Assembly: GCA_032622095.1 (NCBI GenBank)
Contig: CP136063.1
Coordinates: forward strand, 24,120,987 to 24,184,986
Reading direction: 5' to 3'
Origin: Siphonodentalium dalli
Taxonomy: Eukaryota; Mollusca; Scaphopoda; Gadilida; Siphonodentaliidae
DNA: 64,000 nucleotides
The notes under the pieces: generated by a model
What the model was told of the DNA's origin: nothing
Database searches by the model: none
Seen by the model: only the letters and a program-made list of their open reading frames with translations
Position numbers and translations under genes: made by a program
Shown here: piece by piece, positions 1-64,000 of the stretch
Layout: the number at the start of each line of letters is the position of its first letter
Numbering within the stretch: the stretch's first letter is position 1

Positions 1-371
1 CACCAGGGGTCGACCCGGGGTCAGTATGGGCTCTGGGCTTCCCAGAGTTAGTCACCCCAAGTCAAATATCCTTCGGTGAGGCTTGTGGGTCTAACTTGTG
101 CAGGTGTTAGATTGGAATTTATTGGTCACAATCATTGTGGTATTTGTATTGTATTAATATGTCTATTAATCATGTATATAATTATAATGATTTTTCTGTA
201 CAGAAGTACAGCAATGAATTACTTCATCCACAGCAAGTATTACTTCGTCCACATGTATGTGAAGTTGCTAGTCGCCATGAACTTGAGGAAGTTGAGGTAG
301 GATAGACACATATTATCCTTTACCCACCATTAATGCACTATCCCATTATTTTTTGGCCGACCTTCGGTTTG
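1..371. other. non-coding flank
   Basis: AT-rich sequence with no supportable gene. The one short reading frame here, at 76-300, has no recognisable motif. Confidence 0.5.
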
Positions 372-1265
372 GCAGAAAAAGCCAAAAAATTCATATACTG
401 GGATAGTTGATTAACACAATTATTTATATTTTGCATTGCAGTACCGGTACCTGCAATAACAATATATCATTCTAATTTCTATGACTTGTATGAGTATAAT
501 TATAAAATATTAATTATTATGTTTCAATTTTGACATTTTGTTTGTGTCATTAATAGTATAATGATATCGATGTTGGGGAGCATAGCTCCCCACATTTTGG
601 CAAATAAATTTTATATAAAACACTTGGGAGTTATTATTTCTGGGAGATTAGTTACTTTTATGATACCATCTTAAAATGATTAATCTTCTCGGAAAAGCTT
701 GAACTCCGCGTCGACATTTTGTTTTTCCTCCTCAGGGAATAATGTTTCGCTTTGTTTCATTGGTCCAACGCATATAGTTTTATCCAATCATGATAGGTCG
801 CTAAGGGTGACAACCCGTTAGTACTAGCGATTTGATTGGTCAGATTTGTTTAGGTTCACTTCCGCGTTAATTTCTGAGAAAATAAATTATTCGAATTTTG
901 ACTTTGAGCGTGATTAGCTCTCTTTTTATTTCCCACCCACCCAAAAATTACCCAAAGTATTTAGATATTTCATTTTGTCATTGTATTGCAGAAAAAGCCA
1001 AAAATTTCATATACTGGGATAGTTGATTAACACAATTATTTATATTTTGCATTGCAGTACCGGTACCTGCAATAACAATATATCATTCTAATTTCTATGA
1101 CTCGTATGAGTATAATTATAAAATATTAATTATTATGTTTCAATTTTGACATTTTATTTGTGTCATTAATAGTATAATGATATCGATGTTGGGGAGCATA
1201 GCTCCCCACATTTTGGCAAATAAATTTTATATAAAACACTTGGGAGTTATTATTTCTGGGAGATT
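372..1265 (+). repeat. 278-bp direct duplication (372-649 and 988-1265)
   Basis: Two nearly identical copies lie 616 bp apart in the same orientation. Each begins with GCAGAAAAAGCC and ends in TTTCTGGGAGATT. Both contain GTACCGGTACCTGCAATAAC and the short hairpin TGGGGAGCATAGCTCCCCA. Only a few single-base differences are visible, so the duplication is recent. The 338-bp spacer is unrelated, so it is not a simple tandem repeat, and no coding content suggests an LTR retroelement. Confidence 0.85.
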
Positions 1266-2398
1266 GGAGGTGATAATCTGAATGTCCATGAGTAGGGACA
1301 TTACCTCCCTCGAGATGTCGCTCGTAAGCTGACTTCCGGTATTAAAAAAAGGCGTCCCGACCATGGAACCGGAGCGGGGTGTTGCAATCTATGGAATCAC
1401 ATGACACTCGATCTTTATAGATCTTTTTGGATTTCGCGCTAAAACGAAATCCGAATAAATAAGCTATCATTTAGTGCTCAAATAAATAACCGGGATCAAT
1501 TAGAACATGATAAAAGAAATTTTCGAAAATTAGGCGGACACAGTAATTGGGGTTCAATGCAGTTCACGTGGATAAAAAGTAATGTTTGAGACAGAATTTT
1601 TTTTATTTAGCTGCTGCGCTCTCATCGGCCACCCGGTAGAATACCTGGTAAAAGTTAATGGCGAACCAAATTTTATAGTGGCTATAAATAGACAAACGGA
1701 TATGGCAAGGGTTCGTTTCGCTGAATAGTTCTCACTTCCGCTTTAGATCCAGATCTGAAGAATTGAAGCACGTTTTCGCGAACAGAACGCTTTTTACGAA
1801 GCAAAAGCTATACTAAGAATATATTTCACTTGTTTATTTTGAGGTAGGTGAAGCTAAACATTGAATACGTATATTCGGAGTGCCATGACCTTGTTCCCAT
1901 TGTCTCCGACACAACTTATCAATTGTTGTGATTACCGTTATATCAGTTTCACTTTCAGTTTCGATTACACCTAAGTACCTGGTCAAAACAGCTGATCGCT
2001 ACAGGTGTTAGATTATATTTGATTTTGTTAGCAGCAATAAACACGTTGAAAGTGTAATTTTACACAAAATAGTATAACATTATGTGAATATAAACTGTAT
2101 GTATAACATAAGTAAAAGTGGTTTATATATATTACTAGGGGGTTGCCCGTCACAAAATGACGGGTATATAAATGTTCTTTGTCATTTTCTAGTGTCCGCT
2201 TTCATGGACACATGGAATGGTCATGCTTCTCTTTTTTTGTTACTGGATGCACGTTGGAACACTTTATTTCGCTAACACTGTTTTCTACACACCCAGTCTA
2301 CATATGCGCATGCACACATTGAACGAAACAAAATCAGTATATTATTTAAATACTACTATGCACCAACTGAAACATACTCAATTCAGGAGCTTTCATTT
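1266..2398. other. non-coding, no feature recognised
   Basis: AT-rich sequence without a long reading frame or a strong repeat. A small inverted pair, GCCCGTCACAAAATGACGGGT, lies at about 2144-2165. No gene is supported. Confidence 0.5.
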
Positions 2399-3050
2399 GG
2401 GAGCTTGTTGCACATTTTGAACGGACCCACTTTGGAACCTTTATTCCGCATGCCGCCTAATTATCATACGCCTGCACTGTGCGGTCCATTTGTATGAACA
2501 CTTTTCAATAAAATTGTATTTTTACCCCCATCTCCCCAACCCATGTATATGCATGCACATATGGAACGCAACAATCCAAATATTGTACTTTATCTATACT
2601 GAAACAGGCTCAATTCGGGAGACTTTATTCAGCGGGGAGGGGTATACAGCCCTTTCTGCGCATCGCGCACATTATATATGATCTTGAACTGCGTGAGCTT
2701 CGCGCACATATAGGGAGCTTGCAGCACATTTTAAACGGACCCCCTTTGGAACCTGTATTCAACATGCAGCCTAATGATCACACGCCATGCAATGCGCGGC
2801 CCATTTGTATGAAAACTTTATTTCAATAAAACTGTATTTTTGCCCCCACCATCATCTCCCCAATGCACGTATATGCATGCACATATGGAACGCAACAATC
2901 AAGATATTTTACTTTATCTATAGGGCCTACTAACTGAAACAGGCTCTATTCGGAACCTTTATTTAGCGGGGGAGGGGTCTGCAGCCCCTTAGTGAGCTTC
3001 GCGCACATTATATGAATTTAAACTGCGTGCGCTTCGCGCACATTGTGATC
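2399..3050 (+). repeat. two tandem copies of a ~320-bp repeat
   Basis: Unit one (about 2399-2712) and unit two (about 2713-3050) share GGAGCTTG..GCACATTTT, CGGACCC.CTTTGGAACCT, GCATGCACATATGGAACGCAACAATC and TGAAACAGGCTC in the same order. Both end in GCTTCGCGCACAT. A fragment of the same family (CTGAAACAGGCTCCCTTTG and following) reappears at 56340-56425, so it is dispersed in the genome. Confidence 0.75.
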
Positions 3051-4254
3051 TTTTAAACGTTTATTCTTTTATCAGATTTGCACTCAACCAAAAGATTAAA
3101 AGAATATTAATTAGCGTCGGCAGTATTGCTTACACTATAGGCCCTATTATTAGGCCTGTCCCGAGAATGTGATTTTTCTAACTGAGTTTGGCGAATTTAC
3201 TGAGTTCACGGTACCCACTGGCGGGAGGTCAGACTGTCCATTCGCCATCTTCCGTGTATACTGGTACTCCTTCGATACCACACTCAATGCACAACTTTCG
3301 TATCAAAGACAGCATTATTTACTTATGTTCAAACCCAACTGGCAAATTAAAATAGAATCAAAATACCATATTAGAATTAGTACCCATTCCCAACGACGAA
3401 CGTTCGAGTCTTGACTCTGCACCCCACTACATCCATCCATTCCCAACGACGGTAGAACGTTCGAGTCTTGACTACACCCCACTATACATGCACTTCCGCG
3501 ACAAAATCAACATTCGTTATCTAAATTCACAATGTACCTGAACTGACACTTTAAATATTGTATATCCTACTATATGTGAACTTGAATTATGTCATCACCA
3601 ATAAATGCATGTATAATCGATTATCTTTTCAATAATAATATCTCTCGGGGTTCTATCTAGGTAACAATATTTTGTTTGGCAAGAGATTTTCCACAATAAT
3701 CTCAGCTGCTTATCGCGTTAATGCTAATACGTCACATACTCTTATCACACGTACATATTAGCAGCTTATCGAACTATGCATACATACGCTCAAATAATAT
3801 GTACACGCTGTAACACGCAACCCTTGAAGTTACTTTGATGTTATTGTTATTTTGAACAAACTGAAAACATGACGATGCAAGAAATTTTCATTTTTGTATG
3901 CTTATCGCTGTACCAATTGATTGTATGTAATCAACGACAAAATGACCAACACGCCGAGAATGATTCATACCATGCTGATGATAAACACTGGAATATATGC
4001 ATTCATACTGATGGTGACATTGGCCAAGATGACAGCGACTCGGACCAGTCCATCAGACGCCGTCCCGTCTATTCCATCATATAATTGTCTCCACAATGTT
4101 TTACCTGAAATAATTTGACGTCATTGCTCTTACATAAATAATAAAGAGCGTTTATTTTACTTCTCTATCACGATGAAGTTATTGAGCATCGTGTATCGCT
4201 ATTTCACCAGAGGTCACATGTTAGACATTGTACACGTATATACATACGTAACAT
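3051..4254. other. non-coding with small duplications
   Basis: No gene is supported. A ~40-bp tandem duplication containing CATTCCCAACGACG and GAACGTTCGAGTCTTGACT lies at about 3386-3475. A diverged ~90-bp motif at 3705-3795 (CAGCTTATCGCGTTAATGC and following) recurs at about 4868-4945. Confidence 0.5.
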
Positions 4255-4716
4255 CAGAGCAAGAGGGGAGAGGGGAAAAAGCAAATGAGCAAGAGGGGAG
4301 AGGGAATAAGAGAAAATAGTGAGCAAGGGAAAAAGAGCAAAAGAGTAAGTGAGCAAGGGAAAAAGAGTAAGTGAGCAAGGGAAAAAGAGCAACTGAGCAA
4401 GAGGTGAGGAACAAAGAGCAAGTGAGCAAGGGAAAAAGAGAAAAAGAGTAAGTGAGCAAGGGAAAAAGAGCAACTGAGCAAGAGCTGAGGAAAAAAGAGC
4501 AAGTGAGCAAGGGAAAAAGAGCAAGTGAGCAAGGGCAAAAGAGTAAGTGAGCAAGGGAAAAAGAGCAACTGAGCAAGAGGTGAGAAAAAAGAGCAAGTGA
4601 GCAAGGGAAAAAGAGCAAGTGAGCAAGGGAAAAAGAGCAAAAGAGTAAGTGAGCAAGGGGAAAAGAGCAACTGAGCAAGAGGTGAGGAAAAAAGAGCAAG
4701 TGAGCAAGGAAAAAAA
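4255..4716 (+). repeat. polypurine minisatellite
   Basis: About 460 bp of short units such as GAGCAAGTGAGCAAGGGAAA in varied order. The plus strand is almost all purine (A/G) with rare C and T. The strong strand asymmetry makes all three minus frames open; these are low-complexity artefacts and not genes. Long purine tracts can adopt triplex (H-DNA) structure, which is inference here. Confidence 0.9.
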
Positions 4717-5354
4717 GAGCATATAGAAGAGGATACTAATCACACGAGTCAATGGATTATAAAAAGCAGCATTTTATAGATCGAAAAGAATTTTGTCAGA
4801 ATATTGTCATGAAAAAGAATTTCATACCGAATATAAGTAATCTCCCAAACTTCTCACCCGTACACGTCAGCAGCTTATCGCGTTAATACTTCACCTGTAC
4901 ATATAAACGGCTTATTGAGTTATGCATACATATATAGTACGTCACCTGGACATTTTATCAGTTTATCACGTGATCACTAAATGTGGCAATCGGGTGTCCA
5001 CAGATGCCTGCAATGTATTATTTATAATAATTGGACTCATTGATCTCACGTAAATAATACTCTTAGTTGTTCCAATATATTTGACTGGAATATAACGATC
5101 TTTAACTTATTTATCGATCTATGTTAGAACATGGTCTTAACAAAAAACATGACCATAAAAAAATTACCTTACCTTTATGCATGAATCTAATTTGATCATG
5201 CGTAAATATTGTCAGCTTATCATCGGATTTACTCATCAGACGATAAGCTCAGGTATGATTGTATCATGTGTACATGTATATATGGTCATGGTAGGGCGAG
5301 CAAACTGTAATGTTTACACACTTAAGCTCTGGATAAACAATACATATCGCATCT
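4717..5354. other. non-coding, no feature recognised
   Basis: AT-rich host-like sequence with diverged fragments of the 3705-3795 repeat. The short ORF 5177-5443 runs into a duplicated repeat and has no motif. Confidence 0.45.
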
Positions 5355-6406
5355 GCAGCAGTCTACTTCATTGTGAATTAAGTCACTCTGGGTTATTTGA
5401 CTATAAACGTGTTACACCACAGTATTGGGTTATTGTAATTTAATGAAAATTTTCACACGCACCCACACACACACACACACCCTCACACCCACCCACACAC
5501 ATCCTCGCACACCCTCCTATACACCAACGCACCATCACTCACCCTCACACCAACACTCACACACGTGCATGCAAACACAACACAGCCGTTGGTTATTGTA
5601 ATTTAATGAAAATTGTACACGGATGTATGCCATCATGATTGCTTTCAAAAATAGTACAACTTCCCGTTGGTAATTACTCATACGAACGAAGAGCGTTTAA
5701 CTTATACGAAATTACTGATTATTACACGAATAAATTGAGCCTTGAAATCTATATTTCACATCTTCCTTAAATGTCTCGACATATACAGACATATACACAT
5801 TTTTATGCTCATCCCGTCTGATGAGTAACTCAGATGTTTACATATTTAAGCTCAGGTATGACGCAAATTGTATCAATGGTACATATATGTGCATCTTATC
5901 ACGTGGCAATCAAAATGTGATATTTACACGCTTAAGCTCTGAATAAACTATACATATCGCATCTGAATGAATTTCTGGAATGTAGGTTAGCCATGCGTTC
6001 ACAGACACTGGAATAAAATAGTCACTGTCTATAGAGAAGTATGACCGGTACGTAAATAATAAAGCGCGTTATCGAGTCTATTCATTATCAATAATAGATG
6101 GTCATTTAGTCAAAACAGTATGGTGTCCTTTATCCCCCACATATTGGAGCCACACATTACTTGATGTTCACTTATACAGTTGTATGTCAATTATCAGTGG
6201 AGTGTCAGTGTACTTCATTGTGAATTAAATCACTCTGGGTTATTTGACTATAAACTATAAACCTGTTACACCACAGCCGAGGGTTATTGTAATTTAATGA
6301 AAATGTCACACCGAGGTACGCCATCTTGATTGCTTTCAAAAATAGTGCAACTTACCTGTTGGTAATTACTCATACGAATGAAGAGCGTTTAACTGATACG
6401 AAATTA
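5355..6406 (+). repeat. duplicated host repeat flanking Polinton copy 1
   Basis: Segments 5355-5455 plus 5585-5716 and segment 6200-6406 are copies of one repeat. They share CTTCATTGTGAATTAA, GGGTTATTGTAATTTAATG, TGATTGCTTTCAAAAATAG and GTTGGTAATTACTCATACGA. The first copy continues past GAAATTACTG into AT-rich DNA. The second is replaced at that point by Polinton sequence, which marks the truncation junction of copy 1 near 6407. The first copy is itself split by the CA-rich tract. Confidence 0.8.
5454..5580 (+). repeat. CA-rich microsatellite
   Basis: An imperfect run of CACAC/CCCACAC/CTCACACC units, inserted within the duplicated repeat. Ordinary simple sequence. Confidence 0.9.
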
Positions 6407-6637
6407 CTGTCTGAGAAGACTTCTGATCAAAACTCCACCGAGAAATCCGCCTCCACCAGATTTTAAAAGTATTTTCTTTTTTGAATCGATATGAGTTCTA
6501 CTGTCAGCTATTTTCTTCAGCTCCTTTTTGTGTTTTTGCAAAAATGTTCGTGTCTGCTTTGGAAGCTTTAAGTGATCATCAAGTATTAATTTAGCTGTAG
6601 TCGAAAATACACTCAACACTGCTTCATGCGACTCCAT
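6404..6637 (-). pseudogene. Polinton core-protein-like gene A, 3' truncated
   Basis: N-terminal 77-residue part of a small basic protein. The C-terminal portion has a Lys-rich helix (about residues 28-58) followed by a Gly-rich hydrophobic patch, SGGGGFLGGVLIRSLL. This basic-then-GGFL arrangement is shared by small Polinton/adintovirus proteins that have been compared with adenovirus core protein X; that parallel comes from family knowledge and is not proven here. The copy-2 homologue (44961-45527) continues for another ~110 residues. Here the frame ends at a TAA in flanking host repeat only two codons past the last shared residues, so truncation of the element cut this gene. It lies just downstream of the ATPase, as in copy 2. 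Confidence 0.7.
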
Positions 6638-6674
6638 GATTGGAAATGAAAATATTATGTTGATACACTTATCT

Positions 6675-7328
6675 TTATACCGATGAATAAATTATCGCAC
6701 CTCGGTCGTCATTTGTGAGCCAACGATGGAAAATATCAGTTCTAAGTCTCAACGATTAACCGTTTTTGGGTGAAAATCGAGCAGTAAATAACCATGATTG
6801 GTTGAAGTTGCATCATCATATGCTTGCATTAAATGAGGTATTTGCATTTGAGAGGCAATAATTTTTATTTGGCCTTTATCACGCACACTTTGAAATAATA
6901 CCATGTAATGTGTATTCAAACTCAAAGTTCTACTCGCTTTAGATTTCTGAAACATGTTTTGGGTTATGTAAATAACAGACGTATTTCTGTGATGTCCTTT
7001 TCTTGTAAACCACAACATAATTTTTTCTTCATCTTTGTCACCTAACATGTCATAAAAAACGATGAGGTGCGGTAAGTCTGTGTCATCGACAAGTTCATTG
7101 TCATCATCCGGTATTCCATTTATAAATTGAATATTGTGAAATTCTTGCATCTGACTAACTATAGGTATTTTGCCATTCTTTGTAACACCAAACGACTTTG
7201 TATGGAACAGGTTTGAACAAATCATCTTTATATTCAATTAATTTCTTAACAAAATCTGTTTTACCACAACCACTTGGTCCCGATATGAAAATGTTACAGG
7301 GATGTTTGAACAACAATGATTCGTCCAT
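6675..7328 (-). pseudogene. Polinton packaging ATPase (FtsK/HerA, A32-like), broken
   Basis: P-loop ATPase that in this lineage pumps the genome into preformed capsids. The Walker A motif GPSGCGKT lies about 20 residues from the ATG at 7328. The start is chosen as the first ATG, with MDESLLF conserved in both copies. A Walker B-like hydrophobic strand followed by acidic residues (LIVFYDML) is at about 7045-7070. The reading frame shifts between 7155 and 7237, and the C-terminus is shifted again after PKT near 6770, so the ~218-residue product cannot be made. Copy 2 at 44274-44930 has a different lesion. The family normally sits between polymerase and capsid genes, as here. Confidence 0.85.
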
Positions 7329-7359
7329 CTTTACCCTGAGACAAATAATGTAAGACTGA

Positions 7360-7959
7360 TTAGGATTGTTCGGAATCAACCTTTTTTATTTTTAATGAAA
7401 AGTCACCATAACTCCAGATTATTCCAAATGTCCATATTAGTTCATTATCTAAATCTGAAATAGGTCTAGTGGTTTTTAGAATATAATCCAAAGACACTTT
7501 TTCTTCAAATAACTTTTCAGCAGTGAAAATTGTACATGGTTCTCGGAGAATAATGTATCCATATATTCTCGTCACCTCTTCGAATTTCAAAGTTTTTTCA
7601 TTGAGAATCCTGTCTTGATATTCAGAAAAACGAATAAAATTATTTTCAACTAATTCACGAATTTCGTTTATTTCATTTTTAGGAGCACCATGAAATATCC
7701 AATAATCTGAAAACAGTTGATTCAATATATCCATTAAGAAATCAGTTTCAAATTCTGATCTCTCAATCAAACATCTCAGTCGACTCTGCCCCTCAGAGGA
7801 ATGTCCGTTCAGCAAAGTCTCCATTATAATTCTACTTTCCCTCAAAAACCAAGTTTGCTTAAGTTCTCGTTTGATTTCTTGATACATTTTTGACATTTCG
7901 ATCAAGTTATTATAAATTTTCAAAAGCATTTCTGTTGGTAACACATCAATTCCATCCAT
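7360..7959 (-). CDS. F-box-like small protein between polymerase and ATPase
   Basis: An open 199-residue frame and one of the few undamaged genes in either copy. The N-terminus reads DVLPTEMLLKIYNNL, which fits the LPxExLxKIxxxL core of an F-box; the rest is helical and acidic with no domain I recognise. The ATG overlaps the last codons of the polymerase gene in another frame (polymerase stop at 7946-7948), and copy 2 has the same overlap. An F-box would imply recruitment of a host SCF ubiquitin ligase, which is inference from one short motif. In copy 1 a frameshift has fused this frame to the polymerase 3' end, giving one 350-codon ORF. Copy 2 (43642-44226) is broken. Confidence 0.6.
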   Translation of the reverse strand: MDGIDVLPTEMLLKIYNNLIEMSKMYQEIKRELKQTWFLRESRIIMETLLNGHSSEGQSRLRCLIERSEFETDFLMDILNQLFSDYWIFHGAPKNEINEIRELVENNFIRFSEYQDRILNEKTLKFEEVTRIYGYIILREPCTIFTAEKLFEEKVSLDYILKTTRPISDLDNELIWTFGIIWSYGDFSLKIKKVDSEQS

Positions 7960-10900
7960 AAGGAATTGTGTTGTATTCACCCACAACAAGTCGTTTGGTG
8001 TACACAGATCGGAATGTCTTTGTTTGTCTTCACTAATTACTTCTCGGTTCTTTGTGCGTTTAATTCTGCATGGATAGTTTATGACACGTTGAAAATTTAA
8101 CCAGTCGTTAACACATTCAACCATTGAATGCAAATTTATTTGCTGTTTAGTTTTATAATCCAGAGTGATACCCTTGACCTTACATACAGATTGTATGACA
8201 TCATCTATCATGTACTGATATCCATAATTTTTCGGTCCTAACCCTACAAATTTCATGATTTTAGCATCCGGATGTTCATCAGTCCATTTACCAAGGTAGC
8301 TGTCTTCGGTTTTGATATTTTCTTTTTCTGGATCAAAAATATACATACAGCTATCGGTGTCGAAATACAACACCCTATCTTGGAGTTTTTCTAAAACTTT
8401 ATGCAACTCCAAGCGTGCATATGCTGTGACAAATTATGCAACAACTACATTGGCAGATGGATGTGGTTCTATAATATCGGTTTTATTTTCATAGCTGAAT
8501 AATATGAATTTATCCTGTTCAAAAATTTCAACTGCTTTGACGGTGATTTTTTGTATCAGTTAATAGTTCAAAATATCTGGATGGTTCTGAGATATATTCA
8601 GTTTTAGTAAGAATATTATTTTGTGCATTTTTTCCCCATATGCAATTTATCATTAATTTTGCGCACTGGCGGAGTCCTCGATTTTTTCGATTTTTTCTTT
8701 TTCAAGTTTTATACCTTCAACCTCACAATAATCTTTATTGTATTTATCTTTATCTTCTTCACTTTTAACATAATTTGGATATCCACTTGCTTCTTGTTTA
8801 ATTTTGAGGTATTTATCAATGTAATCCCTGTATACTTTGTCCGACCACTCAGTCCAATGCCAAACTTGATACACTTCCAGAATTTGGTAACCCAATTCTA
8901 TTGCTTTGAATAATTCTAAATGTGTCCAAACTCCAACTAAAGCACGCTGTTCGGTTTTATGATTACACTGTCCACTTGCATTTTCTGCACAAGTTTTACA
9001 CAATGTATATATCATTTTGTTATTACAGTGGATCGGTAGCACTGGAATGTACAATTTGTTTGGAGTTAATACTTTGCATTTAATGAGTCCTTTGTAGGAT
9101 TTGATGTCCCTATTTATTCCTGACTTAGAATTGCAGGATGACCAAGAGGGTACTCCTTATATTTATTCACACTAGGATACAAACTGCATATATCAATATA
9201 TTTTATTTCCTGTTTAAATGTTGGTTCTATTTCATGATATAATTTTAGAGCATTAGTCCTGCCATCAAATAATGCTTCCCTTGGTTTAATTGGGTCTTGA
9301 TGCAAATAGAATTGATCCATAGTTTGTTTTAAATTTTTGTCTGCTTTACATTTATTGTCCAGGTCATGTTCCCAGATGCATATTAATTTGCATCCCAAGC
9401 TTTTGATTTCAGTTTCCGTTTTTATTGTTTTATCATACAATTCATGCATTGTTATATTACTGTATGGGTTTCGGCGATTTCTATCTGGATAGCAAGTAGG
9501 ACAGCCATGAAAAAAACACCCATACATTTCATACACTGTGTTTGATCCTGCATGATAACCATCAACAAAATGTGTGCCTATTTTAACTTCACCACCATTT
9601 AAAGCATGTTTTATGTTTATATTTTGTTTTGTAGCAATGTACTGTCGCCATCGAATTGCTTTCATTCAAAATTTACGCATTGTGGATATCCAGCGTCTGA
9701 AATTATACCTAGAGAATTCTCTGGTAATGAATTTTTTCTCCATGCAAGGTTACAGGTTTGAGCTAATGTTATTGCTTCCCGGAATGGATCTATTTGATCA
9801 GTTTCCATTACACATAGTCTGAATTTTCCACATCCACGTCTTAAAATGTCTACATCTGATTTACAATACTTTTGAATTTCTTTTTGGAAATCAAAATTAT
9901 CCTCACCCCTAGCTTCGTACCATTTCAGAAATGAAGTCCTATTTTCCTGACATGATTTCAGGTTTATAGTATTTTTTGTCTAGATATGGTCCTACGTAAT
10001 TCTGAAAGTCCTGTGTATTTGCCCAATGTGGAAAATAACCTTTAGCCATTTCTTCAAGTTGGAATGTTTTTGGAAATTTAGATAATGCCATTGGGATGAA
10101 ACTCAATGAATCGATTACTCTAACACCATTGCATTGTAAACTAAGTATTTTGTTACCATTCATAATAACATTAGGTTTTGAATTTCGATTGTTCACCAAG
10201 TAATGTAAGAGGAACTGACTATCGTAACCTCTTGCATTGTGAGCAATACATGTTGTACCTTTATGGTCGTTGGTGTAAAACAACCATTTGCAAAATCTTT
10301 CCAATACATTCTCACCTTTAAAAACATATTCTCTGTTTGACTATACAGAATAACATGAAATGCATATTTCATCAATGGGTTTACATATACAATTTTCACA
10401 AGCAGTTTGTGCAACACAAAAATTGGGTATATGAACACCAGTATCTTGTTGACATTCAAAATCAAAAAATATGAATGGTACCTTTACTGCTTTCTGTGTT
10501 TCTCTCTTTTGGTACTGTTGGATATGACATCTGTGATCTGATGCGACGATTTCCTTACAGTATTTGCACTTCTTTGTTCCCGAACATATATGTCTTTTCT
10601 CCTTTCGTGTGACGATGTCATTCCCACATTTCTGGCATTTGTGTATCATATCACAAGTAGTTTTGTCTTGTTTTGGTGATTTTTTTTTCAAATGATTGTC
10701 AAGACATCGTTTACTTCTAAAAGTCCTCTTACATTTGATGCAGTGTATCCATCGTTCAAAGGGACATATCTGACTCTCGAAACACATACACTTATATGGA
10801 TATAAATGATCACCTCTGTTGTTCGAACCGACATCACAGTGTTCACAGTAATAATGACATCCAAGGAATCCCGTGACAGTTGTGATCACATCGTAGTTGT

Positions 10901-11741
10901 TGTCATTGAAATATAGATGGACAACTTTACTTTCTTTCCCAACTGGTGGTGATTGAAAAAGAAATCCTTCGTCAGCAAATTGATTATGTATTTTTATAAC
11001 ATACTCAGGATATAATTTTGTATTCCTCAACCCCGCAACTGGTGTCGTGTGATAACCCCACTTTATCCAACAATGACTTTGCAGCTTCCCGTTGTGGAGC
11101 TCTTGCTGGCCTCGTAATCCGTCTCCATTGTTGCTTACATTCAGCTGTATCTTTTTTGTCAGTATTACACATACCAACAACGACAGCCCTCGCAAAACAC
11201 ATGTTATCTTCTGCGTTCTGAATCAGAAGAATACTTTTCTTTATTGTTTTCATTTGATTTTGTTCACCGAATGCTCCATAATTAATGTATGCCTTGCAGT
11301 CCCTGTAGGCATATTCGTGACAGTGATGTCAAATGTCATCTGTCCGTCGTGAATTTTGAATTTTTTGTTCGATAGTGCAACTTTTTCTATGTTGTCAAGC
11401 AATAATTCACCCGTCAGGTCTTTTGCTTCAGTGAACGGGACGTGAATCCCTAGATCTAGCCCTGGATGAAAGATGGAAATTCTCATTTCATTTTTTGGTC
11501 CTGCATCACACTCATCTTTCAAACTGGTCACCAGATCTTTGAAAATTCTGTGAATAGTTTGAAATGGTTGATGATATTCTTGAAATGTGACGTTGAATTT
11601 CTTTGATGCTGTTTTAAATTTCCTCGAGTATTTATCGGTCAGATTTTCTATAGGATAATATTTACAGTCATCATCCAGTCGCACTCTCTTTCTATTATCT
11701 CGTTCGCTTTCGCTATCTGAATATGGCACAAGGCGCTTCAT
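7946..11741 (-). pseudogene. polB: Polinton protein-primed DNA polymerase B, broken
   Basis: Replicative polymerase of the element (family B, protein-primed type), ~1,250 codons across several frames. An N-terminal charged region (11741-11250) is followed by a conserved block with NMCFARA and CGVEEY (11253-11005) that recalls the OTU-like N-terminal domain reported for some Polinton polymerases. Next comes a Cys/His-rich zinc region (10880-10520), then the exonuclease: FFDFEC (Exo I), HNARGYDSQFLL (Exo II) and YCKSDVDILRRG (Exo III). The polymerase domain has DICSLYPSVNKY (motif A, 9150-9190) and YFDTDS (motif C, ~8345-8362). Lesions include frameshifts near 11275, 11020, 9955 and 8050, and stops at 10341-10343 and ~9115. 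The start is shared with copy 2. The promoter is the palindrome at 11741-11865. Confidence 0.92.
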
Positions 11742-11865
11742 CGTGAAATGACGACGTGATGTAAATTCGCATCGCTTTTATGCTCTGACACGGACATGCG
11801 CAGTCATCGTCCGTGTCAGAGCATAAAACGACGCGAATTTTCATCACGTCGTCATTACACTGACG
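11741..11865. promoter_or_regulatory. palindromic bidirectional promoter, polymerase/L4
   Basis: The 150-bp gap between divergent genes is an inverted repeat. The arm GTCCGTGTCAGAGCATAAAA (11809 onward) mirrors the left arm ending at 11795. Both arms then continue through CGACGCGAATTT-like sequence to CATCACGTCGTCAT. Each side thus has a TATA-like CATAAAA and a TGACGACGTGATG motif at equal distance from its start codon. The loop is only about 13 bp. This matches a symmetric divergent promoter; activity is inferred. Confidence 0.75.
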
Positions 11866-11891
11866 ATTGAATAACGCAACGAACGCTCACA

Positions 11892-12479
11892 ATGGATCCA
11901 AGATTGCAGAGTAACAACCTACAACATTTACGAAAGATTGCATTAGAAGTTTTAAAGAATACAAAGTGGATACCACCACAAGGTAACTGCTTTAGATGCA
12001 ACTCGAGTTCACATTGGGCTTTTCAATATGATGGCACTACGAAAAAGAAGATTGGTCAGATGAAAAAATCATCATTGACGCTGACTTAATCTACTCCTGG
12101 GAAGTCTACTTGGACGCACACATCAGACAACGATGATCTCACAACATATGATGTTATGAACATTGATCAAACTGAGACATTAACTAATGAGATAGCGGAT
12201 ATGAAAGCTGAAAGTGGAGAACAATGGAACTCAACCGCGATGTCAATTAACGCGATCGCGGATGTGAAAACTGAGAGTGGTGAATTATACGCCTCAACCG
12301 AGGTGTCAAATGATGAAATCACTATTCTAAACACGGAGGATTCGCAGCTGGAAGTGATAAATGCTGTAGCCAAAAGCGCTAACGATACTGAAATTAAGCA
12401 GACCACTTTGCCTAGCAGAAAGAGAAAAAGACGTTTATCGCAAAAAAAATCTTCCAAGAAAGTTAAAAATAGTGAATAA
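11892..12479 (+). pseudogene. L4: zinc-knuckle and NLS protein, one stop
   Basis: A 195-codon gene divergent from the polymerase gene, with one in-frame TAA at 12087-12089. The N-terminal third has Cys33, Cys36 and His41 in the spacing of a CCHC zinc knuckle. The fourth ligand position is Tyr here but Cys in copy 2 (C-x2-C-x4-H-x4-C). The middle has acidic repeats of the type IADVKTESGE (about residues 97-135). The C-terminus is a strong basic nuclear-localisation-like stretch (SRKRKRRLSQKKSSKK). AATAAA overlaps the stop codon, so this gene appears to use ordinary polyadenylation, unlike L1-L3. It is probably a nucleic-acid-binding regulatory protein; I do not recognise a family. Confidence 0.6.
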
Positions 12480-12552
12480 AATATTATTTATTTTATTTAT
12501 TTGTTACGTTTTTTTTAGCAATTTCAGAGCATATCTTTTGAAAAATTTGGGT

Positions 12553-12568
12553 GGCCCTGAAAAGGGCC
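12553..12568 (-). terminator. histone-type 3' stem-loop of L3
   Basis: On the minus strand it reads GGCCCTTTTCAGGGCC: a perfect 6-bp stem with a TTTC loop, 20 nt past the L3 stop. ACCCA follows, then CAAAAGATATGCTCTG about 12-15 nt on. This agrees with the animal histone mRNA consensus GGYYYUHHUHARRRCC plus a purine-rich downstream element. Confidence 0.8.
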
Positions 12569-12587
12569 GTTTAAATTGTTTGCCGAA

Positions 12588-12923
12588 TCAATAAAATTCA
12601 GACAAATCAGGATAAAATCCTCCCTTGTTATATGTGGGTCTCCAGTGTGGATCCGACACGTATTCTGCTTCCTCAGTGGTAATCCACCTTGGTAGCGGCT
12701 TTGGAGGATTAAATTCAGACAAGTCTGGATATAATGCCCCCTCCTTATACGTAGGTTTCCACTCTGGAGTTTCCACATACACCTTGGGAGGACTAGGTCT
12801 CCGTCTTTGCAGGAATTCTTGAACTCCAACTCTAATGGCTAGCTTATGGTTCTCCGAATCTCTAACATTCTTCTGCCAATACTTTAATTGAGCATTGGCA
12901 GTGAATTTTAGCAAAATTTTCAT
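12588..12923 (-). CDS. L3: arm gene with duplicated W-x-PTY motif
   Basis: A 111-residue open frame of unknown function. The N-terminal half is basic and helical, with EFLQRRRPSPPKVY. The C-terminal half holds two 18-residue repeats, EWKPTYKEGALYPDLSEF and HWRPTYNKGGFYPDLSEF, separated by a Pro-rich linker. The first few codons differ from copy 2 because of a small indel that created a nearer ATG, so the N-terminus is probably altered. A TGA is followed by a histone-type stem-loop. The promoter module lies at 12950-13070. It is likely a structural or regulatory protein specific to this Polinton clade. Confidence 0.65.
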   Translation of the reverse strand: MKILLKFTANAQLKYWQKNVRDSENHKLAIRVGVQEFLQRRRPSPPKVYVETPEWKPTYKEGALYPDLSEFNPPKPLPRWITTEEAEYVSDPHWRPTYNKGGFYPDLSEFY

Positions 12924-12949
12924 TTAGTTTAGAGAACATTTTGAAGATA

Positions 12950-13070
12950 AAAAAAACATTACACTGCGCCCCATATTATATGAAACGCGCGGACGCCGCC
13001 GCTGACGACGTCATGCGTATTTCAACAAATTTCTCCGAACGTCAATTCAAGTGTTTCTTTTTTCCAAAAT
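12950..13070 (-). promoter_or_regulatory. arm-gene promoter module of L3
   Basis: On the minus strand the order is GAAACAC..TTGAATTGACGTTCGG, AAATTTGTTGAAATACGCATGACGTCGTC, GCGTCCGCGCGTTTCATATAA. The same ordered motifs precede L1, L2 and R1. It contains two TGACGT (CRE-like) motifs and a TATA-like CATATAAT. Confidence 0.65.
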
Positions 13071-13076
13071 ACCTCG

Positions 13077-13450
13077 AGCGATGTGGGGTGTGTCAGTGAC
13101 AGGTCTCAGAACCTGGGCTCTCACTCTGACTCATGGGTCAGAGTGACAGTCAGCGAGGGGTGGGCCAGGGTGACAGGTTCCAGGTTAGGATTCATCGGTC
13201 CAGAGGTTGTGTTAGATTCCAAAAGAGTAAGGTGAGCGCTTCGAAGGGATTTTTTGACAGAAAAGAGCACAATTTACCAATGTATAGATTTCTTCTCGGA
13301 TTCTAATGTCAGTGTGGTAAGCGAAGGGCGCTCCCCTTCACTGTACACATTGAACTTATAATAATACGAGAACAAATAGATACATTGTTAAATTGTGCAT
13401 TTTGTAACAAAAGCGAAAGTCTTTGAATAAATTCGAAGACGCTAGCATTG
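13077..13450 (+). repeat. extra copy of the Polinton terminal repeat
   Basis: Homologous to the terminal repeats at 15654-15150 (inverted) and 30630-31215 (direct). It shares CAGAGGTTGTGTTAGATTCC, GAGCACAATTTACCAATGTA, GCGAAGGGCGCTCCCCTTC and the hairpin around AATAAATTCGAAGAC. The outermost ~60 bp is decayed, and the terminal AGTAGTATTG is not found. It sits inside copy 1 at the L2-L3 spacer, where copy 2 has only a promoter palindrome. Confidence 0.8.
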
Positions 13451-13559
13451 TACAATGTACTTGCAGAAGTTACCTTTCAGTGAAATATGTTATGAGATAA
13501 TTGTAAAATGGTACAGATAAATTTTCCCGAGTCAAATCGGTGTTTTTATTCATAGAAAT

Positions 13560-13698
13560 ATGATGTTTTTGACCAAAAAAAGAAACACATCTGATTTGAA
13601 GTTCGGAGAATTTGGTGAAATACGCATGACGTCGTCGGCGACGTCCGCGCGTTTTCAATAAAAAAAACCAGATATCCCCATTCTTCATTTATACCGAA
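13560..13698 (+). promoter_or_regulatory. arm-gene promoter module of L2
   Basis: GAAACACATCTGATTTGAAG, TTCGGAGAATTTGGTGAAATACGC, ATGACGTCGTCGGCGACGTCCGCGCGTTTT, in the same order as the modules of L1, L3 and R1. It ends about 50 bp before the L2 ATG. Confidence 0.65.
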
Positions 13699-14108
13699 AT
13701 GGATTACCGAGATCTGTATCGGAGCTATTTGGAGGATGGGATGCTGGTGAAAGGTGTTTGGGGATGAAGCACATATGATATGGAAGGCTTTGAGTTTAGC
13801 AGAAACAGGGACGGTAGATAACTGTTTTGATATCTACAGGTACACCGTTATGTTGATGACGGACAACAGAGATCGGGTGTTTGGACTGCCACCACGGTGG
13901 ATCCGACACACCATATTGATGGTACGACTTTCGGCTACATCACTACAGCGGTCTATCATAATCTTCTCAGGGCAAAGAGTTTAGGAATTCGCACCGCTCT
14001 GGGGGATACAGACAGCCTAGCCGTGCAATTGTGCCATTTGGTTGCGACGTTCCCAAGACCACTTTCAGCTGTATACAAACCCAAACACATCGTGCGGTTT
14101 CTTTTTAA
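13699..14108 (+). pseudogene. L2: arm gene of unknown function, broken
   Basis: The start MDYRDLYRSYLEDGMLV is conserved in copy 2 (32680). Compared with copy 2 it has a 2-nt loss near 13760, an in-frame TAG at 13982-13984 and a ~4-nt gain near 14010. After these the frame ends at TAA 14106-14108, 12 nt before a histone-type stem-loop. The body (GDEAHMIWKALSLAETGTVDN, DRVFGLPPRW) is helical and shows no motif I recognise. The predicted product was about 140 residues. It is convergent with L1. Confidence 0.55.
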
Positions 14109-14120
14109 ACCATACAAAAC

Positions 14121-14136
14121 GGCCCTTTTCAGGGCC
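14121..14136 (+). terminator. histone-type 3' stem-loop of L2
   Basis: GGCCCTTTTCAGGGCC on the sense strand, followed 14 nt later by AAAAAGATACGCTCTG. It is the same composite as at the other arm genes. Confidence 0.8.
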
Positions 14137-14386
14137 TCTCAAATTTTTAAAAAGATACGCTCTGAAATTGCTACTGTACGATTTTGTTCATTCTTCCTGG
14201 AGAGAATGTTCGCATAATTTCTCCAAACCAAAATCATTCATCATGAACTTGGAGAAATATTTTCACATAATTTATCAAAGAATACTTCCCTAACAATAAA
14301 AAAAAACCCACTACCACCCTTCATATCTATAATACGATCATCATATAGCATAATAATACAGAGCGTATCTTTCGTGAATTTTAAAT

Positions 14387-14402
14387 GGCCCTGAAAAGGG
14401 CC
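14387..14402 (-). terminator. histone-type 3' stem-loop of L1
   Basis: The minus strand reads AAACGGCCCTTTTCAGGGCC, then ATTTAAAATTCACGAAAGATACGCTCTG in two parts. The stem is perfect and the purine-rich GAAAGA lies about 14 nt beyond it, the spacing of a histone downstream element. Confidence 0.8.
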
Positions 14403-14410
14403 GTTTAAAA

Positions 14411-14876
14411 TAATATATATAAAAAATAATTTCTTTTGTTTCTTCATCACTGTTAAATCTTTCCCGAGTGATCCAAATGTTGATCGCTTCGTAGGTTCTT
14501 TCTGAAAACCACCTACCTCAATTGGTATGTCAATCGTGTGAGGTTTCAAGTTGATTGTACATTCAGCCGGTTTTTGTGTTAATTGCTTTCGCAAATCCTT
14601 CATTTCCTGATAAATATTCCGTAACAATTTTTTCTGTTCTTCCCATTGTGAACTGTTGATAACTTGGTATATAACAGGTTGAGCTATTTGTTGTGTTTTC
14701 ACCGGCGGTGTATACACTGGTTGTTGATCAGCTCGCGGATACACCATTGGTACCTGTTACTGTTCTACCCGTGGCGTCACATTTCCTGCATACAGTGGAG
14801 TCGACATTTGCGTTGTTGCAGGACCCTGATCGTACTGTACATCAATAGTCTTGAGAAATTCCGTTACTGGATCCAT
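14411..14876 (-). pseudogene. L1: Pro/Gln-rich coiled-coil protein, broken
   Basis: Starts MDPVTEFLKTIDVQYD, conserved in copy 2. A Pro/Gln/Val-rich segment (QQPVYTPPVKTQQIAQPV) is followed by a short coiled coil (WEEQKKLLRNIYQEMKDLRK) and a conserved C-terminal block (INLKPHTIDIPIEVGGFQKE). An in-frame TAA interrupts at 14757-14759. The terminal stop present in copy 2 is missing, so the frame reads through the stem-loop to 14241. Its function is unknown; the architecture would suit a virion-associated or oligomeric adaptor protein. Confidence 0.55.
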
Positions 14877-14939
14877 GTTTCAAAATAACGCTAACGTTAC
14901 AATTTACGCATCTAATACGTTAACATTTTCGAGCATCAA

Positions 14940-15040
14940 GTATATGGGATGCGAGGGCCTCGTTGACGACGTCATGCGTTTTTCTACCAAATTTCTCCGA
15001 ACGTCAAATCAGATGTGTTTCTTTTTTGTCAAAAACATCA
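14940..15040 (-). promoter_or_regulatory. arm-gene promoter module of L1
   Basis: The minus strand reads GAAACACATCTGATTTGACG, TTCGGAGAAATTTGGTAGAAAAACGC, ATGACGTCGTCAACGAGG. It has the same order as the other arm-gene modules, with two TGACGT motifs. Confidence 0.65.
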
Positions 15041-15149
15041 TATTTCTATGAATAAAACACCGATTTGACTCGGGAAAATTATATCTGTACCATTTTACCA
15101 TTATCTTATACAATATTTCACTGAAAGGTAACTTCTGTGAGTACATTTT

Positions 15150-15654
15150 ACAACGCTAGCATCTTCGAATTTATTCGAAGACTTTAGCTTTTGTTAAAAA
15201 ATGCACTGGTAAAGTAGCACAATTTACCAACACATCTATTTTTTCTTGGTATTATTCTAAGTTCAATGTGTACAACGAAGGGGAGCGCCCTTCGCTTACC
15301 ACACCGGCATTAGAATCCGAGAAAAATCGATACATTGGTAAATTGTGCTCTTTTCGGTCAAAAAAAACCATTCGAACGCTCAACTTACTCTTTGGAATCT
15401 AGCACAACCTCTAGACCTACCCTGGGCCGTCACTCTGGCCCACCCCCCTCGTTTGGGGCCACTCTGGTCCATGGGCCAGAGTGGCAGCCCCCAGAAAATT
15501 TCTGGGGACTGCTAGTCTGGCCCATGGGACAGAGTGGTCCCAAACGAGGGGGTGGGCCAGAAAAATTAAAAAAAACCTGGGACTGCCACTCTGGCTAATG
15601 GGCAAGAGTGGCCCCAAACGAGAGGGGTGGGCCAGAGTGGCAGCCAATACTACT
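15150..15654 (-). repeat. Polinton copy 1 terminal repeat
   Basis: The outer end reads …GGCAGCCAATACTACT, identical in its last bases to the right end of copy 2. It contains arrays of CTGGCCCATGGGCCAGAGTG palindromes, the CACAACCTCTAGACC block, GCGAAGGGCGCTCCCCTTCG-type hairpins and the AATTTATTCGAAGAC hairpin. It runs inward into L1 upstream sequence. Confidence 0.85.
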
Positions 15655-15660
15655 GACGTA
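15655..15660. other. candidate 6-bp target-site copy GACGTA
   Basis: Polintons make 6-bp target duplications. GACGTA immediately follows the terminus and overlaps the Asp-Val codons that begin a zinc-finger repeat. The opposite flank is lost through truncation, so the duplication cannot be confirmed. Confidence 0.4.
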
Positions 15661-15754
15661 TGCGGGGAAATCATTTAATACATCGTGCAACTTGTGACAT
15701 AAGAGAATCCACACCGGATATATCTGCGGGAAATCAGTCAATGATTCGAGCAAC

Positions 15755-16459
15755 TTGGTGACACATAAGAAAATCCACTCCGGAGATAAACCTTACCATT
15801 GTGATGTATGTAGGAAATCATTTAATACATTGTGCGTCTTGGTGAGACATAAGAGAATCCACACCAGAGATAAGCCTTACCATTGTGATATATGCGGGAA
15901 ATCATTTAATACATCGAGTTATGTGGTGGCACATAAGAGAATCCACACCGGAGATAAGCCTTACCACTGTGATATATGCGGGAAATCATTTAATACATCG
16001 AGCTACTTGGTGATACATAAGAGAATCCACTCTGGAGATAAACCTTACCATTGTGATGTATGTAGGAAATCATTTAATACATTGTGCGACTTGGTGAGAC
16101 ATAAGAGAATCCACACCGGAGATAAGCCTTACCATTGTGATATATGCGGGAAATCATTTAATGTTTCGAGCAATCTGGTGGCACATAAGAGAATCCACAC
16201 CGCAGATAAGCCTTACAGTTGTGATATATGCGGGAAATCATTCAATCAATTGAGCAACTTGGTGAGACATAAGAGAATCCACACCGGAGATAAGCCTTAC
16301 AATTGTGATATATGCGGAAAATCATTTAATATATCGATCAATGTGGTGGCACATAAAATAATCCACATCGGGGATAAGTCTTACCGTTGTGATATATGCG
16401 GGGAATCATTTAATCACTCGGGCGCCTTGACGAAACATAAGATGATTCGTACCGTATAG
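15755..16459 (+). CDS. C2H2 zinc-finger array, interrupted by Polinton
   Basis: A 234-residue open frame with eight tandem C2H2 fingers. The consensus is Y-x-C-D-x2-C-x-K-S-F-N-x5-L-x2-H-K-R-I-H, joined by TGDKP-type linkers. This is a sequence-specific DNA- (or RNA-) binding array of host type. The first complete finger starts after a partial one. The last lacks its second zinc-binding His (KHKMIRTV). Two more, frameshifted, fingers occupy 15661-15754 directly against the Polinton end, so the element inserted into this gene and the 5' part is not in the window. It could be a pseudogene; no promoter, exon boundary or AATAAA is evident. Confidence 0.8.
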   Translation: MVTHKKIHSGDKPYHCDVCRKSFNTLCVLVRHKRIHTRDKPYHCDICGKSFNTSSYVVAHKRIHTGDKPYHCDICGKSFNTSSYLVIHKRIHSGDKPYHCDVCRKSFNTLCDLVRHKRIHTGDKPYHCDICGKSFNVSSNLVAHKRIHTADKPYSCDICGKSFNQLSNLVRHKRIHTGDKPYNCDICGKSFNISINVVAHKIIHIGDKSYRCDICGESFNHSGALTKHKMIRTV

Positions 16460-16474
16460 ATAAGTTCACATACA

Positions 16475-19400
16475 TGTATTATATAGTTACCGGGGTATAA
16501 AAATGTTCGGAAATGCTTCTATCGATTAATATTCATTTTATTTCGAATAGTTTATGGTATAAAAGGTGTGGTTATTTAGATAACGAACATAGTAGTTACT
16601 ATTAACAGAGACAAAACAATTATTGCGTAATTTTGTCACAAATAAACGTTAATTATACCCATTGTCGCTTATAACTATGAAATAACATTATACAACCTAT
16701 CAATCTGGGCCATTTGACGTTCGATACGTAGTCACAGAAACAGTCCAGTGCTCTATATCGCAATATGGTATTATCCGAATGGTCTGTTCTGAAAATAGAC
16801 ATATAAACGTTCTCAATTAAATGTATATTTAATAAAATCAATATTAATTGATAGAAACTTTTCTGGACAGGTGTCTTCAGTTCATATTTATTATTTTATA
16901 CCCGCGCAACTAATTAAAATTTGTTATTTAAAGAGATAATCCATCTTTAAAGTCTTATACTGCAAGATGCAACTTGACACTGGCCACTCATTTAATATTT
17001 CACGGAACATGAGCCCCAGCAGACTCGTGCAATAATTTCACCACATTGACAGTCTCGGTACATTTACATGTTTTTTTATTTGTAGTGATTATTTATCTTA
17101 CTTCATTGTATAATAATAAGCTTTCCGTGCGTAAATTAGCCCGCAAGCTTCCAAGATAGATTATCTCTTCGTTATAGCAAGTTGTATATCGTTTCCCCAA
17201 GTATAAAAAAGTAAGTACCAATCGAAGATGCCTATCCGGAAACGCTAATATTAATTAAAGATGGATTATCTCTTTAATTAACACATTTGATATTAACTGT
17301 GATATTCAAAATAAGGACACTGCGACATTCAAAATAAGAAATAACGACAATGTGACCTTCAACAATAAGAATGAGAAACACTTTGACATTCCCTGCTCTA
17401 AGCATGTCAGCTATGCAACCGTCGATCAGCATTGTTACCAGAATAGTCAGATAAAGTCCCATTCCGTTAAAACATCAAGGAATGTGAATGCTGAGGGCGC
17501 CGGGTGTAGTGGGAGTGACTTCAGAATATCTTAAAGACTGAAGATCCCGAATCATTCGCTGTGACCTGGGATGATTCAGTATTTAGTGGTCTCATTAAAG
17601 ATGGATTATCTCTTTAAATAACAAACTTTAAATAGTTGCGTGGGTATAAAATAATAGATATGAACTGAAGACCCCTGTCCGGACAATCTTATATCAATTA
17701 ATATTGATTTTATTTCGATTAAAGATGGATTATCTCTTTAAATAACAAATTTTAAATAGCTGGGTGGGTATAAAATAATAGGTATGAACTGACGACCCCT
17801 GTCCGGAAAATCTTCTATCAATTAATATTTATTTTATTTCGAATATTAAATCGGGACCGTTCATGTTACTATTTTTAGAACAGACCATTCGGATGATACC
17901 GTATTGCGATATAGAGCATTGTGCTGTTCCTACGGCTACGCAACGAAAGTCAAATATCACAGATTGGATGTTTGTATTGCTTTGTTCCACAGATATAAGC
18001 GCTAAATAAGGCCTAAAAAATAGAGGTTTGTTTCCGCTAACCCGACCGACCCTATTTTAAACCCCCGACCCTAAACTTTTTATTGCCATTGCAAAAAAAA
18101 AAACATTGGACAAAAAAAAAAAAAAAAAATTTATTTCAATTTAGGTCCCAATTCATATCATAACAAGATGCAAAACATTTATAAATATTGACATAAGAAA
18201 TTTAAGTTTCCAAAAAGATTTAAGTTTAACAATTGGAATCATACTGTAAAGTATGTTTGGCTTTATCTAGCTTTCATCTGGGAAAACTTCAAATAGTTTC
18301 AGTTCAGGTTTGTTATCATTCAGACTTCAGTATTTCAATCAAATGCAGTACAGGAACATTAACAATTTGATCGAATCAACCTGGTTATCAGATGGGATCT
18401 CATAATACCAAATGAATAATTAATATAGAGATTAGTACTATAAATAGTAATTACTAACTTAATAGACATTGTTTCTGTACTACATGTAGTATATTATGTA
18501 TGTGTCTTACTTGAATTTTATAAAATAGCCAATTATGATGATATTTGACAATGACTTATAAGCATTTCCAATCCATACATATATAAAAAAATTCCAAAGT
18601 TATGCTTGAGAAACTTGATCAAATTGACCTCTCAGTAAAATTCAAAATACTGACTCAAAGTGTCCTAGATTAGCTCTGAATGCAATGGATTTTCAAAAAT
18701 TGTCCAGGGGAGAACCCCCACCACCAGCAGGGGGTCATCCCTCCCAAACCATCCTCTGCTCAGGCCTTCAGGTTATGCCTTCGGCATATCATTGCCCAAA
18801 ATCAGGTGTCCCCAAAAAATACCTAGATCCTTCACTGAATGCGGAGGAGAAGGTAGTGTTGTGAAGCCATCATTAAGAGATCGGTACAAGATGGTCACTC
18901 CAATATGTGAACAGTGCAGTGGCGCTGGACTGACTCCAGTTGTCGCCAGACCATATGGGAAATATTAGGATTATCAAAGACTATATTAGTATATAGACTG
19001 GTACATGTATGTAAATATTAAAGCATATGTAAGATTGAATTGGAGTTTCTAGTTCCTCTGTCATCTGGGTTAACCTGATTGGGGCTAAGAAGTACATAAT
19101 TTGGGTTATTGACAAGTATTATACAATTATTTTTAAAGATACTGAAAAAAAAAGTTAACAAAAAAAAAGATAAGCCTACCTACCTACCCTAATTTTTTTC
19201 AGCTCGTTGGCGGAAACAAATGTATATTTTTTTAGGCCTAAGTATAATTAACGTTTATTTGTGACAAAATTGTTACATAACATTCTGGTCTCTGTTAACG
19301 GTAACCACTATTGTTCGTTAGCTGAACAAACAAATCTTTTTAGACCAGAAAATATTCGGAATAAAATTAATATTAATCGATAGAAGCATTTCCGGACGGG

Positions 19401-19500
19401 AGTCTTCGATTCAAATCTAATATTTTATACTCCGGTTTTTATACTCCGGTAACTATATAATACATGTTTACAAAGAGATAATCCACCTTTAATCGGGACT
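16475..19500. mobile_element. composite foldback element with nested inserts
   Basis: Outer inverted arms: 16475-16660 mirrors about 19243-19475 (GTCACAAATAAACGTTAATT on one side, AATTAACGTTTATTTGTGAC on the other). Inside, 16690-16960 mirrors 17700-17960 (GAACAGACCATTCGGATGAT). Copies of AAAGATGGATTATCTCTTT ending in TAACA lie at 17261, 17597 and 17721 and, inverted, near 16935 and 19474. No transposase frame is present. This looks like several rounds of insertion by one non-autonomous inverted-repeat family. Confidence 0.7.
18008..19243. mobile_element. nested non-autonomous element, ~1.2 kb
   Basis: The ends are inverted: left AGGCCTAAAAAATAGAGGTT then TGTTTCCGC; right GCGGAAACAAATGTATATTT then TTTTAGGCCT. 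The interior is AT-rich with poly-A tracts and no frame. It interrupts the centre of the foldback composite. Confidence 0.55.
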
Positions 19501-22060
19501 CAGAATGATCCAAACTGAATTTCAACAATCAGCTCTTTCCTAACATAGAGTATGTTAACCTTTCCATGACTAAAATTTAGCGAAAACCCTGTACCAATGC
19601 ATTCTCTTATATATAAGATGATGCATTGGCCTAACAGTATTTAATTTGACTTTGAAATTCAGTGTATTCTCTTATATATGAGGCCATATATAGGATACTT
19701 GCATATATAAGAAAATGCGCTGGTACATGATCTTGTTGGAGCTAGTTATTCATAGTTGATTAATATCTAAACAGAATGGGGGCTCCAGATGGTGAATTAG
19801 CATTACTAAATTCACCCTCTGGAGTCCTCATTCTTCAAATGTCCTGCACCTTATTTTGAGGCCTGAGAATTTCAAATAAGGAAATATATTATCGCGGAAG
19901 TTTATCGTCCCATTAGAAATGTTGCTCAGGGATTAAAATTCTTATTATGTTCAGACGCGCTACAATCAGCAAAATCCGTGCATTGTTATATTCTCCAGAT
20001 ACGTTTTTGTTCATATCTTCACTGTGCGCGCTCAATTGCCCAGTGACATTCAGATAAGATTTTTTGTATTTATGATAGTATTTATACAATAAACTATTTA
20101 TCTTTACCTGTTGTTTAACTGCTATACCAATTATTGTGCTACTTTATATATTATTGACTTATCATTTGTTATCACCCTTATGATGTACTCCGCTATGCGT
20201 ACCCAAGACTATACATTGTTTACGTGCAGGTAGTGGTTTATTACTTACCATCACTGCCCGTGGAGTTGCCTGCCACCCACCGTTGAATATTATTATACAC
20301 ATCAGGTTATAGTCCATTTAATTTCCATATGTCAGTTGTGCTGACAGTATTATTGCGCTGTTTTATTACTTTATCTTTATCTAATTTTGGCCGTGTGCAA
20401 GATACTTCACCATTCTACCTTATTGCCATACACTACCAAAAATGTGAGCATCTTCTCAAATTGAGTACTCCGCCGCCATGTGTCGAAAAGCGGTGGTATG
20501 TTGCTTAAACACTCCATCACCAGGTACATAACTGACGACGATTCCAGTGATATTTAGTATTTTACTACAGACCTACACCTATACTTACATTCCACAACTG
20601 GTTACTCGTGTACATAACTCTAAATTTCAAAATTAACCCTTTCGAAAACTCGCGGCCTATGCTTACGTTCCTAATTTCTAAATTTGTAACACCTAACTAT
20701 GTACCACGTTCCCATCTTTTACTGAAACTACCGGTATGGGACAATCATGAAACTTTAAAAATTTAATACTCTACGTATAATTATTTCATTTATGATAGCG
20801 CGTGATTCTAAGACACTGGTACGCATACTCTGTCATATGTATACCCATATTTTCCAAATTTCAAAACACCAGGCATACTTATATTATGCTCCTGTTTTTC
20901 ATTTAACTGACTATGAAATTGTCCAAGTGGCGCTTCGGAATATGTACCTAGATAATGAACACCTTTGTCCATATTACCGATGACAGGTTTACCCCTGTAT
21001 TATATGGTGTTCCCAGCCCTCCTGGATCTCTATATTTTTATAACAAATTGAGTACTCCGCCGCCGTGCCATCGATTATCTTCTTTATGTTTGTTTGACCA
21101 TTAGAATCCTTGTGATTTACTCCACAATATGTACACAAGAAATGGCATCGCCTGTGTGCACACCAGTGGTTTAGGACTTACCCTCAATCTATCGGCTTTC
21201 CTAGCAACCCTTGAATTATTTTTACAACACTTGCATTTATACTCCCCAGATACGTATTTGTTTATATGTTCAGACTCCATACAATCCGCTAAATTCGTAT
21301 ATTACTGACCAATGCTTAAAGACATAGTATGTACTTGTTCGGTGCGTGCAACTGATAAGTTAGTATGCAGGCGCTATGCCAACTGGATGAATGTAACATG
21401 CTACTAACATCACCAACAATTTGAAGCAAATCGACCGTACCACTCCATAGAAAACATTGTCTGAACTACGCTAAATTGTAAATATTTACTACTAGAATCG
21501 GGACGCTTCTATCGGCGATAAACTAACGAAAACGATTTCGCCATCGACAGTCACTGCATTTAAATAATAAATAAGAATGTCGGTGTGTGTTGTCAATTAA
21601 GATATATCTGTAAAAATAACTACTTTGAACAAGATTATTCTCACTTTCTATTTGATCACCCTACCGGAGTGTTTCACATCACCTTTAAGTCAGTGATACA
21701 AGAATCATTTTATAATTGCGGTTATTCCTCATCTGTTTTTAACTTCGTGCCTCCTGGATCGCCTCCTTGATTTCCCTCTAATATGAAATATGACGTCATC
21801 GCTTGATAATATCGGACTAGTTGACACAATTCGGTTTTACAACTCATCACTCCACACTGCATTTCGCTCCAGCACGGGCTGACCGTGCGGTTCCTTCGTG
21901 ATCAAGGGAATCACCATCTCAGAATATGTCTTGAATCCGCAAATGGTCACATGCAAGCCACCAACGATTTGATGACACAGCAGCAAGCTTGAGAGTGCTA
22001 ACGAATAAGATCGTAGCATTGAGTTAGGCTTCATCTTACGATGGATTGTCAGTGTAGTGT
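19501..22060. other. non-coding, no gene recognised
   Basis: AT-rich with no reading frame of note. A short repeated phrase, AAATTGAGTACTCCGCCGCC, occurs at 20457 and 21045. No RNA gene is supported. Confidence 0.5.
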
Positions 22061-22061
22061 T

Positions 22062-24370
22062 CAGAAATAATTATAGGTTCGATTTCGCACCGTTGAAATA
22101 TGGACGCGGTGTCAGTAATGAAGCTCGCATATACTGCTTAGTCTCGATGTCGCACCGATGAAATATGGACGCACTGTCAGTAATGACGCTCACATATACT
22201 GCTTAGGTTCGATGTCCCGCCGATGATGTGTGAGCGCTGTATCAGTAATGACGCTCACATATATTTCTTAGGTTCGATGTCCCGCCGATGATGTGTGAGC
22301 GCTGTATCAGTAATGACGCTCACATATACTGCTTAGGTTCGATGTCCCGCCGATGATATATGGACGCGGTATCCGTAATGATGCTCACATATACTGCTTA
22401 GGTTCGATGTCCCGCCGATGATGTGTGAGCGCTGTATCAGTAATGACGCTCACATATATTTCTTAGGTTCGATGTCCCACCGATTAAACATGGACGCACT
22501 GTCAGTAATGGTGCTCACATATACTGCGTAGGTTCAATGTCGCACCATTGAAATATGGACGCGGTGTCAGTAATGGTGCTCACATATATTGCTTAGGTTC
22601 GATGTCCCGTCGATGATGTGAGCGCTGTATCAGTAATGATGCTCACATACACTGCTTAGGCTCGAGTTCCCACCGATGGAATATGGACGCGGTGTCAGTA
22701 ATGGATCTCACATATATTTCTTAGGTTCGATGTCCCGCCGATGGAATATGGACGCGGTATCAGTAATGATATAGACAGAACACAACGCGCATCTTAATCG
22801 AGACCCTTTTATCGAATGAGTTGCGGATGGCGCAAGGATATATTTCGCGAGAGCGTAGCTCGAGCGAAATATAACTTTGCGCCGTCCGCAACGAGTTCGA
22901 TAAAAGATTCGAGATTATGATGCAAGTTGTGTTCTGTATTTATTCTACACCGTTCAGTCAGATAAGTTCAATCCATGAATAGCACCGTCATTGCTAATAT
23001 AGCTACCTATATTGTGATTTCAGTCTGACAAATAACCAGTAATTATGGGGGGATCACCGGAAGCGGATGATCGACGTAATGTACGTCATCTTTCTTGGCG
23101 ACAACGTCAACTAGAATAGTTCCGGCTTGTATTCCACTAGAGGTATACACTAATATGTATTCAATGGCTGGGATTCCGTTGAATACATGTGACTCACGTC
23201 AATGGGTGTGGAATAAAATCACAGCTACTGCTTGGTCTCGAGTTCCCACCGATGAAATATCGACGCGGTGTCAGTAATGGATCTCACATATATTTCTTAG
23301 GTTCGATGTCACACCGATGGAATATGGAGCGGTATCAGTAATGATAATCACAGCTACTGCTTGGTCTCGAGTTCCCACCATTGAAATATGGACGCGGTGT
23401 CAGTAATGATGATCACATATAATTATTAGGTTCGATGTCCCACCGATGATATGTGAGCGCTGTATCAGTAATGATGGTCACAGCTACTGCTTGGTCTCGA
23501 TGTCACACCGATGAAATATGGACGCGGTGTCAGTAATGATGATCACAACTATTGCTTAGGCTCGAGTTCCCACCGATGAAATATGGACGCGGTGTCAGTA
23601 ATGGATCTCACAGCTACTGCCTAGGCTTTACGTCCCATTGATGAAATATGGACGCGGTGTCAGTAATGATGATCACAGCTATTGCTTAGGCTCGATTTCC
23701 CACCGGTTACATGTGGACGCGGTGTCAGTAGCGGTGCTCTCTGCTACTGCTTAGGTCCTATGTTCTACCGGTTATATATGGACGCGGTGTCAGTAATGGT
23801 GCTCACAGCTACTGCTTAGACTCGGTGTCCCACCGATAAAATATGGACGCGGTGTCAGTCATGGTGCCATCTGCTACTGCTTAGATCCGATGTCCTACCG
23901 ATGAAATATGGACGCGGTGTCAGTAATGGTGCTCTCTACTACTGCTTAGATCCGATGTCCTACCGATGAAATATGGACGCGGTGTCAGTAGCGGTGCCCA
24001 CAGCTACTGCTTGGGTCCGATGTTCCGCCGATGAAATATGGACGCGGTGTCAGTAACGGTGCTCACAGCTACTGCTTTGACGCGATGTCTCATCGATGAA
24101 ATATGGACGCGGTGTCAGTAATGGTGCTCTCTGCTACTGCTTAGGTCCGATGTTCCGCCGATGAAATGTGGACGCGGTGTCAATAATGGTGCTAACAGCT
24201 ACTGCTTAGACTCGGTGTCCCACCGATGAAATATGGACGCGGTATCAGTAATGATGCTCACATATACTGCTTAGGTCCGATGTTCCGCCGATGAAATATG
24301 GATGCGGTGTCAGTAATGGTGCTGACAGCTACTGCTTAGGTCCGATGTTCCGCCAAGGATTTATGGAATC
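22062..24370 (+). repeat. 65-bp satellite array
   Basis: About 28 units with a 65-bp period (measured between successive GCGGTGTCAGTA blocks near 24120 and 24185). A typical unit is GCTCACAGCTACTGCTTAGG followed by TCCGATGTTCCGCCGATGAA and ATATGGACGCGGTGTCAGTA. Left-hand units are the CACATATACTGC type and right-hand units the CACAGCTACTGC type, so it expanded in blocks. The array is interrupted at about 22770-23215. Confidence 0.92.
22773..22945. mobile_element. foldback MITE inside the satellite
   Basis: A ~170-bp imperfect palindrome. ACAGAACACAACGCGCAT at the left mirrors ATGCAAGTTGTGTTCTGT at the right, and TATATTTCGC mirrors GCGAAATATA around a short centre, GAGAGCGTAGCTCGA. No coding content. 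Its sequence is unrelated to the surrounding units. Confidence 0.75.
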
Positions 24371-25526
24371 TATGGACACGTATCAATGATGGTGCTCATA
24401 ATAATACAAGTGCTGTACGCCCAATATGAATCCGATGTTGTAGTGATGGCACACTGTATGCTATTGTGTGCCGCGTTCGATGGAGCGGCTCACATTATCG
24501 TGGAACAGAAACGCTACATAATATAAGCAACCTATAACAATCATTGAGCACACACGACACCGGAAGCTGTTCGCATGACGAGTATTTTTAATGTTACAGT
24601 ATGTGCATATATATCTTATTCTCCCATACGTTGAGACTTTTCCGATACGAACCTACACAAATGCATGGCAGATATACACTCTTAGATATAACAATCCTCA
24701 GATTACATATACGTCTCTCGATTTCAAAGCATTTGGTTCTATATATTGATGTAATACATACGAGCATTTTGGTATTAGTCGATCTCAAACCTAATGGTGA
24801 CTCACGTGATTGCATTACGTTTTGTACGATACAATTCCACAAAAATGTGGCGTTGTCTGGCCACTTGAGGCGATTCAGTTTTTTACAATATATAAAAATG
24901 GAGAAGACACAAACTAATATCAGTCTTACACATTTTATGTTAGATCCGCCCAGGCCTCGGCTTACACGCTATAGCGTGTGCCCAATTAGGTGCATTTTAC
25001 TCTGTCTGGGGGTATTTAAGAATAGGGAAGTGAACGTTCTCGGAAAGTTATCAACATATTTTTTTATGTGACATTGTACTTGTTTCTTATAAACCTGGAA
25101 TATTGTTAGCACTGTCTGTATTATGTTTGTATATGGACGGGACAATATTGTTATAACCTCCGACGAAAATTAACGGTGGCTAATCTGCAAGAAAGCAGCC
25201 ATTTAAGACAGACCAAATTGAACCAGCAACAGACTGAGTACAGTGGTGTTACACTTGACATGCACGACAGTGTTGTGAATTTCAAAAGACAGATACTTAA
25301 GTTTCACAAAATTATAAACCGCACAATAACTTACAAGAGTCACCCCCTGGTGACTAATCACTACGAGACATACAACAATGTAGAAAGTAGTTGGAATTAT
25401 GACATCATATTTCAGTAATTACACATGAGTGAGTCACAAGTGTGTTGGCCTGTAATCATATTGAAGAGTGTCCATTCACCGTTTGGTCTGCACTTGATTT
25501 AGGTATCGCCCCAAAATGTCCTAGCA
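24371..25526. other. non-coding, no gene recognised
   Basis: Open frames overlap on both strands at 24594-25071 with no motif or conservation signal, so neither is called. The segment 25440-25515 ends in a phrase (CATTCACCGTTTG, CTGCAC, ATCGCCC) that recurs at 26680-26730, beyond the MITE. Confidence 0.45.
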
Positions 25527-26460
25527 ATTAAGGAAGAGGCGCACGTTTTTCATAAATCCAACCAAAAAATAGATTTTCAACAAAGAATTTATCTGGATCT
25601 ATCTGACAAACAACCTTGAATTTCACATATTTTCATCGTATCTGAGCAATTATTAAGAGACAACAAAAATAATGGATTTTAAAACATTTGAGAGGCTGAA
25701 AATTTATTTCATTTTTTGCCCATTTCGGTACCAAGAACTGATAGAATAATTAATAATTTCGCACAAAACTCCAATCACCAAATAGCTTATTGTGTTAATT
25801 GGCTCTAAGAGAGGAGGCTTCATTTGAATCCTAAATTTGAGTTAGATTTTTAATTGGATAATATATCATCATACCCCCATATATTATAATGGAGAATAAA
25901 GCAATCCCAAATATTCCACCCAATGCAAACAACTGTTGATATGCAGTCTGGTCAACTAAAGCGGGGAACAATCAACAGGAATTATGCGACAGGGTTAAGA
26001 GATATGGTGATCATCTTTAACTTGGTTATTTACCCATGACCCACAACTCATCTGAGCCCAATTGTTCATTGATCAACAGACATGGCTTGAAAATCCTCAA
26101 ATAGAGAAAACCATTTATGGGTAGTTGCGTTTCCTGATGAAAGTAATCAATACATTTCACAAATACAGAATAATTACGTCTCATCTCATGATCTTGAGTT
26201 ATTATAGCATGGATATATGAACTGCACTTTTGAAAATAAATATTTGACAGAAGTTCTTGGTACCTGAAAACAGAGAACTTTTAAATATTGTTCATCCCAT
26301 AAATGTGAAATAAATGAAGTTGTAATATCAAATTGATCGATGGCTCTTAAATACAACAATTGCTTGTACCAAATTTCACTAAGACATTCCTAACAGATTT
26401 TAAGAAAATCCGTTTTGAAATACCAGGAAATGTTGGCAAAACGTGCGTCTGACCCTTAAT
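25527..26460. mobile_element. non-autonomous DNA transposon, 0.93 kb
   Basis: Imperfect 23-bp inverted ends: left ATTAAGGAAGAGGCGCACGT, right (reverse complement) ATTAAGGGTCAGACGCACGT. The interior has no frame. Diverged copies of one host phrase lie on both sides (25465-25515 and 26680-26730), so the host duplication may be older than, or produced with, the insertion. Confidence 0.6.
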
Positions 26461-26969
26461 CCGACGATGCGTGCCCAGGAAAGAATACTTTTTATAAATT
26501 TAATGATGGTTGTTATTTTTGATATTTCGTTTGTTTATCTTCAATTGAAAAATTTAGTGTAATGAACTACTGGTGTTAAGAATTACGAATGGTGTACTAC
26601 GTCTTTCTATCGGCAACTATTGTCGTTTTGCCATTATCCGCAGTTACGATTACGGTATCGAGAAACAATTGAAGATTGCCCATTCACCGTTTGATCTGCA
26701 CCTGCTTTATGTATCGCCCATCTGTACCAGCAAATAATTCCTGCTTGATAATGGACATGTATTTGCTAGCATGTTGGCGTTTGTCGAGTGGGGAGGCCCT
26801 TTTCTAATATGTGCCGAATATGTGTTGATCACCCAAGTTATGTATATGTCCTGTTCAGTATCAGGTACTGTGGTCAAATGCTCTTTAATTACAGCTAAAT
26901 TGTCACAGTTTTAAAAAGATGAGTTGTTAGAACGAAACTCTTCGGAATAAATAACTGAACAACAATTAA

Positions 26970-27295
26970 ATCACAGTATCGTATCACACAGTGTTAATAT
27001 CGTATCACACAGGGTTAATATCGTATCACGCAGGGTTAATATCGTATCACGAGCTCACACAGTGTTATTGTCGTATCGCGTGCTCACACATGTTAGTATC
27101 GTATCGCATGCTCACCAGTTGTTAATATCGTACAAGGTTAATCTCGTATCACGCAGGGTTAATATCTTATCACACAGGGTCAATGTCGTATCACATGCTT
27201 ACACAGGGTTAATTTGGCATTACAATCTCACACAGGGTTGGTATCGGATCACACGCTCACACAGGGTTAATCTCGTATCACACACAATACTGAAT
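26970..27295 (+). repeat. minisatellite, CACACAGGGTTAATATCGTAT
   Basis: About 14 irregular units of roughly 20-28 bp built on GGGTTAATATCGTATCAC, some with GCTCACACA spacers. The short ORF through it is an artefact. Confidence 0.85.
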
Positions 27296-28088
27296 AATCA
27301 TTGATTTATACAAAGTTCAAAATGCAATAAATTACTAGCATGCAGACAGACTTATACATTGTTCATACAAGTATATCTTATATGATGCCAAGAAAACGGC
27401 GTAAGGACCACACCCGATGTAATGATAGCCATCGGTGAGGTCTCATATTTTGATTTACGGTAATGATATGCCAGTCGTACGCGAGAACCAACTAATGGCA
27501 GTCGGTGCAAACGTTTTGGGAGGACGTATTTCCAACAAGAACAAGCAATCCGGTTATCACTTAAGTGTTCGCGAAACCAACACTTGTCTTAAGAAAATAA
27601 ACTAAATGTGCAGCACGCTACAGTACTCTCAAAATATTATATCTGTGCATGCATCCTTATTAATCATTTATATACTAAATACTCATTGACGAGTAGTTAT
27701 CCCAAGGGAAATGTTCAATGAATTACCAAATTTATTTTCACCTTCATTTTCTGTCATCTGCTTATATTTCCAAAATGAATAATAGACCATGCCAATGTAT
27801 AGCTATATGACGGATTGGGATAATCCAGTTATTACAGCAACCACCTTATACCCAAGGCAGGTGAATGACGTCATATAATTTGTTCGCGGGTATATATTTT
27901 TGAGAAATTGTTACGCGACTTCCGGTAGGTCAGACTGCGCAGAATCTATCAAACCCAAAAGTTTGTCGATAATCGCAATACGATAGGGGAACACTCCGAC
28001 GTTCGTACTCAAATATCATCAATTTTTGTACCTAGCTTGCCTGCTCTAAGTTTTACGGGTAAATGGCTAATTTTATTCTATTTTCTTC

Positions 28089-28119
<31 letters not shown>

Positions 28120-30623
28120 CACTCCATTTATTATTCCTTTTCATAAAAATAAAATAAAAAAGCCGAAAATGATGTTTAAAATTTCTTATGCATGGAATTG
28201 GCGATACGTTATCAGAGTACCTTATAGCGCCCGCTCTCCCGCGGCGAGGCCGCGGAAGCGAAGCGACCTAGGGTATACGTATGCGAATATGAGATATACT
28301 AATCGACTTTTTCAGCCCAATCTAAAATTGGAGTGAACTTACCTAAAATAGAATAATTTATTTATAACTCAAGGGACAGCCGAGTCCAAAAAAATATATT
28401 TAGCGACGGCCGCCATTTTATATTGATTAATACCACCTCGAAATGTGTAATTAGGCAAAATGCTCCAGGGCAAAAATAAAAAAAACTTTCATCATACATA
28501 TGAACATCATGGTCCTAAAGTCAAAGATATTTTAAAGATTTAATGTAAATTAAACCAATGCCCTGGTTAACAAAAACTGATATTGCATGAAAAAGTTTTG
28601 TTTACATATTTTATAAAATTATTCAAAATATTTGCCCCGAAAGAGGATTATAGGGGCCTTACTGGCCGTTTATATTTGATCTTCCATTTTCTAACGGTAT
28701 TTCCGCCTAAAAGATTGAAGAAATATTCTCAAAGTTCAAGGCCGACAAACGGAAACTTTAAGTTCCGATTGAAAGATCGCAGAGTCCTTTCAAGTCCTTT
28801 TAAGCTTCCTGATAAACCAGAAAAGGCGTCATGACATCAAGAAGTATGTAACAACCTACATCGGCGTACAAAATTCCTGACAGGTCTGCGTCGATGGCCA
28901 GACAGCTGAGACTCGTATTACACGGGCAGGCTAAACATCCACATTTATGTTATATGTGATTATTGGCATTATTTGTTTACAAATAACCTAATTCTCAGAG
29001 ATTGGTCAGACAGCTGTTCACTACATTATTAATGTTTACATCGCTTTTCATTGGTTGATCGTTTAGGTGTAAAATTCGCGAAGTAATAGCGCGCCCTTTT
29101 TCGTCACAATTGTTCTGACTCTAATAGAAACAATACGTCTAATTTTGATTTTAATTTTAATTTGAAAGTCCTCATACAAGAGGCAGTTCTTGTTCCCACC
29201 CACCCGCCCATTTAAACCAGATGTTATTTGAATTAGCATCTGGAAGAAGTTAAAATTAATACAATTAGGCTAAATTTAAGGAATAGGTTAAAAGTTTTAG
29301 TATTTGAATAATCAAATTGTCATTTTACCACTGGTGCCTTCTGGTTTGGATGGGTGTATCGGCTTTTGAAATACATGTTCTATCATTTCTAATTATGTAT
29401 ATATTGTACCCGTGTCTGTTGAATATAATTTCAAGAATGCTTTGTGTTGTCTGAGAAAGTTATTATTTATGCATGCTGTATTGTATGTGTGTAGGCAAAT
29501 ATTCATAAACTCATATTCATATTAAACAATTAAATGTTAAGATGAGACAAGATGTGTATTCATGAAAGCAATAGTATAAACTAAATTATGTATCTCGTCT
29601 TATCTTGATATTCTTTTCTATAGTGACTATGCATGTTTGCATGTTTATTGTATGTATCGTCTTGTAACAATTAGTCTCAGTCCAGCAATAAAAAATTAAT
29701 CGTTAATTAATTGTCATTATTCTGACCCTCTGAGAATTTACATACATTGTATATATTATGTTCTTGTGTCCCATTAGGGTTTATATCATCAAATCCTTCT
29801 AAAGATAAAAATTCATCCGATAATCCCATGATCAGTAGCAAGCGGGCGCAGATTACGTTTGCGTATGATCATATTACTTGTGATAACGGACCAAAGCCAG
29901 ACGCTTTGGGTCGTATATAGACTATATCTTATTTTGTGACGTCACCAATTATTATCTAATACGACGCTGCTGTTTTGAATTTGTGCGAGCGCTTTTGTCG
30001 CACGGTAGATCCGTGGGCTTAAAGCATTAATGTCGTAATCGGAAATGTTGTTACTGTGTCTTTCGATTACTAGTATTGCAAATGAGAAATATGAATTTTG
30101 AATAACAATGTAAGTTCATTCGTAGCGGTAGTAACGGGTAGTTTATCTTTTATTGCGAAAATGAGACAATAAATAACGGCACTATAGTAAATACAGTCTA
30201 CACCCATCGGGGCGAGTGAAATGTGATCGAAATTCGTGATGTGAAATATAATATGATTGACATCACAAATTTACCGATCAACTATGCGAAGGTGGGCCTT
30301 TAATGTGCAACAATTGGTACTGTACTGTGCGAAACTAAATAACATATATTTAATAGGGAATTAATTATTATCATAAAACTATGTAGTATATACATGGATG
30401 TGATAATCCGTAAATATCATACAATTTTCTGGAATCGAAGGAAAACACATAATTATGAAAGCAGATGATACATTCATGCAGGTTCAGACGAACTCGGTCA
30501 ATTGGGGAAAGTTATACGATGTCATTGTTCGTCGATTTTCGTTGAAATCGACACGGTAACCGCTTATGAATGAAATGAACAGCCATTAAATGGACACCCT
30601 TCTCCATACAGTATCTCAGCCGC
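27296..30623. other. non-coding, no gene recognised
   Basis: AT-rich host DNA with an (AT)n microsatellite at 28087-28116. ORFs 28037-28336 and 28583-28834 lack any motif. No rRNA or tRNA signature seen. Confidence 0.45.
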
Positions 30624-30629
30624 AGCGCT
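30624..30629. other. left target-site duplication AGCGCT
   Basis: Six bases directly before the left terminus AGTAGTATTG. They match 61469-61474 exactly. Six bp is the standard Polinton duplication. Confidence 0.85.
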
Positions 30630-31215
30630 AGTAGTATTGACTGTCACTCTGGCCCACCCCCTCGCTACGACGAGCGAGGGGTGGGCCAGAGTGACGGCCC
30701 AGGGCCGGGCTCGTCGTCACTCTGGCCCATGGGCCAGAGTGACAGACCCAGAAATTTCTGGCCCATGTTTGTTTACCCAGGGCTGTCACTCTGGCGCATG
30801 GGCCAGAAATTTCTGGCCCATGGGCCAGAGTGACAGCCTCGGGTAAACAAACATGAGCTAGAAATTTCTGGGTCTGTCACTCTGGCCCATGGGCCAGAGT
30901 GACAGCCAGCGTGGGGGTGGGCCAGAGTGACCCGCCCATGGTCGGTCCAGAGGTTGTGTTAGATTCCAAAGAGTAAGGTGAACGCTTCGAAGGGTTTTTT
31001 TGACAGAAAAGAGCACAATTTACTAATGTATCGATTTTTTATCGGATTGTAATGGCAGTGTGATAAGCGAAGGGCGTCTCCCTTCGCTGTACACACTGAA
31101 CTTAGAATAATACCGAGCAAAAAATAGATGCATTGGTAAATTGTGCTACTTTACCAGTGCATGTTTTAACAAAAGCGAAAGTCTTCGAATAAATTCGAAG
31201 ACGATAGCGTTGTAA
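30630..31215 (+). repeat. left terminal inverted repeat of copy 2
   Basis: Mirrors 60915-61468. The outer half is a patchwork of palindromes (the 28-bp GTCACTCTGGCCCA/TGGGCCAGAGTGAC at 30716-30743 and again at 30876-30903; a hairpin at 30642-30695). The inner half holds CAGAGGTTGTGTTAGATTCC, inverted GAGCACAATTTAC motifs, GCGAAGGGCG hairpin sequence and the AATAAATTCGAAGAC hairpin. It presumably carries the origin and integrase-binding ends. Confidence 0.88.
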
Positions 31216-31339
31216 AATGTACTTTTAGAAATTGCTGTTCAGTGAAATGTTATGAGATAATGGTAAAATGGTACAGATAAAATTTTCCCGAGTCAAATCG
31301 GTGTTTTATTCATAGAAATATGATGTTTTTGACAAAAAA

Positions 31340-31450
31340 TCAAACACAGCTGATTTGACGTTAGGGGAAAATTGGTAGAAAAACTCAATGACGTCGTCAC
31401 AACGAGGCCCGCGCATCACACATATTTGATCATCGAAGATGCTATCGTTA
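31340..31450 (+). promoter_or_regulatory. arm-gene promoter module of L1 (copy 2)
   Basis: CAAACACAGCTGATTTGACG, GGGGAAAATTGGTAGAAAAACTC, AATGACGTCGTCACAACGAG, CCGCGCATCACACATA, about 40-140 bp before the L1 ATG. Same order as the other three modules. Confidence 0.6.
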
Positions 31451-31489
31451 TTACATGCGTAAATTTTAACGTTAGCGTTATTTTGAAAC

Positions 31490-31939
31490 ATGGATCCAGT
31501 AACGGAATTTCTCAAGACTATTGATGTGCAGTACGACCATGTTCCTGCAACAACGCAAATGTCGACTCCACTGTATGCCGCAATATAACACCACGGGTAG
31601 AACAGCAACAACTACCAATGGTGTATCCGCGAACGGATCAACAACCAGTGTATACACCGCCAGTGAAAACACAATAAATGACTCAACCTGTTATATACCA
31701 AGTTATCAACAGTTCACAATGGGAAGAACAGAAAAAATTGTAACGGAATATTTGTCAGGAAATGAAGGATTTGCGAAAGCAATTAACACTAAAACCGGCT
31801 GAATGTACAATCAACTTGAAACCTCACACGATTGACATACCAATTGAGGTACATGGTTTCCAGAAAGAACCTACAAAGCTATCAACATTTGGATCACTCG
31901 AGAAAGATTTAACAGTGGTGAAGAAACAAAAGAAATGAT
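31490..31939 (+). pseudogene. L1 (copy 2), broken
   Basis: Same gene as 14411-14876. The shared start MDPVTEFLKTIDVQYD is followed by an in-frame TAA at 31586-31588 and frameshifts in the Pro/Gln-rich part. The coiled-coil and INLKPHTIDIPIEV blocks remain recognisable. The frame returns to that of the ATG for the terminal TGA at 31937-31939, which lies 19 nt before a histone-type stem-loop. Function unknown. Confidence 0.55.
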
Positions 31940-31958
31940 TTGTATATTATTTTAAACG

Positions 31959-31974
31959 GCCCTTTTCAGGGCCA
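31959..31974 (+). terminator. histone-type 3' stem-loop of L1 (copy 2)
   Basis: GGCCCTTTTCAGGGCC, then ACATAAAATTCACG and GAAAGAGACGCTCTG. GAAAGAGA sits 14 nt past the stem. This is the best histone-downstream-element match in the window. Confidence 0.85.
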
Positions 31975-32110
31975 CATAAAATTCACGAAAGAGACGCTCT
32001 GTATTATGCTATATGATGAGCGTAGTATATATATGAAGGGTGGTAGTGGGTTTTTGTTATTGTTAGGGAAGTATTTTTTTATAAAATTATTTTAAACATT
32101 CTCTCCAAGT

Positions 32111-32680
32111 TCACGATGAATGAATTTGGTTTGAAGAAATTATGTGAACATTATCTCCAAGTTCAGGAAGAATGAACACATCGTACAGTAGCAATTTCAG
32201 AGCGTATCTTTTTTTAAAATTTGTGAGGCCCTGAAAAGGGCCGTTTTGGATGGTTTCAAAAGAAACCGCACGATGTGTTTGGGTTTGAATACAGCTGAAA
32301 GTTGTCTTGGGAACGTCGCAACCAAATGACACAATTGCATGGCCTGTCTGTATCCCCAAGAGCGGCAAGAATTCGTAAACTCTATGCCCTGAGAAGATTA
32401 TGATAGACCGCTGCAGTGATGTAGCCGCAAGTCGCACCATCAATCTTGACGCCCCCAGCAATCTGGCGTGTCGGAACCACCGTGGTGGCAATCCAAAGAC
32501 CCGATCTCTGTTGTCCGTCATCAGCATAACGGTGTACCTGTAGATATCAAAGAAGTTATCTACAGTACCCGTTTCTGCTAAATTCAAAGCCTTCCATATC
32601 ATCTGTGCTTCATCCCCAAACACACCTCTCACCAGCATCCCATCCTCCAAATAGCTCTGATACAGATCTCGGTAATCCAT
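32111..32680 (-). CDS. L2 (copy 2), open but reads through its 3' signal
   Basis: A 189-codon frame starting MDYRDLYQSYLEDGMLVRG. The first ~140 residues correspond to L2 of copy 1. The stop found there is missing here, so the frame continues through the stem-loop at 32227-32242 and into 3' flank; the last ~45 codons are probably not native. The shared body has GDEAQMIWKALNLAETGTVDN and DRVFGLPPRWF, mostly helical, with no family I recognise. It is transcribed toward L1. Confidence 0.55.
   Translation of the reverse strand: MDYRDLYQSYLEDGMLVRGVFGDEAQMIWKALNLAETGTVDNFFDIYRYTVMLMTDNRDRVFGLPPRWFRHARLLGASRLMVRLAATSLQRSIIIFSGHRVYEFLPLLGIQTGHAIVSFGCDVPKTTFSCIQTQTHRAVSFETIQNGPFQGLTNFKKRYALKLLLYDVFILPELGDNVHIISSNQIHSS
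32227..32242 (-). terminator. histone-type 3' stem-loop of L2 (copy 2)
   Basis: The minus strand reads GGCCCTTTTCAGGGCC, then TCACAAATTTTAAA and AAAAGATACGCTCTG. Same composite as in copy 1. Confidence 0.8.
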
Positions 32681-32723
32681 TTCGGTATGAATGAAGAATG
32701 GGGATATCTGTTTATTTTTTATT

Positions 32724-32890
32724 GAAAACGCGCGGGCGCCCCTGACGACGTCATTGCATATTTCACCAAATTTCCCCGAACGTCAAAACAAGTGTGTTTC
32801 TTTTTGTCAAAAGAAACACACTTGAATTGACGTTCGGGAAAATTTGGTGAAATACGCAATGACGTCGTCAGCGGCGTCCGCGCGTTTCAT
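32724..32890. promoter_or_regulatory. palindromic divergent promoter L2/L3
   Basis: Two arm-gene modules lie back to back and form a near-perfect inverted repeat with ~75-bp arms. Each reads, from the centre outward, AAAGAAACACACTTG, TTGACGTTCGGG, AAATTTGGTGAAATA, CAATGACGTCGTCA, CGCGCGTTTT/C. Only about 8 bp separate the arms. It drives L2 leftward and L3 rightward by inference. Confidence 0.75.
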
Positions 32891-32926
32891 ATAATATGGA
32901 GCGCAGTGTATCGTTTTTTTATCAAA

Positions 32927-33250
32927 ATGTTCTCTAAACTAAAAGAGAAAATTTTGCTAAAATTCTCTGCCGATGCTCGATTAAAGCATTGGCAGAAGAA
33001 TGTTAGAGATTCGGAGAGCCATAAGATAGCCATTAGAGCTGGAGTTCAAGAATTCCTGCAAAGACGGAGACCTAGTCCTCCCCAGGTGTATATGGAAACT
33101 CCAGAGTGGAACCCCACGTATAAGGAGGGGGCATTATATCCAGATTTGTATGAATATAATCCTCCAAGACCACTGCCAAGGTGGATTACAACTGAGGCAG
33201 CGAAATACGTGCGAGATCCATACTGGAGACCCACATACGACAAGGGATGA
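32927..33250 (+). pseudogene. L3 (copy 2), early stop
   Basis: Starts MFSKLKEKILLKFSADARLK. It shares the EFLQRRRPSPP region and the first W-x-PTY repeat with copy 1. A TGA at 33248-33250 cuts the second repeat about 12 codons before the position where copy 1 ends. An upstream in-frame ATG at 32906 adds seven residues and is less likely. The stem-loop follows at 33300. Confidence 0.65.
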
Positions 33251-33299
33251 CTTTATCCTGATTTGTCTGAATTTTATTGACTCAGCAAACAATTTAAAC

Positions 33300-33315
33300 G
33301 GCCCTTTTCAGGGCC
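33300..33315 (+). terminator. histone-type 3' stem-loop of L3 (copy 2)
   Basis: GGCCCTTTTCAGGGCC followed by ACCCA, the classical cleavage neighbourhood, and CAAAAGATACGCTCT about 12 nt on. Confidence 0.85.
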
Positions 33316-33444
33316 ACCCAAATTTTTCAAAAGATACGCTCTCAAATTGCTACTGTACGATCTGTTCATTCTTCCTGAACTTGGAGAGAATGTTCACATA
33401 ATTTCTCCAAAAAAACGTAACAAGTAATTAAATCAATAATATTT

Positions 33445-34024
33445 TATTCACCAATTTTTAACTTTCTTGGAAGATTATCGCGATAAACGTCTTTATCTCT
33501 TTCTGATAGGCAAATTGTTTTGCTTAATTTCAGTATCATCAGCACTTTTGGCTACAGCGTTTATCACTACCATCTGCGAATCCTCCGTGTGTAGAATAGT
33601 GATTTCATCATTTGACACCTCGGTTGAGGCATAATTCACCACTCAGTTTTCACATCCGCGATCTCGTTAATTGACATCGCGGTTGAGTTGCATTGTTCCC
33701 CACTTTCAGCTTTCACATCCGCGATCTCGTTAGTTGATGTCTCAGTTTGATCAATGTCCATTACATCACATGGTGTGAGATAATCGTTGTCTGATGTGTG
33801 CGTCCAAGTAGACTTCCCAGGAGTAGATTCACTCACCATCAATGGTGATTTTTTCATCTGATCAATCTTCTTTTTCGTAGTGCCATCACATTGAAAAGCC
33901 CAATGTGAACTCGAATTGCACCTAAAACAGTTACCGTATGGTGGTATCCACTTTGTATTCTTTAAAACTTCTAAAGCAATTTTCGTAAATGTTGTATGTT
34001 GTTACTCTGCAATCGTGGATCCAT
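33445..34024 (-). pseudogene. L4 (copy 2): CCHC zinc-knuckle protein, broken
   Basis: Homologue of 11892-12479, divergent from the polymerase gene. The ATG at 34024 is followed by a one-base loss about 40 nt in. Beyond it a complete zinc knuckle, CFRCNSSSHWAFQC (C-x2-C-x4-H-x4-C), survives, then the acidic IADVKTE-type repeats (33857-33636). The basic NLS-like tail at 33520-33460 is degraded. AATAAA overlaps the stop, as in copy 1. Such knuckles bind single-stranded nucleic acid. The gene has no histone-type stem-loop. Confidence 0.6.
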
Positions 34025-34057
34025 TGTGAGCGTTCGGTGCGTTATTCAGTCGTCAGT

Positions 34058-34146
34058 GAAATGACGACGTGATGAAAAATCGCGTCGCTTTTATGCTCTG
34101 ATACGGACGATGACTGCGCGATTTTTCATCGCGTCGTCATTTCACG
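34058..34146. promoter_or_regulatory. polymerase/L4 promoter (copy 2), one arm shortened
   Basis: The same palindromic spacer as 11741-11865 in copy 1. The L4 side keeps its TATA-like CATAAAAG; on the polymerase side about 24 bp including its CATAAAA has been lost. The flanking CATCACGTCGTCATTTCA-type motifs remain on both sides. Confidence 0.65.
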
Positions 34147-37100
34147 ATGAAGCGCATTGTGTCATATTCAGATAGCGAAAGCGAACGAGATAATAGAAAG
34201 AGAGTACGACTGGATGATGACTGTAAATATTATACTATAAAAAATCTGACCGATAAATACTCGAGGAAATTTAAAACAGCATCAAAGAAATACAACGTCA
34301 CATTTCAAGAATTTCATCAACCATTTCAAACTGTTCACATAATTTTCAAAGATCTGGTGAACAGTTTGAAAGATGAGTGTGATGCAGGACCGAAAGATCA
34401 AATGAGAATTTCCATCTTTCATCCAAGGCTAGATCTAGGGATTCACGTCCCATTCACTGAAGTAAAAGACCTGACGGGTGAATTATTGCTTGACAACATA
34501 GAAAAAGTTGCACAATCGAACACAAAATTCTAAATTCATGACGGACAGATGACATTTGACATCACTGTCACGCATATGCCTACAGGTACCCCAAGACATA
34601 CATTACATTATGGAGCATTCGGTGAAAAAAATCAAATGAAAACAGTAAAGAAAAGTATTCTTCTGATTCAGAACACAGAAGATAACATGTGTTTTGCGAG
34701 GGCTGTCGTTGTTGGTATGTGTAATGCTGACAAAAAATATACCGCTGAATGGAAGCAACAATGGAAACGGATTACGAGACCAGCAAGAGCTCCACAACGG
34801 GAAGCTGCAAAGTCATTGTTGGATACAAAATTATTCAGGAACAATTATATCCGGAGTATGTTTTAAAAATACATAATCAATTTGCTGACGAAGGCTTTCT
34901 TTTTCAACCACCACCTGTTGTCCATCTATATTTCAATGACAACCACTACGATGTGAGCACAACTGTCACAGGATTCCTTGGATGTATTTATTACTGTGAA
35001 CACTGTGATGTCGGTTTGACAAACAGAGGTGATCATTTATGTCCATACAAGTGTATGTGTTTCGAGGGTCAGATATGTCCCTTTGAACGATGGATACACT
35101 GCATCAAATGTAAGAGGAATTTTAAAAGTAAACGATGTCTCGACAATCATTTGAAAAAATCACCAAAACAAGACAAAACTATTTGTGATATGATACACAA
35201 ATGCCAGTAATGTGGGGTTGAAATCGTCACACGAAAGGAGAAAAGACATATCTGTTCAGGAACAAAGAAGTGTAAAATTCATCACAACCCAAAAGGGTTA
35301 TTTTACGGTATTGCGTAAGCGACGCAAGTAAAGTTGTGACGTCACTAATTTATATAATCCGTCAACATGAAAAAATTGTTTTTACATCCGGGCGATTCAG
35401 ATCTATGGGGCCCAGTGGTGGCCGCCATGTTGGAATAGAATTGACAAATTAATAAAACGAATTTATTTTTCTTCGATCAGCCTCCCCATAGCAACACTAT
35501 TTAATTTGAAACACAAAATCAACCTTATTCAAAATTAAATGCTTAATGTGGATTTAGCTGACACGGGCGCGTAGCATTCGGCAAACCTCGCCAGATTCCG
35601 TACCGTTACAGTTTGAAAATTACGTCCCCTGGCAGGCCATAGCAACGTTGGAAATGATGACGTAATTTCGTTACAAAATGGTGGCGCTCTCTTATTTGCG
35701 ATATATGAAATTGAATTGCTTGTTATTGTTATCGCTCGTATTTTAAATGTACAACGGTATCACAGCACGTAGTGGGGGGGGGGGGGGTAGTTGCAAAATC
35801 GTTCACTTTGTGATAGAAGCGCCAAACTTTCAGAGTTTGGTAAGTGGTTGGTGAGTATCACTAAACTGGCTGGTTCCAGATTTTGGAGGTCACCTTGATC
35901 TTCAATTTGCCCTTGACCTTTTTGAAAATCTCAGTTTTTGGGTTGGGTGGTTTATGCCATCCTTTTCTTGTGAAAATTGCATCTTCTCACAGTTTTCTCA
36001 ATACCATTATAGTTGGGAGGTGACCACAGTTCATTTGGGCCAAAACATATCTAAATTTTCATGAGATGGCCGCCAATATGGCCGCCGGAAGTTAAAAATA
36101 TGACATTTTTTCACAAATGTCTTCTAGTTCAATTCATGCTGTTTGGAACTGGTAGAGTAATGCAACTTTATTTGGTGTTTTGTATATTAACCGATCATTG
36201 GAGCAATTAAATATGCAATTATTGTGGTCCTAGCCCCTTCCGATCCCTCAAAACTTCGATTTTACAGGATGCGGTATAAAATTTCACAAAAAATCACAAT
36301 TGGGATTCTAGTCATATATCAACAAGAAATGAACATAACTTTGTAATGTAAGTGAGGCATATCATTACATATGAATGTTCCAAATCACTGGAACCAAAAT
36401 TCTTACTTTTGCTCAAAATGGCTGCCAATATGGCCGCCAAAATATGGAAAATGGTAAATATTACACCAGCGTCTCCTGCAATCGTTTGCAAGTTGTTGTT
36501 GATGTATAACATTGGCAATTCTGCATTCTATACATTGAATACTAACATGTCTGATGCACCATGGTTAATTGTTACTATTGTCACCACTGACATCGTCAAA
36601 AATATTGGACTTTTCTCTCAAAAACTTGACATAAATATTGGCAAAAATTCACTTTTCAGGTTTGGACCATTTTTCAGGTAAAATGTAACTATCTTTGGAT
36701 TGAAAGGTGTTTATTGTTTTGGTCTATCTTAAATGTGTCTCACTACGGTGTTTATAGATCAAATTGCTCAAGATGGCTTCCAAAATGGCAACCAAATTTT
36801 TAAAATGTTAATTTTTTACATATATCCCGAACATTCTCTGCGTTATCCGAAAATGTAGCAAAATGTGACTCACTTGGTTATTATACGTGTTAGTTAATTA
36901 ACTGACAACTAAATGTTCTATTCTGGTTGTCCCACTTCCGTATGGGGCAAAATAAATTCATTTTAAAGTATGTAATTTTGCCGAGCACCTCTTTTGTGAT
37001 TTTGGCCATAGTTATTGTAAGGAAATGGGCAGAACTTTGAGACAGAATTGAGATGGACCATAATATTTGGCTATTCTGGTCCATTATGCTAAGAAAATGT

Positions 37101-40100
37101 CTGAATACAGTGTGGATGCCAAGATCGTAGCAAGGGAGTTACTCTATGATCATACGTGAGGTGAATAGGTATACAGTGAGTTATTGTACGTCATGACTTA
37201 TGTGAATAGGTATACAATGAGTGACTATATGGTTATGAGTGGGTTGTCCATTATAAGATGCATCTATGTATACAAGGAGATGTCATGGTCAGGTGTGATG
37301 GTAATCGGTATGCATGGAGTGACTGTATAGTGCATGATTGTGTATATCCAGTACGGGTGCACCAGGTGTGCCTGTATGGGCATTGGTGTGGTGTATGGAT
37401 ATAGCTACATGGTCATCTATGTGTTGATTGTGTATATATGGAGTGACTGTAAGGGCATGGGTGGGATGTACATGTGTTGTCTGTATGATCATGGATGGGT
37501 GTGTTGGTAAATAGGGTGTGATTTTATGGTTACGGGTAATGTGTATAGGTATACATGGAATGACTGTACGGTCATGATTGAATATGATTACCTGGAGTAA
37601 GCTGGGTGGACATTATCGAGTGTGTGGGTATATAGGGAGTGTCCTTGTGGTAACGGGTGGGATGCATATTGATATATCTCATGGATGTATTATCATTGGT
37701 GGATTAGGGATTAGCTGTATTATCATGGATGGCATGTATGATTATACAGTGAATTGCTGAATTGTCATGTGTGAGGTGTATAATTATGCAAGTATGGATT
37801 GTTTGAGTGGTTGTGTGTATATCTGGAAGGGCTGAATGGCCATTAGTGAGGTTTACTTGTATGCTTGGAGTGAATCTATGGTCTAAGGTGGGCTATATAT
37901 ATATATCGAGTGGTTATATGACTATGTGTGTCGATATAGGTATACAGGTAGTGAATGTATGGTCAATGGTGCGATGAGTACATGTAGGTATACAAGTAGT
38001 GACTGTATGATCATAAATATAATGGATATCTATACAGGGGGTGACTATTAAATTGGCCATGTGTCAGGCGTATGAGTATACCTGGTGTTCCTGGTTGGTG
38101 ACTCGTGGCGGTATGGTCATGTGTAGGTTATACCAGTATACACATGTGTTGCTTTATTGTCATTGGCAAGGGATATGTGTATATAGCAAGTGGCTATATG
38201 GCCATGGATAAAGTGCATATGCATACATGGAGTGACTATACTGACATGGCTGGGGTGTATTAGTATATCTTGAGTGACTATGCGGCTATGGTGTGACAAA
38301 TAGGGATACAGGGAGTGACATGGCCAATGTTGAGGTGAATATGTATGCAAGGATTGACCATGGTCGTGTATGAATGTTTTGAATAGGTACACACGGTGTG
38401 ACTATATGGCCATAGGTCAGGTACCATTGGTGAAGGTATGTGTATGAAGCGAGTGGCTATATGGCCATTGGTGAGGTGCATATGTATACCCGGAGTGACA
38501 TTATGGTCATTGTTGATATATATATTGATTGTCTATTTGACCACGTGTTTGGAGAATAGGTATACGGGGGATGACCTTATGGCCAATGGTGAGCTGAATG
38601 GTTATACAAGGAATGACTATATGGTTATCTGTCATGTTTAGGAGTATCCCCGGTGTGCTTGTATCGTGACGCGTGGCTGTAAGGTCACCCGTGGTCATGG
38701 GTCAGATGTACATGGATACAGTGGGTCACTATATTGATATGTCTGTGGTGTTTATGTATATAAGTAATGACTGTGGTAATAGATGGCCATCGTGTTCCGT
38801 GTTTAACGCCCCCCCCATGTATATAAACACCATCAAGATAGAGAACTCTCTGACATTACCTCTCCATTGATTAACATATCCTTGAGTTATTGTGCCACCC
38901 AAGGTACACATGTACAACCCACCCATTACCTCAGTCACTCCACTTTATACACGTACACCTGATCATACAGCCATACTTGGTTATACCCGTGCATACCACA
39001 AATGACGATACAGCCACGCGTCACCATGTATGAACACCAGGTATACACATACACCCGACACATGGCCATATAGTCACTCTATGTATACATATTCACTACA
39101 TTCACGATCATACGGTCACGCGTTGTATACCTATTCCCATAGAGTCAATCCAAGTATACATATGCACATCACCAATGGTGAACCCTTCCAGATATACCAA
39201 TACCCGCACATACGACCTCTCATAAGTTCCACAATTGCCATACTCATGATCATGCATCTACTCCCCATACACCATCAATGATAACACATCCACAACATAT
39301 ATAAATATACAACCCACCGTTGCCAACAGGGCACTCCCCATATACCCACACATCATCCATGACCATAAAATAACTCGCGGTATACCTATTATCCTCATCT
39401 GCGATCATAGAGTAACTCCCTGGCTGTCATCTTGGCTTCCACCCTGTATCCAGTTGATAAATGTTTATCATAATGGGCCAGACTACCCACATCTCATGGT
39501 TCATCTCAGTTCCGTCTCAAAGTTCTGCCCATTTCCTTTCAATAATATGGTCATAATCACAAAAGAGGTTATCCGCAAAATTCCATACTGCAACTTTAAA
39601 ATGAATTTGTCATGCCCCATACGGAACTAGGATAAACATACTAGAACATAGTTGTCAGTTAATTAACTAACAGGTATAATAACTAAGTGAGTCACAAAAT
39701 TTGCTACCTTTTCGGATAACGCAGAGAATAGTTTTCTGGATATGTGTAAAAAAATTTTTTTTACAAATTTGTTTGCCATTTTGGAAGCCATCTTGAGCAA
39801 TTTAGTCTATGAACACCATACTGTGACACATTTAAGATAGGTCAAAACAATAAACCCATTTGATTCCAAAGGTAGTTGCATTTTATTTTTAAAAAATGGT
39901 CGAACCCTGAAAAGTGATTTTTTGCCGATATTTATGTCAAGTTTGTGAGAGAAAAATCCAATATATCTGGTGATGTCAGTGGTGATAATAGTAACAATGA
40001 CACATGGTGTATCAGACATGTTAGTATTCAATGTATAGAATACAGATTAGCCAATTATATACATCAACCACAACTTGTAAGCAATTGCATGACACCCTGG

Positions 40101-43100
40101 TGCAATATTTACAATTTTCCATATTTTGGAGGCCATTTTGGCAGCCATTTTGAGCCAAGGTAAGATTTTTGGTTCCAGAGAGTTGGAATATTCATAGGTA
40201 ATGATATGCCTAACTTGCATTACAATGTTCTTTTCATTTCTAGTTGAAATATGACTAGAATCCCAATTGTGATTTTTTTGGTAAAATTTTGTACCGCGTT
40301 CTCTAAAATCGACTTTTTGAGGGATTGGAAGGGGTTAGGACCCCAATAATTGCATATTTAATTGCTCCAATGATCGGTTAATATACAAAACACAAAATAA
40401 TGTTGTATTACTCATCCAGTTCCAAACAGCATGAATTGAGAAGATATTTGTAAAAAAATGTCATATTTTCAACTTCCGGCGGCCATATTGGCGGCCATCT
40501 TATGAAAATTTAGATACGTGTTGGCCCAAATGAACCGTGGTCACCTCCCAACTATAACTGTATTGAGAAAACTGTGAGAAAATGCGATTTTCACAAGAAT
40601 TGGATGGCATAATGCACCCAACCCAAAAACTGAGATTTTCAAAAAGGTCAAGGTCATATTGAAGGTTAAGGTGACCTCCAAAATCTGGAACCAGCCAGTT
40701 TAGTGGTACTCACCGACCACTTAACAAATTCTGAAAGTTTGGCGCTTCTATCACAAAGTGACCGATTTTTATGTTTTCCTGTAAACTAATCAAATATTTT
40801 TTTCCCACCGAAGCCAAAGAAAGAGTGATTTAGCAGCGTCTTATCGGATTGAGTACCTTTAAGTTATTTCCTTCATAAAAAGAGTCTTATGATAAAGAAC
40901 CCTCTCAATATTTTAGAATATAGAATGAAACTTCAAAATAACAAGTTATAAAAACCTTCTGAATTTTGAGGAATATAGAGAAACACGGGAATAGCGAAAC
41001 TTCGGTATAATGAACCTTTGGACATAGAGTGACATGTCGCCGTCCTACGGTCCATACGCACTGGCGTGATCGTATATCCCAAGTTGGCCAGAAATACAGG
41101 CACTCCTATGAGACATACATTTATCATATCATTTGGGTGGTCCATACGTACTGACGTAATCATATTATTTTTCTATTTTGAATGTCAACAAGATACTGGT
41201 GTTCATATACCCAATGTTTGTGTTGCACAAACTGCTTGTGAAAATTGTATATGTAAACCCATTGATGGAATATGCAATTCATGTGATTCTGTATTGTCAA
41301 ATAGAGAATATGTTTTTAAAGGTGACAATGTATTGGAAATATTTTGTAAATGGTTGTTTTACACCAACGACCATAAAGGCATAACATGCATTGCTCACAA
41401 TGCAAGAGGCTACGATAGTCAGTTCCTCTTATATTACTTGGTGAACAATGGAAATTCAAAACATAATGTTATTATTGATGGTAACAAAATACTGAGTTTA
41501 CAATGTAATGGTGTTAGAGTAATCGATTCATTGAGTTTCATCCCAATGGCATTATCTAAATTTCCAAAGACTTTCCAACGTGAAGAAATGGCTAAAGGTT
41601 ATTTTCCACATTGGGCAAATACACAGGACTTTCAGAATTACGTCTGAAATCATGTCTGAGGAAAATAGGGATTCATTTCTGAAATGGTATGAAGCTAGGG
41701 GTGAGGATATTTTTGATTTCAAAAAAGAAATTCAAAAGTATTGTAAATCAGATGTAGACATTTTAAGACGTGGATGTGGCAAGTTCAGACTATGTGTAAT
41801 GGAAACTGATCAAATAGATCCATTCCGGGAAGCAATAATATTAGCTCAAACCTGTAACCTTGCATGGAGAAAAAATTCATTACCAGAGAATTCTCTAGGT
41901 ATAATTTAAGACGCTGGATATCCACAAGCACGTAAATATTCATTGAAAGCAATTCGATGGCTACAGTACATTGCTACAAAACAAAATATAAACATAAAAC
42001 ATGCTTTAAATGGTGGTGTAGTTAAAATAGGCACACATTTTGTTGATGGTTATCATGCAGAATCAAACACAGTGTATGAAATGTATGGGTGTTTTTTTCA
42101 TGGCTGTACTACTTGCTATCCAGATAGAAACCGCCGAAACCCATACAGTAATATGACAATGCATGAATTGTATGAAAAAACAATAAAAACGGAAACTGAA
42201 ATCAAAAGCTTGGGATGCAAATTAATATGCATCTGGGAACATGACCTGGACTATAAATGTAAAGCAGACAAAAATTTAAAACAAACTATGGATCAATTCT
42301 ATTTGCATCAAGACCCAATTAAACCAAGGGAAGCATTATTTGGTGGTAGGACTAATGCTCTAAAATTATATCATGAAATAGAACCAACATCTAAACAGGT
42401 AATAAAATATATTGATGTATGCAGTTTGTATCCTAGTGTAAATAAATATAGGGAGTACCCTCTTGGTCACCCTGCAATTCTAAGTCAGGAACAAATAGGA
42501 GACATCAATTCTTACAAAGGACTCATTAAATGCAAAGTATTACCTCCAAAAAAGTGTACATTCCAGTGCTACCGATCCACTGTAATAACAAAATGATATA
42601 TACATTGTGTAAAACTTGTGCAGAAAATGAAAGTGGACAGTGTAGTCATAAAACTGAACAGCGTGCTTTAGTTGGAGTTGGACGCATGTAGAATAATTCA
42701 AAGCAATAGAATTGGGTTACCAAATTCTGGAAGTGTATCAAGTTTGGCATTGGACTGAGTGGTCGGACAAAGTATACAGGGATTACATTGATAAATACCT
42801 CAAAATTAAACAGGAAGCAAGTGGATATCCAAATGCTGTTAAAAGTGAAGAAGATAAAGATAAATACATTAAAGATTATTATGAGGTTGAAGGTATAAAA
42901 CTTGAAAAAGAAAAAATTCGAAAAAACCCCAGGACTCCTCCAGTGCTCAAAATTAATGATAAATTGCATATGGGGAAAAATGCACAAAATAATATTCTTA
43001 CTAAAACTGAATATACTTCAGAACCATCCAGATATTTTGATCTACTAAATGATAAAAATATCACAATCAAAGCAGTTGAAATTTTTTAACAAGATAAATT

Positions 43101-43655
43101 CATATTATTCAGCTATGAAAATAAAACCGATATTATAGAACACATTCATCTGTCAATGTAGTTGTTGCATCATTTGTCACAGCATATGGACGCTTGGAGT
43201 TGTATAAAGTTTTAGAAAAACTCCAAGATAGGGTGTTGTATTTCGACACCGATAGCTGTATGTATATTTTTGATCCAGAAAAAGAAAATATCAAAACCGA
43301 AGACCTTGGTAAATGGACTGATGAGCATCCGGATGCTAAAATCATGAAATTTGTAGGGTTTGGACCGAAAAATTATGGATATCAGTACGTGAAAGATGGT
43401 GTCATAAAATCTGTATGTAAGGTCATCGGTATCACTCTGGATTATAAAACTAAACAGCAAATCAATTTTCATTCAATGATTGAATGTGTTAACGACCGGT
43501 CAAGTTTTCAACGTGTCATAAACTATCCATGCAGAATTAAACGCACAAAGAACCGAGAAGTAATTAGTGAAGAGCAAACAAAAACATTCCGATCTGTGTA
43601 CACCAAACGACTTGCTGTGGATGAATACAACACAATTCCTTATGGATGGCATTGA
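34147..43655 (+). pseudogene. polB: DNA polymerase B (copy 2), split by insertion
   Basis: Same protein-primed family B polymerase as in copy 1. The exonic blocks are 34147-35276 (N-terminal charged region, NMCFARA block, Cys-rich region) and, after a 5.9-kb insertion, 41163-43655 (exonuclease and polymerase). HNARGYDSQFLL, YCKSDVDILRRG, DVCSLYPSVNKY (motif A) and YFDTDS (motif C, ~43235-43255) are present. Exo I reads FFYFEC, lacking the catalytic Asp seen in copy 1. About 130 bp of zinc-region coding sequence was lost at the insertion. Other lesions: stop at 34531-34533, frameshifts near 34830, 41645, 41909 and 42596. The C-terminus RSVYTKR…YNTIPYGWH ends at TGA 43653-43655, overlapping the next ATG. 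Confidence 0.92.
35277..41162. mobile_element. foldback element inserted in polymerase gene
   Basis: The core inverted repeat runs from about 35795 (AAAATCGTTCACTTTGTGAT) to 40769 (ATCACAAAGTGACCGATTTT). Long arms (35795-37150 and 39395-40769) have an AAATGGC/GCCGCC-rich sequence. The centre (37150-39395) is a degenerate minisatellite built on GTATACAGGGAGTGACTATA and TGGCCATGG-like phrases, inverting near 38840. No transposase gene; ORFs such as 36352-36681 are mirrored in both arms and are not genes. The outer 35277-35794 and 40770-41162 belong to the insertion or to earlier inserts. GTCCATACG.ACTG.CGT repeats at 41050 and 41139. Confidence 0.8.
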
Positions 43656-44226
43656 TGTGTTACCAGCAGAGATGCTTTTGAAAATTTATAATAACTTGAT
43701 CGAAATGTCAAAAATGGATCGAGAAATCAAACTATAACTTAAGCAAACTTGGTTTTTGAGGGAAATTAAAATTATAGTGCAGACTTTGCTAAACGGACAT
43801 TTCTCTGAGGGGCAGAGTCGACTGAGATGTTTGATTGAGAGATCAGAATTTGAAACTGATTTCTTAATGGATATATTGGATCAACTGTTTTCAGATTATT
43901 GGAAATGTCATGGTGTTCCTAAAAACAAAATAAACGAAATTCGTGAATTAGTTGAAAATAATTTTGTTCGTTTTGCTGAATATCAAGACAGGATTCTCAA
44001 TGAAAAAACTTTGAAATTCGAAGAGGTGACGAGAATATATGGATACATTATTCTCCGAGAACCATGTACAATTTTCATTGCTGAAAAGTTATTTGAAAAA
44101 AAAATGTCTTTGGATTATATTGTAAAAACCACTAGACCTATTTCAGATTTAGATAATGAACTCATATGGACATTTGGAATAATCTGGAGTTATGGTGACT
44201 TTTCATTAAAAATAAAAAAAGGTTGA
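43642..44226 (+). pseudogene. F-box-like gene (copy 2), early stop
   Basis: Homologue of 7360-7959. Its ATG at 43642 overlaps the polymerase C-terminal codons by 14 nt. The F-box-like LPxEMLLKIYNNL is retained, but TAA at 43735-43737 interrupts, after which an open stretch (43756-44226) runs to a TGA next to the ATPase. The conserved C-terminal region includes GYIILREPCTIF and ISDLDNELIWTFGIIWSYGD. Confidence 0.6.
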
Positions 44227-44273
44227 TTCCGAACAATCCTAATCAGTCTTACAAGATCTGTCTCAGGGCAAAG

Positions 44274-44930
44274 ATGGACGAATCACTGTTGTTCAAACAA
44301 CCCTGTAACATTTTCATATCGGGGCCAAGTGGTTGTGGTAAAACAGATTTTGTTAAGAAATTCATCGAATATAAAGATGATTTGTTCAAACCTGTTCCAT
44401 ACAAAGTCGTTTGGTGTTACAAAGAATGGCAAAATACCTATAGTCAGATTCAAGAATTTCACAATATTCAATTTATAAATGGAATACCGGATGATGACAA
44501 TGAACGTGTCGATGACACAGACTTACCGCACCTCGTCGTTTTTGATGACATGTTAGGTGATAAAGATGAAGAAAATATTATGTAGTGGTTTACAAGAAAA
44601 GGACATCACAGAAGTACGTCTGTTATTTACATAACCCAAAACATGTTTCAGAAATCTAAAGCGAGTAGAACTTTGAGTTTGAATGCACATTACATGGTAT
44701 TATTTCAAAGTGTGCGTGATAAAGGCCAAATAAAAATTCTTGCCTCTCAAATGCAAATACCTCATTTAATGCAAGCATATGATGATGCAACTTCAACCAA
44801 TCATGGTTATTTACTACTCGATTTTCACCCAAAAACGGATAAATCGTTGAGACTTAGAACTGATATTTTCCATCGCTCGCACACAAATGACGATCGAGGT
44901 GCGGTAATATATTCATCGGTAATAAGATAA
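44274..44930 (+). pseudogene. packaging ATPase (copy 2), one stop
   Basis: FtsK/HerA-type P-loop ATPase for genome packaging. GPSGCGKT (Walker A) lies at about residues 16-23 and HLVVFDDMLGD (Walker B) near residue 88. A later YITQNMFQKSK segment resembles the sensor/arginine-finger region of A32-like ATPases. A TAG at 44583-44585 splits the gene after DEENIM; the rest reads on in the same frame to 44930. I chose the ATG at 44274 because the 17 upstream codons overlap the previous gene and lack an ATG. Expected size about 218 residues. Confidence 0.87.
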
Positions 44931-44960
44931 GTGTATCAATATAATATTTCATTTCCAATC

Positions 44961-45527
44961 ATGGAGTCGCATGAAGCAGTCATGAGTGTATTTTCGACCA
45001 TCGCTAAATTAATACTTGATGATGACTTAAAGCTTCCAAAGCAGACACGAACATTCCTGCAAAAACACAGAAAAGAGCTGAAGAAAATAGCTGACAGTAG
45101 AACTCATATCGATTCAAAAAAGAAAATACTTTAAAAAACTAGTGGAGGTGGTTTTCTCGGTGGAGTTTTGATCAGAAGTCTTCTCAGACAAAAAGAAAAT
45201 AAATCAATTGCACGAGTTAGATCAAATAGAGTAAATGCTACTCGAGTAAATTTTACGATTGCACAGCGAGCTAGTCCAGTCAGAGTCAATTCTACAATTG
45301 CACAGCGAAATACTCCAGCTAGAGTAAATTCTACTGGATTAAATTCTATATTTGCTAAATTTCAACCACTCAACGATAATGGTCCGCAACCAATTCCATC
45401 AATTCAAGAAGCAGAACATTACCCGTTGGTTCAACGATACTCAAACATTATGAATCTTTCAAACCCATCGAAATTAGCTTTGATGGCATTTGATCGTAAT
45501 TTTAATAAACGTAAAAGTAAAAAGTAA
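44961..45527 (+). pseudogene. core-protein-like gene A (copy 2), one stop
   Basis: Starts MESHEAVMSVFSTIAKL. The Lys-rich helix is followed by the SGGGGFLGGV-type patch, interrupted by TAA at 45132-45134. The frame resumes to 45527 with an Arg/Asn/Thr-rich tail in which RVN…TIAQR is repeated about three times (45225-45345). It then passes into a Pro-rich segment and a basic end (FNKRKSKK). A basic, repetitive tail suits DNA condensation in the virion; this is inference from composition and from the adenovirus protein X-like GGFL patch. Confidence 0.65.
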
Positions 45528-45647
45528 TTCAGTCATTTGACATTCAACTGTTGAAGAGTAAAGATGACGAAAAAAAACTCCACTGATTAAAAAATATGGT
45601 ACTTTTGTAATGGCTATGAATCAGGCACCAACTCATTTTCGGAAAAA

Positions 45648-45903
45648 ATGATAAAAGATGCCCCAAAGAGAGTGATTGATTGCATGTCAGAATGCTGTAA
45701 AAATATTTTAAAAGGCAATGTAAAACTAACAAGATCAGAAGCGCAAACTTCGTCCGAGGTGTAGACACCTCAGAGAACTTGCAAGTAAATCAACATCTTT
45801 GAAAGGAAAAAAACAAATTTTAAACCAGAAAGGAGGTTTTTTACCACTTCTTATGCTAGCATCGTTGCTTGGTAAAGCAGTCGCTGGAATACTTCGCGGT
45901 TAA
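45648..45903 (+). pseudogene. core-protein-like gene B, frameshifted
   Basis: A short gene that is easy to overlook because it is split. The first frame (from ATG 45648) ends at TAG 45762. A second frame, offset by one base, ends at TAA 45901-45903 with LKGKKQILNQKGGFLPLLML then ASLLGK. The Lys-rich run followed by KGGFLPLL is the hallmark of the small core protein found in many Polintons and adintoviruses, and a closer match than gene A. The next gene starts two bases after its stop. The element thus has tandem paralogues of this class. Confidence 0.65.
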
Positions 45904-45905
45904 AC

Positions 45906-46585
45906 ATGAAGAAAATGGTCGCTGTTCCCTTCAAAATGTTGGATGACATTAAAAAATGGAGAATGAGTCTAACTAATCCGAAATTACCACCTAATCCTGA
46001 AATTACGAATGTTTCAAAACTAAGTAGAGAATTGAATTCAGTTTCTGATCAAAATTTGTCAGAATCTGAGAAGGTTCAATTATATGGTGCAACTTTGCAC
46101 AAATTAAAAACTTCTCAAAAATCAGTTAGAGCTATTTCAACCCCGAAAACAGAACAACCATTTAATCATCATCATAGAGATGTGCTAGAAAGTATTCCGT
46201 TGAAGATGAGAAAAAAAGCTGAACAACTTTTACAACTGATTTCAAAACATCCACAAATGAAGTTTGATGAACATGGACAATTAACATATGGTGAAAAAGT
46301 TATTAGAGGGTCAAATATTGTTGATCTCCTCAATGATATTGTACGACAAAAAAAAGTTTCAAACCAACAGGTTGGCAAACCTTTTCACAAGGATTGAGCG
46401 AACTTAATGTACCTCAAGATTTTGTAGGGAACAGAAACTGCTGGCTTTGGATTAAAAAACATTTGAAAGATGATTCAGATGATGATTTTGAAACTCCGGT
46501 ACAAAGCATAAAACCAAAACGATTTGATTCTCATCGATTCACACCAATGAAAGGTATAAAACAAGACATTCAAAAATTAAAATAG
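45906..46585 (+). pseudogene. conserved Polinton protein upstream of integrase, broken
   Basis: The first frame (45906-46397) has LPPNPEI, a Pro-rich linker with Ser/Thr, then IPLKMRKKAEQLLQLI, KFDEHGQLTYGEKVIRGSNI and VDLLNDIV. After a frameshift near 46375 it continues as LNVPQDFVGNRNCWLWI and an acidic/basic end to 46585. The GxIxxxGxxIxGSNIxDLI-type block followed by NVPxxxxGN is familiar from Polinton genes of unknown function in this position. No enzymatic motif is visible; a structural or morphogenesis role is inference. Confidence 0.65.
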
Positions 46586-46628
46586 CAGATAGGTTGACAC
46601 CAAAGGGTATTAAAACAGAAAAAACACA

Positions 46629-47725
46629 ATGGGATCCATACTAGATGAACAGTTATCTAAAATTTTATATGATCCGAAGAAAGTTGGAAGTTATGGTGGT
46701 GTAAAGAAGCTTTTTGATGAAGCGAAAAAGCAAAATAAAAAATAAAACTCATAGATGTGAAGAAATTGTTGCAAGGTCAGTCGACATATAATTTACACAA
46801 ACCAATAATTCGAAAATTCCAACGTAGAAAGACTGTTGTAGCTGGGATTGATATTCAATGGCAGGCAGATTTAGCTGATCTTCATAATTTGAAAAAAACA
46901 TAATGATAATTACAGATATCTGTTGTGTGTGATAGACGTGTTTTTCAAAATTTGCGTGGGTACTGCCAATCCACGATAAATCTGGACAAACTTTGATCGA
47001 ATCATTCAGGAAAATTGTGAAATCTTCAAAACGTAAACAAAACTCGTTTCGAGCTGATAAAGGTTCTGAAATCAAAAATGAAAAGTTTTTGAAATTTCTG
47101 CAATCAGAAAGCATTCATTTCTTCAAAACTGAGAATCCAGAGACTAAAGCAAGTATTGTTGAGCGATTTCAAATAACTTTAAAAACTCGTATGTGGAAGT
47201 ATTTCACACACAATAAAACTTCAAGATATATTGATGTTTTACAGCCCCTAGTCGATTCTTACAACAATAGTTATCACCGTAGCATAAAATCGAAACCGTC
47301 GGAAGTTACTTTGAAAACTGAAGCTGAAATTTCCAAAAATCTTTATGGAACCTGATGGAACAGGGAATAAAAAAGGAAAATCTACACTGAAAGTGGGTGA
47401 CTTGGTTTGTATCAACAAAACCAAAAGAACATTTGAAAAGGATTATTTACCAAACTGGACTCGTGAAATTTTCAAAGTTGATAAAATTTGTAAAACTAAT
47501 CCAATAACATACAAAGTTTCTGATCTTGATGGTGAAGAGATTGATGGATCATTCTACAAACATGAAATCCAGCATATAAAAGACAGTGAGGTGTATGATA
47601 TAGAATCAGTTATTGATAAAAGAACGAGAAGAGTGGGTGGTAAAACAGTAAAAGAAATTAAAGTTCATTGGCTTGGATATCCAAAAAAGTTTGACAGTTG
47701 GATCCCAGCTTCAAATTTAGTATAA
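46629..47725 (+). pseudogene. retroviral-type integrase with chromodomain, broken
   Basis: Integrates the element and makes its 6-bp target duplication. An N-terminal segment (MGSILDEQLSKILYDPKK; stop at 46743-46745) precedes the catalytic core. The first Asp is in QADLADL (~46865), the second in RADKGSE (Asp codon 47056-47058), and Glu is in SIVERF (codon 47161-47163), 35 residues after the second Asp, giving a DDE arrangement. The C-terminus, in another frame after a shift near 47350, ends in a chromodomain (DIESVIDKR…IKVHWLGYPKKFDSWIP, 47595-47722), as in many Polinton integrases. Chromodomains bind methylated histone tails and may guide insertion. Further frameshifts lie around 46900-46990. 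Confidence 0.9.
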
Positions 47726-47738
47726 AACAGAAGATATC

Positions 47739-47966
47739 ATGTCGCAAAATCATTCAGATTCAATTAATCTCGATGAACCATCACAATTTAAGTTCTGCAC
47801 CTACTTCACGCAGATAATAATTATTTATATCATAATAATTACATCTATTGTGCACAGTATCCAGAGCGCAAACAAAGAATTGTGGCTTATTCTTCTAAGT
47901 AGTTCTCTAGGTTATATTCTACCAACACCTGGACTGAAATTATTGAAAAATACTGAGAAAAAATGA
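47739..47966 (+). CDS. small membrane protein
   Basis: A 75-residue intact frame. A hydrophobic segment rich in Ile (about residues 24-42) and a second one (LWLILLSSSLGYILP, about residues 49-63) suggest two membrane spans. A small protein with this LWxxLLSSxLGYxLP pattern commonly sits between integrase and penton genes in Polintons. Starts 13 nt after the integrase stop. Its TGA overlaps the next ATG (ATGA at 47963-47966). A virion-membrane or egress role is inference. Confidence 0.65.
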   Translation: MSQNHSDSINLDEPSQFKFCTYFTQIIIIYIIIITSIVHSIQSANKELWLILLSSSLGYILPTPGLKLLKNTEKK

Positions 47967-48809
47967 ATTCATTCTACATAACTCTCGTGAGGTATAGTTC
48001 AATGTCACTTTACCCAGCCAACTCACAATATTGTTTCACAGTGAAGTTACCAAAAACCCTACATATTGATAAAGAGCTTTGGGAAGTTGCAATGGTTGAA
48101 TTAATTGTACCATCAGAAACATACAACATTATTGGAGATGCTTGCATAATAAAAATAAAAACTTCTGTTCCAAGAATTTTACAATACCTGCACAAGTTAC
48201 CAATAAGTGAAGTAGTAATTTCAAAACCAGAAAATGGTATAGAATTAAAAATACCAGAAGGAGCATATGCTGGTGCATCACATTTGACAGATACAATTGT
48301 GTATAATTGATAGTACAGTAGGCAGATTGATTCCAGAACTGGAATTCGAATTCGGATATTCCAAAGCACAACAACGAGTTAAAATTTCAACCAATAGTTA
48401 CACCAATGTAGGTCTTGTACTCCCCAGAGCTCTTTTGGGTAAACTTGGTTACAGAACAGAATCAGAGACTGCTAAATTTGCTATTCCTTCGATAACATTT
48501 CCATATGGAGTTGATTTAAATGCGGAGCATAATCAGTTGTTTGTTTATTCTGACATTGCTGATTATACCATTCTTGGTGATGTTGAGGCACCGATATTAC
48601 GAGTGACATCATTCGAGAGTAAAAGAATACATGATGGTAAACATATTAAGCATGAATTCAAAAACTTACATTATGTACCATTATCAAAGTCTAGCTTTGA
48701 TACCATAACTGTATATATAACTGGTGATACTGGCAAACCAATTCAGTTTATTGGTGGAAAGTCTATGGTAAAGTTCAATTTCCGACGCCGAAGTAATTTG
48801 TATTTATGA
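47963..48809 (+). pseudogene. penton-like minor capsid protein, frameshifted
   Basis: Predicted single jelly-roll vertex protein of the Polinton capsid. The first frame (47963-48310) begins MNSFYITLVRYSSMSLYP and includes ELWEVAMVELIVPSETYNI. A one-base shift near 48300 moves the rest (VGRLIPELEFEFGYSKAQQR … GDTGKPIQFIGGKSMVKFNF) to another frame ending at 48809. The full length of ~281 residues is normal for the family. The C-terminal IxFxGGxxxVxFNFR motif and its place just before the major capsid genes support the call. Start and stop both form ATGA overlaps with neighbours. Confidence 0.8.
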
Positions 48810-49186
48810 TGATCCCCGTGTATAGAGGCGTACATAGACAGTATGGAAATGGAATTGGTTCACTATTCAAATCTGCAATGAGAACAGTAGTACCATTTCT
48901 AAAACCTATTGGTCAGATTGCTAAACAACAGGTATTCAAGCATGGACTTGCTGCAGTCGAAGATATCATTCATCGTGGAAAAAGTCCAAAAGAACTATTT
49001 TTGAAACAAGGTAAAGAAGCAATGAAATCTTTTGGAAGGGAAACAATAATAAAAATATCAACAACAAATGGCATAAATAGATCATCGCGACCTTTGAAAA
49101 ATCATTCTTCTCGCAAACGAGTTAGAAGTAAGTCCCTTAAAACGCCTGTAAAGAAATCACAACGATCTCTCGATATATTTGATTAA
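48806..49186 (+). CDS. small basic virion protein next to capsid gene
   Basis: A 126-residue intact frame. The N-terminus MMIPVYRGVHRQYGNGIGSL contains the YRG…GNGIGSLF pattern seen in many Polinton proteins encoded beside the capsid gene. An amphipathic region with IAKQQVFKHGLAAVEDI follows, and a strongly basic tail (SSRKRVRSKSLKTPVKKSQR). It may be a cement, membrane-lytic or core protein comparable with adenovirus minor proteins; which one cannot be told here. The ATG overlaps the penton stop, and the major capsid gene begins about 5 nt after its own stop. Confidence 0.65.
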   Translation: MMIPVYRGVHRQYGNGIGSLFKSAMRTVVPFLKPIGQIAKQQVFKHGLAAVEDIIHRGKSPKELFLKQGKEAMKSFGRETIIKISTTNGINRSSRPLKNHSSRKRVRSKSLKTPVKKSQRSLDIFD

Positions 49187-49189
49187 TCA

Positions 49190-50468
49190 TGATGATGCAA
49201 AGTCCGAGTTAGATGCTTTTGATGTTCCACCAACAATGACAACGATGTTGGAATCACAATAGATAGAACATCACCCGATTAGCTCTTTGAATAATTCCGC
49301 ACCGGTAGAATTTGTAATTCCGCCTCAAACTAAAAAATGGACAGATGTAAATCAATCATATTTGTACCTGAAATTCAAAATCACAAAAGCAGATGGAACA
49401 AACTTGGTTGATGGTACTGATGAAATTGCGCCTATTAACAACTTTTTCCATAGCATGTTCAGTAGTATCGATATTTATCTAAATAACAAACTTGTAACGG
49501 CGAACGGAGATACATATCATTATCGAGCCTACATGGAAAATCTCTTGGCTTATTCTGGTGAATGTAAAGAAAACCAACTTGCCGCACTAGAAATGTGGTA
49601 TCCAGACACCACTAAACAGTTCACCGAAAACACTAAAGCTGGTGGTAATGATGGATTGAAATCTCGCCAAGCAATCATAGCAGGTAGTAAAACTGTAGAA
49701 TTGTGTGTTCGTTTACACACAGATATATTTCTACAAGAGAAATACTTACCAAATGGAATTGAGATAAGAATTCGTCTGAATAGAGCGAATCCAAAATTCT
49801 CTTTAATTGGTCAGGCCAACGGAAAAATAGTATTTGAAACGGCAGTTTTCAATGTTCGTACAATTACGCTGATGCCAGTAGTAGCAAATAACTTGAACCA
49901 AACAATAAACAGAAAAATATGAAAATACCGATTAGAAGAGTTGAAGTAAAAACATTCACTATTGGTGCAGGGCTTAGATCAAAAATTGAAGATCACCTTT
50001 TTCAAGGACAATTGCCAAAGAGACTTTTCATAGGCTTGGTATCAAACAACGATATGAATGGCGATATTGAAACGAACCATTTCATTTCAAATTCTTCAAT
50101 CTGAAAAAACTTGAAGTTAGTCAGGACGGACACACCATCCATAACCGACCATTTGAACCAAACTTTGAATCAGAACAATGCCTAAGATCTTATTTATCAC
50201 TGTATCAGTCTTCGGGTATGTTTGGACAAAACAAATCCATTGGTTTGAATCTCGAAAAATACATGAATGGTTATTGTTTCTGGTTTACGACCTCACACCT
50301 GACCAATGAGCAGAGGAGGGACATTTGCATCCTATAAAAACCGGTAACATAACGTTAGAGCTTCGGTTTGCTGCAGCTCTAGCTTCAGTGATCAACGTGA
50401 TAGTCTATGCTGAGTTCGATAATCAAATTGAAATCAACAGTTTGCGAGAAATAATAACAGATTATTAA
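49190..50468 (+). pseudogene. double jelly-roll major capsid protein, broken
   Basis: Hexon-like protein that forms the icosahedral shell. The N-terminal block (DAFDVPPTM) is out of frame with any ATG and meets a TAG at 49260-49262. The main frame 49287-49922 has APVEFVIPPQTKKWTDVNQS, NNFFHSMFSSIDIYLNNKLV, YRAYMENLLAYSG and LPNGIEIRIRLNRA, all typical of Polinton major capsid proteins. A shift at ~49918 moves to the frame with EVKTFTIGAG; further breaks near 50104 and 50330 precede the C-terminal GNITLELRFA…INVIVYAEFDNQIEI, ending at TAA 50466-50468. About 425 codons in all. Confidence 0.9.
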
Positions 50469-50472
50469 AAAC

Positions 50473-50903
50473 ATGGATGGATTGCATTTGGAGGAAAAAT
50501 TGAGAGTGGAAGTTGGAGGACTCGATTTCATTCCATATGTTTCTATCCTTGACAAAGTTCGAAAAACATTCGAGAAATGTTTCGTTCATGAAATACAAAA
50601 TCAAATTTCAAAAGAAGTGACACTCAATTGTGAAGGATGTAAAATAGATCATCCAAGTCAGACACGACATTTATACAATGGGTAGATATGCTCATTGATA
50701 TAGCACTACTTAAATTGAACATCTACCGAGTTATGGAACAATGGTATCCAGAAATAGAATCATTTACACAAGAGAAATGTGAGGCATTCAAACTTTGGAA
50801 AGATATAAAGGAAGTTGTTCATGCAAACTGTAACCAATTTAATTCGGTTTGTGTTGACTTGTGGTGTGAAAAAGTAAAACAATACTACGAAGATAAACAC
50901 TAG
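50473..50903 (+). pseudogene. conserved Cys/His Polinton protein, frameshifted
   Basis: Starts four bases after the capsid stop with MDGLHLEEKLRVEVGGLDF. A CEGCKIDHPSQTRH motif (about residues 56-69) offers zinc ligands (C-x2-C … H … H) and marks a small protein often encoded in Polintons near the protease. A shift at about 50685 moves to the frame 50688-50903 (VMEQWYPEIESFTQEKCEAF), which ends EDKH. Function unknown. Confidence 0.6.
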
Positions 50904-51297
50904 CGAACTTCAGCATATACTAGACAAATCATCCTACCTCTGTTCATTGTATGGTGTGGTGTGTGCAAACGATCAGTTACCACACGAGAAACCTCATCGT
51001 GTAGAAGCATACATAGAAAATACACATACGTCAGAAAAACCAGGAGAACACTGGGTTGCAATTTTCTTCAATGGAAACATTGCAACATATTTCGATTCGT
51101 TTGGGATACCAGTTATTGATGAATATATCAAATCATTTATTCAAAGAAATTCGATCGAATGTAAAATAAACGTTGGGCGGTTTCAACATCACGGTACAAA
51201 CGTATGTGGTATCTACTGCATATTTGCTTTACATTTCTTGAAAAGCGGATATGGTATGAAAGTATTAGCAACCACCCCGGTGGGTGTTTATACCTAA
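50887..51297 (+). pseudogene. adenain-type cysteine protease, start lost
   Basis: Maturation protease of the Polinton virion (C5/Ulp1-like fold). The catalytic set is intact: His in GEHWVAI, Asp in TYFDSFG, Gln in GRFQHHGT and Cys in NVCGIYC, in the expected order and spacing over ~100 residues. An N-terminal SELQHILDKSS…LYGVV segment extends the frame back to about 50887, overlapping the previous gene's end, but no ATG precedes it in frame. The C-terminus ends VGVYT at 51297. It is the last gene of the right-hand cluster. Despite its complete active site the lost start suggests decay. Confidence 0.85.
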
Positions 51298-52619
51298 ATG
51301 CAGGTGAATTATAATATTTCTATATTTCTATACCAAGAAACTGATCAAAGAATTACGTTTTCTTCACTTCAACTTCAACACAATCGACTGTTAGTTACGG
51401 TACTGAGTTAGGAGAGCAGCGTGCTCCGAAGACAATCGCATACAAGTACAACAACAACAACGATTGCCGATGATCACTTTTTAATTGTCCTCACTGAGTC
51501 ACTCAGACTCAATCAAATAATAGATTAATCGAGGATTAATCACAGCCTTTCTAGTCTGATAACATGGCATTCGGTAAAATATTACCGTGGCACAGTTTGT
51601 GATTTAATAGCCATCTCGATTGTAAACAAATCTTCTACGCGAAATTTGTAAATTAAAAAAACAAATCAAATGTGCATGTACGATAAACAATATCATCCAT
51701 GACCCAACCCGGACACCCATACCAAATCGCATTCACATCCACTGAGAAACAACGAAGAAGCGCGACATTACACTTTTATTTAGAGCCGGCATCGGCGTCG
51801 ACAAACACTTTATACACACCGCTTTCTCCACTACAAGGTCAAGGCCCATATGGCACGAAATTGAAAAATCAACGAGTGATTTATCTGTGTATCATTGAAT
51901 TTGCAACAATGAATGTTGTTTTGAGGATTTTGTGGATTATTGTGTACCACAGATACATGTACATGAAGACCAGTCAATTCATTGTTAAGTGTATTCAATT
52001 TCATGACATCATGTGTAAACTGTGTTTGTGACATGATTATTGCCCTTTCACTTTCGACAGGAGCTTAGAGGCATCGTTGAATTTGTTCTCTAGTCTAATC
52101 AACACTGATCAAAGGTTGCACAGGTATTTGCTTATCATTAATTTAATCATTATTTGATTTAGGACTGAAAAATATTTGTTTCTGTTTTCAAATTGAAAAG
52201 ATCAATCATACTAGTACATGTGTATTCAGTTCAAATTCATACAGATATCTTTATGTTGATTCCAACGTTAACGCTATTACTAAATATTAATTTTTACCAC
52301 TTTAGAGGGCGTTCTTTATTAGATGAACATTATTATACCCACACGTCATGATTCCATAATTATAAGGTGAAGTTGAACAGAAGCGAGCGCTAAGCTTTGT
52401 TTTCATTAACGCATGCTCACACCAGGACGGTGTGGTAATAATAGTAATAACATGATTTTGTCGGGCACCTTGGTTTCTTAACATCCGTTCAGGAATGATT
52501 AACTCCTTCTCGGGCCTATAAATAGGCCCTCGGGCTGTTAATCATTCCTGTCGGGTCCAGGTGCTACCACGGCCGAGTAACTTTATAAGCCTGTGGCGAC
52601 TGCAGTAGCGTTCTTTAAT

Positions 52620-53330
52620 GTGAACACACCGAGGCGGAATACAGGAGAAGTCGGCCCCGAAACAAAGTCGACCCCAGAGAAGTCGGCCCAGGAGAAGTCG
52701 GGCCCCGCACGAAGTCGGCCCAGCTATTAACATCAGTTAGTGACATGTTTACTCAATTGAGTAACGTACCGGTACATGTATACCAGGTGTCACGGAAACC
52801 TTGTTTAACACTACATGTGTATGACTTAGTGTTGATCTTTATCGCTGACTGCTTCCATGTGGAAATCCCTCTGGCGCGACGCCCATTATAATTATGACAG
52901 GACATTGTTTAGGTCTATAGATTAATTGGCTGACTGAGTGTGAAGGTTCGTATCTGGTCTAATATCATGTCTCGTATATATTGCTACTTTTCCGGTACAG
53001 ATCTAAATGTCCCTTTAGCGAACCCTATCGACATATCTGCGTAAAGCCATGACAGTGCGCGATAAGCAAATGGATTGCCAGGAGGTGATATAATCCTCCT
53101 TGACACCATGTGACCAAAACATGGTCACATAAAATGGAATGCTACGAGGTGATATAATCCCTTATGACACTGTGTGGCGAAATGTCGGTGTCATCTTATT
53201 GTGCCACAGGCATTAACAAGCAGTAAAATAATATTGGGGCCGACTTCTCTTGGGGCCGACTTCTCTTGTGGCCGACTTTGTTTTGGGCCGACTTCTCCAG
53301 ATACCCCGAGGCGTGTACACGGGTCAGCCA
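52620..53330. mobile_element. small inverted-repeat element with AGAAGTCGGCCC ends
   Basis: Left block 52625-52735 carries CACACCGAGGCGG and several AGAAGTCGGCCCC units. Right block 53235-53325 is its inverse, with GGGGCCGACTTCTCT units and CCCCGAGGCGTGTACAC. The ~500-bp interior has no frame. A non-autonomous element or recombined minisatellite. Confidence 0.5.
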
Positions 53331-53509
53331 TTAATGTCCGCACCGGGGGCACCCCAAATCGGACAGCGTACTGCACCACAACAACATACCTGGATAGATG
53401 CTGTAATGGGGGAAGTCGGCATGTTTGCATTCGGATCTTTATTCAGTGATCTCAAATGAGAGTTTTCAGCTTTACAAACTTGGTATCTGACCGAGTTCTG
53501 ATTTTTGTC

Positions 53510-53602
53510 AGAATACCCTGACCAGGTTGCGATCCCCGGTCTGCTAGCACGAGAGACCAGTACACTACAGTACCTCTCGGCTATCGACTTCCCTAGATTT
53601 AA
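53510..53602 (-). repeat. possible tRNA-derived SINE head
   Basis: The minus strand contains GTAGTGTACTGGTCTC (A-box-like) and, ~30 nt later, ACCGGGGATCGCAACCTGG (T-arm/B-box-like), the spacing of an RNA polymerase III promoter. It does not fold as a clean tRNA. Weak evidence. Confidence 0.3.
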
Positions 53603-53929
53603 GTAATTGACCCCCTCTAACATGGTGTCACCCCATGTACATGTAATACTGCTGTATTATATAAGAAATGAACGGCAGGTTCAATGTGGTCATGGGATTT
53701 TGACCGCGAGAAAAATTCAGCAAACTGCATCAACCCCGAAGTAGTAGAGCCAAAAAAATATATACCCGTGTTTCCGGTAACCCGCACTTCCTATTTCGGC
53801 GCTCCCGACGGTTTTCATTTTATTCATTTTGCAAAATTCCTACGCATCCCGTTTTATTAGCTCAACTTACTTTGTAAGTTTGAGCTATTGCCATGGTTTG
53901 GCGTCCGTCATCCGTGTGTCTGTGTGTCC

Positions 53930-55675
53930 GTCAACAATTTCCTTTGGCGCGGGCTACAGGTTGTGCCTTTAGTCTGATATTTATGAAATTTGTCATGAAT
54001 GTTGACATTGACATGTACCCTGCTGGACAAAACAAGTGTCCATTGGCACCACGGTGTATTTGCCGTTCGGCCACAGTGTCAGAGTTTGTAACTGCAGTTG
54101 AGCGCCGTGGCCGAGCGGCAAGTACACAGCGGCCGAACGACAAGTACACATGTACACCATGGCCAAAAAGCAACTACAACGGGGCCGAATGGCATGTACA
54201 CCATGGTTAGATTTCTGGTTTGTATTGTCTTTTTTCAGTTTGATGAATGTACATCGCGGCAACTATCGGTACACCGTGGCCGAATGGCAAATACACCAAT
54301 GCCCAACTGAAGTTAGCCGGTGGAGCCGCGGTGTAGTTGCATGTCGGCCGCGGTGGCAATGCTAACCGCATCGTGGTTAAGTGGACACTTGTTTTGCCCA
54401 GCAGGTTAGATGGGAACGAATCATTTTGGGGTCATTCGACCGAAAAACATTGCCGCTGGTGGCCATCTTGGATTTCAAGGTTGTGCCTTTAGTCTGATCA
54501 TCATGAGATTTGTCATGGATGTTAATATTGACATGTAGATGGGAACGAGTCATTTTGGGGTCGTTCGGCCAAAAAAACATGGCCGCCAGCAGCCCTCTTG
54601 GATGTTACTCTTTGCATGACTAAATTCTTTGGCGCGGGCTACAGGTTGTAGATTTAGTTGGATCTTCATGAAATTTGTCATGGGTCTTAACAATGACATG
54701 TAGATGGGAACGAGTCCTTTTGGGGTCATTCAGCCAAAAAACATGGCCGCCAGCAGCCATCTTGGATTTTACTCTTTGCATGACTAAATCCTTTGGTGCG
54801 GGCTACAGGTCGTACCTTTGGTCTGATCTGTATGAAATTTGTCACGAATGTTGACAATGACATGTAGATGGGAACGAGTCGTTTTGGGGTCATTCGGAGC
54901 CATCTTGGATTTTACTCTTTGCATGACTAAATCCTTTGGTGCGGGCTACAGGTCGTAGCTTTGGTCGGATCTTCATGAAATTTGTCATGGATGTTAACAA
55001 TGACATGTAGTTGGAAACAAGTTCTTTTGGAATCATCGGCCAAAAAACATGGCCGCTGGCGGCCATCTTGGATTTCTAAATTAATACATTGGCGCGGTCT
55101 ACAGGTCGTACTGTTCGTCTGATCATTGTGAAATTTGTCATAGATGTTAATATTGACATGTAGATGGGAACGAGTTATTTTGGGGTCGTTAGGCCAAAAA
55201 ACATGGCCACCAGTAGCCATCTTGAATTTTATTCTTTGCATGACTAAATCCTTTGGCGCGGGCTACAGGTCGTCGCTTTGGTCGGTTCTTCATGAAATTT
55301 GTCATAGATGTTAACAATGACATATAGATGGGAACGAGTCCTTTTGGGGTCATTCGGCCAAAAAACATGGTCGCCAGCAGCCATCTTGTATTTTACTCTT
55401 TGCATGACTAAATCCTTTGGCGTGGGCTACAGATCGTACCGGTACCTTTGGTCTGATCTTTATGAAATTTGTCATGAATGTTGACATTGACATGTAGTTG
55501 GGAATGAGTCATTTTGGGGTTTTCGGCCGAAAACATGGCCGCCAGCAGCCATCTTGGATTTTACTCTTTGCATGATTATATCCTTTGGCGCGGGCTACAT
55601 GTCGTAGCTTTGGTCGGATCTTCATGAAATTTATCATGGATGTTAACAATGACATGTAGATGGGTCTCAAACCAA
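53930..55675 (+). repeat. ~165-bp degenerate tandem repeat
   Basis: About ten units, each with ATGAAATTTGTCATGGATGT, ACATGTAGATGGGAACGAGT, TTTTGGGGTCATTCGGCC, AACATGGCCGCC.GCAGCC and CTTTGGCGCGGGCTACAGG. The same family resumes at 59100-59665. Open frames on either strand are by-products of the repeat. Confidence 0.88.
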
Positions 55676-57987
55676 CTTGAAGGTGCATGTGTGTACATGT
55701 ACACTATACGGTAGGTTAATATTATTTTAAATTTTAAACTGGGAGTGGGACTGGAGTGTGATTTCTGGGAAAAATACTCTCAGACCGATGCGGCACCCTA
55801 CATGCACAGTGAATGTTTTTTCTTGGAATGGTGGATATGTCCTTAGAAATTTGATGATTTCCTATTCTGGAATTTCTTCTCAATTGTGAATAACAGTAGA
55901 TAACCGAACATACTATAATACACACAGGGGGGGTACAAAATTTGCAGGAACGTTTTTTTGCATCTGGTATTTTTGGGGACCCACCACCTTCAAACCTGCA
56001 AAAACAATAATTTTTTAGTCCCAATATTTTGACACCCACCCCCCAAATTTCACTAAAATTGGACTAAACTCGCATAAAACTCTACTGATATCACTCTTGT
56101 GACTGGGGGTGATCTCAGTTAGTTAAAATAACAGTTTAACCTGTTTCAGAAGCTGTTTTAAATGAAAAATGTTTTATAAGTTGCTGATCATCTGTAAACC
56201 AAGGTCATTGTGCAGAATACACAAAAGTTCATAATTTCTAACTAATTCCTGATTAGTCTGTCAACCAGCCCATTATCTAACATATTCCATACCACTTATA
56301 TTAGTATACTGGAGCAACTTACTTCTATTATACTAAACTAGCTGAAACAGGCTCCCTTTGGGAGCCTATATTCAGTATCGGAGATACCTGTGGCCCCATT
56401 TGTGGGACTTCGCAAACATTTTGATCTGAGACAAAGCCTTCATTTAGCACATTTGGTCATTGAAACATTTTGATATATATATATATTGTTTTAATAAACT
56501 TTTTAAAGATTGAATTCCTTGCTCAATTTAACAAAACCAATAGTTTGTTTTTTTTAATTAAAATTTTTGAAAAACTAACACCATTCGAACATCCGCCAGG
56601 GTACCCAGAGTCACCACACCGAATTTGGTTGAACTCGGTGCAGGGGTCTGATAGAAAAACCCGGACAGATCTTAATTGATTATATATATAGATGACAAGC
56701 AGTCACAGCACTACCGGTATACGGTATACCAGACTTGGATGCGTTCGGTCATGTGAGACATCACCTGATGACATGCAAATAATTCACTGACTGGCTTGAT
56801 GCACTAATGACAGATCTTTTCTACCCATTGATAGTCACATTAATGTTTGAGACAGTTGCTCGCCCTTTTTCCATGCACACATTGATCTAGACTTTAGTTA
56901 CATCAAGACGAGTTTATTTATTTCAGTTTTCATTTCTCGAATCGACTTTCCGAATCAACACACCGCCCCATATGCAACATGCCATGTAGCTCAATGTCAT
57001 CCCGACTAAGGCCCATATGAGGTCCCAGTAACATAAATATGGTGTTTTTGCCGTAATAAATTCTTATAATATGTTTTTAACTATTACAAATGTCATATAA
57101 GGGCACAAAAGGTCTTTAGTAAAAAAATTGCATGAGGGTGTAAAAAACGTGTCCCCCGGTCCCCCCCCCCCCCCCTCGGGCCACCCACTACCTCGGTATA
57201 CATTCCTGAAAATTTTGTACTACCCCCCTGATACGCATGTATAGCATTACCGGTACCAATTTGTGTGAATAGACCCGCAGCATATTATGAATAAGAGTAG
57301 GGTCATACCTGTATGCATAGTCATAGTACATTGTTTTGGAATCACAAATTTAATTATGGGCAGAGCCTGGTTGAAGTGCTATTTTGTGGCGAGACATACT
57401 CGTCTCGAGCTACTGATGCCATGTTATCATGTGTGCATGGTGCTATTAACGGTTTTTATATTGAAAGGGTGAAACTGCTCGTAACCCTCAATGTAACATT
57501 TCACACCAGGTTCTGTTCACAAATCAAATTCAACAACTGATTCCAATGTAATTTATTTCCATGCAAAATATTTTGGAACTAGAATTTCTTGGTCAAATGT
57601 CAAATTACATGCTCTCGAGATAAAAGGAATATCATAAATAGGCTGTACATATGTCCATTAATTTTCAACAAAACATCCACCCTGTATTAACTATGATCCT
57701 TATTTGTGTGTGTACTATGTTTATTTAATTTTACTCACCAGCCTCACCTGCAAGATGTGCCCTCAGATCATCTCAGGACCAAATGTGTGGGACTCATAAT
57801 GGAAGTGTACAAGTTTCTGTCAAAACTTGTCCAAATCACTTGTCTGATTATGGCTCTGCATGTGGATTGTGGAAAGCATGAACAGAATCCATCCGGCCCA
57901 TACTATTATTTAGATCTGTACTTTTATTCAATTTGGGGAATTATTCCACCCCGTGGTAGTGTTTGGTACCATACTATTATCTGGTGT
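55676..57987. other. non-coding, no gene recognised
   Basis: AT-rich. It holds a fragment of the 2.4-3.05-kb repeat family at 56340-56425 and C-rich runs near 57165. ORF 57706-58131 has no motif and runs into a MITE. Confidence 0.45.
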
Positions 57988-57994
57988 TTGTATA

Positions 57995-58473
57995 CAGCCC
58001 TGGGAATTAAGGAAAATTTGCCTAGGCAATATATTTTCCTAGGTGAAAGTAATCGGCCTATAAGGCAAAAACAGATTTTACCTAGGCAATTTGCAACAAT
58101 ATTGCCATCTCAAATCAAAATGATTCAATAATAACCTGAAATGCTTAGTTATTTTGGGGAACATGATTTTCAGGCCACTATTCAACATATATGTACAATT
58201 CCACAAATCATCTCCAAAATAAGAGTCCTTATACAGGGTAGCTAGTTAATGGCCGAGTGCCATGGAAACAATTGTAGGGTAATATCGGTATATATGAAGA
58301 GTGATTTAAAGAAGTCATTTTGGCTAAAGAGGCTCTATTTCTGATAGACACAAATCAATTTTAGTAACCCAATGAACTTGTTTTACCTATGAAATATAAT
58401 TGCCTAGGCAAACCGATTTTGCCTCTGCTTTTACCTAGGCATTGCATATTGCCTAGGCTAATTCCCAGGGCTG
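57995..58473. mobile_element. MITE with 7-bp duplication TTGTATA
   Basis: Inverted ends CAGCCCTGGGAATTA / TAATTCCCAGGGCTG, flanked by TTGTATA at 57988-57994 and 58474-58480. The interior is built of TTGCCTAGGCAA and TTTTACCTAGGCA palindromic motifs on both sides. Ends starting CAG with a 7-8-bp duplication suggest a hAT-related non-autonomous element. Confidence 0.8.
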
Positions 58474-58480
58474 TTGTATA

Positions 58481-59095
58481 TATGTGTGTGATGTAATGAC
58501 ATGTAATATATGTAATATATCATAATATCATTCCCAGACAACTGGTATATGTTGGAATTATGGACACCACTTTGTCAGAAGTTAATATATAATGGAACTT
58601 CATTTCTGCCTAAATGTATTATATACCGGTATGAGTACTGATATGCCCTATATTTTAGGCTATAAACTACAACAAACATGAAGTTCCAGGCACCACGACC
58701 ATATGCACAGTGGGAATAACTGTAGGGCCTATACTTATATTGTATCACCTGCTTGTGTCTTATATTTGACCTATATATGCCTACATTTATATATGCTGAA
58801 CAGTTTATTATCTTACAGTATTTAGCATCAGTGCCTTAGACCAAATAATAGTCTTCTCGGAAATATCAGGCCTCAAGTGGTACATTTTATTCGGATGGAG
58901 TGAGTATTCTCCTTTATTTAGACCAAATAAATCGTGTACATGTACGGTATCATCTTATTTGACGATTTCATCCGTGTAGATGCTAATGATACAAGCTGTG
59001 AAGCTAGCATACTGTGAATACGTTTGTTATTTATATGTACTACATGTATATATGTTTCATTAAAACCACACACCCAAGTTGACTCAACATGTATA
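58481..59095. other. non-coding, no feature recognised
   Basis: AT-rich sequence between the MITE and the second block of 165-bp repeats. No gene supported. Confidence 0.45.
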
Positions 59096-59099
59096 TATA

Positions 59100-59665
59100 G
59101 CCCATGTTTGGTCGGATCTTCATGAAATTTGTCATGGATGTTAACAATGACATGTAGATGGGAACGAGTCCTTTTGGGGTCATTCGGTCAAAAAACAGGG
59201 CCGCCAACAGTCATCTTGGGTTTTACTCTTTGCAATGACTAAATCCTTTGGCACAGGCTACAGATCGTACCTTTGGTCAGATAATTATGAAATTTGTCAT
59301 GGCTATTGACATTGACATGTAGATGGGAACGAGTCATTTTGGGGTCGTTTGACCAAAAACATCGCCACCAGCGGTCATCTTGGATTTCATAATTCAATCC
59401 ATTAGCACGGGCTACAGGTCGTATCTTTTGTCGGATCTTCATTAAATTTGTCATGGATGTTAAAATTGACATGTAGATGGGAAACGATTATTAGACGACT
59501 AAATCATTTGACACAGGCTACAGGTCGTATCTTGTGTCGGATCATCATGAAATTTGTGATGGATGTTAACAATGACATGTAAATGGGAAGGAGTTTTTTT
59601 GGGTCATTTGGCATCAAAAAACATGGCTGTCGTGGCCATCTTGGATTTTAATCTTTGCATAACTA
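59100..59665 (+). repeat. second block of the ~165-bp repeat
   Basis: About four units of the family at 53930-55675 (CATGAAATTTGTCATGGATG, GACATGTAGATGGGAACGAG), more diverged. The two blocks bracket 3.4 kb of other sequence, probably inserted later. Confidence 0.85.
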
Positions 59666-59886
59666 AGCCTTTCAACTTTCCACATTCCTAAACGCTCCAT
59701 TGACTGTAACACGTGAAATTATTCCCATTCCAAATTGAGCTACAGTGTCATAAATACATTTCAGTCAATTCACATTTTCAGCTTCATATACATGTAAACC
59801 AATTTCATCAGTGTTTTCTTCATTAAAGGAAATTGCAAATTCATCGTTGATTCCATCATATAAACATTTCATTATCAACTGGGTGG

Positions 59887-60084
59887 TTGCTCCATTACGT
59901 GTCACGTACGATCATATTAGTTGAAATGTATTTTGATGGTGACTACTTCAAAAATGATAGAAAAGTATTTGATGGTTTCATAGAAACTATGAGCCCTTAC
60001 GAAAAGAATCAGAAACATTACCCAAAACATGTATTTCACAAACTTGTAAGACTTACTGTGAATTTCAGTATTGATAAAATGTGA
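59887..60084 (+). other. short open frame, possible right-arm gene remnant
   Basis: 65 codons containing FDGDYFKNDRKVFDGF and KVRL-like basic residues toward the end, with AATAAA at 60255-60260 downstream. It lies where Polinton sequence should resume before R1. No family recognised; may be chance. Confidence 0.25.
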
Positions 60085-60330
60085 TCATTACCAATTGTTT
60101 AAATATGTTAAAATCACAATCATTTGTAAATATGTTGATTGTTAATGATGAAATGAGTTACCAAATGTAAATTATGTTCATTGCATTACCAATTATTGAT
60201 TGTAAATAAGATAATTTCATGATCAGTTGTAAATTTGTTGATTCTTAATTCAAAAATAAAAGTTATGTTGTTGAAAAACAGTCTTTTTTAATGATCGTCT
60301 TCGGCAATGTCGATGAAGATCTTAATTCAC

Positions 60331-60440
60331 CAAAAAAAGAAACACATTTGAAATATCATTTGGGAAAATTGGTAGAAAATCACAATGACGACGCCAACGA
60401 CGTCCGCGTGTTTTACATATAACAAAATCCCATTTAGAGC
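60331..60440 (+). promoter_or_regulatory. arm-gene promoter module of R1
   Basis: AAAGAAACACATTTGAAATA, TTTGGGAAAATTGGTAGAAAATC, ACAATGACGACGCCAACGAC, GTCCGCGTGTTTTACATATAA, in the same order as at L1-L3 on the other arm. It ends about 35 bp before the R1 ATG. Confidence 0.65.
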
Positions 60441-60456
60441 ATATCATTTATCCACG

Positions 60457-60851
60457 ATGGAATACCCTAAAACTGATCTTATGTCAGAGCCATCCTTGTA
60501 GTGGCTGCGAAGCCCATTGCGGTGTGGAAGGCCATTTCCTGGGCAATGTTTGGTACAGATGAAAAGTTATTTGAACTATTCGCTTTTGTCTGTGCAACTT
60601 GGGCTCGGAATCCTACACTGCTCAGTGGACAGGAGATAGAGTACATCGAATGGCTTGGGACAACAGATGTCTTACTCACGGTGTTTTGGAGAGAGAAAAA
60701 GCAATACAGATTCAGCGTATCCCCAGTGAGTAATGTGAGTATACCGAAAGGTATATTTCCATCTCTCATCGAGGGTTCGCTTGTGTTTCGGGCGTTCGAT
60801 CAAGAGGATGGATTTGAGTTCCTAAAGACCCCTTATCCACTTTTCTTGTGA
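60457..60851 (+). pseudogene. R1: right-arm gene of unknown function, frameshifted
   Basis: The ATG at 60457 (MEYPKTDLMSEPSL) is one frame away from the main open stretch, which ends at TGA 60849-60851. The body has KPIAVWKAISWAMFGTDEKL, ATWARNPTLLSGQEIEYIEW and FRAFDQEDGFEFLKTPYPLF, mostly helical with Trp-rich segments. No family recognised. It is the only gene next to the right terminus and shares promoter type and 3' signal with L1-L3. Confidence 0.55.
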
Positions 60852-60864
60852 TCTGACGTAAAAC

Positions 60865-60880
60865 GGTCCTTTTCAAGGCC
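60865..60880 (+). terminator. histone-type 3' stem-loop of R1, decayed
   Basis: GGTCCTTTTCAAGGCC followed by ACCCA, 14 nt after the R1 stop. Loop and flanks match the other copies; the stem has one wobble and one mismatch. The purine-rich downstream element is not clear. Confidence 0.6.
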
Positions 60881-60914
60881 ACCCAAAACCTGCTATAAGA
60901 TGGTTCTTGCATGT

Positions 60915-61468
60915 GCATTTTCACAGCACTATCGTCTTCGAATTTATTCGAAGACTTTCGCTTTTGTTAAAAATGCACTGGTAAAGTAGCACAATTTACC
61001 AATGCATCTATTTTTGCTCGGTATTATTCTAAGTTCAGTGTGTACAGCGAAGGGGGGCGCCCTTCGCTTACCACACTGCCATTAGAATCCGAGAACAAAT
61101 CGATATATTAGTAAATTGTGCTCTTTTCTGTCAAAAAAACCCCTTCGAAGCGCTCACCTTACTCTTTAGAATCTAACACAACCTCTGGATCGACCCTGGG
61201 CGGATCACTCTGCCCCCCCCCCCCTCGCTGGCTGTCACTCTGGCCCATGGGCCAGAAATTTCTGGCCCATGGGCCAGAGTGACAGCCCCGGGTAAACAAA
61301 CATGGGCCAGAAATTTCTAGGTCTGTCACTCTGGCTCATGGACCAGAGTGACGACGATCCCGGCCCTGGGCCGTCACTCTGGCCCACCCCCTCGCTCGTC
61401 GTCACTCTGGCCCATGGGCCAGAGTGACGACGAGCGAGGGGTAGGCCAGAGTGACAGCCAATACTACT
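60915..61468 (-). repeat. right terminal inverted repeat of copy 2
   Basis: Inverse of 30630-31215, ending CAATACTACT. Inner hairpins (AATTTATTCGAAGAC; GCGAAGGGGGGCGCCCTTCG) and outer palindrome arrays match the left end. It includes the long palindrome 61373-61456. Confidence 0.88.
61373..61456. repeat. 84-bp palindrome near the right terminus
   Basis: Arms of 42 bp centred on CCCATGGG (61414/61415) with one mismatched pair. It could extrude as a cruciform or fold as a hairpin in single-stranded form. It lies 12 bp from the element end. Confidence 0.85.
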
Positions 61469-61474
61469 AGCGCT
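61469..61474. other. right target-site duplication AGCGCT
   Basis: Immediately follows the right terminus and equals 30624-30629. Confidence 0.85.
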
Positions 61475-62231
61475 CACCCAGCATCCACAAATATGTTGCT
61501 TACATTCGACGAACCGTTGTGTACGGAGTGTAATTACAGATAATCACACAGGAAACAGGTTTTATGTGAATCTTATTTTGGTATGAATACCACGGAATCT
61601 ATGAACTAATTTCGATAAAACAATATTAATTAAAAGCCACAGCTACCCTCGTGAGTGGCTTAGCTTTGGTTCGTTATTGCGCTAGCGTATGATCATATTA
61701 GTTACGTTACGCACACGGTGTTCCCATATCGTATTGTTTCAGCTTTTCTCATCTCATCAAATTCATTCCTGCTGTGTCTCTGCTCGCTTGATTTCGTAAA
61801 GAAAATTCAACTTCGGTCTTCAGGTTCAACACAGTTCATGTTCAATCGACAGTTGGGCTACTGACGTAATGTAAATCAATGTAAACTTTTACAGACAACA
61901 CCGTTGACGATGGCGATGAAGTCTCAAGATTCCGGAAACAACCCACAACTTCAACTTCAAGTTCATGGAAATTAAAAAAATAAAAGAGCAAGTTCTGTGT
62001 TGCATGTAATCAGTAATGTTATGTCAACATGACCGCTTTCGCAGATTGCCCTGGCCTAATATTCTTTGTAGTCATTGTTTTAGCCACTTGTGCAATTTTT
62101 TTAGCCACTTTTGAAAACGTACTGTGGGGTACATTCGCACAATATGTAATACTATATAAACATTTATTAACTCAAGGTTATATAAGTCATACAATATACA
62201 CCGTCAACAAATTAATAGTAACGTTCAAAAT
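61475..62231. other. non-coding host flank
   Basis: No gene supported. The plus-strand ORF 62029-62397 overlaps the hAT remnant on the other strand and has no motif. Confidence 0.45.
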
Positions 62232-62507
62232 TCAAACATTGTTGAAACTCCTACGCGAATTCACATCGTTCCACTTTGTGAACGCAAGTTCGAAATCAAA
62301 CTCATCAATTGGAGGCCATTCAATTGATAGTTTCATGAGAATGTTCAAATATTCCACAGACAGTCTATTTTGTTGCTTCAATTTAATCAGATTCTGAGTA
62401 GAGAACGCTCGTTCGCGATAAACAGTTGACACTGGTACACAATACACAATTGCAGCTAAATTACTAACTATTGTTTGAGCACAATCCCATTGTTGCAATC
62501 GTTCCAT
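62232..62507 (-). pseudogene. hAT transposase C-terminal domain fragment
   Basis: 91 codons. The stretch CVPVSTVYRERAFSTQNLIK then KQQNRLSVEYLNILMKLSIE fits the hAT-family C-terminal dimerisation domain (PVSTxxxERxFSTxxxIKxxxRNRLSxExLxxLMxISIE), which holds transposase subunits together. The zinc finger and catalytic core are not found upstream, so this is a remnant. Confidence 0.75.
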
Positions 62508-64000
62508 AATTTTTGGTAAAGCACATCAATTCTCAAGGCCGGCTAAGGAATGGTTCAGTGATTATCCCATTGTTCGGCACACGCAACTCATAACAGACAA
62601 AGCGCACGGACGCTTCAAAGTGGGACCAGTATGTGATGTTTCTGACATATCTATTTACATTCAACGACAATAAGTTCATGTTAATTTCGTTGTTGGGCGT
62701 GGCTGACCGGCTATTGTGTCCAATTGCGGCCAGCGCACGGAGTGTCAAAACACGCTCAACGGCACATTTCCCGTTGATTGCATTATGTGGGATCAATTGT
62801 GCTCTAAGTCGGTAAGAACACGCGAATAGTTCTTTACCAGAATAAATCTCGTCTTCGACTCGATTGATTCTGGTAAAGAACAAGTATTGTGCTCTAACCA
62901 TTACGAAAGAGTTGTTTATTCCTGATCGCAAAGACATAAGTCACAAAACAGTCTGGAGTGGTATCAACACTTCCGAAGTAGTTGAACAAAACCCGAATGC
63001 GTTGGGCTATTCAAACTAATTGCTTCAAGCCTATACTGATTCACAATAGGGCGAGTCTCATTGTCCCACTGGTAACTGCATTGAAGTCAATGGAATGTGA
63101 GAAGCTATCACAAGTTTCTAATTGAGAATATATATTACTTCACTCTTTTGCAATCAGTTTAAAACCACCGTACAACAAAGCCCTTTTGTTACACAAGAAG
63201 CCGCTTCATAAATATTTGTTTACTCAATTGTGATAGCGTCTAAAGAATCCACATCTAAACGATCACTAAATAATTGCCCAGGGCAACCGACGCCCAACAG
63301 TATAGCTAATCGTACACATCGGCAATCTCGTCGCTTCTCGTCAACTCTCGCGAATAGCGTTAAGTCGTCTTGCGCTACGCCGGTTAATATTTTATTTTAC
63401 AATAAATCGGTCAAATCTTTTGTCATTTAGATCAACACGGAAAATGACTGTAGCAACCGACCGAACACAATTAAATTGCATGACCTATTTGATACAAATA
63501 ACAGAAAGATCATAATAAATCTATCAATATATCTAAAAAAGGCCCAAACACTAATGATCCACTCCTGAGGCTCAATGAAAAATCCCCACATCATACAACA
63601 TATAAACAGGGAATCGCCCCACAAACATCATATACCCCATTAATCATAAGATAGCATTATAAAACACACATATTTATATGAAAGCTCTCATACACATGTA
63701 CGGGTACACCCCCTGGATGATATCCATATTTTTTATTGGTAAATACTCTCTTCTGTGTATTCCCCATATTTGATATGTATTTGATATGTATGTATTTATG
63801 TTATTTTGTAATTGCAAATGAACACTCATAAATGTCACATTAGACGATGAGTTTACAACAATAAATTGAATTGAATTTGTTTTTGCCACCACCATATTTA
63901 TTTTAGCCACTTGGTATTATTTTTCGCAATTTGCTAAAATGGTTAGCGGCAGGGCGAACACTGTCCTGGAGTGGAGGCATTGTTCTCCAAATCCAAGTTT
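62508..64000. other. non-coding host flank
   Basis: AT-rich. ORF 62533-62937 (minus) lies upstream of the hAT remnant but shows no transposase motif. Nothing else is recognised apart from the small hairpin. Confidence 0.4.
62829..62881. repeat. 15-bp perfect inverted repeat
   Basis: GTTCTTTACCAGAAT and ATTCTGGTAAAGAAC separated by 23 bp. No function assigned. Confidence 0.7.

Follow-up and report, generated by a model that had tools for sequence, protein, structure and literature searches.

The accessory (arm) genes of a Polinton lineage in the scaphopod Siphonodentalium dalli very probably carry real histone-type 3′-end signals, working or recently working, to judge from the sequence. In the window, which is the whole 64-kb stretch of DNA that was analyzed, the 16-base hairpin GGCCCTTTTCAGGGCC has seven matches at up to three mismatches; six are exact and one, at 60865–60880, bears two changes, as a preliminary description of this DNA had proposed. 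The chance expectation is 0.13, and the maximum among 100 dinucleotide-preserving shuffles of the window was a single match, which upholds the claim that the hairpins exceed chance. These hairpins are not independent of one another, because the 3′ regions of L1 and L2 in element B have a segment of about 117 bp in common (32130–32246 versus 33411–33296, 92% identity) and the two elements of the window, A and B, are copies of one family.

Polinton Elements and Arm Genes in the Window

Element B extends from about 30.6 to 61.4 kb and is interrupted by other repeats, for example between 35276 and 41166. Its left terminal inverted repeat (30643–31222, plus strand) pairs with 61428–60913 (81.6%), and self-comparison places the right terminal inverted repeat at 60913–61428 (minus strand). 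Element A is a related copy in the opposite orientation that ends near 15.5 kb. As in Polintons and adintoviruses, terminal inverted repeats are accompanied by a viral type-B DNA polymerase above the Pfam cut-off (PF03175, 27.9 bits, cut-off 25.8). Integrase, adenovirus-type protease and packaging ATPase give weak matches, each below its curated cut-off (rve 22.9, Peptidase_C5 15.9 and Adeno_IVa2 16.6 bits, respectively); a candidate capsid protein has no Pfam match. The difference from Polintons and adintoviruses as described in the literature searched lies in the histone-type 3′ ends of the arm genes, the core genes of the window being free of the hairpin. Many reading frames are damaged in both window copies, and intact arm ORFs are found elsewhere in the genome.

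In element A, L1 (12588–12923, minus strand) is an ORF of 111 amino acids with relatives, and its stem-loop (12553–12568, minus strand) begins 19 nt past the stop codon. L2 (13699–14108, plus strand; broken frame, limits set by eye) precedes the stem-loop at 14121–14136 (plus strand), and L3 (14423–14876, minus strand; altered frame, limits set by eye) that at 14387–14402 (minus strand). In element B, L3 (31490–31937, plus strand; broken frame, limits drawn by eye from comparison with the intact L015 copy) precedes a plus-strand stem-loop, and L2 (32256–32680, minus strand; broken frame, 3′ limit by eye) is followed by the one at 32227–32242 (minus strand), 13 nt past the stop position of intact copies as placed by eye. 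L1 of this element (32927–33280, plus strand; premature stop codon at 33250, 3′ limit set visually) leads to the stem-loop at 33300–33315 (plus strand), and the right-end gene R1 (60457–60851, plus strand; altered frame), a paralogue of L2, leads to the decayed one at 60865–60880 (plus strand). All seven hairpins follow a Polinton arm gene and lie in its sense orientation, as had been described, and six of the seven positions given at that time are right; the L3 hairpin of element B, first placed at 31959–31974, is actually at 31958–31973. Within the window, no further copy at up to three mismatches lies behind core genes or L4.

Long palindromes occur between divergent arm genes or near element ends (32726–32887, 30716–30903, 11743–11860 and 15434–15561), and some window palindromes give sub-threshold Rfam matches to miRNA precursors. 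The one at 32726–32887 (unstranded; self-match 90%) is the spacer between the divergent L2 and L1 of element B, and could possibly act as a two-way promoter. Beside element A, an ORF at 15698–16459 contains repeats that resemble C2H2 zinc fingers by eye.

Features of the Hairpin and Its Flanks

The 6-bp stem, 4-nt loop and GG...CC ends are exact in six of the seven hairpins, and the decayed R1 hairpin has one non-standard pair. The expected fit to RF00032, the Rfam covariance model for the hairpin of metazoan replication-dependent histone genes, is only partly realized. Three sites pass the gathering score of 34 bits (12553, 39.1; 33300, 38.0; 31958, 34.4 bits), three fall just below it (32227, 33.7; 14387, 31.9; 14121, 30.1 bits), and the 60865 hairpin has no match even at E 0.5. 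The bases ACCCA directly follow the stem at three of the seven sites (12553, 33300 and 60865), consistent with the earlier statement that several copies have them. The other four continue with TCACA, TCTCA, ACATA or ATTTA, so that ACC is absent after the stem at 14121, 14387, 31958 and 32227. The AAAGA element that had been noticed about 14 nt further on is located 14–15 nt after the stem at six sites, and is absent from the 60865 copy.

Host Histone Genes Bear the Same Hairpin

Searches with PF00125 and with H4 reveal large host histone arrays on contigs C5, C8 and C9; the array counts are lower bounds, as 150 of 520 (PF00125) and 150 of 158 (H4) candidates were scored. The 16-base hairpin of host H3, H1, H2B and H4 genes is identical to that of the Polintons, and it is present at all 30 host H3 loci fetched as best matches. 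A host H1 gene with the identical hairpin matches the Pfam linker histone family at 36.2 bits (cut-off 22.4). Among 20 further host histone ends, 13 have the hairpin and seven lack it by the strict pattern, two of the latter being near-hairpins with one change. The distance from stop codon to hairpin is 27–40 nt in host histone genes and 26–27 nt in the H4 gene carried by Polintons (see below). Host hairpins are preceded by AAC and mostly followed by ACC.

A role unrelated to histone-type processing, e.g., as a terminator-like element, a replication or packaging signal or an end signal like that of giant viruses, with histone likeness in shape only, is highly improbable for these hairpins. In its favour, palindromes are abundant in the element, and other viruses have transcripts that end in hairpins. 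However, the match to host genes extends beyond a mere stem to the letters themselves and to host-specific downstream sequence, and host histone genes have the same strand-specific loop and flanks, with AAC ahead of the stem and, in most host cases, ACC behind it.

As for processing factors, the host has an SLBP gene on C2, where PF15247 (cut-off 27) matches at 60.6 and 31.4 bits; the two matches are separated by 3.9 kb and are taken as two exons. No match to the Rfam model of U7 snRNA occurred among the 65 of 541557 candidates scored, a result that does not imply absence. A U7 pattern scan gave 90 and 94 matches versus 27 and 37 for the reversed control, and most of those among the matches listed belong to a dispersed repeat. 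Five candidate places include no clear U7, and their pairing with the tails shows no clear difference (mean z −0.8 to −1.5). The best candidate by eye, L068, has a hairpin after an Sm-like site and pairs no better than the other candidates.

The Downstream Element Resembles That of Host Histone Genes

Twelve of the 20 distinct host ends served to build a model of the host histone downstream sequence without the hairpin (tail-only model). Run unfiltered on the window, this model gives seven matches at E ≤1. The four best start 1–3 nt behind the L1 and L2 hairpins of both elements: in element A, L1 at 12512–12551 (minus strand; E 5.6e-8), with cleavage region, AAAGA core and ATTGCTA, and L2 at 14140–14173 (plus strand; E 4.8e-6); in element B, L2 at 32189–32224 (minus strand; E 4.6e-6) and L1 at 33317–33352 (plus strand; E 5.9e-7). 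The other three matches lie elsewhere (E 0.063 to 0.43), and the tails of both L3 genes and of R1 are missed by this model in the window. A host model of hairpin plus tail recovers all seven window sites (E 1.9e-14 to 0.018), including L3 of element A (E 1.7e-7), L3 of element B (E 1.6e-9) and R1 (E 0.018), and one other place at E 0.38. In 20 related stretches, each of the 29 tail-only matches at E ≤0.1 is directly behind a hairpin-like site, defined by up to three mismatches and in some cases decayed.

The downstream element thus resembles that of histone genes, as had been supposed from its AAAGA core: the best four window matches of a model that knows nothing of the hairpin are directly behind hairpins. 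The proposal of SLBP/U7-type maturation is likewise supported by host histone genes, which share with the arm genes both the hairpin and the type of downstream sequence.

Two Polinton Families Conserve the Hairpin at Orthologous Genes

The genome scanned comprises 2.23 Gb in nine contigs. The exact hairpin has 1268 and 1340 copies (2608, host histone genes included), versus 0 for the reversed control. Of 100 listed sites, all on C1, 47 lie in fetched stretches and were assigned to an element on the basis of one matching flank: 28 to a second Polinton family (F2), 13 to the family of the window (F1), one to both and two to a reverse-transcriptase array, while three are the reference copies themselves. 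That the hairpins simply belong to host histone genes or pseudogenes near the landing sites of elements is next to inconceivable in view of these assignments. Large host arrays do carry the same hairpin, but 44 of the 47 sites match other Polinton arms or the reverse-transcriptase-type array by at least one flank, the remainder being references, and the intact ORFs upstream are arm proteins, the exceptions being the H4 carried by F2 and the ORF in the reverse-transcriptase-type array; for the sampled sites, this explanation is largely refuted.

F2 shares the arm genes L1, L2, L3 and L4, along with a PolB start, in another arrangement. Over aligned parts, F1 and F2 proteins are identical at 30% (L1), 31% (L2) and 24% (L3) of positions. 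In intact copies, L1, L2 and L3 of both families are each followed by the hairpin 13–22 nt past the stop codon; otherwise the distance is 48 nt for a second, tandem hairpin and 49 and 155 nt for broken window frames. The hairpin is therefore kept at homologous genes of related Polintons, here in copies of both families within the same genome, as the preliminary description would lead one to expect. RF00032 passes at 14 further sites in eight of ten related stretches, with none in L009 and L019, and L017 and L023 retain an intact sequence where the window has the decayed R1 hairpin. For 48 of the 64 hairpin sites considered, those of the window among them, an ORF of at least 80 amino acids ends no more than 400 nt upstream; the 16 sites without one are in L009 (2), L011 (2), L014 (2), L017 (2), L025 (1), L026 (2), L027 (2) and the window (3).

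One F2 gene is followed by tandem hairpins 28 nt apart (L011 3436–3479 and homologous places). In the second of these, GGTCCTTTTCAGGACC (GGTCC...GGACC), one pair is changed on both sides with pairing kept, and the host downstream model matches behind this second hairpin only. Among F1 copies, the hairpin has seven changes in 384 base comparisons versus 196 in 2579 further downstream (summed), a contrast that is biased upward because the copies were chosen for an exact hairpin and because the reference row and an F2 row were counted as well. For R1 of F1, conservation of the hairpin (2/48 changed) is no better than that of the downstream flank (11/329).

The distribution of polyadenylation signals is mixed. 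L4, which is convergent to L1, lacks the hairpin and has AATAAA. The latter also occurs within 250 nt after three of the eight hairpin genes checked (F1 L1, F1 L2 and F2 L2), and the ATPase gene, a core gene without the hairpin, has neither signal. Back-up polyadenylation is therefore possible, and the split between hairpin and AATAAA is not clean.

It is unlikely that the hairpins are passive passengers, i.e., unused pieces of host histone 3′ ends that entered the arms by copying and then multiplied through gene conversion or duplication. Copying of this kind would account for the segment common to the L1 and L2 3′ regions, for tails that resemble particular host genes and for the H4 gene that an element and a host array have in common together with its 3′ end. 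Against it stand the constant orientation and stop-codon distance, a downstream element that is mostly kept, conservation at orthologous genes of two families whose proteins have diverged this far, the restriction of window copies to genes other than the core genes and L4, and the compensated double change in one hairpin pair. These features argue for 3′-end signals that are, or recently were, in use.

The L2, R1 and F2 L2 proteins form one related family without a Pfam match, which we suspect to be OTU-like in fold and to lack the catalytic cysteine; an AlphaFold model of the family was discarded (mean pLDDT 38.9). An LxCxE-like motif has one match among 12 arm proteins, in F2 L3. A viral contig collection yielded no Polinton relative (PolB and MCP pieces; hairpin patterns with 0 and 1 match), and its sole hairpin match, L109, is GC-rich, has no Rfam match and was judged by eye to be a chance occurrence in coding sequence. 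No hairpin-pattern match was present in a further collection of genome contigs.

The same hairpin also occurs at C1:64258000–64267900 (L009) and C1:64336000–64341500 (L019), in a 5.6-kb tandem array that encodes a reverse transcriptase (PF00078, 34.5 bits). In L019, the hairpin is 25 nt past an ORF of 203 amino acids and its tail is like that of host H3; the host tail model matches the L009 and L019 tails at E 0.002–0.009, with no RF00032 match at the cut-off. By its sequence, this array brings to three the kinds of element that have a histone-type 3′ end.

A Histone H4 Gene Probably Captured by Polintons

Ten dispersed H4-like places were fetched (L028, L090–L095, L099, L100 and L101), and the seven whose flanks were compared (L028 and L090–L095) lie in F2-type DNA. 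Along its entire length, the L028 protein aligns with histone H4 chains of solved structure (best E 2.6e-54). L028 shares 98% identity across 3.2 kb with L090, which is located on another chromosome. Six copies (L028 and L090–L094) have a 104-residue ORF with a common one-residue insertion. L095 lacks the insertion, L099 has it and has lost another residue, and L100 and L101 are frame-shifted. The genome H4 list includes no place in the window, 150 of 158 candidates having been scored.

Compared with the host H4 gene on C9 (L096), L028 and L090–L095 have 0–2 synonymous and 3–11 nonsynonymous changes, numbers too small for positive selection to be claimed; compared with other host H4 genes (L097 and L098), they have about 48–57 synonymous changes. 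The figures for L099 (13.3 and 33.7) are an artefact, as this copy, with one residue inserted and another lost, was left unaligned. The DNA common to the Polinton and C9 H4 genes begins about 40–60 nt upstream of the start codon and ends 44 nt past the hairpin, or further downstream in L094. Shared sequence past the expected cleavage site cannot stem from a mature mRNA, which points to transfer at the DNA level (or through unprocessed RNA), and we infer that the direction was from host to element. The presence of this H4 in both a host array and an element means that the signal can move as DNA, including the part that would be cut off from the mRNA.

Relation to Known Systems

Metazoan replication-dependent histone genes have the same 16-base hairpin, similar flanks and downstream element and a short stop distance; here, in contrast, the hairpin follows accessory genes that do not encode histones and belong to a mobile virus-like element. 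Bracovirus H4, which bears a long tail, is likewise a variant H4 carried by a mobile viral genome. It is described as suppressing host H4 mRNA (PMC12819152). The Polinton H4 differs from it in residing in a dispersed element, in its one-residue insertion and in keeping the host histone 3′ signal. Histone-like genes are also known from adintovirus-related animal viruses as the 'histoid' genes of adomaviruses and tailtomaviruses, which PMC11071296 presents as remote relatives of histones; the Polinton H4, unlike these, is nearly identical to host H4 and comes with its 3′ end. In the literature searched, outside which most subscription papers lie, there is no prior report of a histone-type 3′ end on Polintons or adintoviruses, and a term search of PMC11071296 and PMC11071308 returned no 'stem-loop'.

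A Possible Mechanism for S-Phase-Coupled Expression

The hairpin endings, together with the captured H4, suggest that these elements tie gene expression to the phase in which the host copies its DNA. SLBP and histone-mRNA turnover follow S phase, and Polintons encode their own protein-primed polymerase. Host SLBP would bind the stem-loop of an arm-gene transcript, U7 snRNP would pair with the downstream element and CPSF73 would cut 4–5 nt after the stem, giving an arm mRNA without poly(A). Because of the S-phase dependence of SLBP and of histone-mRNA turnover, arm-gene expression would coincide with host DNA replication, which would suit a nuclear element with a polymerase of its own. According to PMC7026596, U7 snRNP cleaves histone pre-mRNAs at a point between the hairpin, which is bound by SLBP, and the downstream element; the same source names histone mRNAs as the only known non-polyadenylated mRNAs of eukaryotes. 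Given this reaction and the presence of a host SLBP gene, the arm genes most likely produce non-polyadenylated, hairpin-ended S-phase mRNAs of the SLBP/U7 type.

A wider scheme is conceivable, and is put forward tentatively as somewhat doubtful in its entirety. The accessory genes of this Polinton lineage may have joined the histone mRNA class, being made and destroyed with S phase by SLBP and U7, probably at the histone locus body or close to it; the captured, fast-changing H4 may be used in a bracovirus-like manner to disturb or draw on the host histone supply; and the reverse-transcriptase element may have acquired the same kind of 3′ end. A virus-like family that uses the histone ending on non-histone genes would break the histone-only rule and would provide a simple coupling of viral gene expression to S phase. 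It would also explain why such transcripts would be missed in poly(A)-selected RNA.
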